From NCBI GenBank assembly GCA_021821085.1, contig JAKACV010000018.1:1-51040 (forward strand): a stretch of 51,040 nt of DNA. Direction: 5' to 3'. Below the pieces are notes generated by a model. That model did no database searches and had not been told where the DNA came from. It saw nothing but the letters and a program-made list of their open reading frames with translations. Below are positions 1-51,040 of the stretch, piece by piece (the first letter of the stretch is position 1; each line of letters begins with the position of its first letter). A program made the position numbers and the translations under genes. This DNA is from Bacillota bacterium (GTDB taxonomy: Bacteria > Bacillota > Bacilli > Alicyclobacillales > SLC66).

Positions 1-2
1 CT

Positions 3-113
3 TCTTATGAGTCGTACAGCGACTTTTTACAAGTCGTTGAACAAGCAGGATTGCGACAAGAGTGGCTCAAACCACTTCATATGACGATTGCTAAACTACA
101 CAACAAACATTAA
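3..113 (+). CDS. 3' end of an unidentified gene, cut by the window edge
   Basis: An open frame enters from the left edge and ends at TAA 111-113, giving 36 residues ending in LHNKH. It stops 15 bases before the ATG of the ubiquitin-like/JAB fusion gene, in the same direction, so it is probably the preceding gene of the same operon. In PRTRC-type cassettes such neighbours include an E2-like protein (protein B) and ParB- or helicase-related genes, but too little is visible here to choose. No domain is recognised. Confidence 0.5.
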   Translation, partial: SYESYSDFLQVVEQAGLRQEWLKPLHMTIAKLHNKH

Positions 114-128
114 GGGAGTGTGCCCACC

Positions 129-1085
129 ATGGCCAAAAACATCCAATCAAACGAAGTAGCAGAAATGGACCTATTCGACGTATTGAATGAGGAAGAAAAG
201 AAAGAATTGGGATGGGACGAGCCAGAAACATCTTGCTGTGCTGCACCCACTTCTAAAAAAACAGCGAAAAAAACACAGCCGGTTGAAGCAGAACCAAACG
301 AGTATCCTGTGGATCGTGTGGTGTTCTACGCAGGCCACCGGATGAATGTTCCTGCTCGTACAATGAAAAAAGAAGACGTGCGCGCTTGGTTGGAAGAAAC
401 CTTTCCGGAACTGAGTGCAGAACGCACAGAGATGGTCTATGACGAGAAAACGGGCCACCTCATTCCCGTGCTCAAAGCGCACAAAAAAGGGGCGAAGACC
501 ATCGAAGTCTATCTAGAAGAACCTGAACAAACGTTGCCTGCGTACTATCGTTTGGGCAAAGGTGGGGATATCGAAGAAGTGCGCACCACGCAGGCCGGCC
601 GGTTTGTGTTACCACTGGAAACGGCACTGGATCGCGCACAACACGTCCGAGTCTTCGGACAATATATCCCTAAAGTCGCGCTGCCGTCCGTTTCGTTTCT
701 TAAAGAAATCGTCGATCGCTTTGTTGCAGAGCCAGATACGGAGCATGTAGCCTATCTTGTGTGGGATACAGACCACTATGAAGTGGTCTGGCCCACACAA
801 AAGGCCAATGCGGTATCCGTGGTGGCAAGCGGTATGATGGAGACGGAAACGCGCTTCATCTGGATGCAGATTCATTCCCACGGTCGTTTAGACGCCTTTT
901 GGTCAGGAACGGATGATGCCGATGAGGTGCGAACAGGATTATACGGCGTTGTGGGACGTGTACAAGACGGCATTCCAAGCGCTAAATTTCGGATGAGTGT
1001 AGGCGGTCGCTTCATGGATTTGCCTGAGACGGTTTGTTTTCGAGGGGATGTTCATGCAATTGTTTGGGGGTATCAACAATGGTAA
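129..1085 (+). CDS. Ubiquitin-like (PRTRC protein C/Prok_Ub-like) plus JAB/JAMM metallopeptidase fusion
   Basis: A 318-residue protein with three parts. Residues 1-55 are charged and low in complexity. Residues about 58-120 resemble the small PRTRC protein C/prokaryotic ubiquitin-like family. The C-terminal third is a JAB/MPN domain with a complete zinc motif: His249, His251, Ser259 and Asp262 in H-x-H-x7-S-x2-D spacing. Such enzymes cleave isopeptide or peptide bonds after ubiquitin-like folds. The ATG at 129 is preferred over GTG at 120 because GGGAG at 114-118 lies ten bases before the ATG but touches the GTG. The stop overlaps the start of the E1-like gene by seven bases (ATGGTAA), so the two are translationally coupled. 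The domain fusion is seen; the substrate is unknown. Confidence 0.7.
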   Translation: MAKNIQSNEVAEMDLFDVLNEEEKKELGWDEPETSCCAAPTSKKTAKKTQPVEAEPNEYPVDRVVFYAGHRMNVPARTMKKEDVRAWLEETFPELSAERTEMVYDEKTGHLIPVLKAHKKGAKTIEVYLEEPEQTLPAYYRLGKGGDIEEVRTTQAGRFVLPLETALDRAQHVRVFGQYIPKVALPSVSFLKEIVDRFVAEPDTEHVAYLVWDTDHYEVVWPTQKANAVSVVASGMMETETRFIWMQIHSHGRLDAFWSGTDDADEVRTGLYGVVGRVQDGIPSAKFRMSVGGRFMDLPETVCFRGDVHAIVWGYQQW

Positions 1086-1939
1086 CTCCCATCCGTGTCT
1101 TGCACCCAGAAAAAACATTGCTGATCATCGTAGGCGTTGGGGGAACAGGCGGGTATGTGTTGCAGCAAGTCGCTCGCCTGCTTTATGCACTCAAAGAGCA
1201 AGGACAGAAGATTCCTTCTGTCCTGCTCGTTGACGGCGATGTCGTGGAACAAAAAAACCTGCTGCGTCAATACTTTTTGCCCCAAGATCTAGGAAAGAAG
1301 AAAGCGGAGGTGTTAGCACAACGCTATGCCCTCGCGTATGGGATTGACATTGTTGCCTATCCAGAGTATCTGGACGAGCAACGAACGATCACCGATCTGA
1401 TCGCAAGTGTACACACGCCAGAAAGACCTTATGGTCGGGTGGAACCCATCACACCCGTGATTGTAGGCTGCGTCGACAATGCACCCACACGAAAGCTTTT
1501 GCACGAACAAGTGCACGCGCTTCGTGATGGGGTGTATATCGACAGTGGCAACGGCGGTGTGACGATTCCTGATGATCCGGAACACATCAGCCGATATCAG
1601 CTGGCGAAGATCAAAGCCACAGGCTGGGATGGACAAGTGGTCGTTGGGGTGAGAAGAAACGGACAGGACGTGATGCCGTTTCCAGGTGAAGTCTTTCCTA
1701 GCCTGCTTGAAGCAGACGAAGGAGAGACCCTGCCTAGTGAACAGCATTGTGGCGAGGTCGTGGTCTCACAACCGCAACGTCTCATGACCAATTTGATGGC
1801 GGCCACGAGTGTTCTGATGGTTCTACACACGCTGCTTCCCGACGGCACGTTGTTGCATCACCGCACCTTTTTTGACGCGCACAAAGGCTTTGTGCGGTCT
1901 GAGACGGCGATAGATCACGTGTTGGAAGTATCGATATAA
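1079..1939 (+). CDS. ThiF/E1-like adenylyltransferase, PRTRC system type
   Basis: A 286-residue Rossmann-fold E1-like enzyme. Visible features are the nucleotide-binding GVGGTG at residues 19-24, the acidic strand end LVDGD (50-54), the ENL/RQ-type loop (NLLRQYF at 60-66, DLGKKKA at 70-76) and CVDN at 131-134. Cys224 in HCGE is a candidate catalytic cysteine. E1-like enzymes adenylate the C-terminus of a ubiquitin-like partner. Pairing with the JAB fusion upstream matches PRTRC (ParB-related, ThiF-related cassette) modules, usually found on plasmids and integrative elements. The ATG at 1079 overlaps the upstream stop and has GGGGG at 1066-1070; an in-frame start at 1034 would overlap much further. 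Confidence 0.75.
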   Translation: MVTPIRVLHPEKTLLIIVGVGGTGGYVLQQVARLLYALKEQGQKIPSVLLVDGDVVEQKNLLRQYFLPQDLGKKKAEVLAQRYALAYGIDIVAYPEYLDEQRTITDLIASVHTPERPYGRVEPITPVIVGCVDNAPTRKLLHEQVHALRDGVYIDSGNGGVTIPDDPEHISRYQLAKIKATGWDGQVVVGVRRNGQDVMPFPGEVFPSLLEADEGETLPSEQHCGEVVVSQPQRLMTNLMAATSVLMVLHTLLPDGTLLHHRTFFDAHKGFVRSETAIDHVLEVSI

Positions 1940-2001
1940 CCAGTCAAGGCCCTCTTTTCAAGGGGGCTGTACTTGGTTATACTGAAGGAAGGGTGAAACC
2001 A

Positions 2002-2865
2002 TTGAAAAAAGATATCATGCACAAACCAAGACATGCACAAGATATTGTTCTCAAACATCTTATCCATGCTTTACCACATGATGCACTCGCTGCGTTAGGC
2101 ATTGAAGGGGTTCATGTCGTGCAAGCACTTCCTACGGAATTTGATGAAGTTGACATCAAACAGAGCTTTGCCGATGTGGTCTTTGAGGTCGATGATGGGC
2201 GCATGGTACACCTTGAATTTCAGTCGACCAAAGAGCCGAATTTGCACCGTTTTTTACGCTATGACAGCTTACTTCATGAAAAGTATATACAGCCAATTCG
2301 AACCATCGTGCTGTATACATCAGGTGTGAAAGATGCACCTGAACAACTCGATGCAGGTACTCTTCAGTATCACGTGGAAAATGTATTTTTACACCACTTC
2401 GATGGTGATCATCTATTGGATGAGATTGAAAACCACATCCAACATGACGATTGGACCGACCAAGACCGGATACGATTAGCCTTTGCGCTGCATATGCGGT
2501 ACGAGCGGATGACACAAGAAGAAGCGTTCGAACGAGTCATGCGACTTGTGCAAACAATCCCCGATCCAAGCGAACAGAATTTCACTACGACTGTTATTTT
2601 AGCCATCAGTGGTCGTATGATGACGAAGGAACAAGAAGATAGGCTGAAGGAGGCATTAAAAATGACCAATATTGTAAGGGAAATTGAGCAAGAAGCTAAA
2701 GAAGAAGGACGTAAAGAAGGACTTGAACAAGGACTTGAACAAGGTCACGAAGAGGAAAAAAGGGAAATCGCACGTATGTTGCTCAAACTCGGCGATTCAG
2801 TGGAAAAGATATCGAAAGCGACTGGTCTTTCAGCTGAAACGATCGAGCAATTGAAAAACGAATAG
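2002..2865 (+). CDS. Rpn/YadD-family PD-(D/E)XK nuclease-like protein
   Basis: About 287 residues. The N-terminal half matches the Rpn/PDDEXK_2 family (recombination-promoting nuclease, often labelled putative transposase). The catalytic core is seen as FADVVFEVDD followed by HLEFQS, the D...ExQ pattern of the family. The C-terminus has a Lys/Glu-rich helical stretch with repeated EGLEQG units and a short helix-turn-helix-like end (KISKATGLSAETIEQL), also usual for these proteins. The start is probably TTG at 2002, eight bases after GGAAGGG (1987-1993); the alternative GTG at 1993 lies inside that ribosome binding site. It is a stand-alone gene with a terminator at 2883-2910. Confidence 0.7.
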   Translation: MKKDIMHKPRHAQDIVLKHLIHALPHDALAALGIEGVHVVQALPTEFDEVDIKQSFADVVFEVDDGRMVHLEFQSTKEPNLHRFLRYDSLLHEKYIQPIRTIVLYTSGVKDAPEQLDAGTLQYHVENVFLHHFDGDHLLDEIENHIQHDDWTDQDRIRLAFALHMRYERMTQEEAFERVMRLVQTIPDPSEQNFTTTVILAISGRMMTKEQEDRLKEALKMTNIVREIEQEAKEEGRKEGLEQGLEQGHEEEKREIARMLLKLGDSVEKISKATGLSAETIEQLKNE

Positions 2866-2882
2866 ACAAAGCAAGATCAACA

Positions 2883-2910
2883 CCGTCTACCACTGGGTAG
2901 GCGGTTTTTT
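2883..2910 (+). terminator. Rho-independent terminator after the Rpn-like gene
   Basis: A nine-base-pair hairpin (CCGTCTACC / GGTAGGCGG, one G-T pair) is followed directly by six T residues. Confidence 0.85.
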
Positions 2911-2976
2911 GCTTGCTACATCAGCCACGTGGGCGTTCGAGATTAGGTAGAATGGAGAAAATGGAGGTGATCATTC

Positions 2977-3396
2977 ATGCAAACGACGCATGATCTAAAA
3001 ATATGGCCTGAGCATTTTCGAGCTGTGGCAAGCGGAGAAAAAACAGTCGAGCTACGAAAAGATGATCGAGGATACGAAGTGGGTGATGAGCTTCTGCTGC
3101 GTGAGTACGATCCAGATACTGCATCGTATACAGGATCTGAGTGCAGACGAAGGATCACATACATTGATCGCGGTGGACCGTGGCTCCATCAAGGCTATTG
3201 CGCACTCTCTATTGCAAATCAGGAAGAATCTACCGAAGCGCAACTGATGTTGTACCGATTGGCTCTCAAGGCAATCGCGACTGGTGAATTGGTTCGATGC
3301 GATACGTTGCAACATGCGCAATCTATAGCAAAAGATGCACTGATGCTCGTAGAATCTAAGCAAGTAGGTGTATGTCTTGAAACGTTGGATAGGTAG
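2977..3396 (+). CDS. DUF3850 (ASCH-like) protein
   Basis: A 139-residue protein whose first 80 residues carry the DUF3850 signature: HDLKIWPEHF near the N-terminus, SGEKTVELRKDDRGYEVGD, then LREYDP and a YTG segment, with ITYI closing the fold. These domains belong to the PUA/ASCH superfamily and probably bind RNA or modified nucleotides; the cellular role is not known. They are common in phages and plasmids. The start has a strong GGAGGTGAT at 2963-2971. The 3' end overlaps the start of recJ by 20-29 bases, so the two are probably co-transcribed. Confidence 0.75.
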   Translation: MQTTHDLKIWPEHFRAVASGEKTVELRKDDRGYEVGDELLLREYDPDTASYTGSECRRRITYIDRGGPWLHQGYCALSIANQEESTEAQLMLYRLALKAIATGELVRCDTLQHAQSIAKDALMLVESKQVGVCLETLDR

Positions 3397-5032
3397 GAAA
3401 GCAGATATCGAACTTGCTCAACAAATCGCACAGACTTATCAACTCCACCCACTCGTTGCACGCATTGTAGCAGCGCGTGGTTATGACGTAGCATCTACAC
3501 AAGCCTTCTTGTCTCCATCACGTGCACAACTTCATGATCCCTTGCTCATCCACGACATGCACAAGTCAGTAGCACGTATACAGGATGCGATTGTGCATAA
3601 GGAAACGGTGATGATCTTTGGTGACTACGACGTTGATGGCGTGTCATCGGTCGCGATTCTCGTCAAAGCCCTGCGCAAACTGGGGTTGGATCCCCTTTGG
3701 CGCGTTCCGGATCGCTTTTGCGAAGGCTATGGAATTCGTCCGCAAGCGGTCATCGACGCGAAGGAGCAAGGTGTCCATCTTATCGTCACTGTAGACAATG
3801 GAATCGCCGCACTCGAAGCGGCAGATCTTGCGCGTGCAAGTGGAATCGATCTCATCGTAACGGATCATCATCATATCGGGGATCAACTGCCTCACGCCTA
3901 TGCACTTGTCCATCCAGCACTCGGCGATTACCCGTTTCCTGAGCTGTGCGGGGCAGGGGTGGCGTTCAAGCTCGCGCAAGCGTTACTTGGTGTCTTCCCG
4001 GAAGAACTACTCGAGCTGGTGGCGCTCGCTACGATTGCCGATCAAGTTCCGCTAATTGGCGAGAATCGTATCTTAGTCAAGGAGGGCTTACATCGGATCA
4101 ACCTGTCTCCAAGCGTAGGGATTGATGCACTAGCTGATGTGGCTAACAGCAAGCAAGGCGTGACGTCAACACACGTGGCGTTCCAGCTTGCTCCTCGCAT
4201 CAACGCGATCGGTCGTCTTGCCCATGCCAAGCGTGCGGTTGAACTGCTCCTTGCAGACGATCCACAAGAAGCACAACGTGTAGCGCTTGAAGCCAATGGA
4301 CTCAATCAGAAGCGACAAGCGATTCAAGAGCGCATCTATCTGTCGGCGCTAGCTCAGATTGAAGAACACGCTTGGACGGATCAGACACTCGTTGTCGCAG
4401 GCGAATCGTGGCATGAAGGAGTCATTGGGATCGTCGCAGGGAAACTCACGCAAAACTTGTACAAGCCTACGCTCTGCCTATCGATCAAAGATGGCGTCGC
4501 CAAAGGCTCTGGACGTAGCGTACCTGGCGTAGATCTCTATGCACTATTGCAAGCAGTACAAACAAAAACAGGCGTGTTGACCGCGTTTGGCGGCCACGCA
4601 GCGGCGACCGGATTCTCCTTGCCTGCTGATCGGATCGACGACTTACGCATCGCGTTTGCAACCGTGGCACAGGATGTGCGGGTGGACGCTCATATCGATG
4701 CAGACGCACCGTTACACTTACATGAGTTGACGCAACCATTCATCGCCGATCTGAAGCGGCTTGAACCGTTTGGCCAAGCGAATCCAGAGCCTATTTTCTT
4801 CTTGCGCGATGTACACATTGGAGATGTACAGACGATGGGCGCACAACAACAACACCTACGCGCACGCGTGAAAGAAGGCACTGGACGTGGCTATTCACTA
4901 GTAGCGTTTGGAGAAGGGGGGCGTGTCGCAGAATGGCTGGAACGGACCAAACGTCATTTACTCGTCAATGTGGAGGAAAACCGCTATCGGGACATGGTGC
5001 AGATTCAGATGCGATTGGTGGAGGCGAAATGA
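3377..5032 (+). CDS. recJ: Single-stranded-DNA exonuclease RecJ
   Basis: About 551 residues, near the 577 of E. coli RecJ and much shorter than the roughly 780-residue Bacillus form. Motifs of the DHH family are complete: FGDYDVDG, TVDNGI, TDHHH, GAGVAFKLA, then the DHHA1 half with GIVAGKL, GSGRS and GGHAAATGFSL, and a C-terminal OB-like domain. It degrades single-stranded DNA 5' to 3' in recombination and repair. TTG at 3377 is chosen because TAGGTG (3365-3370) lies six bases upstream; GTG at 3368 is the alternative. The gene is visibly more GC-rich than the core genes further right and sits in an accessory block rather than beside secDF/apt as is usual in Bacilli, so it may be a second, mobile-element copy. 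Confidence 0.85.
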   Translation: MKRWIGRKADIELAQQIAQTYQLHPLVARIVAARGYDVASTQAFLSPSRAQLHDPLLIHDMHKSVARIQDAIVHKETVMIFGDYDVDGVSSVAILVKALRKLGLDPLWRVPDRFCEGYGIRPQAVIDAKEQGVHLIVTVDNGIAALEAADLARASGIDLIVTDHHHIGDQLPHAYALVHPALGDYPFPELCGAGVAFKLAQALLGVFPEELLELVALATIADQVPLIGENRILVKEGLHRINLSPSVGIDALADVANSKQGVTSTHVAFQLAPRINAIGRLAHAKRAVELLLADDPQEAQRVALEANGLNQKRQAIQERIYLSALAQIEEHAWTDQTLVVAGESWHEGVIGIVAGKLTQNLYKPTLCLSIKDGVAKGSGRSVPGVDLYALLQAVQTKTGVLTAFGGHAAATGFSLPADRIDDLRIAFATVAQDVRVDAHIDADAPLHLHELTQPFIADLKRLEPFGQANPEPIFFLRDVHIGDVQTMGAQQQHLRARVKEGTGRGYSLVAFGEGGRVAEWLERTKRHLLVNVEENRYRDMVQIQMRLVEAK

Positions 5033-5034
5033 TG

Positions 5035-5112
5035 CATGGAGCGAATTCTGCGAGAAATCACCGCTATCCTGTACGATCAACCCGCAAAATATGGTGTGCT
5101 AAAAACCGGTCT
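5035..5112 (+). pseudogene. Truncated 5' end of an unknown gene at the island junction
   Basis: An ATG at 5035 lies about ten bases after GGAGG within the recJ end. The frame reads sensibly as MERILREITAILYDQPAKYG, then runs into the AT-rich island, where it continues without meaning until a stop near 5180 that overlaps the opposite-strand gene. This looks like the first 25 or so codons of a gene downstream of recJ cut off by insertion or deletion. The parent protein is not recognised. Confidence 0.35.
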
Positions 5113-5114
5113 AA

Positions 5115-5858
5115 CTAAGCCTGGTAGATCTTCACCCGCACTTCCTCGTTGCAGATACAGCCGTCCGGGTACAATGCGTCTCTGATCTTTCGCAGGCTTT
5201 TCATATGTACGTTCATACGGTAGGTCTCTTTCTTTTTGGCTTCATAATCGATATCATAAACGCTTGTGTTGGCCGCACCGAGTCTGGTGAGAAAATTATG
5301 GACTTGCGGAACGAGCGGGCCTGTTATGGTTAACCGAAACGTATTAGCACCAGTCCTGCGGAAATGGCTGTGCGTGTCAATATAGCCGCGCACAAAGTGT
5401 ACAGAGTCTCGAAATGGCAGAGCGTCCCTGCATAAATGGTCAAATGCAATAATCAGATCATCCTCATAACAGCGCAAATATTTAGCAGGTTTTGATTTTT
5501 TAGCCGGATAAGAACTCACCTGCAGATAGGATTGAATGATTGCAATTTGCTCCTTGTCACTTTTTGTGATGCGCAAAAACCATCGGCTTCGATTATTTTT
5601 GGGACGAACCACTTTAGTGCGGGAAACCAATGCGCCGAGCAAATAGTCGTCAATGTGTGTATATCCGCATGATTCGTGATAGATATCCAGAAATTCAGAT
5701 ACGGCATTGTCAAACGATCTATACTGCTCAACCAGATCATCAAAAGGTGGCAGGGTGGTTCTTACTGTTTTTGAACGATATTGGCGCGGTCGTGGCAGTT
5801 TATGTGTTTCTTCCCATATGTCCGCTAAAATTTTATAAATAGGATCGTCAAATTGCAC
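5115..5858 (-). CDS. LAGLIDADG-like protein with degenerate catalytic motifs
   Basis: About 247 residues on the reverse strand. Two internal repeats resemble a monomeric LAGLIDADG endonuclease. The first contains YLLGALVSR followed by FLRITKSD; the second contains RGYIDTHSHFRR followed by FRLTITGP and a VHNFLTRLG helix. In both, the acidic residue that would bind catalytic metal is replaced (Arg in the first motif, His in the second), so cleavage activity is unlikely and a DNA-binding role more likely. The GTG at 5858 is preferred because GGGAG lies eight bases upstream; an earlier GTG at 5897 is open but lacks a site. It is the first gene of the AT-rich island and is not inside an intron or intein. 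Confidence 0.5.
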   Translation of the reverse strand: MQFDDPIYKILADIWEETHKLPRPRQYRSKTVRTTLPPFDDLVEQYRSFDNAVSEFLDIYHESCGYTHIDDYLLGALVSRTKVVRPKNNRSRWFLRITKSDKEQIAIIQSYLQVSSYPAKKSKPAKYLRCYEDDLIIAFDHLCRDALPFRDSVHFVRGYIDTHSHFRRTGANTFRLTITGPLVPQVHNFLTRLGAANTSVYDIDYEAKKKETYRMNVHMKSLRKIRDALYPDGCICNEEVRVKIYQA

Positions 5859-6380
5859 ATAGACAGCTCCCGATAACAGATTGACAATAGTGTACACGTT
5901 TTACGCCAAGTTTGCATTATTTCAAAAATGTTATAAATTCCGCATCTAAAAGGTTTGAAATATAAAGCGCTAATACCGCACGAAAGGTTAATCAGATATT
6001 AATAATCCTAATTTTTAAGCATATCATCTAAAATTATAAAATTTTAAAACAATAAACACCTCAACTTCTCGTAATATACATTTCATGATACGTGCCTCAT
6101 GATACACAAGTATATTGTGTATCATGAGGTTAATCCTCTGAAATCCGCATGGATAAAAGGCTCACGGACATTTTTTCGACGCTTAGAAAGGCACTGAGAG
6201 CATCGTTGTGATTTATACAGAACATACCGGTTGCTAATAACCGTTATGTACGATTGCCGTAAATTGATAATTAAAAACATATAACAATCTGAATCCCTAA
6301 GAAAATCATTTTTCAGGACGTCTAAAATCTGTTATGATAATAATTAAATAATATTTTGATCGAATAAGGAGGGTGTTGTA
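5859..6380. other. AT-rich intergenic region of the island
   Basis: About 520 bases without a convincing gene. It holds one 15-bp perfect inverted repeat (6095-6129) and, at its right end, the likely promoter of the small DNA-binding gene. Nothing else was recognised. Confidence 0.5.
6095..6129. repeat. 15-bp perfect inverted repeat
   Basis: Arms at 6095-6109 (CCTCATGATACACAA) and 6115-6129 are perfect reverse complements with a five-base spacer. There is no T run on either side, so this looks like a protein-binding or recombination site rather than a terminator. Confidence 0.7.
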
Positions 6381-6605
6381 GTGGCATATAAAATCAGCAT
6401 AAGCGTATCTGACGAGATAAAAACACGCTTGGATGATTACCGTTTTGAGAACAGGATCGATAAATTCCAAACGGCAGTCTTGGATGTTTTGGAAGCTGGC
6501 CTTATTTCCATTGAAAGAAATAAACAAAACAAAAGTAATGATGCTTCGGCATCAAGCGAGCATGAAACAACAATCATACAAGATGGCGATCATCAAAGCG
6601 TATAA
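6381..6605 (+). CDS. Small ribbon-helix-helix DNA-binding protein
   Basis: A 74-residue protein. The first 45 residues read as a ribbon-helix-helix fold: an alternating strand (YKISISVSDEI) followed by two helices (TRLDDYRFENR and FQTAVLDVLEAGL). The tail is polar and probably disordered. Such proteins are usually repressors or accessory factors on mobile elements. GTG at 6381 follows AAGGAGGG at 6366-6373. It ends 21 bases before the recombinase gene, so the two form an operon and it may control or assist the recombinase. Confidence in the fold is moderate because it rests on pattern only. Confidence 0.6.
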   Translation: MAYKISISVSDEIKTRLDDYRFENRIDKFQTAVLDVLEAGLISIERNKQNKSNDASASSEHETTIIQDGDHQSV

Positions 6606-6626
6606 GCGTAAAGGAGGCGAATATTT

Positions 6627-7202
6627 ATGGAATTCGTTCAGCCGATTCGCGACAGGAAACAAATCGATGCGATGAAAAAAATCTTATACGCCACGAACAA
6701 GCGCGACTACTGCCTGTTCGTCGTTGGAATCAATAGCGGTCTGCGGATCAGCGATTTACTGGCGCTTTCTATTGGCGATGTGGTGAACGGGAAGAAAATC
6801 AAGGATCGAATCGAAATTAGAGAACAGAAGACAAACAAGACCAAAGACTTTCCACTTGGCGAAGTATCTAAGAAGGCGATTCGCGAATACCTCATCGACC
6901 GATTTGAGCGATTGGATCAGGCACGACCTGACGAGCCGTTATTCATGTCCAAAAAGGGCGGACCAATCCAGCGCGGTCAAGCATGGAAAGTGCTCAACCA
7001 GGCAACGGATGCGATTGGGATGAAAGAGCGGATCGGCACCCATACGCTGCGTAAAACGTTTGCGTATCATGCGTATACAGCCGGGGTGGACGTAACAAGG
7101 ATACAAAAGCTACTGAATCATTCAAGTCCGTCGGTCACGCTGGCGTATATCGGGATTACGCAGGAAGAACTTGATCATATTTATTTGACGCTGGATCTTT
7201 GA
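6627..7202 (+). CDS. Short tyrosine recombinase/integrase
   Basis: A 191-residue catalytic domain of a tyrosine recombinase with almost no N-terminal core-binding domain. Visible catalytic features are the first Arg in SGLRISDLL, a Lys in the beta-hairpin (EQKTNKTK), the box II HTLRKTF with His and Arg, LLNHSS with the third basic position, and the nucleophile Tyr in LAYIGI. AAAGGAGG at 6609-6616 precedes the ATG. Full-length integrases have an added 100 or so residues for arm and core binding, so this form may resolve dimers, act as an invertase-like partner, or need the small upstream protein. It is followed by a strong terminator. Confidence 0.85.
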   Translation: MEFVQPIRDRKQIDAMKKILYATNKRDYCLFVVGINSGLRISDLLALSIGDVVNGKKIKDRIEIREQKTNKTKDFPLGEVSKKAIREYLIDRFERLDQARPDEPLFMSKKGGPIQRGQAWKVLNQATDAIGMKERIGTHTLRKTFAYHAYTAGVDVTRIQKLLNHSSPSVTLAYIGITQEELDHIYLTLDL

Positions 7203-7218
7203 TTGAGGAAGGAATAAA

Positions 7219-7263
7219 AAAGATTACACATCTCTTAATTAGGAGAGATGTGTAATCTTTTTG
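7219..7263. terminator. Strong, probably bidirectional terminator after the integrase
   Basis: A 17-bp perfect stem (7219-7235 with 7244-7260) around an eight-base loop, with A residues on the left and T residues on the right, so it can act on both strands. Confidence 0.85.
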
Positions 7264-7462
7264 TGATGCTCTATGACGAAAGGCTTTCTCTTCGTCATCT
7301 ACCCCATATTTTTCACTCTGCTTACGTTTTAGGTAAACAGAGTACATATTTTTATTAACATGTATTATTATACCACAAAAAATCGTACACACAAGCCAAT
7401 CAAATCATTAACTTACCGAAGAATCATAAAACGTAGACGCGCAATCTCGCGTGAAGTATAAT

Positions 7463-7535
7463 ACAAACAAGAACACGTGTTCTTGTTTGTTTGTCGAAAG
7501 AGACGACATCATTCGTCGGCTTTTGACAAACAAAC
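7463..7535. repeat. 28-bp perfect palindrome with nested inverted repeats
   Basis: Bases 7463-7490 are a perfect palindrome centred on CACGTG (arm ACAAACAAGAACAC). Its right arm continues as GTTTGTTTGTC, which is again inverted at 7525-7535 (GACAAACAAAC), enclosing a small CGACATCATTCGTCG hairpin. The same ACAAACAA core recurs near 7831. It has no open frame and no clear terminator tail. Confidence 0.8.
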
Positions 7536-7886
7536 ATTATTTTTTTAATGAAAATCTTGCAAGATACACCGTCGAAATGTTTTAATAGAATCAATAAATG
7601 GAAAGGCCCCATGCCAATTGACATGGAACCATCCACCGTGCAGCATCGGTTATCCCAAGACCTTTGCTTCACGTAGATCAAGGAAGCCAAACCTTCCAAG
7701 ACCGTATATGTCAGATTCTACACGAAAACAGAAATTCCTGCATCCTCTGACACATTGGCTAGGAAAAAACGACTTTCTTGGTTGATTGATTTAGAACCAA
7801 GGAAGTTGTTTTTGTTTATAAAAAAATGACAAACAAAAAGTGAGATCCGAAGATTTCCGCCCGAAGATCTCACTTACACTTAAAAA

Positions 7887-8006
7887 GATTTTCGTAATGA
7901 TTTTCGTAATGATTTTCGTAATGATTTTCGTAATGATTTTCGTAATGATTTTCGTAATGATTTTCGTAATGATTTTCGTAATGATTTTCGTAATGATTTT
8001 CGTAAT
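7887..8006. repeat. Ten perfect 12-bp tandem repeats (iteron-like)
   Basis: The unit GATTTTCGTAAT occurs ten times head to tail without a single mismatch, followed by a degenerate eleventh copy. Because the unit is a multiple of three it leaves open frames on both strands, which are artefacts. The array resembles iterons bound by a replication or partition protein, or a simple slippage array. Confidence 0.9.
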
Positions 8007-8228
8007 GATTTTTGTATGCATTGCTATATGTCATGATACCATTCGTGTACATGTACTTTCAAGCTGTTTGCATATAAAAATCATTTCAAAACGAATAGAA
8101 AAGGAATGATTTTTTATGATTTTTGTAAATCAGTGTTTAAAACTAATAAAATTTCTTCTTACACTTGAAGATTTGAATTTCGAAAAAAATCAACGTCCGA
8201 TAATATACATTATGTAAACTAATAAATA

Positions 8229-8255
8229 AAAAAAGAAGGCGATGCCTTCTTTTTT
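8229..8255. terminator. Bidirectional terminator downstream of dnaD
   Basis: A 12-bp stem (8229-8240 with 8244-8255) around GAT. On the reverse strand it lies 12 bases past the dnaD stop and ends in a run of T residues, marking the island/core boundary. Confidence 0.85.
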
Positions 8256-8266
8256 GGATTCACTCG

Positions 8267-9043
8267 TTATGGCAGTGTCTCTCTCTGTTCTGTTGCATCT
8301 TTCTTGCGAAATACTTCATAAAATCTTTCGTATTTACCCGGTTGTACGGCCGGTACGATCTGTTCTTTATTTGTATCACCCATGCGTGCATTGTCATGAT
8401 TAAAATCATTTTTACTACGTTGCGTATTGTTTGAATTCTGACGTTTACTCGTTCGATCTGTTGAACGTGCGCGATATTTTTGACGGTACTCCTGTAATTG
8501 TTGTTCCGACTTAATGTTCGTTCGCGACCAATCCGTTAACACGGTATCTACATAGCGAAAATTATAGACACCGGCTAAAACAGATTCCCTTAACGCTTCA
8601 ATGATCATCCATTGTGGATATTGATCCTCATCTACCCACTGCATGATTTGCTCGTATTCAAGTGGCGACAAAAGTCTGCCAAATTCCTCCTCAAAACGGG
8701 TATAGACAGAGGCCGTTGTATTAGATCTATTTTCCAATCCAAGTACTCTTTCAATTAAGGGGCGCAGACTCACCCGATCATTTTTGTGTTGCAGCAGACC
8801 TTGTCCCATAATACCTTGAAGTATGACGGCAATTCGCTCTTTAGACAAACTCATACGCCCGGCTAAATCATCTAAACGTGGGAATGAATGTTCAATCTGT
8901 TGAGAGGCTACTATGTGAAGGATTATGAGGAATTCCTCATCACTTAGACCAATAGAATGATAGCGACGAAATAGAATATATGGGAATGTAGCATAACTTT
9001 CCTCCAACGCATCTAGAGCCTGGTCGAGGGGTTTACTGCTCAC
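8267..9043 (-). CDS. dnaD: DnaD-type replication initiation protein
   Basis: A 258-residue DnaD protein. Residues 1-110 form the winged-helix N-domain (LSDEEFLIILHI, FPRLDDLAGRMSLS); residues about 120-195 form the DnaB_2/DnaD C-domain with the conserved YEQIMQWV, WMIIEAL and YNFRYVDTVLTDW segments; the tail is polar and Asn/Arg-rich. DnaD acts with DnaA and DnaB in loading the replicative helicase at oriC. GTG at 9043 follows GGAGGTGG. As in B. subtilis it lies downstream of asnS, but here about 400 bases separate them. The usual next gene, nth, is absent and replaced by the island. Confidence 0.9.
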   Translation of the reverse strand: MSSKPLDQALDALEESYATFPYILFRRYHSIGLSDEEFLIILHIVASQQIEHSFPRLDDLAGRMSLSKERIAVILQGIMGQGLLQHKNDRVSLRPLIERVLGLENRSNTTASVYTRFEEEFGRLLSPLEYEQIMQWVDEDQYPQWMIIEALRESVLAGVYNFRYVDTVLTDWSRTNIKSEQQLQEYRQKYRARSTDRTSKRQNSNNTQRSKNDFNHDNARMGDTNKEQIVPAVQPGKYERFYEVFRKKDATEQRETLP

Positions 9044-9445
9044 GAAGTACCACCTCCGTTAACAAGTATACCATTCTACTTTGAGCGCTTGTAGAGGAAT
9101 TTTTTCAAGAAAAGGAGATTAACAACGATAGGTCTCTCCCCTATTATTGTCAAATGAACGAGTCGTATAGTGTGCTCTGACTTTATTACAACTTAGCTGA
9201 GTTCGCTCAGGCAACTTGACACGAGCATTTTGCGCTGTCCTCATTTTTTCAGAAACGAAACCTTTTAAAGGCTCTTTTTGAATAAATTTGCGCCTCGGGC
9301 GGTCACGCATACCGATCCCCTGCTCAAACTGCTCAAACATGGCTACGCCAAACACGCTACGGGCCCAGTATGCGTGACCGCCCGTAGCGTGTTTTGGTTT
9401 CAACTATTTACTTTCATCGCTACTCGTCGAAAAAACCAGGTGTCT
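9044..9445. other. asnS-dnaD spacer with competing hairpins
   Basis: About 400 bases. The reverse strand holds an open frame of up to 94 codons (9119-9403; a better internal ATG reads MFEQFEQGIGMRDRPRRKF), but there is no clear ribosome binding site and the sequence is not recognised. The notable content is the pair of overlapping inverted repeats at 9296-9394. Confidence 0.4.
9296..9394 (-). promoter_or_regulatory. Two mutually exclusive hairpins between asnS and dnaD
   Basis: Hairpin 1 pairs 9350-9364 (AAACACGCTACGGGC) with 9380-9394, 15 bp perfect. Hairpin 2 pairs 9296-9311 (CGGGCGGTCACGCATA) with 9369-9384, 16 bp perfect. They share bases 9380-9384, so both cannot be fully formed in one RNA. 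No long T run follows, so this is either an unusual terminator/antiterminator or a mobile palindromic repeat. Confidence 0.45.
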
Positions 9446-10741
9446 CTATGGATATAAGCGATACAATAAACGCGGGAACGGAATTGTTTCTCGAACATGC
9501 TCAAGCCCACAAATCCAAGCTACCGTGCGTTCTAGACCAAGTCCGAAACCAGAGTGTGGTACGGACCCATACTGACGTAAATCCATGTACCAAGCGTATG
9601 CTTCCGCGGGTAGTTCATGCTCTGCAAAACGTGATGCAAGTAATTCTGCATCGTCAATTCGCTGTGAACCACCAATAATTTCTCCGTACCCTTCCGGGGC
9701 TAATAAATCTGCACACAAAACAACTTCTGGACGATCAGGGTCTGGTTTCATGTAGAATGCTTTTATTGACGTAGGAAATCTCTCGATAAATACAGGACGC
9801 GAATAGTGTTCAACGATTGCTGCTTCATGTGGAGCGCCAAAATCTTCTCCCCACTGAATCGAATGACCATCGTTTTGCAGTAGCTCAATTGCCTCGTCAT
9901 AGGAAATACGCGGGAATGGAGCAATCGCGTTTTCAAGCGCCGGTATATCTCTGCCAATTGCTTTAAGTTCAACTTGGCATTTTGTTAACACATGGTGCAC
10001 AATATGTTGAATTAATTGTTCTTGAATATCTAAACTTTCTTCATGTGTCGTATAAGCCATTTCCGGTTCAATCATCCAAAATTCAATCAAGTGGCGTCTT
10101 GTCTTGGATTTTTCTGCTCGAAATGTAGGCCCAAAAGAGTATACACGTCCTAATGCCATAGCAGCCGCTTCCATATAAAGTTGACCGCTTTGTGTAAGGT
10201 ATGCATCGCGATCAAAGTATTGGGTGTGAAAGAGATTTGTGGTTCCTTCACATGATGATGGGGTCAGAATCGGTGGATCTACTTGAGTAAAATCACGGTC
10301 GTCTAAAAATTGGCGAATGGCTTTGATGATTTCGGCACGAATTTTCAGAATGGAACGCTGCCTTGGACCACGAATCCATAAATGACGATGATCGAGTAAA
10401 AAGTCGACTCCATGTTCTTTCGGTGTAATGGGATAATCATGCGTTAGATGCAATACTTCTAGATTTTGAACCTGAAGTTCCACACCAGAAGGAGCGCGAT
10501 CGTCCTTCACCACTACGCCAGTCACTCTCAATGAGCTTTCTTGCGTGAGTGAAGTCGCAAGAGCAAATACGTCATCTGAAACCTCAGTTTTAGCTGCAAC
10601 ACCTTGAACAAATCCAGTGCCATCGCGTAACTGTAGAAATGCTACCTTCCCTGATGAGCGCTTGGTGTGCAACCAGCCTTGCACGACTACAGTTTCATCA
10701 ATGTGTTGACCCAGATGTTGAATAAGTACAGATTGAAGCAT
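9446..10741 (-). CDS. asnS: Asparaginyl-tRNA synthetase
   Basis: A 431-residue class IIb aminoacyl-tRNA synthetase that charges tRNA-Asn. It has an N-terminal OB-fold ([24 protein letters not shown]), motif 2 ([24 protein letters not shown]) and motif 3 ([17 protein letters not shown]). The ATG at 10741 is preceded by GGAGG at 10751-10755; an open upstream extension lacks a site. No T-box leader is visible. A terminator for the gene upstream lies at 10790-10832, so asnS has its own start signal. Confidence 0.95.
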
Positions 10742-10789
10742 CGATATACGCCTCCGAACGAATTTATGCATATAGAAAACTAGGTTCAT

Positions 10790-10832
10790 TGTAAAAAGAA
10801 ACCTCCTACAATGCAAATCATTGTAGGAGGTT
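10790..10832 (-). terminator. Terminator of the FtsH-like protease gene
   Basis: On the reverse strand a 14-bp perfect stem (10800-10813 with 10819-10832) is followed by a T-rich stretch (10790-10799). Confidence 0.85.
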
Positions 10833-10852
10833 GTGAAAAACGCGATACTTGC

Positions 10853-12376
10853 TCAATTCGCAATTTGTTCAACCTTTGATGATGGGTTCTCACGCGTTAT
10901 CACTGAGGATTCTTTACATCGATTTAACCAATCTCGAAAAATGTCACCATCGATGCTTTCCGTCGCAACGACATATTCTGCATAGGTTCGCAGTTCCTCA
11001 GCGAACGGGAGAAGTTCTTCATGTGTTCGGTGTTCAATCTCAGAAAGGATAAACCGTACTTCCTCATCGAGAATGCCTTCTGGCAAATGTTCTTCGGCAA
11101 CAATCCCTATGCGACTCAGTCCACACATGACCTCTGTACGGGCGATTCGGCTAGCTTGTAAGAAGTCATTTTGTGCGCCAGTCGAACGGTTGTGAAACAC
11201 AAGACTCTCTGCCACAGCGCCACCAAGTGCAACAACGATTTGTTGATCTAATTGTTCCTTTGTGTAGAGATAACCATCGGTTTCAGGGATTTGACGAACA
11301 AAACCCAATGCGTTTCCACGTGGTGCAATTGTAATATGCGATACAGAATAAGAACGCATCATTTCAGACGCAATTGCATGTCCTAGTTCGTGCACAGCTA
11401 CTCTATACAGTTCATCATTCGTCGGGTGACGACCCGTCTTTTCCCCCATTAGTACTTTGTCTACGGCGTCTCGAAAATATGCTTGAGTGATACGAGAGGA
11501 ATTATCCCGCAACGCGATAATCGCAGCTTCGTTACATAAGCTTTCTAACTGAGCCCCGGAAAAACCATATGTTTCACGAGAAATATGTTCCAAATCAACA
11601 TCTTCATCGAGTGGTTTATCTTTTGTTTGAATTCGTAAAATGTGAAGACGACCTTCTTTGTCAGGAAGGTCAACTCGAATCTGGCGGTCAAATCGCCCCG
11701 GTCGCAATAGCGCGCTATCTAGAATATCAGAACGATTCGTTGCGGCGATGACAAGAACCATAGGGCTTTGTGTAGTTTGCATGCCATCCATTTCCGTCAG
11801 CAATTGATTTAGTGTTTGGTCGTACTCTTGATGGCTGTGTGCGCCTCGTTTGCCGCCGACAACATCAATTTCGTCAATGAATACAATAGCGCTGTCTTTA
11901 CCTTCTTTGCGTGCACTTTGACGTGCGCGACGAAAAATATCCCGTACGCGTTGTGCCCCGACTCCAACGTACATTTCTACGAATTCACTGCCTGATGCCG
12001 AGATAAATGCTGAATCTGTATAGGTTGCGGCTGCTTTTGCCATGAGTGTTTTACCAGTACCAGGTGGCCCTGTCAGAAGAATCCCCTTCAATGGTCGGAT
12101 ACCCAGGGAACGAATTTTTTCACGGTAGCGTAAAAAATCGAGCGCCTCCATTAATTCTCGTTTTGCATGATCTTGACCACCGATGTGATCAAAATTGATC
12201 GCATGACGCACAGCAGCTTCTTTTGAACCAGTTGGAGCCATCATTTGTCGTCGTTCCATTAAAGTATAGATGGCAAAGCCGACTGCTAGTAAGAGTAAAA
12301 CTGGCAAAACGTTAATCCCGATGACCGCTAAAAAAACAACTAAGGCAACGGCAACACCAATGAGCCAGTCCCTCAC
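10853..12376 (-). CDS. FtsH-like membrane AAA+ zinc protease without a periplasmic domain
   Basis: A 507-residue FtsH-type protein. Two adjacent membrane helices (residues about 4-40) are joined by only a few residues, so the extracytoplasmic domain of FtsH is missing. Walker A GPPGTGKT is at 103-110, Walker B IVFIDEID at 164-171, the pore motif region FVEMYVGVGA at 132-141, RPGRFDR at 225-231, the zinc site HELGH at 329-333 and a likely third ligand Asp404. All catalytic parts look intact. It probably degrades or remodels membrane-proximal substrates and is likely a paralogue of housekeeping ftsH. GTG at 12376 overlaps the stop of the membrane protein upstream (GTGA), so the two are coupled. 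Confidence 0.85.
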   Translation of the reverse strand: MRDWLIGVAVALVVFLAVIGINVLPVLLLLAVGFAIYTLMERRQMMAPTGSKEAAVRHAINFDHIGGQDHAKRELMEALDFLRYREKIRSLGIRPLKGILLTGPPGTGKTLMAKAAATYTDSAFISASGSEFVEMYVGVGAQRVRDIFRRARQSARKEGKDSAIVFIDEIDVVGGKRGAHSHQEYDQTLNQLLTEMDGMQTTQSPMVLVIAATNRSDILDSALLRPGRFDRQIRVDLPDKEGRLHILRIQTKDKPLDEDVDLEHISRETYGFSGAQLESLCNEAAIIALRDNSSRITQAYFRDAVDKVLMGEKTGRHPTNDELYRVAVHELGHAIASEMMRSYSVSHITIAPRGNALGFVRQIPETDGYLYTKEQLDQQIVVALGGAVAESLVFHNRSTGAQNDFLQASRIARTEVMCGLSRIGIVAEEHLPEGILDEEVRFILSEIEHRTHEELLPFAEELRTYAEYVVATESIDGDIFRDWLNRCKESSVITRENPSSKVEQIAN

Positions 12377-12900
12377 AGTCCATTCCCCCCAAGCGCCCTA
12401 TTCGTATAAGGCACAATACTATAAAAATAACTTTTGTTTTGGGTCAGTTGGATGAAGATATCCTGACTATTCATCGTCACGTAACAGGTGATGTGCTGTT
12501 CTTTTGCGGACGTTTCGAGTTGGTGTATCATCGTAACATAGGTACCCTGAGCAATCCCTTGATACAAAATAGGTTGGAAGTTTTCAAAAGCTGTAGTGAG
12601 CGATGGGGATGGGTGATCCTTTAAAATAATATTAATAGAGCCGCCTAAACTTGCTGCGACTTCACTTTGTATTTGCGCATACGTTGCTTGAAGATCCTGG
12701 ACAGGACCTAATGCGACTGTGACAAATGGTGTTTGAGAGGTTGCATTCACTTGCACGTCCTGTACTTGCGGGATGTGTGAAAGATTAGTTTTCAGTGGTT
12801 GAATAATATCATATGTGCGATAGACTTGTAGTCCTCCAAATAGCACAATGAAAGTAAGAAGAAGTGCAGCAAGTGCCGGTAAAATGCGGATCCTCGACAA
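12373..12900 (-). CDS. Membrane-anchored protein coupled to the FtsH-like protease
   Basis: About 175 residues with one N-terminal membrane helix (residues about 8-27), then a soluble region with two alpha/beta-like units (VQDVQVNATSQTPFVTVALG and HITCYVTMNSQDIFIQL). The family is not recognised. The start is probably TTG at 12900, eight bases past GGAGGA; GTG at 12909 overlaps the ribosome binding site. Its stop overlaps the protease start by four bases, which suggests that it works with the protease as adaptor, anchor or substrate. The protease lacks its own extracytoplasmic domain, and this protein could supply one. Confidence 0.65.
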   Translation of the reverse strand: MSRIRILPALAALLLTFIVLFGGLQVYRTYDIIQPLKTNLSHIPQVQDVQVNATSQTPFVTVALGPVQDLQATYAQIQSEVAASLGGSINIILKDHPSPSLTTAFENFQPILYQGIAQGTYVTMIHQLETSAKEQHITCYVTMNSQDIFIQLTQNKSYFYSIVPYTNRALGGNGL

Positions 12901-13008
12901 ATGAACCACTCCTCCTTAAACGATCTAGTAAGAGTATATCATTTATCGAGGCGAAGATCAGCCCGCAAAGTAGACCAGGAACACATAGAAGTTCCTATGG
13001 TGCGTGGA

Positions 13009-13545
13009 TTATCCCACTTGTGGGAAATGATTCGTTTGAAAATAAAATAACAATCGACCAGTGTACATGTCTACATAGGTAAATAAGTATCCGCCATTTG
13101 TGAGATGCGCCGTAATTTGCCATACCGCATTCCCACTTGCTTTCGTGGATAAGGGTGTATTGAGACTTTTATCCACGATCCCGGGAAGTGCGGATACTAT
13201 TCGTGTTATGGGCTTGTGCAATGCTTCTACCGCTTGAATCGCACGTGTTTGCGAGACGGTTTGACTTTTATACACAATCGTCGCTTGTTGATTTCGGACA
13301 AAAACGTACAACTCTCTTCCGAGTGCATCAGTACCTGTTACGGTCACGTCCATAGGTTCACCCGTATAAATCTGTGCACTCTGGACATGTTGTAAAGGCG
13401 TATGATCAAGGGCAAATAAGGTAGCCGTCTCTACTGCCGAGTTTGTGGATGTTAGAAGAGGCAAGATCCGCACGGTCAAGATGATGACAAGACACATCAT
13501 GATCACTACAATGCTCAGTAGTGTAAATGTAACTTTATGTCTCAT
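13009..13545 (-). CDS. ypmB: YpmB/TseB-like membrane protein (DUF5590, PepSY)
   Basis: A 178-residue protein with one N-terminal membrane helix (LLSIVVIMMCLVIILTV) and a PepSY-like outer part ending in FTYVDMYTGRLLFYF. Length, topology and neighbours match B. subtilis YpmB (TseB), a cell-wall elongation regulator that works with PBP2A. The ATG at 13545 overlaps the ypmA stop (ATGA), as in Bacillus. The usual next gene aspB is not present; the membrane protein and FtsH-like protease follow instead. Confidence 0.75.
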   Translation of the reverse strand: MRHKVTFTLLSIVVIMMCLVIILTVRILPLLTSTNSAVETATLFALDHTPLQHVQSAQIYTGEPMDVTVTGTDALGRELYVFVRNQQATIVYKSQTVSQTRAIQAVEALHKPITRIVSALPGIVDKSLNTPLSTKASGNAVWQITAHLTNGGYLFTYVDMYTGRLLFYFQTNHFPQVG

Positions 13546-13715
13546 ACGTCTGTCCTATAAATGGTTACTGTGTATTTTCCAGGTTGATCTGCTTTCGCTA
13601 ATCCAAAAATCACATCTTTGTCTTTTAGATTTCGGTTTAGAAAGTCGATGAGGACATAGAGTTCAGTAGATCCTTCAACTTCCTTTACTGCTACGATCCG
13701 ATTAACTGGTTCCAT
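13542..13715 (-). CDS. ypmA: YpmA-like small protein (DUF4264)
   Basis: A 57-residue protein reading MEPVNRIVAVKEVEGSTELY and so on, with the YVLIDFLNRNLKDKDVIFGLA and YTVTIYRT segments that match B. subtilis YpmA in length, order and pattern. GAGGAGAG lies about 13 bases upstream. It ends in an ATGA overlap with ypmB and begins 20 bases after surE. The function is unknown. Confidence 0.85.
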   Translation of the reverse strand: MEPVNRIVAVKEVEGSTELYVLIDFLNRNLKDKDVIFGLAKADQPGKYTVTIYRTDV

Positions 13716-13734
13716 AAATAGTTAAAATCTCTCC

Positions 13735-14490
13735 TCACAATGTGAGTTGCCATGAATTTAGTGTAACAAGGCTTTGACCATTTGTAAAATCAAAGTGAAC
13801 TGGTGTGACACTTACCTTTCCTGCTTCAATGGCATGTACGTCTGTGTCTTGTTCATTGTGAACTTTAACAATTTTCCCAGCCTGCCAATAATAGTTTCTT
13901 CCAAGTGGGTCAGTACGCCGTTCATACGCATTTTTGTATTTGCGCACGCCGATTCGAGTGACCACGATGCCTTTTAATTCATCATAAGGTAAAGGTGGAA
14001 TATTTACATTTAAATAAGTATCTGCAGTTAAACCGTGTTGAATCACTTGATGCGCTAAGTTTTCCGCGATCCGAACGCTTGCCGTAAAGTCGAACGGTGG
14101 TTTTGTCACGGATAGCGCAATTGCCTTGAAACCTTGCAATACAGCTTCCGCTGCGGCTGAAGCTGTTCCTGAATAGACGATGTCAAGACCAAGGTTTGCG
14201 CCGCTGTTTACCCCACTTAAGACTAAGTCAGGTGCGTCTTCGCAAAGCGCGCCAAGAGCAAGTTTTACACAATCAGCAGGTGTACCGTTCACTTGATATG
14301 CGCGGATGCTAGAGCCTAAATGAACTTCATCCACATGTAGTGGTTTATGCAAGGTAATCGAATGACTTGTTGCACTTTGCTGGCGATCTGGCGCTACCAC
14401 CGTCACAGTAGCAAAAGAAGCGAAATGTTTTGCCAGGGTTTGAATGCCAGAAGCGTGGATTCCATCATCATTTGTAATTAATACACGCAT
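13735..14490 (-). CDS. surE: 5'/3'-nucleotidase SurE
   Basis: A 251-residue survival protein SurE. The N-terminus MRVLITNDDGIHASGI carries the two metal-binding Asp residues; Ser/Asn ligands follow in QSATSHSITL and SGVNSGANLGLDIVYSGTASAA, all conserved. It removes phosphate from nucleoside monophosphates and helps survival under stress. It heads the surE-ypmA-ypmB-membrane protein-FtsH-like group on the reverse strand. Confidence 0.95.
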   Translation of the reverse strand: MRVLITNDDGIHASGIQTLAKHFASFATVTVVAPDRQQSATSHSITLHKPLHVDEVHLGSSIRAYQVNGTPADCVKLALGALCEDAPDLVLSGVNSGANLGLDIVYSGTASAAAEAVLQGFKAIALSVTKPPFDFTASVRIAENLAHQVIQHGLTADTYLNVNIPPLPYDELKGIVVTRIGVRKYKNAYERRTDPLGRNYYWQAGKIVKVHNEQDTDVHAIEAGKVSVTPVHFDFTNGQSLVTLNSWQLTL

Positions 14491-14582
14491 TTGTACGTAG
14501 TCCTTTCTCTATTGGCATAACCTACGTCTCATGTAATGGAGAAGGGTCGGTGATACTAGGCGCAGAGGAGGTGTCAAACGAC

Positions 14583-14738
14583 ATGAAAAAAGACAGATCT
14601 CCGCATTTGCCCAACCCAGACCACGATCTTCTGTTAAAAATGCCTGATCTTGTATTTGGATTCGAAGTGGAACGATTAATCCCTGATGAATCAAGATTAT
14701 ATCGTTATATGTTCGATCAGACCTTCAATCGTTGGTGA
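14583..14738 (+). CDS. Small 51-residue hypothetical protein
   Basis: An ATG at 14583 lies nine bases after a perfect GAGGAGGT (14566-14573). The protein is charged and soluble, with a PNPDHD segment, FGFEVERLIPDESRLYRYMF and a Trp at the end. Its last 22 bases overlap the 3' end of the opposite-strand deaminase gene. The ribosome binding site and amino-acid make-up favour a real gene in the gap between the divergent surE and the deaminase 3' end. No family is recognised. Confidence 0.55.
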   Translation: MKKDRSPHLPNPDHDLLLKMPDLVFGFEVERLIPDESRLYRYMFDQTFNRW

Positions 14739-16024
14739 ACGGGAAATTTTTTGACTGCCTCTTCTGCTTCATAAAGGATTTTTTCCTTGTCTAATGTTTG
14801 CAGTTGACGGTTGCGCAGCAGAGCTTTACCTGCTACAAACACATCTGTTACATCCCCGCCATGTGAACTGTAGACGGCGTGAGATAATAAGTTATGACGT
14901 GGATAGTAGCGGGGTCCACTGATGTCAATGAGTTGGAAATCAGCTGGTGCACCTGGTATTAAGGTGCCCAAACCATCTTCTAAAAATAGCGTTTTTGCTC
15001 CTTCGCTTGTTGCCATGCGAAGCGCAGTATGTGCGTCAATGACGGTAGCGTCTTGTTCTACACCTTTATGCAATAATGCTACCAAGCGCAACTCTTCATA
15101 CAGATCCAATTTATTGTTGCTCGCGGCGCCATCTGTTCCAAGGCCAACAACAACGCCGTGTTGTAAGAGCTTTGCTAGCGGGGCAATTCCACTCCCGAGT
15201 TTTAGATTACTTCCGGGATTGTGCGCAACGTGTATGTGGTTTTGGGCAAGCAATTCGATGTCATGATCGGTGAGGTGGACACAGTGTGCGCCTATCACAC
15301 GATGTTCGAATAACCCGCTTTTGTAAAGCGACTCTACAGGTGTTAGGTTATACGCTGCGAGCGAATCAGTGACCTCTTTTGCCGTTTCTGCGATATGAAT
15401 TTGCAACGGGACATCTATCCGCTCAGCCACTTTCACGACATGTTTCAGATAGTCAGGAGGACAGGTATAAGGCGCATGTGGAGCTAACGTTGTGCGAATA
15501 CGTCCATCCCCTGCTCGATCATACGTCTGAATAAACATCTCGGTTTCACGCAATTTATCTAATGATGAATCATCCAAACCGATGAGTCCACGTCCTAAAA
15601 CTGCGCGCATTCCAGCTTCGATAGTCGCCTCGGCGACGCGATCCATGGATGCATACATATCGGTAAAGGTGGTAGTACCAGTTTCGATCATCTCCATCAT
15701 GGCAAGTTGAGTTCCGATTTCAATATCCTTTGGAGTTAGAACTGCTTCTGCAGGCCAAATCATATCGTTCAACCATGCATGTAATGGTAAATCATCAGCA
15801 TATCCACGTAAGAGAGACATCGCTGCATGTCCATGTGTATTGATAAATCCAGGGAGTAATAGTCGATTTTCTCCGTTGATACGCTCATACGACGCGTCAC
15901 AGTGTGGCGCCATCCCAACCCCAATTTGTTCGATGGTGCCAGCATTGAACAGCATGTAACCTTTTTCCACATAAGTTTGATGAAGTCCATCAATGTATGC
16001 CACGTTTTCGATGAGCCATTTCAT
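14717..16024 (-). CDS. mtaD: 5-methylthioadenosine/S-adenosylhomocysteine deaminase
   Basis: A 435-residue amidohydrolase. Metal ligands of the family are visible: HGHAAMSLLRG (the HxH on strand 1), APHAPYTC, the QIHIAET histidine, HCVHL and GTDGAASNN with the final Asp. The family removes ammonia from methylthioadenosine and S-adenosylhomocysteine. AAAGGAGAT precedes the ATG at 16024; the longer open frame up to 16051 has no site. The next gene upstream encodes a phosphorylase with a 6-oxopurine-type site, which supports deamination first and phosphorolysis second. It could also act on other adenosine- or guanine-like substrates. Confidence 0.85.
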   Translation of the reverse strand: MKWLIENVAYIDGLHQTYVEKGYMLFNAGTIEQIGVGMAPHCDASYERINGENRLLLPGFINTHGHAAMSLLRGYADDLPLHAWLNDMIWPAEAVLTPKDIEIGTQLAMMEMIETGTTTFTDMYASMDRVAEATIEAGMRAVLGRGLIGLDDSSLDKLRETEMFIQTYDRAGDGRIRTTLAPHAPYTCPPDYLKHVVKVAERIDVPLQIHIAETAKEVTDSLAAYNLTPVESLYKSGLFEHRVIGAHCVHLTDHDIELLAQNHIHVAHNPGSNLKLGSGIAPLAKLLQHGVVVGLGTDGAASNNKLDLYEELRLVALLHKGVEQDATVIDAHTALRMATSEGAKTLFLEDGLGTLIPGAPADFQLIDISGPRYYPRHNLLSHAVYSSHGGDVTDVFVAGKALLRNRQLQTLDKEKILYEAEEAVKKFPVHQRLKV

Positions 16025-16060
16025 GAACTGATCTCCTTTAATTTTAACCAATACGGTGGA

Positions 16061-16843
16061 TTACATATTTCCTGCAGAACTCTGACATGTGCAAGAAATA
16101 CCGGTTTCAAGTGTAGCGATTGCTTCAAAAAATAGCTTGCGCATCAAATGTACATTTTGGGCCATTTCATCTAATACTTCCTGATGAGTAAGTGGTGCGC
16201 CCGACATCCCAGCACAATAATTTGTAACCATGGCGACAGTTGCATAACATAATCCACGCTCCTTGGCAAGGACCGTTTCCGGAATTGATGTCATCCCGAC
16301 CACATCTCCCCCAAGTTGTGCGAACATCCGAATTTCAGCAGGCGACTCAAATCGTGGTCCTTCTGTACATACATAGGTACCACCAGGCGCGGCGTGGATC
16401 CCTAATCGTTCGGCTGTTTGACTGAGATGGTGACGTAGTCTTCCGCAGTAAGGATCCGTCATATCAGTATGCGTTACGGGTTCTCCATCTTCAAAAAAGG
16501 TCAACGGACGATTTTTTGTAAAATCGAGGAATTGATCTACAATCACAAGTGCCCCCGGAGGCAATGTTTGTCGCATACTCCCGACTGCGGCAGTTGCTAA
16601 AATCTGTTTCACTCCACTATCAACGAGCGCCTGGATATTTGCCTTGTAATTGACCTGATGTGGTGGAACATGATGTGCTTTTCCATGACGGGGCATAAAT
16701 GCAATCTGTTTTCCTTTGTATTCTCCAATGGTGCAATGAGCTACACCGTACGCAGTTTCGATTTGTTCTTCATGAGGATTATTTAGTAAAGCGGGATCAT
16801 AAACTCCAGTTCCTCCGATGATTGCATAGTCCGCGTGAACCAT
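16061..16843 (-). CDS. mtnP: MTA/MTI phosphorylase (MtnP family), 6-oxopurine-type active site
   Basis: A 260-residue purine nucleoside phosphorylase of the MtnP family: IIGGTGVYD at the N-terminus, PRHGKAHHVPPHQVNYKANI for phosphate and ribose, GGTYVCTEGPRFESPAE, and MTSIPETVLAKE. Classical adenine-specific enzymes have an Asp pair (TDYD) in the base pocket; here the segment is VTNYCAG, with Asn as in enzymes that use methylthioinosine or hypoxanthine nucleosides. With the deaminase next door this suggests methylthioinosine as substrate, giving hypoxanthine and methylthioribose-1-phosphate. The tail carries two close cysteines (SCTC). Confidence 0.85.
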   Translation of the reverse strand: MVHADYAIIGGTGVYDPALLNNPHEEQIETAYGVAHCTIGEYKGKQIAFMPRHGKAHHVPPHQVNYKANIQALVDSGVKQILATAAVGSMRQTLPPGALVIVDQFLDFTKNRPLTFFEDGEPVTHTDMTDPYCGRLRHHLSQTAERLGIHAAPGGTYVCTEGPRFESPAEIRMFAQLGGDVVGMTSIPETVLAKERGLCYATVAMVTNYCAGMSGAPLTHQEVLDEMAQNVHLMRKLFFEAIATLETGISCTCQSSAGNM

Positions 16844-16890
16844 ATGTAGATTTGCTCCCTTCGATTTGTGCTTTCTTGCTATTATACCGT

Positions 16891-17523
16891 TTATTCAATT
16901 CCCAAGTAGTATGCGAGCGCTTGCAATTCTGTCGTAACATCTGTATTACGTAAATGGACACCTTTAGGGATATGTAGGTTTACTGGTGCGAAATTCAAAA
17001 TCACTTTGATACCTGCTGCGACAAGGGCATCGCAGACTTCTTGGGCTGCCGCGGCAGGAACGGCGATGATTCCCATTTGCAACTGACGTTCGAGACACAC
17101 TTGTGGCAGTTCATGTACATCAATTACCGTTAATGTACCCACGGTACTTCCAATTTTCTGTGGATCAGTATCGAATATCGCAGAAATTTTAATCCGTTCG
17201 GATTGGAAACGGGCGTAGTTTGATAGAGCGATACCAAGATGTCCAGTGCCAATCAATGCAACTCCAATATGTCGATCTAAATTCAGGATTTGTCTTAACT
17301 TCCAATCCAGATAAGTAATATCATACCCAACCCCCTTGCGCCCAAATTCTCCAAAAGAGGCTAAGTCCTTTCGGATTTGGGCAGGGTTTAAGTCGAGATA
17401 CTCGCCCATTTCTTGTGATGACACAGTTAACACGGATTGTTCTTTAAGTTCTTGTACCAATCTTAAATAAATGGGCAAGCGGCGAATGACAGAGGGCGAG
17501 ATATGCAACTCTTTATATGCCAT
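16891..17523 (-). CDS. rex: Redox-sensing transcriptional repressor Rex
   Basis: A 210-residue Rex protein. The N-terminal winged helix (SPSVIRRLPIYLR, then LNPAQIRKDLASFGEFGRKGVGYD) binds DNA; the Rossmann part with GTGHLGIAL binds NAD(H). It represses fermentative and respiratory genes until NADH rises. AGGAGGTTATGGG lies before the ATG. No clear Rex operator (TTGTGA-N6-TCACAA) was spotted in the immediate surroundings. Confidence 0.95.
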   Translation of the reverse strand: MAYKELHISPSVIRRLPIYLRLVQELKEQSVLTVSSQEMGEYLDLNPAQIRKDLASFGEFGRKGVGYDITYLDWKLRQILNLDRHIGVALIGTGHLGIALSNYARFQSERIKISAIFDTDPQKIGSTVGTLTVIDVHELPQVCLERQLQMGIIAVPAAAAQEVCDALVAAGIKVILNFAPVNLHIPKGVHLRNTDVTTELQALAYYLGIE

Positions 17524-17556
17524 CCCATAACCTCCTGAAGGATAAATGTAGGTAGC

Positions 17557-20382
17557 TCATTGATGCGTGAAGGGGTATTGTGTTGGCTCGAAAAATTTCA
17601 ATGCTTGAGAACACGTCTCTTGTAATGTCCCTTCAACTACTTGCGGATCAGGCAGTGAACGAATAAACATACGTCCGTAGCGCGTTTGTGTAATTCGCTT
17701 ATCTAGCACAAAAACAGCTCCGCGATCTGTCTTCGAACGAATTAGACGACCAAATCCTTGAGTGAATCGTATGACAGCTGCTGGGACACTATAGTCAATA
17801 AATGGGCGTTTACCAAGTCGCACTAAGAGTTCGCTACGAGCTTCGACAATGGGATGCGTTGGTACTGCAAAAGGCAACTTGACAATCACCAGACATGATA
17901 AATCATTCCCCCGAATGTCAATTCCCTCCCAAAAGCTATTTACACCAAATAAGACAGCTCGGTCTGCTCGACGAAATGTTTCAATCAAATAGGTTTTGCG
18001 ATGATCGTCAAACCCTTGTGCTAAGACAGTGATACCGCGTTCCTGCATGCGTTGCCGCTCGCTATGATAGGTTTGAATTAACATTTGGTGCGATGTGAAT
18101 AAGACGAGGGTACGTCCATTGGCCGTTGTGGCGATGTCGGTAATCGCTTTTCCAATCGCAGATTGAAATTCATTTTGTTGTTTACTATCAGGCAAGTCTG
18201 TCACTACACATAATAGCGCCTGGCGCTTATAGTCAAACGGAGACGACACGATTTCCGTTTTTGCTTTGCCTTGTATGACTAACTGGTTCATTCCAATGCG
18301 ATCAAGAAAATAATGAAATGAGTTTGCAACGGCTATGGTCGCCGATGTGAGAACGACCGATTGTTTCTTTCGGAATAGTTCTTGTAATAGTACGTCTGAG
18401 ACGCTTAGTGGTGCTAGATGGAGAGAGATACGGCGCGTGTCGCGTTTTGTGTTCACTCCGATCCATCCTACAAATTGATCCGGAGATAATCGTAATAATA
18501 ACACATCTGCGCAAATCGTTATGCCTTGCTGCAATTCGCGTGCATATCCAAATAAATCTGCAATTTTTCGATGAAGTGAATCTGGTAACTCCGCGTCTTC
18601 GGATAGGATGGCATATGCAGATGAGGCCTCCGCAAGGAGAGTTTGACAGATGTTGATATCTGTCGCAGCGCGTATAACAGGATCATAAGCTGGCATTCCC
18701 GTGCGTTCATGAGTTAATCGCCATTCTCCTTGTGAAATGTTAACCGCGTTTGTATATTTTGTAATCGTATGAAATAACGTTTTGACATCTTGCGCTGTGC
18801 GGAGTAGTGCGCGTCCGAGTTTGTTTACAATGGCCGCAAACGCTTGTCCGTCCTCACTTCCGTTTTGTGAATTTTGTTGAATTGTTCGTTCAGCATCATG
18901 TAATAAACCATTTCGTGCATTCAACAGTCGTTCGAGTAAGCGATGCAGATCAGATTCTGTTATTTCTGCGCCTAACTGTTTCGTTGCAACTTCTTCAAAT
19001 TGATGCGCTTCATCGATAATCAATCGGTCATATGCCGGTAGAACGCGTGAGTCTGCTTTAATATCAGATAATACAAGCGAATGATTCGTAAGAATTAAGT
19101 CCGACTTTGCTGCCTTGTGGCGCGCTCGAAAGTAGTAACAGTCCCTGAAAAATGAACAGTGTTTTGCCATACACGAATTTGTATCGCTCGCGACATCGCG
19201 CCAAAAGAACTCTTCTCGCTCAGTAAATGCAATCTCTTCCCGATCACCAGTTGCCGTATCAGTAAGCCAAACTGCAAGTCTTAAATCAAAATCTCGTTCA
19301 TGGAGAGGTAACGTTTGGATTTCATGAACATTGTGATTGAGTTTTCGCATGCAAATATAATTGTTTCTACCCTTTAAGACAGCAGATGCTACCTCGTGTA
19401 AAAGTGGTTCTAAAACAAGCGGCACGTCATGCTTATGCAATTGTTCCTGCAGAGCAATCGTGTGCGTAGCGATGACAACCTTCTCCCCTCTCGTTTTTGC
19501 AAAGAGAGCACTTGGAAGAAGGTATGCCAATGATTTCCCCGTCCCCGTCCCCGCTTCGACAATTAAATGACTATCTGTGTCAAGTGCAGTTGCAACAAGT
19601 TCCATCATGTGTTCCTGACCCTGTCGGATTTCATAAGGAAAAGAACCCATTTCTTTAAACTGTGTTCGTAACGTTTCAAGGCTTTTGCTTGCTAAGTCGC
19701 CTGTGGAGATTCGATGAGGGGTTTGTGTAGTAGATTCCACAACTTCATCGTTTATTGCTGTAAAAGCCAGGTCTTCGATCACTTTCATTCGTGATGTCGT
19801 ATGCTCTCTTGTTTCTTGAACAGAAAGTAAGAACTCGGCAATGCGCGATACGGCAGTCCCAAGTGTAGCCGTTTGAATGAAATGAAGAGTGATACTTGGA
19901 AGCGCACGCAACCTTTCGATAAGTACTTTGGCTACTTCCACTCTCATGTCCACATGCGAATGTTCAGACGTATCCTGCGGAAATAATGCAGTAAAAAGTG
20001 CGCTGAAATCTTTTTGTGCGAGTTGTGGATACAATACCCCACTTAACCAGGAGCAAAAGAGCGTGTTGTCTTCACTAATTGGTAAATACCCACTCAGATG
20101 CGCAATCTCATCTAACTGTTCTTTCTCATTGCGGTCAAATAAAAAAATAAAATGATTTTCGGACCATTTAAGACAATGAATCCAAGCGAGTTCAAACGAA
20201 GCTACTTCGATTGTCTGTCCTTCGAACGTTACCACATATTGTCCGTACTGTTGTTTTGCTATTTTCATCTCTGAACGAAATTGTGAATCGCCAAAGCGAA
20301 GTTGACAGAGAGAGAGCGAATCAACCTCGCGTTCTCCTGTTGTGCTTTCGCTTAAGGTAAAATCAACAACGATGTACTGCAA
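17557..20382 (-). CDS. dinG: DinG-type ATP-dependent helicase with degenerate exonuclease domain
   Basis: About 941 residues. The C-terminal two-thirds is an XPD/DinG superfamily 2 helicase: Walker A GTGTGKS (about 278-284), DEAH in LIIDEAHQFEE, and four cysteines (NYICMRK; SCMAKHCSFFRDC) placed as an iron-sulphur cluster site. The N-terminal 170 residues have the outline of a DnaQ-like 3'-5' exonuclease (YIVVDF at the start, EHSHVDMRVEVAKVL at the end), but the DxE motif is lost, so nuclease activity is doubtful. TTG at 20382 is chosen because AGAGGA lies six bases upstream. Position next to panC and the TPR gene matches Bacillus gene order. Confidence 0.9.
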   Translation of the reverse strand: MQYIVVDFTLSESTTGEREVDSLSLCQLRFGDSQFRSEMKIAKQQYGQYVVTFEGQTIEVASFELAWIHCLKWSENHFIFLFDRNEKEQLDEIAHLSGYLPISEDNTLFCSWLSGVLYPQLAQKDFSALFTALFPQDTSEHSHVDMRVEVAKVLIERLRALPSITLHFIQTATLGTAVSRIAEFLLSVQETREHTTSRMKVIEDLAFTAINDEVVESTTQTPHRISTGDLASKSLETLRTQFKEMGSFPYEIRQGQEHMMELVATALDTDSHLIVEAGTGTGKSLAYLLPSALFAKTRGEKVVIATHTIALQEQLHKHDVPLVLEPLLHEVASAVLKGRNNYICMRKLNHNVHEIQTLPLHERDFDLRLAVWLTDTATGDREEIAFTEREEFFWRDVASDTNSCMAKHCSFFRDCYYFRARHKAAKSDLILTNHSLVLSDIKADSRVLPAYDRLIIDEAHQFEEVATKQLGAEITESDLHRLLERLLNARNGLLHDAERTIQQNSQNGSEDGQAFAAIVNKLGRALLRTAQDVKTLFHTITKYTNAVNISQGEWRLTHERTGMPAYDPVIRAATDINICQTLLAEASSAYAILSEDAELPDSLHRKIADLFGYARELQQGITICADVLLLRLSPDQFVGWIGVNTKRDTRRISLHLAPLSVSDVLLQELFRKKQSVVLTSATIAVANSFHYFLDRIGMNQLVIQGKAKTEIVSSPFDYKRQALLCVVTDLPDSKQQNEFQSAIGKAITDIATTANGRTLVLFTSHQMLIQTYHSERQRMQERGITVLAQGFDDHRKTYLIETFRRADRAVLFGVNSFWEGIDIRGNDLSCLVIVKLPFAVPTHPIVEARSELLVRLGKRPFIDYSVPAAVIRFTQGFGRLIRSKTDRGAVFVLDKRITQTRYGRMFIRSLPDPQVVEGTLQETCSQALKFFEPTQYPFTHQ

Positions 20383-20433
20383 CTGAGTTCCTCTTTTCAA
20401 CATACGCAACTAGACGTGATCCACGAGTTAAGC

Positions 20434-21936
20434 TTACGTCGTAGTTTCAGTATCGGAGAGCAATGACGTACTGTCAATCCCAGATGCAGGGACAATTTCA
20501 GTAGATGCTGTAGGTTCTGATAAGATCGGTGTTTCTAAGGCATGTTGGCGCATTGCCACACCTAAAAAGACGAGGGCGGATTCTTGTGTTCGATCTAGCG
20601 CTAGTGAGCTATGCAGGTAGCGTTTGGCACGATCAATGTCTCCTTGTTCAAGGTACATACGTCCTATCTCAGAGAGACCTTGCGCTCGCACTTTATATCG
20701 TTCATCTCGAACGAGTTTTTGCAGTAGAGCGCGTGCAGTCATAAGTTTTCCGCGATGACTTGCGATGCGAGCCAGTCCAATCACTGCTTGTAAAGATTGA
20801 CCAAATGTATGAATATGATGTTCAAAACATTGTGCGGCTTCATCAAATCGCTTATCTGCGTATAGTGCCCAGCCCAGTCGTTGCAACGAGGCTTTTGTTC
20901 GCGTAAGCGTGGCTTGTTTCTTAAAAAAGATGATCGCTTCTTTTGCATTCCCTCTGTGTAATGCAATTTCCCCCAGTACTCCATAATAGGCAGACATTTT
21001 GCGCCCTTGTATAGTCACTTCACGAAGGACTGCTTCAGCTTCATTAAGACGCCTCAAACTTACTAAAATGGTCGCCATTTCAATGGCAACCTGCACGTGT
21101 TTAGGAGCTAAGTCACGAGTTTTTTGATAGGCTTTGCAGGCGGTAGAAAAATCTCCTTTAGCATAGAGCGCGGCGCCATATAGTCGCCACGCATCAATAT
21201 CCTGTTTGTCAAGAGACAAGACTTGCGCTGCACTATTTTGTGCTAATGAATAATCACCGAGCAAGTATGCACAAACGGCGCGATTAAAAACAGCGTCACT
21301 GTATGTGGAGTTGATTGACAGAACTGCGTTTAATTCCTTTATGGCACTGCGCGGATTGTTTTGTCGCATGTACATCTGAGCGCGCGTATCGTGAACAGCA
21401 GCGCGCAATACATGGTCTGTAGCTGTTTGTTGAACGATATCCAAGTGAGTGTTTACTTCCTCGTATGCTCCTGTAGCAATGAGACTAATGGCAAGATACA
21501 GTCGCGCGACAACCATATCAGGATCCATGTCCACTATTTTTTTAAATTCATCAATGGATTCGTGAAACATCAGGAGATCAAAGTAACCAAGACCCTTGCG
21601 GAAAAAATGATATCCTTGATCAGATAACAGAGCTGTGCTGAATTCCGTCATATAGGTGGGTGCAGAAATATGTGGTGCAGATGGGGTTACTGTATTTTCG
21701 GAATGCGTTGTTTGCTCTTGATCTTCAAAAGTGGAATCATTTGTGTATTGATCGTGCAACGCCTCAATTTGATCTTCAAATTTGATCCACATTTCGAAAA
21801 AGGGATTGCATAAAGTCCGCAACTCTTCTAATTCTTGTAATAAATACTGACGTTGCTGTGTATCTGCGGTCGCCAATTGTTTAGCGATTCGATCCACGGC
21901 ACGTAAAAGGCGTTCAAAGGATTTATGAAAAAGCAT
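20434..21936 (-). CDS. Tetratricopeptide-repeat protein
   Basis: About 500 residues, soluble. The first 90 residues form a helical, acidic N-terminus; the rest is a row of at least eight TPR units of the type AYLLGDYSLAQNSAAQVLSL, AALYAKGDFSTACKAYQKT and GRMYLEQGDIDRAKRYLHSS. Such proteins are scaffolds and no specific role can be named. The ATG at 21936 lies directly behind GCGGCGGTG, which is also one arm of the hairpin that ends the pan operon, so ribosome access may be limited. dinG follows in the same direction. Confidence 0.8.
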   Translation of the reverse strand: MLFHKSFERLLRAVDRIAKQLATADTQQRQYLLQELEELRTLCNPFFEMWIKFEDQIEALHDQYTNDSTFEDQEQTTHSENTVTPSAPHISAPTYMTEFSTALLSDQGYHFFRKGLGYFDLLMFHESIDEFKKIVDMDPDMVVARLYLAISLIATGAYEEVNTHLDIVQQTATDHVLRAAVHDTRAQMYMRQNNPRSAIKELNAVLSINSTYSDAVFNRAVCAYLLGDYSLAQNSAAQVLSLDKQDIDAWRLYGAALYAKGDFSTACKAYQKTRDLAPKHVQVAIEMATILVSLRRLNEAEAVLREVTIQGRKMSAYYGVLGEIALHRGNAKEAIIFFKKQATLTRTKASLQRLGWALYADKRFDEAAQCFEHHIHTFGQSLQAVIGLARIASHRGKLMTARALLQKLVRDERYKVRAQGLSEIGRMYLEQGDIDRAKRYLHSSLALDRTQESALVFLGVAMRQHALETPILSEPTASTEIVPASGIDSTSLLSDTETTT

Positions 21937-21939
21937 AAC

Positions 21940-21992
21940 AAACACCGCCGCTAGTTTTTGCTTAGTCTGACCTATTTGCGGCGGTGTTATAC
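21940..21992 (-). terminator. Hairpin after panC that covers the ribosome binding site of the TPR gene
   Basis: On the reverse strand ACACCGCCGC, just past the panC stop, pairs with GCGGCGGTGT directly upstream of the TPR ATG, with about 27 bases between. The tail TTTGTTAT is only weakly T-rich. It can be read as a weak terminator and as a structure that hides the ribosome binding site. Confidence 0.5.
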
Positions 21993-22018
21993 TTTATGCT
22001 CGGGTAATGATGAAATGA

Positions 22019-22888
22019 CTACGTGATCAGTAGGTTATCAATAAGGCGAGTTGCGCCAACATAGACAGCAACAGCAAGTCGAATGGAGTGATTTGCATCA
22101 AGTTGATCAACTGGTGTTAATGTCTGTAGATCTACAAACAACAAATAATCGACTTTACACTCAGGTAGATGATTTAAGTGATGGATGGCGTCTGATTGCA
22201 GTTGCATAAGATTTCTCTCACCACTATGAATACGCGCTGCGATAGTTTGAAGTGTTCGGAAAATCTCAGGTGCTATTTTACGCTGTGTTGGTGATAAGTA
22301 GGCATTACGTGAACTTTTCGCAAGTCCATCTTCTTCACGCACAGTGGCACACGATACAATTTCAATGGGCATTGATAGGTCTTTTACCATTTGTTCAACA
22401 ATGCGCAGTTGTTGTACATCTTTTTCTCCGAAATACGTGGCATCTGGTTCAACGATATGAAATAATTTGGAGACGACCATACAGACTCCATCGAAATGTC
22501 CAGGTCGTGACGCACCGCATAAATAATTACCTAATAGTTCCACATGTACACGAGTGAATACTTTTTCAGTCCCATACATTTCCTCAATATTTGGGGTGAA
22601 GATAAGATCAACACCTAGTTGTTCACAAAGAGCTTGGTCTTGCTCCGGAGAACGAGGATATCGATTCAAGTCCTCATTGGGACCAAATTGCAACGGATTT
22701 ATAAAAATAGAAACAACAACAATTTCGTTTTCGGCGCGCGCCTTTTGAATAAGTGATGCGTGTCCTTCATGGAGAAAACCCATCGTCGGAACTAGTCCAA
22801 CTCGTGCAGCCAGAGCACCCATGGTACGTGCCGTACGCATACTACGAATTTCGCTGCGAAGAGGGCTGATCTTGTCGCATATAATCAC
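22019..22888 (-). CDS. panC: Pantothenate synthetase
   Basis: A 289-residue pantoate-beta-alanine ligase. The nucleotidylyl-transferase signature PTMGFLHEGHASL and the ATP/pantoate segments FINPLQFGPNEDLNRYPR, YFGEKDVQQL and the KSSRNAYLSP motif are complete. It joins pantoate (from PanB) to beta-alanine. GTG at 22888 follows GAGGAG and overlaps the panB stop by four bases. panD, which makes beta-alanine and often follows in Bacillus, is not in this window. Confidence 0.95.
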   Translation of the reverse strand: MIICDKISPLRSEIRSMRTARTMGALAARVGLVPTMGFLHEGHASLIQKARAENEIVVVSIFINPLQFGPNEDLNRYPRSPEQDQALCEQLGVDLIFTPNIEEMYGTEKVFTRVHVELLGNYLCGASRPGHFDGVCMVVSKLFHIVEPDATYFGEKDVQQLRIVEQMVKDLSMPIEIVSCATVREEDGLAKSSRNAYLSPTQRKIAPEIFRTLQTIAARIHSGERNLMQLQSDAIHHLNHLPECKVDYLLFVDLQTLTPVDQLDANHSIRLAVAVYVGATRLIDNLLIT

Positions 22889-23760
22889 GATTTCTCCTCC
22901 CTATTCGGGTGTTTCGATAATGAAGAAATTGTATTTTCTGCGATATCATACCGATAATCAGAATTTGGGAATTCATGTAATTTAACTTCTTCTTTGTATG
23001 TTCGAATGGCAGAAATTGCCTTTTCTCCAAGTTCCGCATATGTTTTTACAAATTTAGGTCTGCGCAAATGCATTCCAAGTCCCAACACATCATGATAAAC
23101 CAAGACCTGACCGGAACAGGCATCTCCGGCTCCTATGCCAATCGTAGGGATCGTGAGGGACTGTGTTACAAGTGTGCCTAATGCGCTTGGAATGCATTCT
23201 AATACAATCATAAAGGCTCCGGAGTCTTGTAATTGTAAGGCATCGTCATGTAATTTTTGTGCTGCATCCAGTTCTCTTGCTTGTACGCGAAAGCCACCGA
23301 ATTGGAGTACAGACTGTGGGGTTAAACCTAGATGGCCGCAAACAGGGATTCCAGCTTGAACCAAGGCTTGTACATGCGGAATGATTTTTTTGCCCCCTTC
23401 TAATTTAAGGCCATCCGCGTAGGCTTCTCGCATGATACGACTGGCATAACGAACTGTATCTGCAGTCGTTTGATGGTATGTTGCAAATGGCATATCAACG
23501 AGAACCATTGTATGTGGCGCGCCGCGACGTACTGCTTTGGCATGATGAATCATGTCATCAAGCGTAACTGGAACTGTCGTATCGTAACCAAGCATGACCA
23601 TCCCAAGCGAGTCGCCAACGAGAATCATATCGACCCCTGCTGCTTGTGCATGCGCTGCCTGAGTGGCATCATAGGCGGTTACCATCACGATGGGCTCACC
23701 ACGATCGCGCATAGCTTGTAGAGATCGGGTGGAGTGTTTCATTTTTTCGTCTTCATTCAC
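22885..23760 (-). CDS. panB: 3-methyl-2-oxobutanoate hydroxymethyltransferase
   Basis: A 291-residue ketopantoate hydroxymethyltransferase: VTAYDATQAAHAQAAGVDMILVGDSLGMVMLGYDTTVPVT, with the metal ligands Asp in VGDSLG and VLVDMPF, and IGIGAG near the end. It makes ketopantoate with methylene-tetrahydrofolate. GTG at 23760 overlaps the birA stop (GTGA), with GGGAG ten bases upstream. It forms one tight operon from ypjD down to panC. Confidence 0.95.
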   Translation of the reverse strand: MNEDEKMKHSTRSLQAMRDRGEPIVMVTAYDATQAAHAQAAGVDMILVGDSLGMVMLGYDTTVPVTLDDMIHHAKAVRRGAPHTMVLVDMPFATYHQTTADTVRYASRIMREAYADGLKLEGGKKIIPHVQALVQAGIPVCGHLGLTPQSVLQFGGFRVQARELDAAQKLHDDALQLQDSGAFMIVLECIPSALGTLVTQSLTIPTIGIGAGDACSGQVLVYHDVLGLGMHLRRPKFVKTYAELGEKAISAIRTYKEEVKLHEFPNSDYRYDIAENTISSLSKHPNREEKS

Positions 23761-24578
23761 AATGACATCGCTCCCTCAATAATTTCACCGCTTGCGATGC
23801 GGTGATGCATGCCGAGATGATCGACCACATCAAGAATTCCAAATTGGTCAATTGATGTGGCGAGCCCTTCGATTAATTCCTTGCCTTGCAGGATTTGAAC
23901 CTGTTTGCCGATTGTATGACAATGCGAAATCCAAGTGTTACGTAAGTCTGCAAATCTAAATCCCTGTAAGACGTTCATATGTAACTTATCCATTTGCGTG
24001 ATCAGCATTGCTGCTAGCTGGTTGCGATCCAAGGTGTGTCCTGTCGCAACGAGTAAAGAAGTGGCTTTATGGATCAATTCAGTCGGTAAATCTTCACTGC
24101 GTAAATTGACGTTGATCCCGAACCCAACAATTAAATGACGCTTATTTCCGGAGGTACTTAATTCAGTGAGAATTCCACAGCTCTTTTTTCCTGCGATCAA
24201 GATATCATTTGGCCATTTAATTTCCACATTCGCATTAGTTAGTTGTGAAATCGTTTGATGGGCGGCCCATGCTGCAAACAACGGCCACTCCTCATAGTGA
24301 ATGGCCGCAGGCGATTCAAATGACCAAGCAAGTGACATGAGCAAACCAGTACCCGTTGGCGAAGTCCACGCTCTTCCTCTACGTCCACGACCAGATGTTT
24401 GCATTTCGGCAAGCACAATCAGCCGATCGCGTGTCGATTTTGAAATGAGATCATAGGCTAGGTCATTTGTTGATTCGACTTGATTAAACACGTGAATTGG
24501 GATGCTCTGTAGCGATTCCTTTAGATATGATTGAATGGTTGAACTCGATAAAGAGTGATCTATATCCACTATTTTCAT
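23757..24578 (-). CDS. birA: Biotin-[acetyl-CoA-carboxylase] ligase without an HTH domain
   Basis: About 273 residues. The biotin/lipoate ligase core is complete: STNDLAYDL, the biotinyl-AMP loop TSGRGRRGRAWTSPTGTGLLMS, EIKWPNDILI and GILTE, followed by the small C-terminal SH3-like domain (GLATSIDQFGILDV). The N-terminal winged helix of Bacillus BirA is missing, so it should ligate biotin without acting as a repressor. The ATG at 24578 overlaps the cca stop (ATGA); starts at GTG 24596 or GTG 24569 are also open and the ribosome binding site (GGGG) does not settle the choice. Confidence 0.9.
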   Translation of the reverse strand: MKIVDIDHSLSSSTIQSYLKESLQSIPIHVFNQVESTNDLAYDLISKSTRDRLIVLAEMQTSGRGRRGRAWTSPTGTGLLMSLAWSFESPAAIHYEEWPLFAAWAAHQTISQLTNANVEIKWPNDILIAGKKSCGILTELSTSGNKRHLIVGFGINVNLRSEDLPTELIHKATSLLVATGHTLDRNQLAAMLITQMDKLHMNVLQGFRFADLRNTWISHCHTIGKQVQILQGKELIEGLATSIDQFGILDVVDHLGMHHRIASGEIIEGAMSL

Positions 24579-25852
24579 CCCCTGGAACGTTTCCACGCTC
24601 TAATGTACGCAATGAGATCGCTGGATTGATTCATCACGAGTTGTTTTGAAACACCATGGTACAAGATGGCGAGCGCAGATCCAATCTCTTGGTTTTTTAA
24701 CTGACATACAGTGGCAAGTTCGTTGCCACTGATGTCTAGGTCTCGTAGACTGTGAAGTGGGCTCTGTGTAAGCATGTCTGTCACCATGTTTTCACTTTGT
24801 TGGAAGAGATCCGCACGTGTGATTTGTGAATCTAGGTGAGAGATTCTCGATACGTTAGCCAATAATATGCCTCTTATGAGTCCTGATTTGCCCCTTCGTC
24901 GATAGATTGGCAGCCACTCCAGTGGCAAATACACTGGAGGAGCTACGTGAGATGCAGTTGCAATGGTGAGCAAGTCGTTGATTTCTGATATTTCCTTGCG
25001 TGAATATCGCATAGTTTGTAAAAAGATGTTTTTGTTGCTTGCGTCATGGCTTGACTGGATTTCGCGGGAAGCTAAAAGTAATAACGCAAGGCGATCTAAA
25101 TATCCGGTGATGAACCGATAAGATTCGCACATCAAAACATTTTTATTGATATCCATGTTTAACCAATTTTTTAAAACGATTTCTGGGAATGCCTTGCAAA
25201 TGTCATCCGTTGTTGATAAAAGCCATTTCGTCCATTCGTCGCGACGCCGTTCCACCGATATATGTGCGAGATTTGTTGCGCACTGCAAGAGAGCGTTTGC
25301 CGTTTCTTCAGCTAGTGTAAAATTCAGCATGGCTGCGAAACGAAAAGCTCGAGCCACGCGTAACCCATCTTCAGTAAATCGAAGATACGGATTTCCCACC
25401 GCACGGATTAATTTTTGTTCCAGATCGATCCTTCCGCTATGTGGATCATACAGTACGCCTTCCGCATCAAGTGCCATAGCATTCACTGTAAAATCGCGTC
25501 GACTGAGATCTTTTATCAAATCCGTTTCGAAGTGGACAAAATCAGGATGCCGTCCGTCCAGGTATGATCCGTCGGTGCGGAATGTTGTGATTTCATAGTA
25601 GTATTGATCTCTACAAACGGTGACGGTGCCATGGGCTAATCCTGTCTTTTTGGCATCCGGGAAAATACGAAGTAGTTCATTTGGCGTCGCATCCGTTGTG
25701 ATATCGATATCGTGAACTGAGCGAAGGATCAATAGATCTCGCACACAGCCACCAACGAGATAGGATTGAAATCCAGCACCTTGTAGTCGCTGCATAAGCT
25801 CTCGAGCATAGTCGAACATCTTGTTATGTGGGAGTGCATAGCGAACTCTCAT
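24575..25852 (-). CDS. cca: CCA tRNA nucleotidyltransferase
   Basis: A 425-residue class II nucleotidyltransferase. The head has LVGGCVRDLL and the catalytic pair DIDITT; RRDFTVNAMA and the neck EDGLRVARAFRFAA recognise bases and tRNA. It adds or repairs the 3'-CCA end of tRNAs. The start ATG overlaps the bshA stop by four bases. The C-terminal half is more divergent than the head, as is common. Confidence 0.93.
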   Translation of the reverse strand: MRVRYALPHNKMFDYARELMQRLQGAGFQSYLVGGCVRDLLILRSVHDIDITTDATPNELLRIFPDAKKTGLAHGTVTVCRDQYYYEITTFRTDGSYLDGRHPDFVHFETDLIKDLSRRDFTVNAMALDAEGVLYDPHSGRIDLEQKLIRAVGNPYLRFTEDGLRVARAFRFAAMLNFTLAEETANALLQCATNLAHISVERRRDEWTKWLLSTTDDICKAFPEIVLKNWLNMDINKNVLMCESYRFITGYLDRLALLLLASREIQSSHDASNKNIFLQTMRYSRKEISEINDLLTIATASHVAPPVYLPLEWLPIYRRRGKSGLIRGILLANVSRISHLDSQITRADLFQQSENMVTDMLTQSPLHSLRDLDISGNELATVCQLKNQEIGSALAILYHGVSKQLVMNQSSDLIAYIRAWKRSRG

Positions 25853-26994
25853 GATTGGTAGTTTGCGGGCTGTAAAATAAGTTGGTCGTATAACGCTTCG
25901 TACTGTGCAACCTTTTTCTCCATCGTAAAAAAATCCGCCCGGTGTCTAGCCGCTCGAGAAAAATTTTCCCATTTTTCGGGATTGCTTAAAAGAGAAATCG
26001 CGTAGTTCCCCATGGATTCTGTATCACCAACGGGTGCGAGATACCCCGATTTCGTGTGTTCCACAACTTCCGGAATGCCACCTGCAGTAGAGCCAATGAC
26101 AGGAACACCGCAAGCCATGGCTTCTAAAGCGACAAGTCCAAAACTCTCCTTTTGAGATGGTAACAGGAGAAGATCTGCTAAGGACAGGAGTTGGGCTACT
26201 TCATCTTGTTGTCCAAGGAATAGCACGTCATTTGCAATCCCCACTTTACAAGTCAGTTTACGTGCAGAATCAAGTTCTGGTCCTTCCCCAACAAGCAGTA
26301 ATTTTGCTGGTAAGGCGTCATGAATGCGGCGAAAAGTATCAATTACATCTGGGATACGCTTGACCGCTCGGAAATTCGACATGTGTAAAACGATTTTTTC
26401 TCCATTTGGAGCAATACGTTCTCGCAGTTTTGAGCTTTCTAATCGTTGATATTGGTGCACATCTACAAAGTTGTGGATCTTCATAATTGGACATCTAGGT
26501 TCGAATAATTCATTAGTTTGATCGATTAAACTTTGTGAAACTGCGGTTACAGCGTGGCTCTTTTCAATGCCTAACCGTATGACGTCGCGCAGTAAGGGAT
26601 CTTGTGCCAACACGGTGATGTCTGTACCATGAAGTGTCGTCACAATTTTCACCTTATGTGATCCAAGCATCTCGCGTGCTAAAAAGGCGCACACTGCATA
26701 GGGAATGGCGTAGTGCGCATGGATAATATCTAGGTCAAAATGGCGAATTACGTCCGCCATTTTTGCTGATAGTGCCAAATCGTATGGTGACGATTGTAGT
26801 ACTGGATAGGAGGTGGTTTCGACTTCATGGATATAAATATTGTCCATGAAATACCCAAGATATCCAAGTCGAAACGGGGTGCCAGACACGATGAAATGAA
26901 CTTCGTGTCCGCGTGCCGCGAGTGCTTTTCCAAGTTCTGTTGCAACAGCCCCGGAACCGCCCAGTGTAGCATAGCAACTTATCCCGATTTTCAT
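25849..26994 (-). CDS. bshA: N-acetyl-alpha-D-glucosaminyl L-malate synthase
   Basis: A 381-residue GT4 glycosyltransferase starting [22 protein letters not shown], with HAHYAIPYA, the LHGTDIT loop, SNFRAVKR and [18 protein letters not shown]. It joins GlcNAc from UDP-GlcNAc to L-malate, the first step of bacillithiol synthesis. The ATG at 26994 follows a GGGGGG stretch. bshB1 lies directly upstream, which confirms the assignment. bshC is not seen in the window. Confidence 0.95.
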
Positions 26995-27016
26995 GGACTG
27001 TCCCCCCATTTTCTTC

Positions 27017-27718
27017 TCAATTATTTTGTAGATTAACCTTTAATGACGCTGCATAGAGTGGGTCTGCTTGCCAGAAACCTTCTGCAAAATCACAGCCAAT
27101 GGCTTGTCCAAACATGCGGTCACGCCCTTCAATCATCGGTAGAAAGGCACTTCGCGTCAGAGCTGTTTGAACACCACTGCTTGGATAAAACTGTGAAGAA
27201 TAAGCTGCTAGAGCCAATCGCTTTTTTTCATAGACAGCAGAAACATTGACTGCGAATGAGGCTTTCTCCATTCCGTTAATAAAATATTGATAAAAACCGG
27301 CTGGACGATGTGGCGTTAAGCCATCCTCATGTTTTCGCAGTCCTGATGTAAACAGTGCTTCACGTACTAAATGAGCGCATTGACCATGATCAGGATGACG
27401 GTCTGCTGCATGCGGCGCTAGTACAATTTGCGGTGAAAAGGTACGAATCACCTTAACAATGGCAGAAATCGCATCAGGTGTTGGAAATAGACTGCGATCG
27501 CGAAATCCTAAACAGATACGCGCTGCAACTCCCAATTCCCCTGCGGCTACTGTCGCCTCTTTCCATCGTAATTCCGGATTTCCATTTGATGACATCTCCG
27601 CGGCCGTTAAATCGCAGATGACTACACTATCTTTTGCATGCAATGCACAGGTTGCGCCTGCGCCTAATTCCACATCATCAGGATGAGCTCCAAAGGCAAG
27701 GATAAAGGTTTCAGCCAT
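27017..27718 (-). CDS. bshB1: Bacillithiol N-acetylglucosaminyl-malate deacetylase
   Basis: A 233-residue LmbE-family zinc deacetylase. Zinc ligands are in AHPDDVE near the N-terminus and HPDHGQ in the middle. It removes the acetyl group from GlcNAc-malate, the second step of bacillithiol synthesis. The ATG at 27718 follows AGGAGGTGG; the longer GTG start overlaps that site. It is placed between mgsA and bshA, as in Bacillus. Confidence 0.93.
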   Translation of the reverse strand: MAETFILAFGAHPDDVELGAGATCALHAKDSVVICDLTAAEMSSNGNPELRWKEATVAAGELGVAARICLGFRDRSLFPTPDAISAIVKVIRTFSPQIVLAPHAADRHPDHGQCAHLVREALFTSGLRKHEDGLTPHRPAGFYQYFINGMEKASFAVNVSAVYEKKRLALAAYSSQFYPSSGVQTALTRSAFLPMIEGRDRMFGQAIGCDFAEGFWQADPLYAASLKVNLQNN

Positions 27719-27752
27719 TTTGTCCACCTCCTGAAGGCTGCTTTTTTTCCAG

Positions 27753-28166
27753 TTATTCGGAATGCTGTGCTTCGTCTAAACTGTTGCGCCAGTCAAGGTC
27801 ACCGCGCCAAATGCCACGTAACAAAGATTCCGCAGAAGCCATATTGGTGGCAACAGCTATGTTATGTACATCGCACAGTCTGAGTAGTGCGGTAATATCA
27901 GGTTCGTGTGGTTGTGCCAGCATGGGATCACGCAAAAAGATCAGCAAATCCAAGTGGTTTTCTGCAATCAGAGCGCCGATTTGTTGATCGCCGCCAAACG
28001 GCCCACTTTGGAAGCGATGAATGGTGAGGTTAGTTGCCTCCATTATGCGCATCCCTGTAGTGCCTGTTGCATACAGTTCGTGGTCAGAAAACAGAGCTTT
28101 ATAAGCGATTGCAAAGTTGACCATATCTTCCTTTTTCGCATCATGTGCTACGAGTGCAATGCGCAT
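27753..28166 (-). CDS. mgsA: Methylglyoxal synthase
   Basis: A 137-residue protein with the family pattern [16 protein letters not shown], the phosphate loop ATGTTG, the [14 protein letters not shown] segment and FLRDP with the catalytic Asp. It turns dihydroxyacetone phosphate into methylglyoxal when phosphate is low. It lies between dapB and bshB1, as in Bacillus. Confidence 0.95.
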
Positions 28167-28193
28167 AGGTACCCCTCCTAGTATACACCTTGA

Positions 28194-28940
28194 TCAAAAC
28201 AAGAAATGTTCGAGGCCGTTAATCAGTCCGACAACGTGTATTACTTGGCGTATGCCTAATAATACACCTGGCATGAAACTTGTGCGTGACATGGAGTCAT
28301 GACGAATAGTGAGATGCTCACCGTCACCCCCAAATATGACTTCCTGATGAGCAACAAAGCCTGGTAAACGGACGCTGTGAATAGGAATGGTGGATTGTTC
28401 TACCTCCTTTTCTAACAAAACAAGTTGAATATCGTCAACAGTTTTCTTAGCTGTACCAGAAGGTGCATCTTTTTTTGTTTCATGATGATACTCAATCACT
28501 TCAATATGTGGGAGAAATGGTGCAATGAGTGTTGACATTTTCATCATGAGCAAGGCACCAATTGCAAAATTCGGAGCAAATAATCCCCCGAGTTGTACGA
28601 TTCGGAGTTCTCGATCGATAGATTGAAGAAAATCAGCAGGAAGACCGGTCGCTCCAATGACGGGTCGCACGCCTGTCTCGACTGCAGAGCTTACATGTTG
28701 TTGTGCGCCTTTTGCATCGGTAAAGTCAACATATACATCTGGTTTTAATTCTAAAAAACAAGTTCTTGCGTCTGTATAAAGAGGAAAGCTAGTGTCTGCC
28801 TCTGATAGTTGATTTTCATATGTACGCGGACGATCAATGCCCCCGACTAAGTGCATATCTGACGCATTCATTACAGCCGCTATCGCTTCTTTGCCCATTT
28901 TGCCACGAACTCCAGCAATCACTACGCGAATTGGTTTCAT
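28194..28940 (-). CDS. dapB: 4-hydroxy-tetrahydrodipicolinate reductase
   Basis: A 248-residue DapB: IRVVIAGVRGKMGKE for NAD(P)H binding, VYVDFTDA, GATGL, APNFAIGALLM and the catalytic motif EYHHETKKDAPSGTAKK. It works in lysine and dipicolinate synthesis. The ATG at 28940 has AAAGGA nine bases upstream. No lysine riboswitch was seen. The coding ends of ypjD and dapB nearly touch. Confidence 0.95.
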   Translation of the reverse strand: MKPIRVVIAGVRGKMGKEAIAAVMNASDMHLVGGIDRPRTYENQLSEADTSFPLYTDARTCFLELKPDVYVDFTDAKGAQQHVSSAVETGVRPVIGATGLPADFLQSIDRELRIVQLGGLFAPNFAIGALLMMKMSTLIAPFLPHIEVIEYHHETKKDAPSGTAKKTVDDIQLVLLEKEVEQSTIPIHSVRLPGFVAHQEVIFGGDGEHLTIRHDSMSRTSFMPGVLLGIRQVIHVVGLINGLEHFLF

Positions 28941-28953
28941 ATGCATCAATCCT

Positions 28954-29286
28954 TTATGTGGTTTTCGATTTGCGTTCAAAGCGATCATGATCACGAGTTC
29001 CAAATTTCTCCATCACTGCGTCATGTGCAGTGGTCAGATCAATATCCAAGGAATTCGCGAGACAAATGATAACAAATAAAAGGTCGCCTAGTTCGAGCAT
29101 AATGTCGCCAGCCGGTTCTGTTTGTTTTTTTGGTTTTTCACCGTATACATGATTGATCTCACGCGCCAATTCTCCTAATTCTTCTGTGAGTCGAACCACA
29201 AGAGTCATAGGTTGAAAGTAGCCAACTTGGAACTGCGAAATGTATTCATCCACTTCATGTTGAAGGATTGTTAACGATTTACCCAC
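28954..29286 (-). CDS. ypjD: MazG-like nucleotide pyrophosphohydrolase (YpjD)
   Basis: A 110-residue all-helical MazG protein with the metal-binding EELGELAREI and the EL.D.L segment (MLELGDLLFVIICLAN). It hydrolyses (d)NTPs or related nucleotides, perhaps for house-cleaning. GTG at 29286 has GAGGAA five bases upstream and is preferred over ATG 29304. It heads the long reverse-strand operon that runs to panC; a TATAAT box lies at 29328-29333. Confidence 0.8.
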   Translation of the reverse strand: MGKSLTILQHEVDEYISQFQVGYFQPMTLVVRLTEELGELAREINHVYGEKPKKQTEPAGDIMLELGDLLFVIICLANSLDIDLTTAHDAVMEKFGTRDHDRFERKSKTT

Positions 29287-29327
29287 ACAATTTCCTCGCT
29301 CCATGAGTCAAGTAAGGTACATTTTGT

Positions 29328-29333
29328 ATTATA
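29328..29333 (-). promoter_or_regulatory. Probable -10 box of the ypjD-panC operon
   Basis: On the reverse strand a perfect TATAAT lies 42 bases before the ypjD start. No good -35 hexamer is seen at 17 bases, so the match is partial. Confidence 0.4.
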
Positions 29334-29409
29334 TCCTCATAACCAGTGGACAGCCATCATAGTTTTAACAATGATTGCATGTACCAAAGATGGAGGGAGG
29401 GGGATCTGC

Positions 29410-30663
29410 TTGCAAAGGCGTCGCAAACAGATAGGGACGATTTTGCTGGCGACTGTCGCCGTTTTGTTTACAGCGTCCCTGGTCGTATATCCAGAGCAAG
29501 GTTTTGAAACAGGTATTGAAGGACTAAAAGTGTTTTGGGACGTCGTATTTCCTTCTCTACTCCCCTTCTTTATTTTATCCGATTTATTACTCGGATTGGG
29601 TGTAGTGAATGCACTTGGTGTTTTTCTTGAACCTCTTATGCGACCCGTTTTTAACGTTCCTGGAGTGGGAGCGTTTGCGCTCTCTATGGGACTTGCCGCT
29701 GGCTACCCAATGGACGCGGTGATTACCGCAAAGTTTCGTAAAACGGGCGCATGTACACGGGTAGAAGGTGAACGATTATTAGCCTTTACGAATACTGCGG
29801 ATCCCTTGTTTATGTTTGGGGCTGTTGCAGTAGGAATGTTTAAGTCACCTGCCCTCGGGGTATTGTTGGCACTTGCACACTATTTGTCAGCTCTGATTGT
29901 AGGCCTGACTTTTAAATTCTATGGGCGCAAAGAAGAACGATATGAACGTCCTCATGCGGTAGCACAAAGAGACATGGTGCCGATGTGGAAAAGGGCTTAC
30001 CAGGAGATGATGCGGGCAAGAGAGGAGGATAATCGTCCCTTTGGGAAATTATTAGGGGACGCCGTTACAGAATCTGTAAAGACGTTGTTGATGATCGGTG
30101 GATTCATTATCTTTTTTGCCGTGCTACTGCGAGTGATGACTCAAGTCGGAGTAGTTGGCTTACTCGCCTTGCCAGTCGCCGCAGTTTTCCATCTCATTCA
30201 TATGAATCCCAATTTGATTTCACCGCTGATTAAAGGAATATTTGAGATTGATATCGGAGCTGCTGCAACGGCCAGTACAAATGCGTCATTAGTTGAACGT
30301 TTGAGTGTGGCAAGTGCCATTATTGCATGGAGCGGTTTGGCGGTTCATGCTCAGGTGGCGAGTGTTCTTACGGATACGGATATTCGTTTTCGACCGTATT
30401 TGATCGCACGTGTATATCAAGCTGTCGTCGCTGGAGTTCTCACTTTTGTACTTTTTCGAATGGGAATCGGAACGCGTATTGCAATGATTCCACATGCGGT
30501 GTCTGCCATGGCTCCGATGACCGGAGGACTATCCTCATTTGCCGATTCACTAACAGAGATTACAGCTTGGGTCGCTTTACTTGCGCTTGCGCTGGGAGCC
30601 TCCTTGTTGATTTATTTCATAAAAAAATTCAAACTTGCGTTTTTTTATTCAAAAGGATTGTAA
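29410..30663 (+). CDS. ylbJ: Sporulation integral membrane protein YlbJ
   Basis: About 417 residues with eight or so membrane helices and two nucleoside-recognition (Gate) halves. FWDVVFPSLLPFFILSDLLLGLG and the SMGLAAGYPMDAVITAKF loop, plus LLAFTNTADPLFMFGAV, match the YlbJ family needed for the spore cortex. TTG at 29410 follows a GGAGGGAGGGGG stretch and removes an N-terminal extension without a site. It is transcribed away from ypjD. Confidence 0.85.
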   Translation: MQRRRKQIGTILLATVAVLFTASLVVYPEQGFETGIEGLKVFWDVVFPSLLPFFILSDLLLGLGVVNALGVFLEPLMRPVFNVPGVGAFALSMGLAAGYPMDAVITAKFRKTGACTRVEGERLLAFTNTADPLFMFGAVAVGMFKSPALGVLLALAHYLSALIVGLTFKFYGRKEERYERPHAVAQRDMVPMWKRAYQEMMRAREEDNRPFGKLLGDAVTESVKTLLMIGGFIIFFAVLLRVMTQVGVVGLLALPVAAVFHLIHMNPNLISPLIKGIFEIDIGAAATASTNASLVERLSVASAIIAWSGLAVHAQVASVLTDTDIRFRPYLIARVYQAVVAGVLTFVLFRMGIGTRIAMIPHAVSAMAPMTGGLSSFADSLTEITAWVALLALALGASLLIYFIKKFKLAFFYSKGL

Positions 30664-30687
30664 GTGTTCTACTGTGTACTAAAGTTA

Positions 30688-30727
30688 GATACAAGCGGCG
30701 GAATTCTTAACATCCGCCGCTTGTATC
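30688..30727. terminator. Shared hairpin between the convergent ylbJ and uppP
   Basis: A 15-bp perfect stem (30688-30702 with 30713-30727) sits between two convergent genes. T runs are poor, so efficiency is uncertain. Confidence 0.6.
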
Positions 30728-30730
30728 ACG

Positions 30731-31516
30731 TTAAAAGAGAGTGTGGAAAATGAGTTGATCTGCGATGATGAGTCCACCCAAAACCAGCGTATAGTAGCCA
30801 AAAGGACGTAAGCTAACACGTTCAATGACTTTCAGAAGAAATCGGATGGCAATGTAACCGGTCAGTGCGCTCGCACTCATTCCGACGAACAGCGTAGGAT
30901 TTATTGTAGAAAGTGTACTCGGGGCGTCTTTTAGCTCAAAGATGGTAGCACCCAAAATAATTGGCACGGAGAGTAAAAATGAATAACGCACGGCATCGCT
31001 CCGTTCAATTCCCATGCCAAGTGCGGTGCATAAAGTGAGTCCAGATCGTGATAGAGCTGGAAGAATGGCTGCCCCTTGCGCCATGCCGATCCAAAATGCA
31101 CTGCGATAGTTCATTTCACGAGCAAGTAATGGTTGATTCCTTTGCGTTAGCGTTTCTACATAGAGAAGGAGCGTCCCTGTTATGACAAACTCAATTCCAA
31201 GTGTTGCCCCTGAGTGAAAAATAAGCTCAAACGTCTTCTTGAACAACAACCCAATCAAGACTGTGGGAATCGTTGATATCACAAGAAGATGCACGAATCG
31301 ATCGGTGGGGTGACATAACAGGGTGAATAGCTCGCGACGAAGCGCCACAATGACTGCAATCAAAGTGCCAAAATGCAAAAAGATATCAAATGAAAGGGAA
31401 TCTTCGTTTAGATGAAGTAAGTGCTGAATCAATACAAGGTGACCTGAACTGCTGATTGGAAGGAATTCTGTTATTCCCTGTATAGATCCAAGCAATAGGG
31501 CGTGAAATAGAGTCAT
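30731..31516 (-). CDS. uppP: Undecaprenyl-diphosphatase
   Basis: A 261-residue BacA/UppP protein with eight or so membrane helices. The first motif GSIQGITEFLPISSSGHLVL and the second, ILPALSRSGLT, carry the catalytic Glu/Ser/Arg set. It removes one phosphate from undecaprenyl diphosphate to recycle the wall lipid carrier. AGGAGGTG lies before the ATG at 31516; the longer open frame upstream is not used. It may also add to bacitracin resistance. Confidence 0.95.
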   Translation of the reverse strand: MTLFHALLLGSIQGITEFLPISSSGHLVLIQHLLHLNEDSLSFDIFLHFGTLIAVIVALRRELFTLLCHPTDRFVHLLVISTIPTVLIGLLFKKTFELIFHSGATLGIEFVITGTLLLYVETLTQRNQPLLAREMNYRSAFWIGMAQGAAILPALSRSGLTLCTALGMGIERSDAVRYSFLLSVPIILGATIFELKDAPSTLSTINPTLFVGMSASALTGYIAIRFLLKVIERVSLRPFGYYTLVLGGLIIADQLIFHTLF

Positions 31517-31618
31517 AGGCAGCACCTCCTGCCTCATTTTATGGCGGACATGCTCAAATGAGTACAAGCCAGCATGTTTTTTCTGTTTGTTGAATAGATC
31601 TGTATGGGGGTGGTTATT

Positions 31619-32680
31619 GTGCGCCGTAGAGATGTCGTAGTTGCTCTGCAAATCGCCGCAACCTATATTGGTACGGTCGTAGGAGCAGGATTTGCGTCTG
31701 GACAAGAAGTGCTGCAATTTTTTACACGATATGGAACATTTGCCGTTGCGGGGATTGGAATAACCACTCTACTGTTTTTTGTTTTAGGTCTTTACGCGAT
31801 GTCTCTTGGACGCTTACATGCGGTACATACCTTTTCTGAAGTGTCTGATCTAGTCATGAGTAAACTAAGCAGTCGCCTATTGAACGGTATGTTGCTTATT
31901 TTACTATTTGGCGTCACAGTGGCCATGATGGCGGGAAGTGGTGCTTTATTGTCTGAGCAGTTTCATTGGTCATTTGGTTTTAGCGCCCTCATTACAGGCG
32001 TTATAACAGCACTCACTCTGTTGCTTGGTATGCGCGGAATGATGACAGTGAATTCGATGATTGTTCCAACCTTGATTGTATTTGTTGTTACGTTATTTGG
32101 TTATGTATGGTGGACTTCACATGGAACGCTCATTCATTCCTCTATTCCAATAACGGGTGTACCTCATGCAACACGTCGTCTTTTTTTATCTGCAATTACC
32201 TATGCGGGTTTTAATATTGGGCTATCACTCACAGTATTAGTTCCTTTGGGTCATGTGGCTAACCGATGGAGAGTGTTTGTATTAGGCGCATTATTTGGAG
32301 CCGTTGGTCTTGGCTTGTTATTACTCTTGTTACATTTACTTTTAGTGAGTATTTATCCAACGGGGGTTCAATATGAGGTGCCAATGGGCTATCTGGCAAA
32401 ATCCCTTCCTCCTGTCCTGCGATATGGGTTTGTTTTTATTCTATGGGCTGAAATCTTTTCGACGCTGCTTGGAAATGTGTATGGCATTGCAAGTGAATTG
32501 TCGCGCAATGCAACACATTCATATTTCCGATGGGTCATTGTGATTCTTACAACATCGCTCATTGTATGTCAAGTGGGATTTGCTCGAATTGTAAGTATTA
32601 CATATCCGATCTTTGGATACGTCGGTCTTTTTATTCTTACGATCATTCTCCTTAGTGAACGCCGACTAATCAGGTTATAA
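31619..32680 (+). CDS. YkvI-like membrane transporter
   Basis: About 353 residues and ten or so membrane helices. The first helix carries ATYIGTVVGAGFASGQEVLQFF, the hallmark of the YkvI/branched-chain carrier-like family. Substrate unknown. GTG at 31619 has GGGGGTGG just upstream. It starts about 100 bases from uppP in the opposite direction, and a YitT-type gene follows 39 bases downstream, so the two may be co-transcribed. Confidence 0.75.
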   Translation: MRRRDVVVALQIAATYIGTVVGAGFASGQEVLQFFTRYGTFAVAGIGITTLLFFVLGLYAMSLGRLHAVHTFSEVSDLVMSKLSSRLLNGMLLILLFGVTVAMMAGSGALLSEQFHWSFGFSALITGVITALTLLLGMRGMMTVNSMIVPTLIVFVVTLFGYVWWTSHGTLIHSSIPITGVPHATRRLFLSAITYAGFNIGLSLTVLVPLGHVANRWRVFVLGALFGAVGLGLLLLLLHLLLVSIYPTGVQYEVPMGYLAKSLPPVLRYGFVFILWAEIFSTLLGNVYGIASELSRNATHSYFRWVIVILTTSLIVCQVGFARIVSITYPIFGYVGLFILTIILLSERRLIRL

Positions 32681-32719
32681 TGATAGCCAAGCGGTGTCGC
32701 GATGTGAGGAGTGTGATTT

Positions 32720-33544
32720 GTGAAACGTAGTTTGCCGTACTTACTCATCATGGTTGGAAGTTTGATTTACTCTGTTGGATTAAACGCATTTATTGTCGGC
32801 AATCAACTTGCGGAAGGAGGATTTATAGGGATTTCCATCGTCCTCTTATATAAGCTTGGAATACCGCTTGGCGCGTCCTTTTTGGTACTTAATATCCCAG
32901 TTCTCGTATTGGGGTGGCGTTTTTTCGGACGGAAATTCAGCGTCAAGACGATTCTGGGTGTGGTAGCCGTATCTGTATTTTCTGTTCTTACACAGCATAT
33001 GGCAGAACATGTTCATGATCGCTTGCTTGCTGCGCTTTATGGAGGGGTCATTTGCGGTGCAGGACTTGGGGTTATCTTTCGCAGCGGTGGAACAACGGGT
33101 GGAGTAGATATTTTAGCACGGATTGTCAGGCATTTCTTCAATCATTCGATGGGGCGGATTATGTTTGCCTCAGATGTTGTCGTGATTTCTTTGGTTGCTA
33201 TTATTATCAATATGGAAACAGCGATGTATTCACTTGTTGCGCTCTTTGTCGCCAGTCGGGTAATTGATTTTGTCATCGAGGGATTTTCAGCATCGCGCGC
33301 GGCGATGATCATCAGTAATCATTGGGATGAAATTGCTGATCGCATTCATAACGAAATGGGGCGTGGAACCACCCTGTTGAATGGTCAGGGTGGTTATACT
33401 GGAGAGCAGAAACAGATTGTATACTGTGTGGTCAGTCGCGATGAGGTTGTGCGATTACAACAATTAGTACATGAGGTCGATGATCGTGCTTTTGTCGTTC
33501 TTAACGATGTAAACGACGTATTAGGCGAAGGGTTTACGCGATAA
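32720..33544 (+). CDS. YitT-family membrane protein (DUF161/DUF2179)
   Basis: A 274-residue protein with five or so membrane helices and a C-terminal DUF2179 domain. Family segments are GLNAFIVGNQLAEGGFIGIS, ALYGGVICGAGLGVIFRSGGTTGGVDILA and the soluble end RGTTLLNGQGGYTGEQKQIVYCVV. Function unknown. GTG at 32720 follows GAGGAG. It is the last core-type gene before the accessory region. Confidence 0.85.
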   Translation: MKRSLPYLLIMVGSLIYSVGLNAFIVGNQLAEGGFIGISIVLLYKLGIPLGASFLVLNIPVLVLGWRFFGRKFSVKTILGVVAVSVFSVLTQHMAEHVHDRLLAALYGGVICGAGLGVIFRSGGTTGGVDILARIVRHFFNHSMGRIMFASDVVVISLVAIIINMETAMYSLVALFVASRVIDFVIEGFSASRAAMIISNHWDEIADRIHNEMGRGTTLLNGQGGYTGEQKQIVYCVVSRDEVVRLQQLVHEVDDRAFVVLNDVNDVLGEGFTR

Positions 33545-33834
33545 GTGACGGGTCAAAAGAAATAAGAGGTGTTATTCACGTTATGTCTGTGAGTAATTCA
33601 AAGCATGGTAGATATGGAAAAACACCAAATACATAGTCTGCATAGTCATTGAGAAATAGCCAAATCAACACGGTGACTAAGTGGATGGCTTGAAATTCTA
33701 GTAGAGTGGGACGAAGCGAGTATAGATAACTGCTTAACGATCATTCCTGCGTGGGTCATCCATAAAGTAACGGTCTTAAATGGATATATGTCGTACCTTT
33801 TAGGTAATCATCCAAGCACTAAATGGAGAATGTG
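33545..33834. other. Non-coding stretch at the left edge of the decayed mobile region
   Basis: About 290 bases. One + strand frame (about 33688-33850) is free of stops and reads EWDEASIDNCLTIIP and onward, but has no start and no site; it may be a gene fragment. Nothing else is recognised. Confidence 0.35.
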
Positions 33835-34278
33835 CTATTTGAATATGTGCTTCCAAAACGGTTTTGCTTGTTCCCTGCGGGTCTCTAAGATCGTCCTCAT
33901 GGTATTCATCAGTTCTCGATCACGTTCCTCCAACCGGTTTTCGATATAGCTTTTTAGTTGGGTGTTTTCTTCTCGTACATAGGCTAACTCAGACTCTATT
34001 TGTTCCCTAACCACGCTGGTTATCCTCTCTTCCAATTGTGTGAGTAGCCATGTAGCGGGAACTTCGATACTAGGGGTTGAATTGACAGTATGTATTATGG
34101 TCGCTTGCTGAATCGATTCTTCCTGTATGCGGATGAGTTCGGATTCTTCGATTATGTATTTAGAACCGTAAATACCATCTCGAAGTCTTGCATTGAGTTT
34201 CCCTGATTTGATCCATCGACGAACCGTGTTCATAGAGATATTTAATGCTTTGGCTGCTTCCCGTAATGTTAGTGACAC
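33835..34278 (-). CDS. MerR-like DNA-binding protein with coiled coil and amphipathic tail
   Basis: A 147-residue protein. Residues 1-50 are an excisionase/MerR-type helix-turn-helix (LTLREAAKALNISMNTVRRWIKSGKL). Residues 75-135 form a long charged coiled coil; the final residues KPFWKHIFK are aromatic and basic. This layout resembles DUF3967 proteins of Bacillus plasmids and, more loosely, the chromosome-anchoring protein RacA. A role in plasmid maintenance or DNA-membrane tethering is an inference. GTG at 34278 follows AGGTAGGG. Confidence 0.6.
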   Translation of the reverse strand: MSLTLREAAKALNISMNTVRRWIKSGKLNARLRDGIYGSKYIIEESELIRIQEESIQQATIIHTVNSTPSIEVPATWLLTQLEERITSVVREQIESELAYVREENTQLKSYIENRLEERDRELMNTMRTILETRREQAKPFWKHIFK

Positions 34279-34429
34279 CCCTACCTAAAGATAACCTTAT
34301 CACTACTCGTCTAGACTTACCATTTGTATGTCAAAACCATTATTCAAGGGAGATACCGTTAGTCTCTAAAGGTGGTGCCGAATCGTGTTTGGTGAATAAG
34401 GGGTTTGATTAGTGCTGTGGCGTGGGTAG

Positions 34430-34560
34430 TGCGGGAAAAACACCAGCTCCGGTATTTCACATCCCTTGACCCAAGTGGGTTTCTACCCAATAGGTTACTT
34501 TTTTGATCTTGTATGCTTCTTGTGCGTATGATATAACATACACAAGAAACATACAAGAAG
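34430..34560. repeat. Left copy of a ~130-bp inverted repeat (promoter/operator region)
   Basis: The segment starting GCGGGAAAAACACC and holding CCCTTGACCCAAGTGGGTTTCTAC recurs in reverse at 35702-35830 with about 85% identity. Within it, 34508-34524 and 34541-34557 form a 17-bp inverted repeat with one mismatch, overlapping a likely promoter (TTGATC at 34503, TATGAT at 34527, 18-bp spacing). Confidence 0.8.
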
Positions 34561-35208
34561 GTGATGGGCGTGGCGATCCAGATCGACGGATGGAGCGTGA
34601 CGGAACAATTCCGGAAGTGCGGAAAGCCTAGTTGCCAAGTTTGCGCAAAAGACAAGGGACATGGCCCGTACTATTACGGGACTAAGAAAGTCGATGGTCG
34701 TTTGCAAAGCCGTTATTTTGGTCGGGAATTGCCAAGTGCGGACGGATCGGAGCCGGGTGATGCGTTACGCCATTTGGAGGCGGAGAATCAGGCATTGCGT
34801 GAAGAACTGGCACAGCTTCGTGCCGAAATGGAGGTTTTGAACCAGTGGTTGCGCGAGGCGAGCAAGAAAACAGTCAGCGAATTGAGCAGGAACGACGTTC
34901 AGCGCATTTTCGTTGAGGAAATCGAGCGGCTTAATCCACCCGAACAAATCCGCGATGAAGTGTGGGTGAGCCTTGAATCTGGTGTGTTTTCGGATAGCAT
35001 ACAAGAACATACAAGACTCGCTACAGGAAAGAGCGAGCGCCTGTTTGTGTGTCCGTTCCGTGGCCCACACTTTCGATATGCCAGCGCAGAGAAACTGGTA
35101 CGCACCGCGATTGAATATCTGGTGACTAGCCGGATGAAGGCAAAGGCGACGCGTGAGATAATAGCAACCAACAAGGAGAAAATCAAGAAACACGGCACGA
35201 TATTTTAG
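34561..35208 (+). CDS. DUF6788-like protein with coiled coil
   Basis: About 215 residues. The N-terminus has the Cys-rich pattern RKCGKPSCQVCAKDKGHGPYYYG and SRYFGRELP, as in DUF6788 proteins of mobile DNA. Residues 70-110 form a leucine-rich coiled coil; the rest is mixed charged with RTAIEYLVTSRMKAKATREII at the end. Function unknown; a DNA- or RNA-binding regulator is possible. AAGAAGGTG at 34556-34564 would serve a start at GTG 34570. The gene sits between the two inverted-repeat copies and carries the same CATACAAG word inside its coding part (near 35010). Confidence 0.55.
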   Translation: MMGVAIQIDGWSVTEQFRKCGKPSCQVCAKDKGHGPYYYGTKKVDGRLQSRYFGRELPSADGSEPGDALRHLEAENQALREELAQLRAEMEVLNQWLREASKKTVSELSRNDVQRIFVEEIERLNPPEQIRDEVWVSLESGVFSDSIQEHTRLATGKSERLFVCPFRGPHFRYASAEKLVRTAIEYLVTSRMKAKATREIIATNKEKIKKHGTIF

Positions 35209-35240
35209 TACACGCTAAAAACCCAGGAACCGTCTGGTGG

Positions 35241-35656
35241 TTTCTAGCTCATTATTTCACTTCAAAAGTGTCCGAAATTCTGCGGCTAAAATCCAAATGC
35301 GCACGAGTGTCCATACGAGTATGAATCGAGTAGGCTATCGATCATCTATTCCGGAAATTTCCCGCCACTCATTTTTGCAATACGGATATATTGTGCGTAT
35401 AGCTCGTTATTTCCATTGCAAAGTGTCCGAAAATATGCAGCTGGAACGTGAGTCTGCCTGCACTCAACGCGCACGGTACACGCATTCAAAGCGCGCGAAA
35501 AATGTATGTCTTGGTTTGCGGCTTCTTTGAACAAGAGGATTTCCTCGTGTGGATCATACCGTATTCATGCCGACTTCCCGCTGATTGTCAGCCGGGTTAT
35601 ATTCAATTCTGCCGCGATTTGACGGACACTTTTGAAGTGAAATAACGAGCTAGAAA
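35241..35656. repeat. MITE-like unit bounded by 45-bp inverted repeats
   Basis: Bases 35241-35285 (TTTCTAGCTCATTATTTCAC and onward) and 35612-35656 are inverted copies with about five mismatches. A third, shorter copy lies at 35400-35441 and a fourth at 38981-39026. Each holds an inner CACTTnnAAAGTG palindrome. The 416-bp unit has no gene. Confidence 0.65.
35457..35656. repeat. Direct repeat, left copy (second copy 38775-39026)
   Basis: The stretch with GCACTCAA, CTTCTTTGAACAAGAGGATT and the CCGCGATTT-CGGACACTTTT end recurs in the same direction about 3.3 kb to the right. The two copies bracket the rep pseudogene, the 195-residue gene and the secreted-protein gene. Confidence 0.65.
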
Positions 35657-35701
35657 CTCACATTCCCACCAGTCATCTTTTTTAGGCGTGAGCCACCACC
35701 T

Positions 35702-35830
35702 CCTTGTACGTTTCTTGTGCATCCAACATAATACACACAAGAAACATACAAGATACCCAAAAACAACCCATGAGTAGAAACCCACTTGGGTCAAGGGACG
35801 TGGAATACCGGAGCGGGTGTTTTTCCCGCG
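35702..35830. repeat. Right copy of the ~130-bp inverted repeat
   Basis: Reverse-oriented partner of 34430-34560, including the CCACTTGGGTCAAGGGA core and the CTTGTATGTTTCTTGTG / CACAAGAAACGTACAAG palindrome. No gene follows it on the reverse strand; after AAGGAGGTGGTGG the frame stops at once. Confidence 0.8.
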
Positions 35831-35937
35831 AGGATATGCCGCGAAAGCCCTTGACGCGCAAGGACGACTTTCATGCTTTTGTTGTCCCTTCCGACCCAAT
35901 GTCGGAAGGGTTGCCATGCGGCGAGCTAGGGAGGGGT

Positions 35938-35967
35938 GCGGGGGTGGAACTCCCCCGCGTTTTTTTG
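35938..35967 (+). terminator. Rho-independent terminator before rep
   Basis: Stem GCGGGGG (35938-35944) with CCCCCGC (35952-35958), followed by G and seven T residues. Confidence 0.85.
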
Positions 35968-35990
35968 TTTTTGCGTCTCTTTCTTGTTTT

Positions 35991-36038
35991 AATACTTTAA
36001 TACTTTAATACTTTAATACTTTAATACTTTAATACTTT
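35991..36038. repeat. Six 8-bp tandem repeats upstream of rep
   Basis: AATACTTT is repeated six times without mismatch about 160 bases before the rep start, just after a terminator. It may be a replication-origin element or a slippage array. Confidence 0.85.
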
Positions 36039-36197
36039 AGAAACATGACTGATTGATAGAATGGGTAAAAAACCGCGTCACTAAAGGGAAATCTAGCATT
36101 TTTGCTGTGAATGGGTTGATAGACAAAAACCTCGTTTTTGGTGTATGGTTTAGGTGTCGAGTCTATACCAATACAATCCAGAAACGAGGCTTCGTTT

Positions 36198-37223
36198 ATG
36201 CTTGAATACCATCAGTATACCCCACAGGAGATACATAGATCAACGGATGAAACAGGGGAAGTTTTGTCGGATCGGCGCGAAATTGGCAAAGAAAGACCCT
36301 GGAAGGAACACAAGTTGCAGAGTCTGGCTGTGGCAGCTGCATATGAAGCGTTGGGCAAGTCAAAGTATGAGCGCGTACATAATTGCAGTAATTACCTGAA
36401 TTTTATCGAATGCAGCAATGATTCCACCCATCCGAAGCGTCTAAAACGTGCGAATTTTTGCCGGGATAGACTATGCCCGCAATGTAATGAACGAAAAAGT
36501 ACGGTCATAGCGCACCAGGTAAAAAAAAGTGTGTCATCACGCATTGCAAGACCGAAAATTGCGCTTTATCTTAATCTTATTGACCTTAACGGTGAAGAAC
36601 TGTCCAGGATATGAGCTTTCCAATGCCATTGATGCCATTGTTTGCAGGCTTTCAGCGTATGACCCAAGTGAAGCGATATACGCAGGCGATCTTAGGTCAA
36701 TTCCGATCTTTGGAGATTACATACAACGCAAAACGAGATGACTACCACTCACACTTTCATGCATTGCTGGCGGTTCCACCGAGTTACTTTAACGGGACAC
36801 ACGATCTGTACATAAAGCAACCAGAATGGGTTGCTCTTTGGCGGGACGCAATGCGGGTGGACTATGATCCATCTGTTGACGTGCGGATCATCCGGGCCAA
36901 TAAGAACCGTGAGGGATCGGACGCCATTTCTTCTGCAGCTGCAGAAGTGGCCAAGTACGCAGCAAAGCCAAACATCTACGACTTACCTCCAGATGCCCTT
37001 GAGACCGTCATAGATACGCTGGACGGCGCTCTAAAGGGTCGCAGGAGTTTCGTGTGGACGATTGTTGAAAACTGTCTCTAAAGAGCTTAAAATGGCTGAT
37101 GTAGAGACAGCGGACTTGATCCACACAGAAGATGATGAACTAAAAGGTTGTACATGCGAAATATGCGGCTCTGGCCTCGTGGATCATATGTACAAATGGC
37201 GAGAATGTAACTATATCGGGTGA
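36198..37223 (+). pseudogene. Rolling-circle plasmid replication protein (Rep_1), frameshifted
   Basis: Reading across three frames restores a pC194/pUB110-type Rep of about 335 residues. The first frame gives the Cys-rich FCRDRLCPQCNERKS; near 36560 the reading moves to a second frame (LTLTVKNCPGYELSNAIDA); near 36640 to a third (GFQRMTQVKRYTQAILGQF, then the HUH-type YHSHFHALLAVP and the EVAKYAAKP tyrosine motif); near 37050 it shifts again into LLKTVSKELKMADVETADL with the C-terminal YKW end at 37223. Catalytic His and Tyr motifs are intact, but the three frameshifts should prevent function. It marks an integrated plasmid. Confidence 0.8.
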
Positions 37224-37265
37224 AGTGTCCCAGTTCGTAAAACTAATGAAGGGGTTGAAATTAAA

Positions 37266-37853
37266 ATGTCCAGCATATTTGATATCAATGTAAATGAATA
37301 TTTGAATTTTGCACTTTTTCTAAGAGATGCTGCTGGTTTATTACGATATCAGGGATACATTGGAAGGGACTTCAGATGGCCCTTTAATGAAAATGAGTTC
37401 TTAAACGAAGTCGGAATACAAACATTTGCTGAAGCATCACAACAATGGAATGAATGGTGGGAAGAATTGGTCTTAATATCAAAAAACGAAGTAATTAATG
37501 ATACGATTCATTACTCATATTTAGACGATATTTCCATGGGGAAATTCAAAAATCTTGATAAATATCAAGATTTGAAAGTGGCGGCCCAATGGGTATTTTC
37601 TAGATATCTCGGTTGGTGGACTTTACCTTACGCGGGAGGAAAATCGGCTATTGAAACTCATATCAATAATCAAGCAAATGTATTATCTAAAAAATGGAGA
37701 ATTGATAATATTGATAATGAGGATGAACGTAACTTTATATTGAGAGTTGTATATCCATTTAAATTCGAATCAATGATTGAAAAAATAGACAATAAAACCA
37801 TTTTTGGGATTATCGGTGTGTGCGCTTTATATGAAAATCGATTAAACATATAG
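37266..37853 (+). CDS. Hypothetical 195-residue protein downstream of rep
   Basis: An AT-rich gene with ATG at 37266 behind a GGGG-containing site. The protein is soluble and rich in Trp and aromatic residues (WNEWWEELV, WVFSRYLGWWTLPYAGGKSAIE), ending in a hydrophobic IFGIIGVCALYE segment. No family is recognised. Position next to the rep pseudogene suggests it came with the plasmid. Unlike rep, its frame is intact. Confidence 0.55.
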   Translation: MSSIFDINVNEYLNFALFLRDAAGLLRYQGYIGRDFRWPFNENEFLNEVGIQTFAEASQQWNEWWEELVLISKNEVINDTIHYSYLDDISMGKFKNLDKYQDLKVAAQWVFSRYLGWWTLPYAGGKSAIETHINNQANVLSKKWRIDNIDNEDERNFILRVVYPFKFESMIEKIDNKTIFGIIGVCALYENRLNI

Positions 37854-38088
37854 ACCTCCATGGCATTGTCACTCCATAAGCGAAAGATGAAAATGGCCTT
37901 CGATTGATGGTGGAGGTCACGGTCTGCTGGGGATAGCAGGTATTTTCTGAGTAGACATTTATACCGCTCCGCATCACCAGCAGGAGGACAAAAATCGATA
38001 CCGCCTATTTTCAGAGTAGAGTAGATGGATAATAAAAATAGTAGGCATCCTAGAGAATGCCTACTATGAATTTGCAAATAAAACCCTT
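37854..38088. other. Intergenic region with terminator for the secreted-protein gene
   Basis: No gene seen. An eight-base inverted repeat (GACCTCCA near 37853 and TGGAGGTC near 37911) and a terminator hairpin (38039-38066) are present. Confidence 0.5.
38027..38066 (-). terminator. Terminator of the secreted-protein gene
   Basis: On the reverse strand a 10-bp stem (38039-38048 with 38057-38066) is followed by a T-rich tail. Confidence 0.75.
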
Positions 38089-38670
38089 TTAGTAATATAC
38101 TGATGCGGAGGCGGTAGGTGATCCAAAAGATCCAATATCACCGTAAGTCGTAACCACATTACCTTGAAGCTGGGCATAATAATTACCTGTTGAAGGGACG
38201 GAAACAGAAACTTGGTCATTCCAATTGTCGGTGGCCGGTACTATTGGGAAAATTTCATCTAAGGTCGTCACTTTCGTCCCAGTAAGGCTTCCCTTGTAAA
38301 TGTTTATATATCCTTCAATAAAGTCTGCCGCCCCATATTGTGGATTGAGAGTGAAACCAAAATTTATTTCGAGTGTTTTTGAACCATTTTGGAACATCGT
38401 AATTTGTGAAGTTCCTCCATTTCCCTCCGCACTTCCATCTGGAGAAATTAAATTATTCTTCGTACCGTTTTTATGTACGATATATATTGTTGCTGTGCCA
38501 TTTTCTGATGTCTGAGAACCTATGGAAGTCGGAACGTTACTTCCTCCAGACACTGAACCTGAAGTATGTTGGATTGGAGTGTTAGGAATAAGGGTATTCG
38601 CAAACGCGTTTGTTGCAGTACCGCACAAGAGCAGGGCAGCTAGTGCGGAAGTTACGAGTGATTTTCTCAA
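38089..38670 (-). CDS. Secreted protein with Sec signal peptide
   Basis: A 193-residue protein. The first 25 residues are a clear signal peptide (MRKSLVTSALAALLLCG, then AFA before the likely cut). The mature part is rich in Gly, Ser, Thr and Asn with alternating strand pattern (TATIYIVHKNG, KTLEINFGF, YYAQLQGN), like a beta-sandwich exoprotein. No family is recognised. TTG at 38670 follows AGGAGG by seven bases. It is flanked by terminator and repeats and was probably carried by the plasmid-derived segment. Confidence 0.65.
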   Translation of the reverse strand: MRKSLVTSALAALLLCGTATNAFANTLIPNTPIQHTSGSVSGGSNVPTSIGSQTSENGTATIYIVHKNGTKNNLISPDGSAEGNGGTSQITMFQNGSKTLEINFGFTLNPQYGAADFIEGYINIYKGSLTGTKVTTLDEIFPIVPATDNWNDQVSVSVPSTGNYYAQLQGNVVTTYGDIGSFGSPTASASVYY

Positions 38671-38774
38671 ATCATTTCCTCCTAAATAGATATGTTATGG
38701 TTATTTTTACCCAAGTGAGTATATCACAACTCTATTGTCGTTTTTTTGTCGAATTGTGTCGTTCTATAAAATGC

Positions 38775-39026
38775 ACTCAAAGCGCATGGAATACGCACGC
38801 GAAGCGCACGGAAAATGCATATCTAGGTCTGCTGACAAAGAAGTCGCAAAATCGCGACACTTTCATTTTGAAAGCATCGGGATTTTGCGACTTCTTTGAA
38901 CAAGAGGATTTACTCGCGCAGATCATGCCGTAATCACGCCGGATTCACGCCATTTCTACGCTGTTACGTTATGATTTCTGCCGCGATTTTCGGACACTTT
39001 TCAAGTGAAATAGCGATTCAGAAACT
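38775..39026. repeat. Direct repeat, right copy
   Basis: Same family as 35457-35656, including CTTCTTTGAACAAGAGGATT at 38890 and the CGGACACTTTT end at 38991. It differs by extra sequence that forms the 18-bp hairpin. Confidence 0.6.
38836..38898. repeat. 18-bp perfect inverted repeat
   Basis: CAAAGAAGTCGCAAAATC (38836-38853) is exactly reversed at 38881-38898; the 27-base loop holds a smaller CTTTCATTTTGAAAG hairpin. Confidence 0.8.
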
Positions 39027-39370
39027 TACGTGCCTCCCTCGATGCCCTTTGCGGTGAGGCGGGTTTTGATCTTTGGGTCATATTTGGCTCGCCTTTGGTT
39101 CAGCTTTTTCGCAGTCCCCCAGGGGGGCGAAAGTGGGGGTGCTTTAGGAGAATCATTTCTGTCTGAATTCCTTAGTATTTCTGCGGTGAGACAGGTTGGT
39201 ATATCCCGGTGATATCCGGATGGAATCCAGGCCATATCCCTGTTATATCCGTGATAATTGACCTGGCTACATGTGATGAATGACTACTTAATCTTTGCTT
39301 TGATGCTGTCTCATTGGAACGTCGTTGGCGTGGATATATTGCCCTTATGGGGTATTGCCGAAGTCGTGGG

Positions 39371-40832
39371 AGTGTCAACTTATTTTGTGTAAACTCTTTT
39401 GTCAAGTTTTCTGCGTGATGCCCGCTTTTGACCACCTCCAAGTTGAATCTTCCATTTCCAATCCCAGTTGAGGCTGTCAAGGTACGCTTTCCCGCCTTGA
39501 CAGCCGGTTCAATCTGTCCGTCCATACTTGTAAAACGGTGGCATTCCACACCTGTGTGGAATCCGCCCTAGCTGCGCTCTTTTAAGGGAGATACGGCATG
39601 ATCCGATCCCCAAAGTAAATCGCAAGCTGTCCCAAAATCTGTCCCCAATTTGCGATCCTCATCGTCCACTTTCTTGTCACTTCCATCGTCGCCAGGTAGA
39701 GCATCTTGGTCAGCGCCTCATCGCTTGGGAAGATGCTCTTTCCCTTCGTCACTTTGCGCAATTGACGGTGATATCCTTTGATGATGTTTGTCGTGTACAT
39801 GATGCGTCGCATCTCGACTGGGTACCGATAAAACGTCGCAAGTTCATCCCAGTTGTCCCGCCATGTCCGCACACATAGCGGATATTTTTTGCCCCATTCT
39901 TGTTCAAATCGATCCAATTCCAGGTGCGCTGCTTCTTCCGTCGGCGCTTTGTAGATTGGCTTGAGGGACGCGGTGACCGCCTTGAAATCCTTGTACGATA
40001 CGTACTTGAGTGAATTTCGTATCTGATGCACAATGCATTTTTGAATGTCCGAATTCGCAAAGCTAGCCGCAATCGCCTCGCTGAATCCTTTGAGGTTATC
40101 CGTGGAGAAAACATGCACATCCTGAACCCCACGCGCCTTAATCTCCGTCAACACGCCAAGCCAAAACTTTGCAGATTCGTGCTCGCCAATCCACATCCCC
40201 AGCACATCTTTTTGTCCGTCAAGATCGATGCCAACCACCATGTAGGCTGCTTTGTTTTGTACATGACCATCTTGCCTGACTTTGTAGTGAATGGCATCGA
40301 GAAAGACGATCGCATAGACCAGCTGTAACGGGCGATTCTGCCACTCTCGAGAGTTGGCGAGATCTCCATGCCGTAAATTTGGTGGAGATGCGCCCCTATA
40401 TCGCGGGTGCTCACACCCCGCGCATAGAGTGCGATAACTTGCTCTTCAATGCATGGCATGCGCCGCTGATGCTTCTTGACGAGAATGGGATCGAACTCAC
40501 TTTGACGATCACGGGGGATCTCAAGATCGATCGTGCCAAGGTCAGACTCGACTGTTTTTGAGCTGTGGCCATTGCGACTGTTCTCGGTTTGCTTGTTCTT
40601 GGTGTCATGTTTGGTGTAACCCAGATGCGTGTCCATTTCGGCTTCAAGCATCTCCTGCATGGTGCTTGCGAGAGATCCTTGATCATGGATTGCACATCGT
40701 TCAAATCTTTCAAGTTGCTTTCCTTAATCTATTTACGAATTTGATCTTTGGATACGAGTTCCATACGTTTCATCTTCCCAAGGTGAACTCCCTTTCGGGG
40801 TGTCGGGAGTTTACACAAACTATTTTACACCC
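39371..40832 (-). mobile_element. IS256-family insertion sequence, degraded
   Basis: The ends carry matching inverted repeats: TTTGTGTAAACTC inside 39372-39396 and GAGTTTACACAAA inside 40807-40831, with further partial identity outward. The inside holds a broken IS256-type transposase. No target duplication was found by eye. Confidence 0.65.
39582..40713 (-). pseudogene. IS256-type transposase, frameshifted and internally deleted
   Basis: The reverse strand shows successive pieces of one Mutator/IS256 transposase. The start (MKDLNDVQSMIKDL) changes frame near 40665 into MQEMLEAEMDTHLGYTKHD and IEEQVIALYARGVSTRDIGAHL; near 40345 about 15 residues are missing and the frame shifts again, with REWQNRPLQLVYAIVFLDAIHY, then VVGIDLDGQKDVLGMWIGE and GFSEAI, ending in the usual helical C-terminus. 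Catalytic Asp regions are present but the protein cannot be made in one piece. Confidence 0.85.
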
Positions 40833-40907
40833 TCTATGTATATTTAAAACATCTCTTGGCAGCATTTGCAACATAGAGAAGGGGCATATAAGAACATTCG
40901 AACGAGC

Positions 40908-41576
40908 TTATGATGATTCGTTTATGAATTGTCGTATGGTTTGAATCATATGTTGAGATAATTGGGCCCACTTGACCGATCCTTGTTTTGCACTCGCATT
41001 TTGTGCTAAATAGCGTGTTAAACTGGCTGTATCATGTACCACGAGATGTTCTGCAAGCGCCATCATCAATGCAGTTTCCCACTCGCCTGATGGATGAAAA
41101 TCTCTTGTTGTTGGCGTTGAATTCAATTCCCCTGTCTCTGAATCGCTTTGACGCACCCCATCTCGCCACCATACAAAGGGGAGAATTCGCAATCTACTGT
41201 CCACATCGGTATGCAGTGCGTGGGTGAGAAGTCGTTCTTTATATAAGCTGTCTGTAAGAATAATTACGTGACGAAAGTGAAAATGGCGCAAAAGTTCACG
41301 GACATAGCGACTGGCCATTTGAGTAAATGCTTCTTGTGGCAATTGCACAAGCGCAGAATCGTCAAATGTTGTGTCAATGGACTGAACGGGTAACGTGAGA
41401 ATGCGATCACCCATTGTGATTTCGACCTCGTCGCGCAATCTTCGTAGGATATACCACGTCGTGCCGACAGGAAGATGAGTCGGTCGCCAAGTGAGACCGC
41501 CGAATGTTAATAGAACGGTATCTAATTCATGTTGTTTCGTCTCCATGTCGCTGATTGTAAATTCTTCGAAACGCAT
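40908..41576 (-). CDS. ypiF: YpiF-like protein (probable DUF2487)
   Basis: A 222-residue soluble protein. The start MRFEEFTISDMETKQHELDTVLLTF and the inner FHFRHVIILTD and LRILPFVWW segments fit DUF2487, which is next to ypiB in Bacillus. It is longer than B. subtilis YpiF (about 147 residues), so the match is position-led. ATG at 41576 has GAGGAG seven bases upstream. Function unknown. The mobile region ends just past its 3' end. Confidence 0.5.
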   Translation of the reverse strand: MRFEEFTISDMETKQHELDTVLLTFGGLTWRPTHLPVGTTWYILRRLRDEVEITMGDRILTLPVQSIDTTFDDSALVQLPQEAFTQMASRYVRELLRHFHFRHVIILTDSLYKERLLTHALHTDVDSRLRILPFVWWRDGVRQSDSETGELNSTPTTRDFHPSGEWETALMMALAEHLVVHDTASLTRYLAQNASAKQGSVKWAQLSQHMIQTIRQFINESS

Positions 41577-41602
41577 GATTGTACTCCTCAAACTGTAATG
41601 TA

Positions 41603-41638
41603 GAAAAATAGGAGGCGATGTTGCCGCTCCTATTTTTC
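41603..41638 (-). terminator. Terminator between the riboswitch-controlled gene and ypiF
   Basis: A 12-bp stem (41603-41614 with 41627-41638) whose arms end in A/T runs, so it can work on both strands. Confidence 0.75.
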
Positions 41639-41655
41639 ATTCGCGTTTTTACAAT

Positions 41656-42141
41656 TTAAAATCGAGCTTGCCCAAATGTTGCTGTTTGATTGACAAAATA
41701 ACCTGGCAAATCTAGTGCCTGATCATCTTCCAATCGCTTCATGCCAAGATCGCGCAATGTTTGTCGAATACCTTCGTGGATAGCCTGTTCCATATCTGGT
41801 GCATAGCGATCATTCATAGAAAGTGCTTCACGGATACCTTGACTTACAGATCTCGTCACATAGGACACATCAAGTCCCGCACAAACAAGACCATGTAAGA
41901 CACCTCGTGTCGTTTCGGTAACAGAAAAGCTATGCAAAGGAACTCGGCTCAATATTACACCCATAATCGCATGTTGAGCTATTTCGGGAATCTCACGAAT
42001 TAAAATTTCCGTGTCTTTTGTCGTGTTGCAATACATCGTGACTTCATGTGTAATAACTGAACAAATACAGGTTTCGGAAGAAGTTTCTTCCAATTCTATG
42101 CCGCGAATTATTCCTTCTTGAATATCATGTACAATCGTCAT
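41656..42141 (-). CDS. Unrecognised protein behind a c-di-AMP riboswitch
   Basis: A 161-residue protein with no signal peptide and no membrane helix. It contains four loosely similar helical units: IQEGIIRGIE, TTRGVLHGLVCAGLD, VSQGIREALS and IHEGIRQTLRDLG, with cysteines near residues 23-25 and 36. The fold is not known to me. GGGGAAA precedes the ATG at 42141. A c-di-AMP riboswitch with terminator lies directly upstream and another terminator follows the stop, so the gene is a single-gene unit controlled by c-di-AMP. Known members of this regulon handle potassium, osmolytes and cell-wall turnover. Confidence 0.65.
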   Translation of the reverse strand: MTIVHDIQEGIIRGIELEETSSETCICSVITHEVTMYCNTTKDTEILIREIPEIAQHAIMGVILSRVPLHSFSVTETTRGVLHGLVCAGLDVSYVTRSVSQGIREALSMNDRYAPDMEQAIHEGIRQTLRDLGMKRLEDDQALDLPGYFVNQTATFGQARF

Positions 42142-42182
42142 GTCAATTTCCCCTTTTCAATTTTAGACGCAAATAAAATAAA

Positions 42183-42208
42183 AAACCGTGACAATCATTC
42201 AGTCACGG
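42183..42208 (-). terminator. Terminator of the c-di-AMP riboswitch
   Basis: CCGTGAC (42202-42208 read in reverse) pairs with GTCACGG (42186-42192), followed on the reverse strand by TTTTTTATTTTATTT. Confidence 0.8.
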
Positions 42209-42211
42209 AAG

Positions 42212-42385
42212 CGCGAATAAAAAGGAAGTGGTTATCGGCATAACCATTCACCCTCTTTCCGCTTACGAGGTTAGCTGTCGGATTCGGGCCGAGAGTTGCC
42301 CTACGAATCTAACGATTCGATTCACCCCAAACAAATTGGTTCCCCCGCTTCCGAACTTCGGAATTGAGCGCTATAGTATTAAACT
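42212..42385 (-). ncRNA. c-di-AMP riboswitch (ydaO/yuaA leader)
   Basis: On the reverse strand the aptamer core is read as GGAAGCGGGGGAACCAA, then GGGGTGAA, GTAGGGCAACTCTC, CCGAATCCGACAGCTAACCT and CGTAAGCG, in the order of the ydaO/yuaA class (Rfam RF00379). These motifs form the two c-di-AMP pockets. A terminator follows at once. In this class ligand binding usually favours termination, so high c-di-AMP should switch the gene off. The boundaries are approximate. Confidence 0.92.
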
Positions 42386-42453
42386 GTAAGCTACTGCTAT
42401 TATTCATATGATACCTCACTTTCGTTTAAACTACAATAGCTAAATAAGGCACA

Positions 42454-43008
42454 TTATTGAATATGATTGAGATACGCTTTGTATCTTGCACTTAATTCCA
42501 TGAACACGTCTCTATCACCTTCATCCAATGCTTGATTGATTGAGGTAAGTAACCGTTTGATATGGTGTGTTTGTTCGATGTGGTCGAGTAATAAGTCTAC
42601 CTGTAATCCGATCAAAATGTCTGTTGGTGTTGCTTTGCGAATAGGTTCTTGTGTAGTTTCAATCACGGCGGCATAGTGTACGCAGTCACTGCGTTCTTTG
42701 TAGTAAAGCGTAATATACACGTCTTCTTCAGGATGACTGTGTACATCAAGAAATGCCTTTTCTACGTCTGATGTAACACGTTTATTTTTATAAAATTTAA
42801 ATCCCGTCATTTGCACACAAGTCGTAGACATCAGTAATGACTTCTGAGAATTCTTGAACTGTTCTGTGAAATGAACTTTCGCAAGTAATTGATCATTAGA
42901 CGCCAAGTATTGGAGTAACCATTCTGCCTCTGGATTTCGTAATTCGTACCGTTCAAGAAACCATTTTATGAATTGTTTTTTATCAGTTACTGTAATCACG
43001 TTTTTCAT
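42454..43008 (-). CDS. ypiB: YpiB-like protein (UPF0302)
   Basis: A 184-residue protein with the UPF0302 pattern: FIKWFLERYELRNPEAEWLLQYLASND, then VHFTEQF and a C-terminal IDEAL-like helix (INQALDEGDRDVFMELSARY). Function unknown; it sits beside tyrA and ypiF in Bacillus as here. GGAGGCGCGCC precedes the ATG. Confidence 0.85.
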   Translation of the reverse strand: MKNVITVTDKKQFIKWFLERYELRNPEAEWLLQYLASNDQLLAKVHFTEQFKNSQKSLLMSTTCVQMTGFKFYKNKRVTSDVEKAFLDVHSHPEEDVYITLYYKERSDCVHYAAVIETTQEPIRKATPTDILIGLQVDLLLDHIEQTHHIKRLLTSINQALDEGDRDVFMELSARYKAYLNHIQ

Positions 43009-43124
43009 GTGGGCGCGCCTCCTGTTAGCCTACCAAGAAATGCTCATAAAAGTTTGAATGTTCGCCTCTTTCTAATGTTGTATTCGCCAATACCTTGTCG
43101 CTTTCCTGCTGTTTGACTACAAAG

Positions 43125-43157
43125 AAAAAAAATTGCTCGTTGAAGAACAATTTTTTC
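43125..43157 (-). terminator. Terminator of the XPB-N-like gene
   Basis: A stem of about 12 bp (AAAAAATTGTTC with GAGCAATTTTTT, one G-T pair) with T-rich ends, 30 bases past the stop. Confidence 0.8.
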
Positions 43158-43186
43158 TAGAAATTACTTTACATATAAATATATAC

Positions 43187-44800
43187 TTATTTTTTTTTAC
43201 ATTCTGATGGATACGATACCATGTACCCCAACTTTAAAAGAAGTTCCACTAAGACAGGTCCATCTGTCGCTACAAACGCTAATGAGTGATCGTTAAAGCG
43301 GATTGGGGATCGCGCGACGATTGGATGTAGCTGCTCTATGGTAGAGGATATGTTCTCATCTTTGCATGTCATTATACAATATAAGTGAAGTGAAACACTT
43401 CCGTATTCCTCAGACCAATCGCGCAGAGCGTGATCAACATTTTTGGGGATTTCAGTTCCGCTGATTGTAAGTAAAAATTCCCGTATTTGCTCCAGTTTCC
43501 AACCGTTTAAGAGCGCTTGATAGATGCTTTCGCGTGTCATTCGATATGTTCTCATGTGGTCACGATTGATTGGTTCTGCTAGCTTTTGTAAATCCCAGGC
43601 GTATGTACTATCAGCTTCTTCTGGTACGAGAATGTCAAACGTGGGTAGAATGACCGCCTGTGGTCGAATAGAGTGATTGTTAGTTTCTGTAAATCCGTCA
43701 TCGAGCGTGGTTGTTGCTTCTAACCAGATGGAACCAGACGGTGTTAATTGATAAAGAATATCGTTTTGTACTTGCTGCCCTTGCGCAATGAACCCAAGAT
43801 AGACAAGCATCTGTATAATGCGATGAGGATACACTTGATCTTTCGGTTCATAGTAAAAATCTCTGACTAAGTGAATGAGTGCATCTTCGAGCGATTTCGC
43901 ATAGACCCAAGTATGCGAGGCGAGTTTTCCGATTCTCGTTATGATTCTTCCAAGTGTAGGAATTGCAATACGATACGTGCGCACATAAAAACGAAAAAGC
44001 AGTTCGGCCCGCTTGTTCTCGGATAGTGTCATATATTTTCCGCTTTTATCTTCGTTTAAACGTAGGACACCACTTGGATCTTCCTCTAGGCACCCTTCGT
44101 CAAATAAATGATCATAGATAAGTGAAAAACGATCAGGATAATCGTGAAAACGTCTACTATAACCAAAGCGAAACCCGATGTGGTTTGGCAAGACATCTTC
44201 CTTTACTTTAAATAGGTCTAATATTTGTTGCTGTTGACGTTTAAAGATCACGCTGTCTTGGGTCAATCGGATCTCATGGCGGGCCAGAAAAAGGAGAAAG
44301 GTAACCGCATCGTGCGTCATGGCGCGTGCATCATCGCATATCCATGTTGGTTCCTGACTACTTGTTTGAACTGACTGACGCATCTGCTGTGTTTCGTGAC
44401 TTTGAATGCGTCTCCAGATTTCGACTGGACAACGATATGATTTTTGCAGAGGTGCCCCTGTCGCAAATAGAATTCCTTCTTCAAGTAACTCTGTGAGAAT
44501 GGTTGTTGTGATTTTTTTTAGATTTTTCAGCTCACTTGGTTGTTGTCGTCGCAACAAACTTAGTAATTCGGTTTCTGCAAATTCATTTCTGTTCTCAAGC
44601 GCTATTTCCTGCAGTGCTTGACGTACGTTTAGTGGTAATGCTTCTAGTCTTTCTGCTACATAGTTTGGATCAGAAAAGCGATTTAAAATTTCCTGTAGCA
44701 ATGAGTTTTTAGAGTATAGAGGGCAATGAATTGCGTGACGCAAAGCAATTTTACGCAGATTTCCAATGTCACTTTGATTAAGACATTCAGCGAGTCGCAT
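43187..44800 (-). CDS. Helicase-associated (XPB/Ssl2 N-terminal-like) domain protein
   Basis: About 537 residues without Walker motifs. Winged-helix-like units (LNVRQALQEIALENRNEFAETEL; LRLNEDKSGKYMTLSE) and a C-terminal part (AVILPTFDILVPEEADSTYAWDLQKLAEPINRDHMRTYRMTRESIYQALLNGW) match the helicase C-3/XPB N-terminal family. Family members usually act with, or were part of, an XPB-type helicase, but no helicase gene is next to it. ATG at 44800 follows GGGGGTG. Confidence 0.7.
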   Translation of the reverse strand: MRLAECLNQSDIGNLRKIALRHAIHCPLYSKNSLLQEILNRFSDPNYVAERLEALPLNVRQALQEIALENRNEFAETELLSLLRRQQPSELKNLKKITTTILTELLEEGILFATGAPLQKSYRCPVEIWRRIQSHETQQMRQSVQTSSQEPTWICDDARAMTHDAVTFLLFLARHEIRLTQDSVIFKRQQQQILDLFKVKEDVLPNHIGFRFGYSRRFHDYPDRFSLIYDHLFDEGCLEEDPSGVLRLNEDKSGKYMTLSENKRAELLFRFYVRTYRIAIPTLGRIITRIGKLASHTWVYAKSLEDALIHLVRDFYYEPKDQVYPHRIIQMLVYLGFIAQGQQVQNDILYQLTPSGSIWLEATTTLDDGFTETNNHSIRPQAVILPTFDILVPEEADSTYAWDLQKLAEPINRDHMRTYRMTRESIYQALLNGWKLEQIREFLLTISGTEIPKNVDHALRDWSEEYGSVSLHLYCIMTCKDENISSTIEQLHPIVARSPIRFNDHSLAFVATDGPVLVELLLKLGYMVSYPSECKKK

Positions 44801-44869
44801 CGAATCACCCCCGTGAAATGTACGATTCATACAACCTATTATTTGTTTTTATTTTAATTATATTCATTT

Positions 44870-44912
44870 AAAGGGAAATAAAAAGGACTCGCATGTATCA
44901 TTCACGCGAGCC
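44870..44912 (-). terminator. Terminator of the trp-tyrA operon
   Basis: On the reverse strand GGCTCGC (44906-44912) pairs with GCGAGTCC (44885-44892), followed by TTTTTATTT. Confidence 0.8.
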
Positions 44913-45010
44913 AAGAGAGAGATTATAGGAGTGGAGAGAAACTACATTCACATCCTTAGTTATCATACTCGACATATTTATGGGAAGTCAACAGAACAAA
45001 GAATGCGTTT

Positions 45011-46135
45011 TCACTGTTGGGCGATCACCAGATAATTATTTTTTTGTAGAATATCGAAGGCGCGATCGGCAAAGTCAGCTGTATCAAATTGGAGCAATAA
45101 TTGACCATCGTCGCCTTCTCGACTTTCTAGAATACCAATATTGCGGATACTGACAGATGCTGTCCCGAGTAAAGTGGTGATATGTCCAATGAGTCCTGGA
45201 ATATCGGGTACAACAACCATGAGCGAAAAAACGGCTCGAATGGCACCGGTTGACTTCACAGGCAATGCATCGCGAAACGCCCTGGCTGTTGTAAATAACG
45301 CTTCAATATTTCCTGAATTCCCGGTTTTAATCATATGTTTTAAAGACTGGATTTTATCGATCCATCCATCTAACAAAGGGAGTATTTCAGCATGATTTTC
45401 AATACATGTATCACGCCACAACTTTGGATCGCTTGAGGCGATGCGCGTAATATCGCGAAAACCGCCAGCTGCTAATTCTACATACAAGGGTTCATCTACG
45501 GCTCGCTCTTGCACCTGGTTTACGAGCAGTGCGGCAATGACGTGTGGAACGTGGCTAATTGCTGCAACGACTCGGTCATGAGTACGTGCGGATAGCTGTT
45601 TAATGCGTGCGCCTGTTGATTGTAATAAAAGGGTAAGTTCCTCTAGGCGTTCTCGTTCCGTTGTCTCTGTAGGCGTTAGTACGTATACGGCATTTTCAAG
45701 CAATAAGTCACTTGCTGCAGTCACACCAGATTTTTCTGATCCAGCCATGGGATGACCACCAATAAAACAACTTTTTTTAAATCTATTTATTGTATAATTA
45801 ACGATATCTGATTTGATGCCAGCGACATCTGTAATAATTGCATGATCAGCTAAAAGATCTTCAAGTTGTACGATTTGTTCTAAAGTAGAGATGGTTACTG
45901 AAATGGGAGTCGCGATGAGAACAAGATCAGCTTGTTCCAGCGCAACCGCTAAGTTTGTGGTAATTTCGTTGACAACACCTAATGTCAAGGCGGATTCTAA
46001 AGTCGATGGGTGAATATCAAAACCGACCACGTGCTCGATTTGTCCTGCTTTTTTTAAAGCGAGGGCAACAGATCCGCCGATAAGACCACAACCGATCAAA
46101 CAAAGGCGTTTAAATGTGCGTGCAGGTCTGGTCAC
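45011..46135 (-). CDS. tyrA: Prephenate dehydrogenase with ACT domain
   Basis: A 374-residue protein. Residues about 8-30 hold the NAD-binding GCGLIGGSVALALKK; catalytic parts are TDVAGIKSDIV, GGHPMAGSEKSGV and AISHVPHVIAALL. The C-terminal 80 residues form an ACT domain (FSLMVVVPDIPGLIGHITTLLG), probably for tyrosine feedback. It makes 4-hydroxyphenylpyruvate. GTG at 46135 has AAGGAG eight bases upstream and lies 15 bases past trpA. Confidence 0.95.
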   Translation of the reverse strand: MTRPARTFKRLCLIGCGLIGGSVALALKKAGQIEHVVGFDIHPSTLESALTLGVVNEITTNLAVALEQADLVLIATPISVTISTLEQIVQLEDLLADHAIITDVAGIKSDIVNYTINRFKKSCFIGGHPMAGSEKSGVTAASDLLLENAVYVLTPTETTERERLEELTLLLQSTGARIKQLSARTHDRVVAAISHVPHVIAALLVNQVQERAVDEPLYVELAAGGFRDITRIASSDPKLWRDTCIENHAEILPLLDGWIDKIQSLKHMIKTGNSGNIEALFTTARAFRDALPVKSTGAIRAVFSLMVVVPDIPGLIGHITTLLGTASVSIRNIGILESREGDDGQLLLQFDTADFADRAFDILQKNNYLVIAQQ

Positions 46136-46150
46136 AAATTGAGGCTCCTT

Positions 46151-46969
46151 TTAGCTTAATGCGAGAGTGCGTGCAAACTCGATGAGATCAGCAAGTGCTT
46201 TCTCTGCCTTTTCATGATCTTCTTGTTTCAATGCGTCATCTATGTCTCCACAGCGTCTGACAAGTGCGCTACCTACAATCACAGCATCAGCAAATGCGGA
46301 TAGCGCTTTTATATGCTGTGGCTGACTTACGCCAAATCCAACGGCGACTGGTACTGGACTTGCCTGTCTTACGGTTCGAACAAAATCTTCTAGATTATTT
46401 ACGAATGTGCTACGTTCACCTGTTACGCCAAGTGAGGAAACACAATAGGCAAATCCAGTGGCGTTTGCAGCAATTTTTTCGATCCGATCATAGCTTGTTA
46501 AAGAGATCAGCGGGATAAGTGCAAGACTGTATTGATTGGTCAAGGTCCTCATTTCTTCACTTTCTTCATATGGAAGATCGGGAATAATGAGTCCATCCAC
46601 GCCAACTTGAATGCAGGATTTCATTAAATGTTCTGGGCCGTATTGAATGACTGGATTGACATAGGTAAAAAGAACAATCGGGATGTCAGTTACGACGCGT
46701 ACGCGTGCAATAAGTGACAATGCTTTTGGAAAGCTCATACCTGCTTGCAATGCACGTAAGGATCCAGCCTGAATAACAGGGCCATCAGCCAACGGATCAG
46801 AATAAGGAACGCCAATTTCAATCACATCAGAGAATTTTGCGAGTTCTAATATGAGTTGATAGCTATATTCTTCATTTGGATCCCCGGCTGATACAAATGG
46901 AATAAATGCGACGCGTTCGCCTCGTGTACGCAATCGATTTTCTATGGCGACTTTACCTCGCATGGTCAT
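46151..46969 (-). CDS. trpA: Tryptophan synthase alpha chain
   Basis: A 272-residue TIM barrel: [28 protein letters not shown] with the catalytic Glu and Asp, [11 protein letters not shown] and GFGVSQPQH. It splits indole-3-glycerol phosphate for the beta chain. ATG overlaps the trpB stop by four bases, so equal translation of the two subunits is likely. Confidence 0.96.
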
Positions 46970-48153
46970 AGTGTTCCCTCCAATAATTGCTCTACCGTGT
47001 GTACGTCTTTATCTCCTCGTCCAGACAGATTCACGACGACAATCGCATCACTTGGAAGCGTTTTTGCGTATTTGGCAGCATAGGCGATCGCATGTGCAGA
47101 TTCGAGTGCTGGGATGATCCCTTCGACGCGTGTTAATGTGACAAATGCATCTAATGCCTCACGATCAGAAATGGGTTCATAAGAAGCTCGTTTACTAGTG
47201 AATAAATGTGCATGCTCTGGTCCGATTCCAGGGTAGTCCAGGCCAGCTGAAATCGAATGTGCAGGTTGTACCTGTCCATATTCGTCCTGTAATAACAAAG
47301 TCATTGAACCATGTAGTACACCTTTACTTCCTTTGGCAATCGACGCCGCATGATGGTGAGTTTCAATACCTTCCCCAGCAGCTTCTATGCCAATTAACTG
47401 TACGCTTGCATCTTTAACAAACGGATAGAAGATCCCCATCGCATTACTGCCGCCACCTACACAAGCAATAATACTGTCAGGTAAACGGCCCGCTTGTTCT
47501 AGGATCTGTTGTTTCGTTTCATCTCCGATGACTCGCTGAAAATCCCGAACCATCATCGGGTATGGATGCGGACCAACGACAGAGCCAATCACGTAATACG
47601 TATCGGTCACATGTTCCACCCAGTGTCGAATGGCTTCGTTTGTTGCATCTTTTAGTGTTTTTGTTCCAGATCGAGCGGGAATAACTTCAGTTCCAAGCAA
47701 GCGCATTCGAAATACGTTTAACGCTTGTCGCTCCATGTCCTCCTCGCCCATAAATACTGTGCATTGCAATCCAAGTAGTGCAGCGACAGTCGCGGATGCA
47801 ACGCCGTGTTGTCCTGCTCCCGTTTCGGCAACGATCCTTTTTTTACCGGTCATTTTTGCAAGCAAACCTTGACCGAGAGTGTTATTGATTTTGTGCGCTC
47901 CGGTGTGGTTCAAATCCTCGCGCTTTAAATAAATTTTCGCACCGCCAATATACTCGGTCAGATGACGCGCAAAATAGAGCGGCGTAGGTCGCCCCGAATA
48001 ATCACGCAAATAAAAGTGCAACTGTTTTTGAAACTCTGGGTCATTTCGTAAACGATCATAATCGGCCTCAAGTGTCGCGAGAGCTGACATGAGTGTTTCA
48101 GGGACGTATTTCCCGCCGAATTCACCGAACCGACCGTATTCATCAGGATACAT
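46966..48153 (-). CDS. trpB: Tryptophan synthase beta chain
   Basis: About 395 residues of the TrpB1 type: [16 protein letters not shown], the PLP lysine in [26 protein letters not shown], and the phosphate loop [10 protein letters not shown]. It joins indole and serine. ATG at 48153 has GAGGAG eight bases upstream and overlaps trpF by 11 bases. Confidence 0.97.
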
Positions 48154-48799
48154 GAGATCCACTCCTCGCGGCTTCTACAAACGCATTCATTTTTTCGGGG
48201 TCCTTTTTTCCAGCGGTTTCGATACCGGATGACACATCAACAGCGAAGGGGTGATATTGTGCAACAAGTGACCCTACTGTGAGGGGGGTTAATCCACCCG
48301 CGATGATGAGTGGTGTACTTGGAATCATCGTTTTTATACGAGAAATGGAATCCCACTGGAAGGGGTGTCCTGTCCCGCCGTGAGTTGCAAATTGATAAGT
48401 GTCCAGCAGGACGGCGTCTACGTGATCTCCGTATACTGAGAGCATGTCATCTTCCCTTGAACCGCGTACGCTCCAAGTTTTCCACACGTGTAGTCCATGT
48501 AGGGTTCCAAGACGCGAACAGAGTTCCTGCGACTCTTCCCCACAGAGTTGAACATGTGTCACACCAGTGACACTACAAAGAAAAGCAATCTCCTCTTCTG
48601 TTCGATTGACGAGGACAAGCACTGGCGTAGGATTCACTTCATGCTCGGAGCGTAGTGGTGCCAAGTACTGATTGACCTCCTGTGCCGTGACTTCTCGTTT
48701 GCTCTTTGCTAAAACGAATCCAATATAGTCTGCTTGTGCAGTTTTTGCTGCAAGGACGTCTTGGACAGATTGTAATCCACAGAGTTTTACCTTTGTCAT
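48143..48799 (-). CDS. trpF: Phosphoribosylanthranilate isomerase
   Basis: A 218-residue barrel: [47 protein letters not shown] and [16 protein letters not shown]. The ATG at 48799 overlaps the trpC stop (ATGA), so the longer upstream frame is rejected. Confidence 0.95.
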
Positions 48800-49593
48800 A
48801 AGCCACGCTCTTGCAAAAGTAATTGAGATATACCCTGTGCAGCGTGTTGCGGACCTAATCGCATGAGTGTTTCTCCCACTAAAATGGCACTTGCTCCACA
48901 TTTTTTGACACGCATCACATCAGCGTTGTCTCGGATTCCACTTTCACTGACTATCATGATGTTCTGATCGATTGCTTGGTTTATCTTTTCTGTTAGTGTT
49001 ACATCGACTTCGAAGGTATGCAAATTGCGGTGATTGACCCCAACAATACGTGGATGCAACGGACGAACACGTTCCCATTCTTCTAATGAATGAACTTCAA
49101 TCAAAACGTCTAAACCAACACTTGTCGCAGTGCTGTATAAAGTCGCGAGTTGCTCGTCCGATAGAGCAGCAACAATCAACAAAACAGCATCGGCTCCGAT
49201 GGCGCGCGCTTCGTACACTTGCCATTCGTCTATGATGAAATCTTTGCGCAGAATTGGTAATGATGATACTTTTCGCACGCGTTGTAATACAGTTGGTGAC
49301 CCTTGAAAATACTGTTCATCAGTTAGGACGGATAGGGCGCTGGCTCCTCCTAATTCATAACTTTTAGCCATTGCCTCAGGGTTAAAATCGGTGGCGATAA
49401 TCCCTTTTGACGGAGATGCTTTCTTGATCTCAGCAATGAGTGCCACTGGTGATTTGCTGACAAGTGCATCAGTAAACGGTCGCAAAGGAGGGGCTTGTGC
49501 AATCTTATCCTCCCACATCGAACGCGAAATCTCGTTGCGTAATCTGGAAATTTCCATTCGTTTTGTCGCTAAAATACGGTCTAAAAATGTCAT
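48796..49593 (-). CDS. trpC: Indole-3-glycerol phosphate synthase
   Basis: A 265-residue barrel with VALIAEIKKASPSKGII, LSVLTDEQYFQGS, LRKDFIIDEWQVYEARAIGADAVLLI and VSESGIR. It closes the indole ring. ATG overlaps the trpD stop by four bases. Confidence 0.97.
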   Translation of the reverse strand: MTFLDRILATKRMEISRLRNEISRSMWEDKIAQAPPLRPFTDALVSKSPVALIAEIKKASPSKGIIATDFNPEAMAKSYELGGASALSVLTDEQYFQGSPTVLQRVRKVSSLPILRKDFIIDEWQVYEARAIGADAVLLIVAALSDEQLATLYSTATSVGLDVLIEVHSLEEWERVRPLHPRIVGVNHRNLHTFEVDVTLTEKINQAIDQNIMIVSESGIRDNADVMRVKKCGASAILVGETLMRLGPQHAAQGISQLLLQERGL

Positions 49594-50615
49594 GCGCTCA
49601 CTTCACTTCCCAATCGGCCACTGCATTCAATGAGGTTCCTAAGCTTATCAGCCGCAGACCCGCTGTCGATCATGCGTTCTGCCAATCGCGCTCCTGCTTG
49701 TAAGGATGTGACTACGCCTGCAACATAGAATGCGGCGGCGGCATTGATCACGACGATATCCCGTTTCGCTCCTTGCTCACCTGTAAATATTTTCTCGATC
49801 ATACGCGCATTTTGCTCTGGAGTTCCGCCACGAACAGCTTCTAAGGGGGACTTATGCAAGTCGACATCGCTGGGACGCAAGGTTGATTCACGTACCGTGT
49901 GATCCCTCACTTCAAATAGATAGCTCATACCAGAGATTGAAATTTCATCCATGCCGTCATCAGACGTAACCACAAGTGCATGCTCACAATCAAGTAATGC
50001 AAGGACATGCGCCATCTTTCTTCCGATTTCAATACTCGGTGTGCCAAGCACTTGACGTTTGGGACGAGCGGGATTGGTTAAAGGTCCTAAGATGTTGAAC
50101 ATGGTGCGAAAACCAAGTTCCTTGCGAATTGGAGCAACATGCTTCATGGCAGGATGATATGCTTGTGCGAACAGAAAACAAATTCCCGTTTCAGCGAGAC
50201 ATTTAGCAGCTACGTGCGGTCGCATTTCGATTGTTACCCCTAGCGCAGAAAGGACATCAGCACTCCCGGCTAGACTTGAGGCGGCGCGATTGCCGTGTTT
50301 GACGACTGGAACTCCACCTGCTGCAGCGACAATTGCGGCGGCAGTAGAAATGTTGAATGTTCCGGTACCGTCCCCCCCTGTTCCACACGTATCGACAATA
50401 TTGCCTTCTACGCTAAGTTGTAGCGCATGATCTCGCATTGCGCGTGCGCTGCCGACCAGTTCTGCAATGGTTTCACCTCTTGCCTGCAAAAGGGTCAAAT
50501 AAGCGGCAATTTGCGCAGGAGTTACAGATCCATTCATCATGGCATTCATTGCATCTTCAGCTTCGTTTTCCGTTAAATGGTTTCCTTTAGATAACTTCAA
50601 TAAAATATCCTTCAT
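49590..50615 (-). CDS. trpD: Anthranilate phosphoribosyltransferase
   Basis: A 341-residue protein: DTCGTGGDGTGTFNISTAAA for phosphoribosyl diphosphate, KHGNRAASSLAGSADVL, the metal-binding LVVTSDDGMDEIS, and NILGPLTNPARP. The ATG at 50615 follows GGGGAG. It is the first gene of the operon; trpE and trpG are not next to it, so anthranilate synthase must be encoded elsewhere or has been lost from this locus. Confidence 0.97.
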   Translation of the reverse strand: MKDILLKLSKGNHLTENEAEDAMNAMMNGSVTPAQIAAYLTLLQARGETIAELVGSARAMRDHALQLSVEGNIVDTCGTGGDGTGTFNISTAAAIVAAAGGVPVVKHGNRAASSLAGSADVLSALGVTIEMRPHVAAKCLAETGICFLFAQAYHPAMKHVAPIRKELGFRTMFNILGPLTNPARPKRQVLGTPSIEIGRKMAHVLALLDCEHALVVTSDDGMDEISISGMSYLFEVRDHTVRESTLRPSDVDLHKSPLEAVRGGTPEQNARMIEKIFTGEQGAKRDIVVINAAAAFYVAGVVTSLQAGARLAERMIDSGSAADKLRNLIECSGRLGSEVSA

Positions 50616-50863
50616 TCTAATCTCCCCTTGTAAAAGCCGTGACAATATAAAATAAGAACCAAGGATAGTGTCCCTTAGTTCTCGTGAACGTCGCTGCTCA
50701 TACGCGAAGAGATCGTCGTTTTTCGCTACTTCTCGCACGATCTCCTACCCTTTGCTCAAGCTCTGCTCCGCTCACGCGACTAAGACGATTCAATCGCCTT
50801 TCTAACTACTCTCTCCGTGCTACCACTGTGTTCTCGTTACAGTGCGTAGTTTTAAGTTTCACT
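50616..50863 (-). promoter_or_regulatory. trp operon leader with GAG/UAG triplets and terminator
   Basis: A leader of about 250 nt runs from the promoter to trpD. On the reverse strand, triplets occur as GAG, GAG, GAG, GAG at 50773-50755 with 2-, 2- and 3-base spacers, with further GAG/UAG at 50813, 50808, 50804, 50782, 50747, 50734 and 50728. This recalls the TRAP-binding leader of Bacillus trp, though the full set is not evenly spaced. A CUUAGU at 50784-50779 can pair with the ACUAAG of the terminator stem, giving a possible antiterminator. No T-box core (GGGTGGNACCGCG) is present. Confidence 0.45.
50651..50681 (-). terminator. Attenuator-type terminator before trpD
   Basis: On the reverse strand GAACTAAGG (50681-50673) pairs with CCTTGGTTC (50664-50656), one G-T pair, followed by TTATTTTAT. 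It lies about 40 bases before the trpD start. Confidence 0.7.
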
Positions 50864-50869
50864 TCGCTA

Positions 50870-50898
50870 ATCGTACTACGAAATAATAAGATGGTCAA
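50870..50898 (-). promoter_or_regulatory. Probable sigma-A promoter of the trp operon
   Basis: On the reverse strand TTGACC (50898-50893) and TACGAT (50875-50870) are 17 bases apart. The start point would be near 50863. Confidence 0.7.
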
Positions 50899-50925
50899 TC
50901 CGCGAGTATCCGTTTTGTTGTTCGT

Positions 50926-51040
50926 CAGTGATATTGTCACTATGTAAGTCATCAGTGAAAATGTCACTATGGACAAGGGGATTATTTCATTGAGTCGCGC
51001 AGAGTTGAAAAAGGCACTTGTGATCGACAAGCTAATTCAG
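50926..51040 (+). mobile_element. Left end of an ISNCY/IS1202-like insertion sequence, cut by the window
   Basis: Two near-identical 19-bp copies (CAGTGATATTGTCACTATG at 50926-50944 and CAGTGAAAATGTCACTATG at 50953-50971) lie just before a transposase start. Tandem end repeats of this type are expected as transposase binding sites. Confidence 0.6.
50990..51040 (+). CDS. N-terminus of a transposase (ISNCY/IS1202-like), partial
   Basis: TTG at 50990 follows AAGGGG. The 17 visible codons read MSRAELKKALVIDKLIQ, typical of the start of ISNCY-group transposases before their helix-turn-helix. The rest is outside the window. Confidence 0.55.
   Translation, partial: MSRAELKKALVIDKLIQ

Follow-up and report, generated by a model that had tools for sequence, protein, structure and literature searches.

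A c-di-AMP riboswitch recurs upstream of an uncharacterised, predicted helical-repeat protein in Bacilli related to Sulfoacidibacillus

Results

Layout of the switch-controlled unit

The minus strand of the window (the whole stretch of DNA analysed, 51,040 nt) carries a compact unit, in which a c-di-AMP riboswitch aptamer of the RF00379 class and an intrinsic terminator precede a gene for a 161-aa protein (Table 1). The aptamer matches the covariance model over its full length (cmscan, model positions 1-134, E 6.1e-25) without any broken pairs, its 108.2 bits lie above the RF00379 gathering score of 38 bits, and it is the sole Rfam match in the 51 kb window. The RNA is thus an ordinary member of its class, with nothing unusual about it. 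A preliminary description, made from the sequence alone, had claimed a textbook ydaO/yuaA aptamer on the reverse strand, followed by a terminator and by only one gene before the next terminator, and had named the lack of a covariance-model match as evidence to the contrary; the Infernal search confirmed the aptamer, and the terminator behind it, the lone ORF and the second terminator are all present as described.

The terminator of the expression platform starts about 35 bases past the aptamer end and appears in the predicted fold of the leader, and its hairpin is kept in most relatives. The candidate promoter upstream of the aptamer is not among the matches of a strict consensus promoter scan; an echo of it, with a -35 TTG and a TA..ATA -10 at matching spacing, is seen in nine of ten aligned leaders. 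Since the candidate promoter, the aptamer, one gene and a closing terminator follow one another, the unit can be read as one promoter, one switch and one gene. Elsewhere in the window (39582-40660, minus strand), a transposase-like gene, IS256-type by eye, is split into two overlapping frames and is probably inactive.

Table 1. Features of the riboswitch-controlled unit, in window coordinates
Feature	Position	Strand	Basis
Candidate sigma-A promoter, TTGTAG-N17-TATCAT	42408-42436	-	sequence reading
c-di-AMP riboswitch aptamer (RF00379)	42244-42380	-	cmscan
Aptamer segment proposed as antiterminator 5' arm, AGTTCGGAAGCGGGGG	42342-42357	-	duplex energy and shuffles
Proposed antiterminator 3' arm, TTCGCGCTTCCGTGAC, overlapping the terminator 5' stem	42202-42217	-	duplex energy and shuffles
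Expression-platform intrinsic terminator, CCGTGAC-N9-GTCACGG followed by TTTTTT	42180-42208	-	sequence, predicted leader fold
Ribosome binding site AGGGG, 8 nt ahead of the ATG	42150-42154	-	sequence
Gene for 161-aa predicted helical-repeat protein without known family; ATG at 42141, stop 41658-41656	41656-42141	-	
Terminator closing the gene, hairpin AAAAATAGGAG...CTCCTATTTTT and T-tract	41604-41637	-	73-nt stretch folds at -20.2 kcal/mol

An alternative pairing in the leader

The G-rich P2/P3 strand of the aptamer (42357-42342) can form a duplex of -18.4 kcal/mol with the 5' stem of the terminator and its flank (42217-42202). This duplex is the strongest among all aptamer windows, its energy is matched by 1.7% of dinucleotide shuffles, and the pairing of CGGAAGCG with CGCTTCCG is kept in most close relatives. 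Because the antiterminator does not exceed shuffles in several distant relatives (L012, L015-L017, L021, L039, L042 and L105), the exact switching pairs are uncertain beyond the close relatives, in which alone the pairing is convincing; for the leader in the window, the duplex suggests an antiterminator. One homologue locus (L018, 1309-1444) is without a terminator, and its aptamer ends one base ahead of the start codon, which is likely a translational version of the same switch-gene pair.

A conserved gene with homologues in two orders

Compared with two congeners, the gene differs at codon positions 1/2/3 by 20/7/95 and 25/12/80 substitutions, a third-position bias that marks a real coding gene under purifying selection. 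Homologues, collected by protein sequence alone and independently of the riboswitch, comprise 30 loci in 29 Bacilli genomes from 16 genera and four bacterial families. They occur in 14 of the 18 genomes of the window's own family and, by profile search, in 27 of the 59 genomes of its order, and three loci come from a second order of the class, where two genomes carry them. When the two groups of homologues were aligned separately, with no member in common, their profiles matched each other with 98.6% probability (E 6e-16). Among named records, Sulfoacidibacillus thermotolerans Y002 comes closest, with 85% identity across the protein. When 398 genomes were sampled from the whole phylum, the window's own genome alone gave a match, and a plasmid search with one distant relative gave none; weak class-level matches inside ORFs of about 870-900 aa were put down to chance similarity over a short stretch of a large, different protein. 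By these searches, the protein family has so far been seen in just two orders of Bacilli, that of the window and one other. One genome (G147) holds two diverged copies (L105 and L091), each behind its own RF00379. The third-position bias and the 30 homologues rule out that the protein is a fragment, which, together with membership of a known family, was an outcome that the preliminary description had singled out as fatal to its proposal; neither occurred, as the gene is conserved and without a family match.

The riboswitch stays with the gene

RF00379 lies directly upstream of the gene in 26 of the 30 homologue loci, covering 14 of the 16 genera and four families: in all 14 loci of the window's family, in nine of 13 loci of the sister family and in all three loci of the other order. 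At the remaining four homologues (three genomes of genus g18 and one of g25) it is absent even at E 0.1, so the switch is not indispensable. Since most genomes of the order hold only about 3-10 RF00379 sites, chance adjacency would be expected well below 1% per gene. The link between the switch and the protein is strong, and the check called for in the preliminary description, whether homologues recur behind the same riboswitch, came out positive.

In the window, the gene is flanked by reoY (UPF0302 and IDEAL) upstream and by a creatininase-type gene (PF02633) downstream. Within the window's family, six of the seven genera have reoY as a neighbour, and the creatininase-type gene usually occupies the other flank; genus g2 and all the other families lack reoY at this place, while the riboswitch remains. 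Other neighbours, named by reading translations rather than by profile searches, include a histidine kinase (L011), a polysaccharide deacetylase with a TauE-like permease (L039), a GarR-like dehydrogenase with an HAD phosphatase (L022, L038), and etfB with fabI (L105). Switch and gene thus stay together while their surroundings change, and the reoY neighbourhood, confined to one family, was downgraded as a functional clue. Because the pair recurs across at least 14 genera in varied neighbourhoods, the 161-aa protein is a genuine, uncharacterised member of the c-di-AMP response.

The window's genome, a relative of the acidophile Sulfoacidibacillus with an assembly of 2.85 Mb, encodes two diadenylate cyclases (DAC, PF02457) above the cut-off and carries four RF00379 sites. 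Its other three switches precede genes for an NlpC/P60 endopeptidase, a LysM-3D protein and a DapB-type reductase. In the last case (L005, 1501-2627, contig G000:C33), RF00379 lies about 120 bases ahead of the dihydrodipicolinate reductase gene (PF01113, PF05173), which connects c-di-AMP with the supply of diaminopimelate/lysine.

Several further arrangements of RF00379 were observed among the genomes surveyed. Tandem c-di-AMP aptamers, 350-500 bases apart, occur at G031:C118 (39532 and 39884, ahead of a UspA-like gene), G025:C1 (1060800 and 1061152) and G024:C1 (631004 and 631504). Some genomes of the sister family have unusually many sites (20 in G047, 18 in G034 and 16 in G023), and at seven loci of that family (L108, L110, L112, L114, L116, L122 and L127) RF00379 is located roughly 350 bases upstream of an rplS (bL19)-like gene; it may control this gene or a small ORF that lies in between. 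A small, basic, conserved ORF with the pattern ELKKxLxNxExxxxLDKLxHxNRSRxWxxPxxGRxSDxRY lies behind RF00379 in L120 (G034), and the same ORF is found downstream of the homologue in L091 (1267-1470, G147).

A predicted alpha-solenoid outside known families

Single members and alignments of the family gave no match in Pfam, NCBIfam, PHROGs, PADLOC or PDB sequences; isolated sub-threshold matches to unrelated families were never common to several members. The domains of the known c-di-AMP regulon (K+/osmolyte transporters, NlpC/P60, Rpf, LysM/3D) were not detected in the protein by Pfam or NCBIfam, nor were any common to the family members, and no HEAT, ARM or other repeat profile was among the Pfam matches up to E 10. 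The protein is acidic (pI 4.9) and its sequence contains no segment of transmembrane strength. In a profile self-comparison, a repeat of 22 residues emerged, with starts at residues 74, 96 and 118 (z 4.6). The AlphaFold model (pLDDT 83.6, pTM 0.79) is all-helical, with helices at residues 3-17, 23-40, 51-64, 71-87, 92-109 and 115-131, and the model of a relative of about 18% identity (pLDDT 91.5, pTM 0.88) has the identical order of helices. With the repeat, the same alpha-solenoid in both models and matches to designed repeat proteins, the family shows what is expected of HEAT/ARM-type tandem helical repeats, and the protein is predicted to be a cytosolic alpha-solenoid of 22-residue helical repeats. 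The preliminary description had expected a soluble protein with repeated helical units that matches no known regulon family, and had called for a structure prediction; the results agree with it on each of these points.

Among the best Foldseek matches to solved structures is a designed helical repeat protein, 5cwb (E 6.8e-4). The designed repeat proteins DHR4 (5cwb) and LHD101 (7mwr) have a like helix-turn-helix solenoid and align by VIA over 131-156 residues with rmsd 2.9-4.3 A; they are, however, without evolutionary relation to the protein, and their Z of 12-14 lies within the chance range for helical models. Because helical models reach this level of Foldseek and VIA scores by chance, we claim no structural relative. 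Foldseek and VIA-align gave no natural relative, the best PDB matches being mainly designed repeat proteins; the closest natural matches are weak ones of the sort that helical proteins typically give, none of the viral structure models passed E 0.001, and the predicted fold gives no function. Across all 28 alignment rows only Arg79, Gly80 and Gly124 are invariant; within the window's family, the invariant positions also include Glu33, Ser65, His83, Gly84, Gly89, Asp91, Ser93, Glu118, Asp131-Leu132-Gly133 and Asp140.

Discussion

We propose, with a probability of about 0.72, that the locus is a monocistronic c-di-AMP OFF switch controlling a cytosolic, acidic alpha-solenoid, probably a non-enzymatic binding or adaptor protein acting in turgor or cell-wall homeostasis. 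The aptamer, the terminator, the single gene, the conservation of the pair and the predicted fold come from our analysis, and the ligand and the OFF logic from the literature on the class. At high c-di-AMP, the ligand would bind the aptamer, which would retain its G-rich P2/P3 strand, so that the terminator could form and transcription would halt ahead of the gene. At low c-di-AMP, the same strand would pair with the proposed 3' arm, disrupting the terminator and allowing the gene to be transcribed. Following this OFF logic, the protein would be made at low c-di-AMP, a state which in B. thuringiensis corresponds to potassium limitation (PMC6488665). Being a soluble alpha-solenoid in which no catalytic motif is evident, it most likely acts by binding other molecules, and its partner would probably belong to turgor or wall control. 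Transporters and wall-remodelling enzymes are the targets published for this RNA class (PMC7266159, PMC3766115). The role in potassium, osmotic or wall control put forward in the preliminary description may be read from the ligand and from the other three switch-controlled genes of the genome (NlpC/P60, LysM-3D and DapB), which somewhat favour the wall over potassium. More tentatively, and with the odds rather against so specific a role, the family may be a dedicated low-c-di-AMP effector, produced solely at falling c-di-AMP, that binds a transporter, a protease adaptor or a wall enzyme to adjust turgor; if so, a regulon known so far mainly for transporters and wall hydrolases would gain a protein-level arm.

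Some riboswitches of other classes vary in sign, and binding of c-di-AMP might accordingly turn this gene ON. We consider this very unlikely, since the aptamer is followed by an intrinsic terminator and contributes its own core strand to the alternative pairing. Moreover, the characterised members of the class are OFF switches: RF00379 is so described (PMC9960051), and at the B. thuringiensis kdpFABC switch c-di-AMP promotes termination in vitro and reduces expression in vivo (PMC6488665). The OFF type is therefore most likely by analogy, well supported by the class and suggested by the switch's own leader. That switch and gene adjoin by accident, or that the ORF is no gene or a decayed member of a known family, would agree with the lack of a family match in every library, but is scarcely credible for a gene under purifying selection whose confidently predicted fold is conserved and whose homologues lie behind RF00379 in 26 of 30 cases, where a random gene would do so in well under 1%; the recurrence of the pair already refutes it.

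The protein might itself bind c-di-AMP or another nucleotide, serving as a receptor or sink whose synthesis is subject to feedback through the switch. Its regulation by the same ligand would suit such a role, and the invariant Arg79-Gly80, joined in the window's family by His83, Asp91 and Asp131, could line a pocket; yet Pfam detects no known c-di-AMP-binding domain, and the residues invariant in all rows number only three, which makes a nucleotide-binding function unlikely in our view. We attach a similarly low likelihood to an adaptor in envelope control tied to the ReoY-ClpCP-MurA pathway. The gene adjoins reoY in most genera of the window's family, and the genome's remaining RF00379 switches precede wall or DAP genes, but the riboswitch stays where the reoY neighbour is missing, in g2 and all other families, and, with a candidate promoter and a terminator of its own, the gene may adjoin reoY by coincidence.

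Few computational clues to what an orphan protein does are as strong as its association with a riboswitch. In this case, the association extends across four families, divergence to about 15-20% identity and changing neighbourhoods, and therefore places an unannotated protein in the c-di-AMP response with confidence. It also offers a concrete entry into how relatives of Sulfoacidibacillus respond to falling c-di-AMP, beyond potassium uptake. Judging by the libraries searched, the protein family appears to be undescribed; to our knowledge, it is not among the named members of the c-di-AMP regulon, and a member of it may stand as 'hypothetical' in Block 2010 or Nelson 2013, the main catalogues of genes behind this switch.

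Compared with known systems, the switch shares with the RF00379 class the aptamer sequence and structure over the full model, a terminator platform and a host with c-di-AMP synthases, and differs in the gene it controls, which is not one of the described targets. A counterpart in layout is the kdpFABC switch of B. thuringiensis, where its own promoter, the aptamer and an intrinsic terminator likewise come in this order ahead of the coding region (PMC6488665), but which controls a potassium pump operon, as opposed to a single cytosolic protein. The actinobacterial nlpC and rpf switches belong to the same RNA class, the nlpC switch of C. glutamicum appearing to be translational (PMC9960051). NlpC/P60 is also a target elsewhere in the window's genome; the actinobacterial targets, however, are wall enzymes with known domains.
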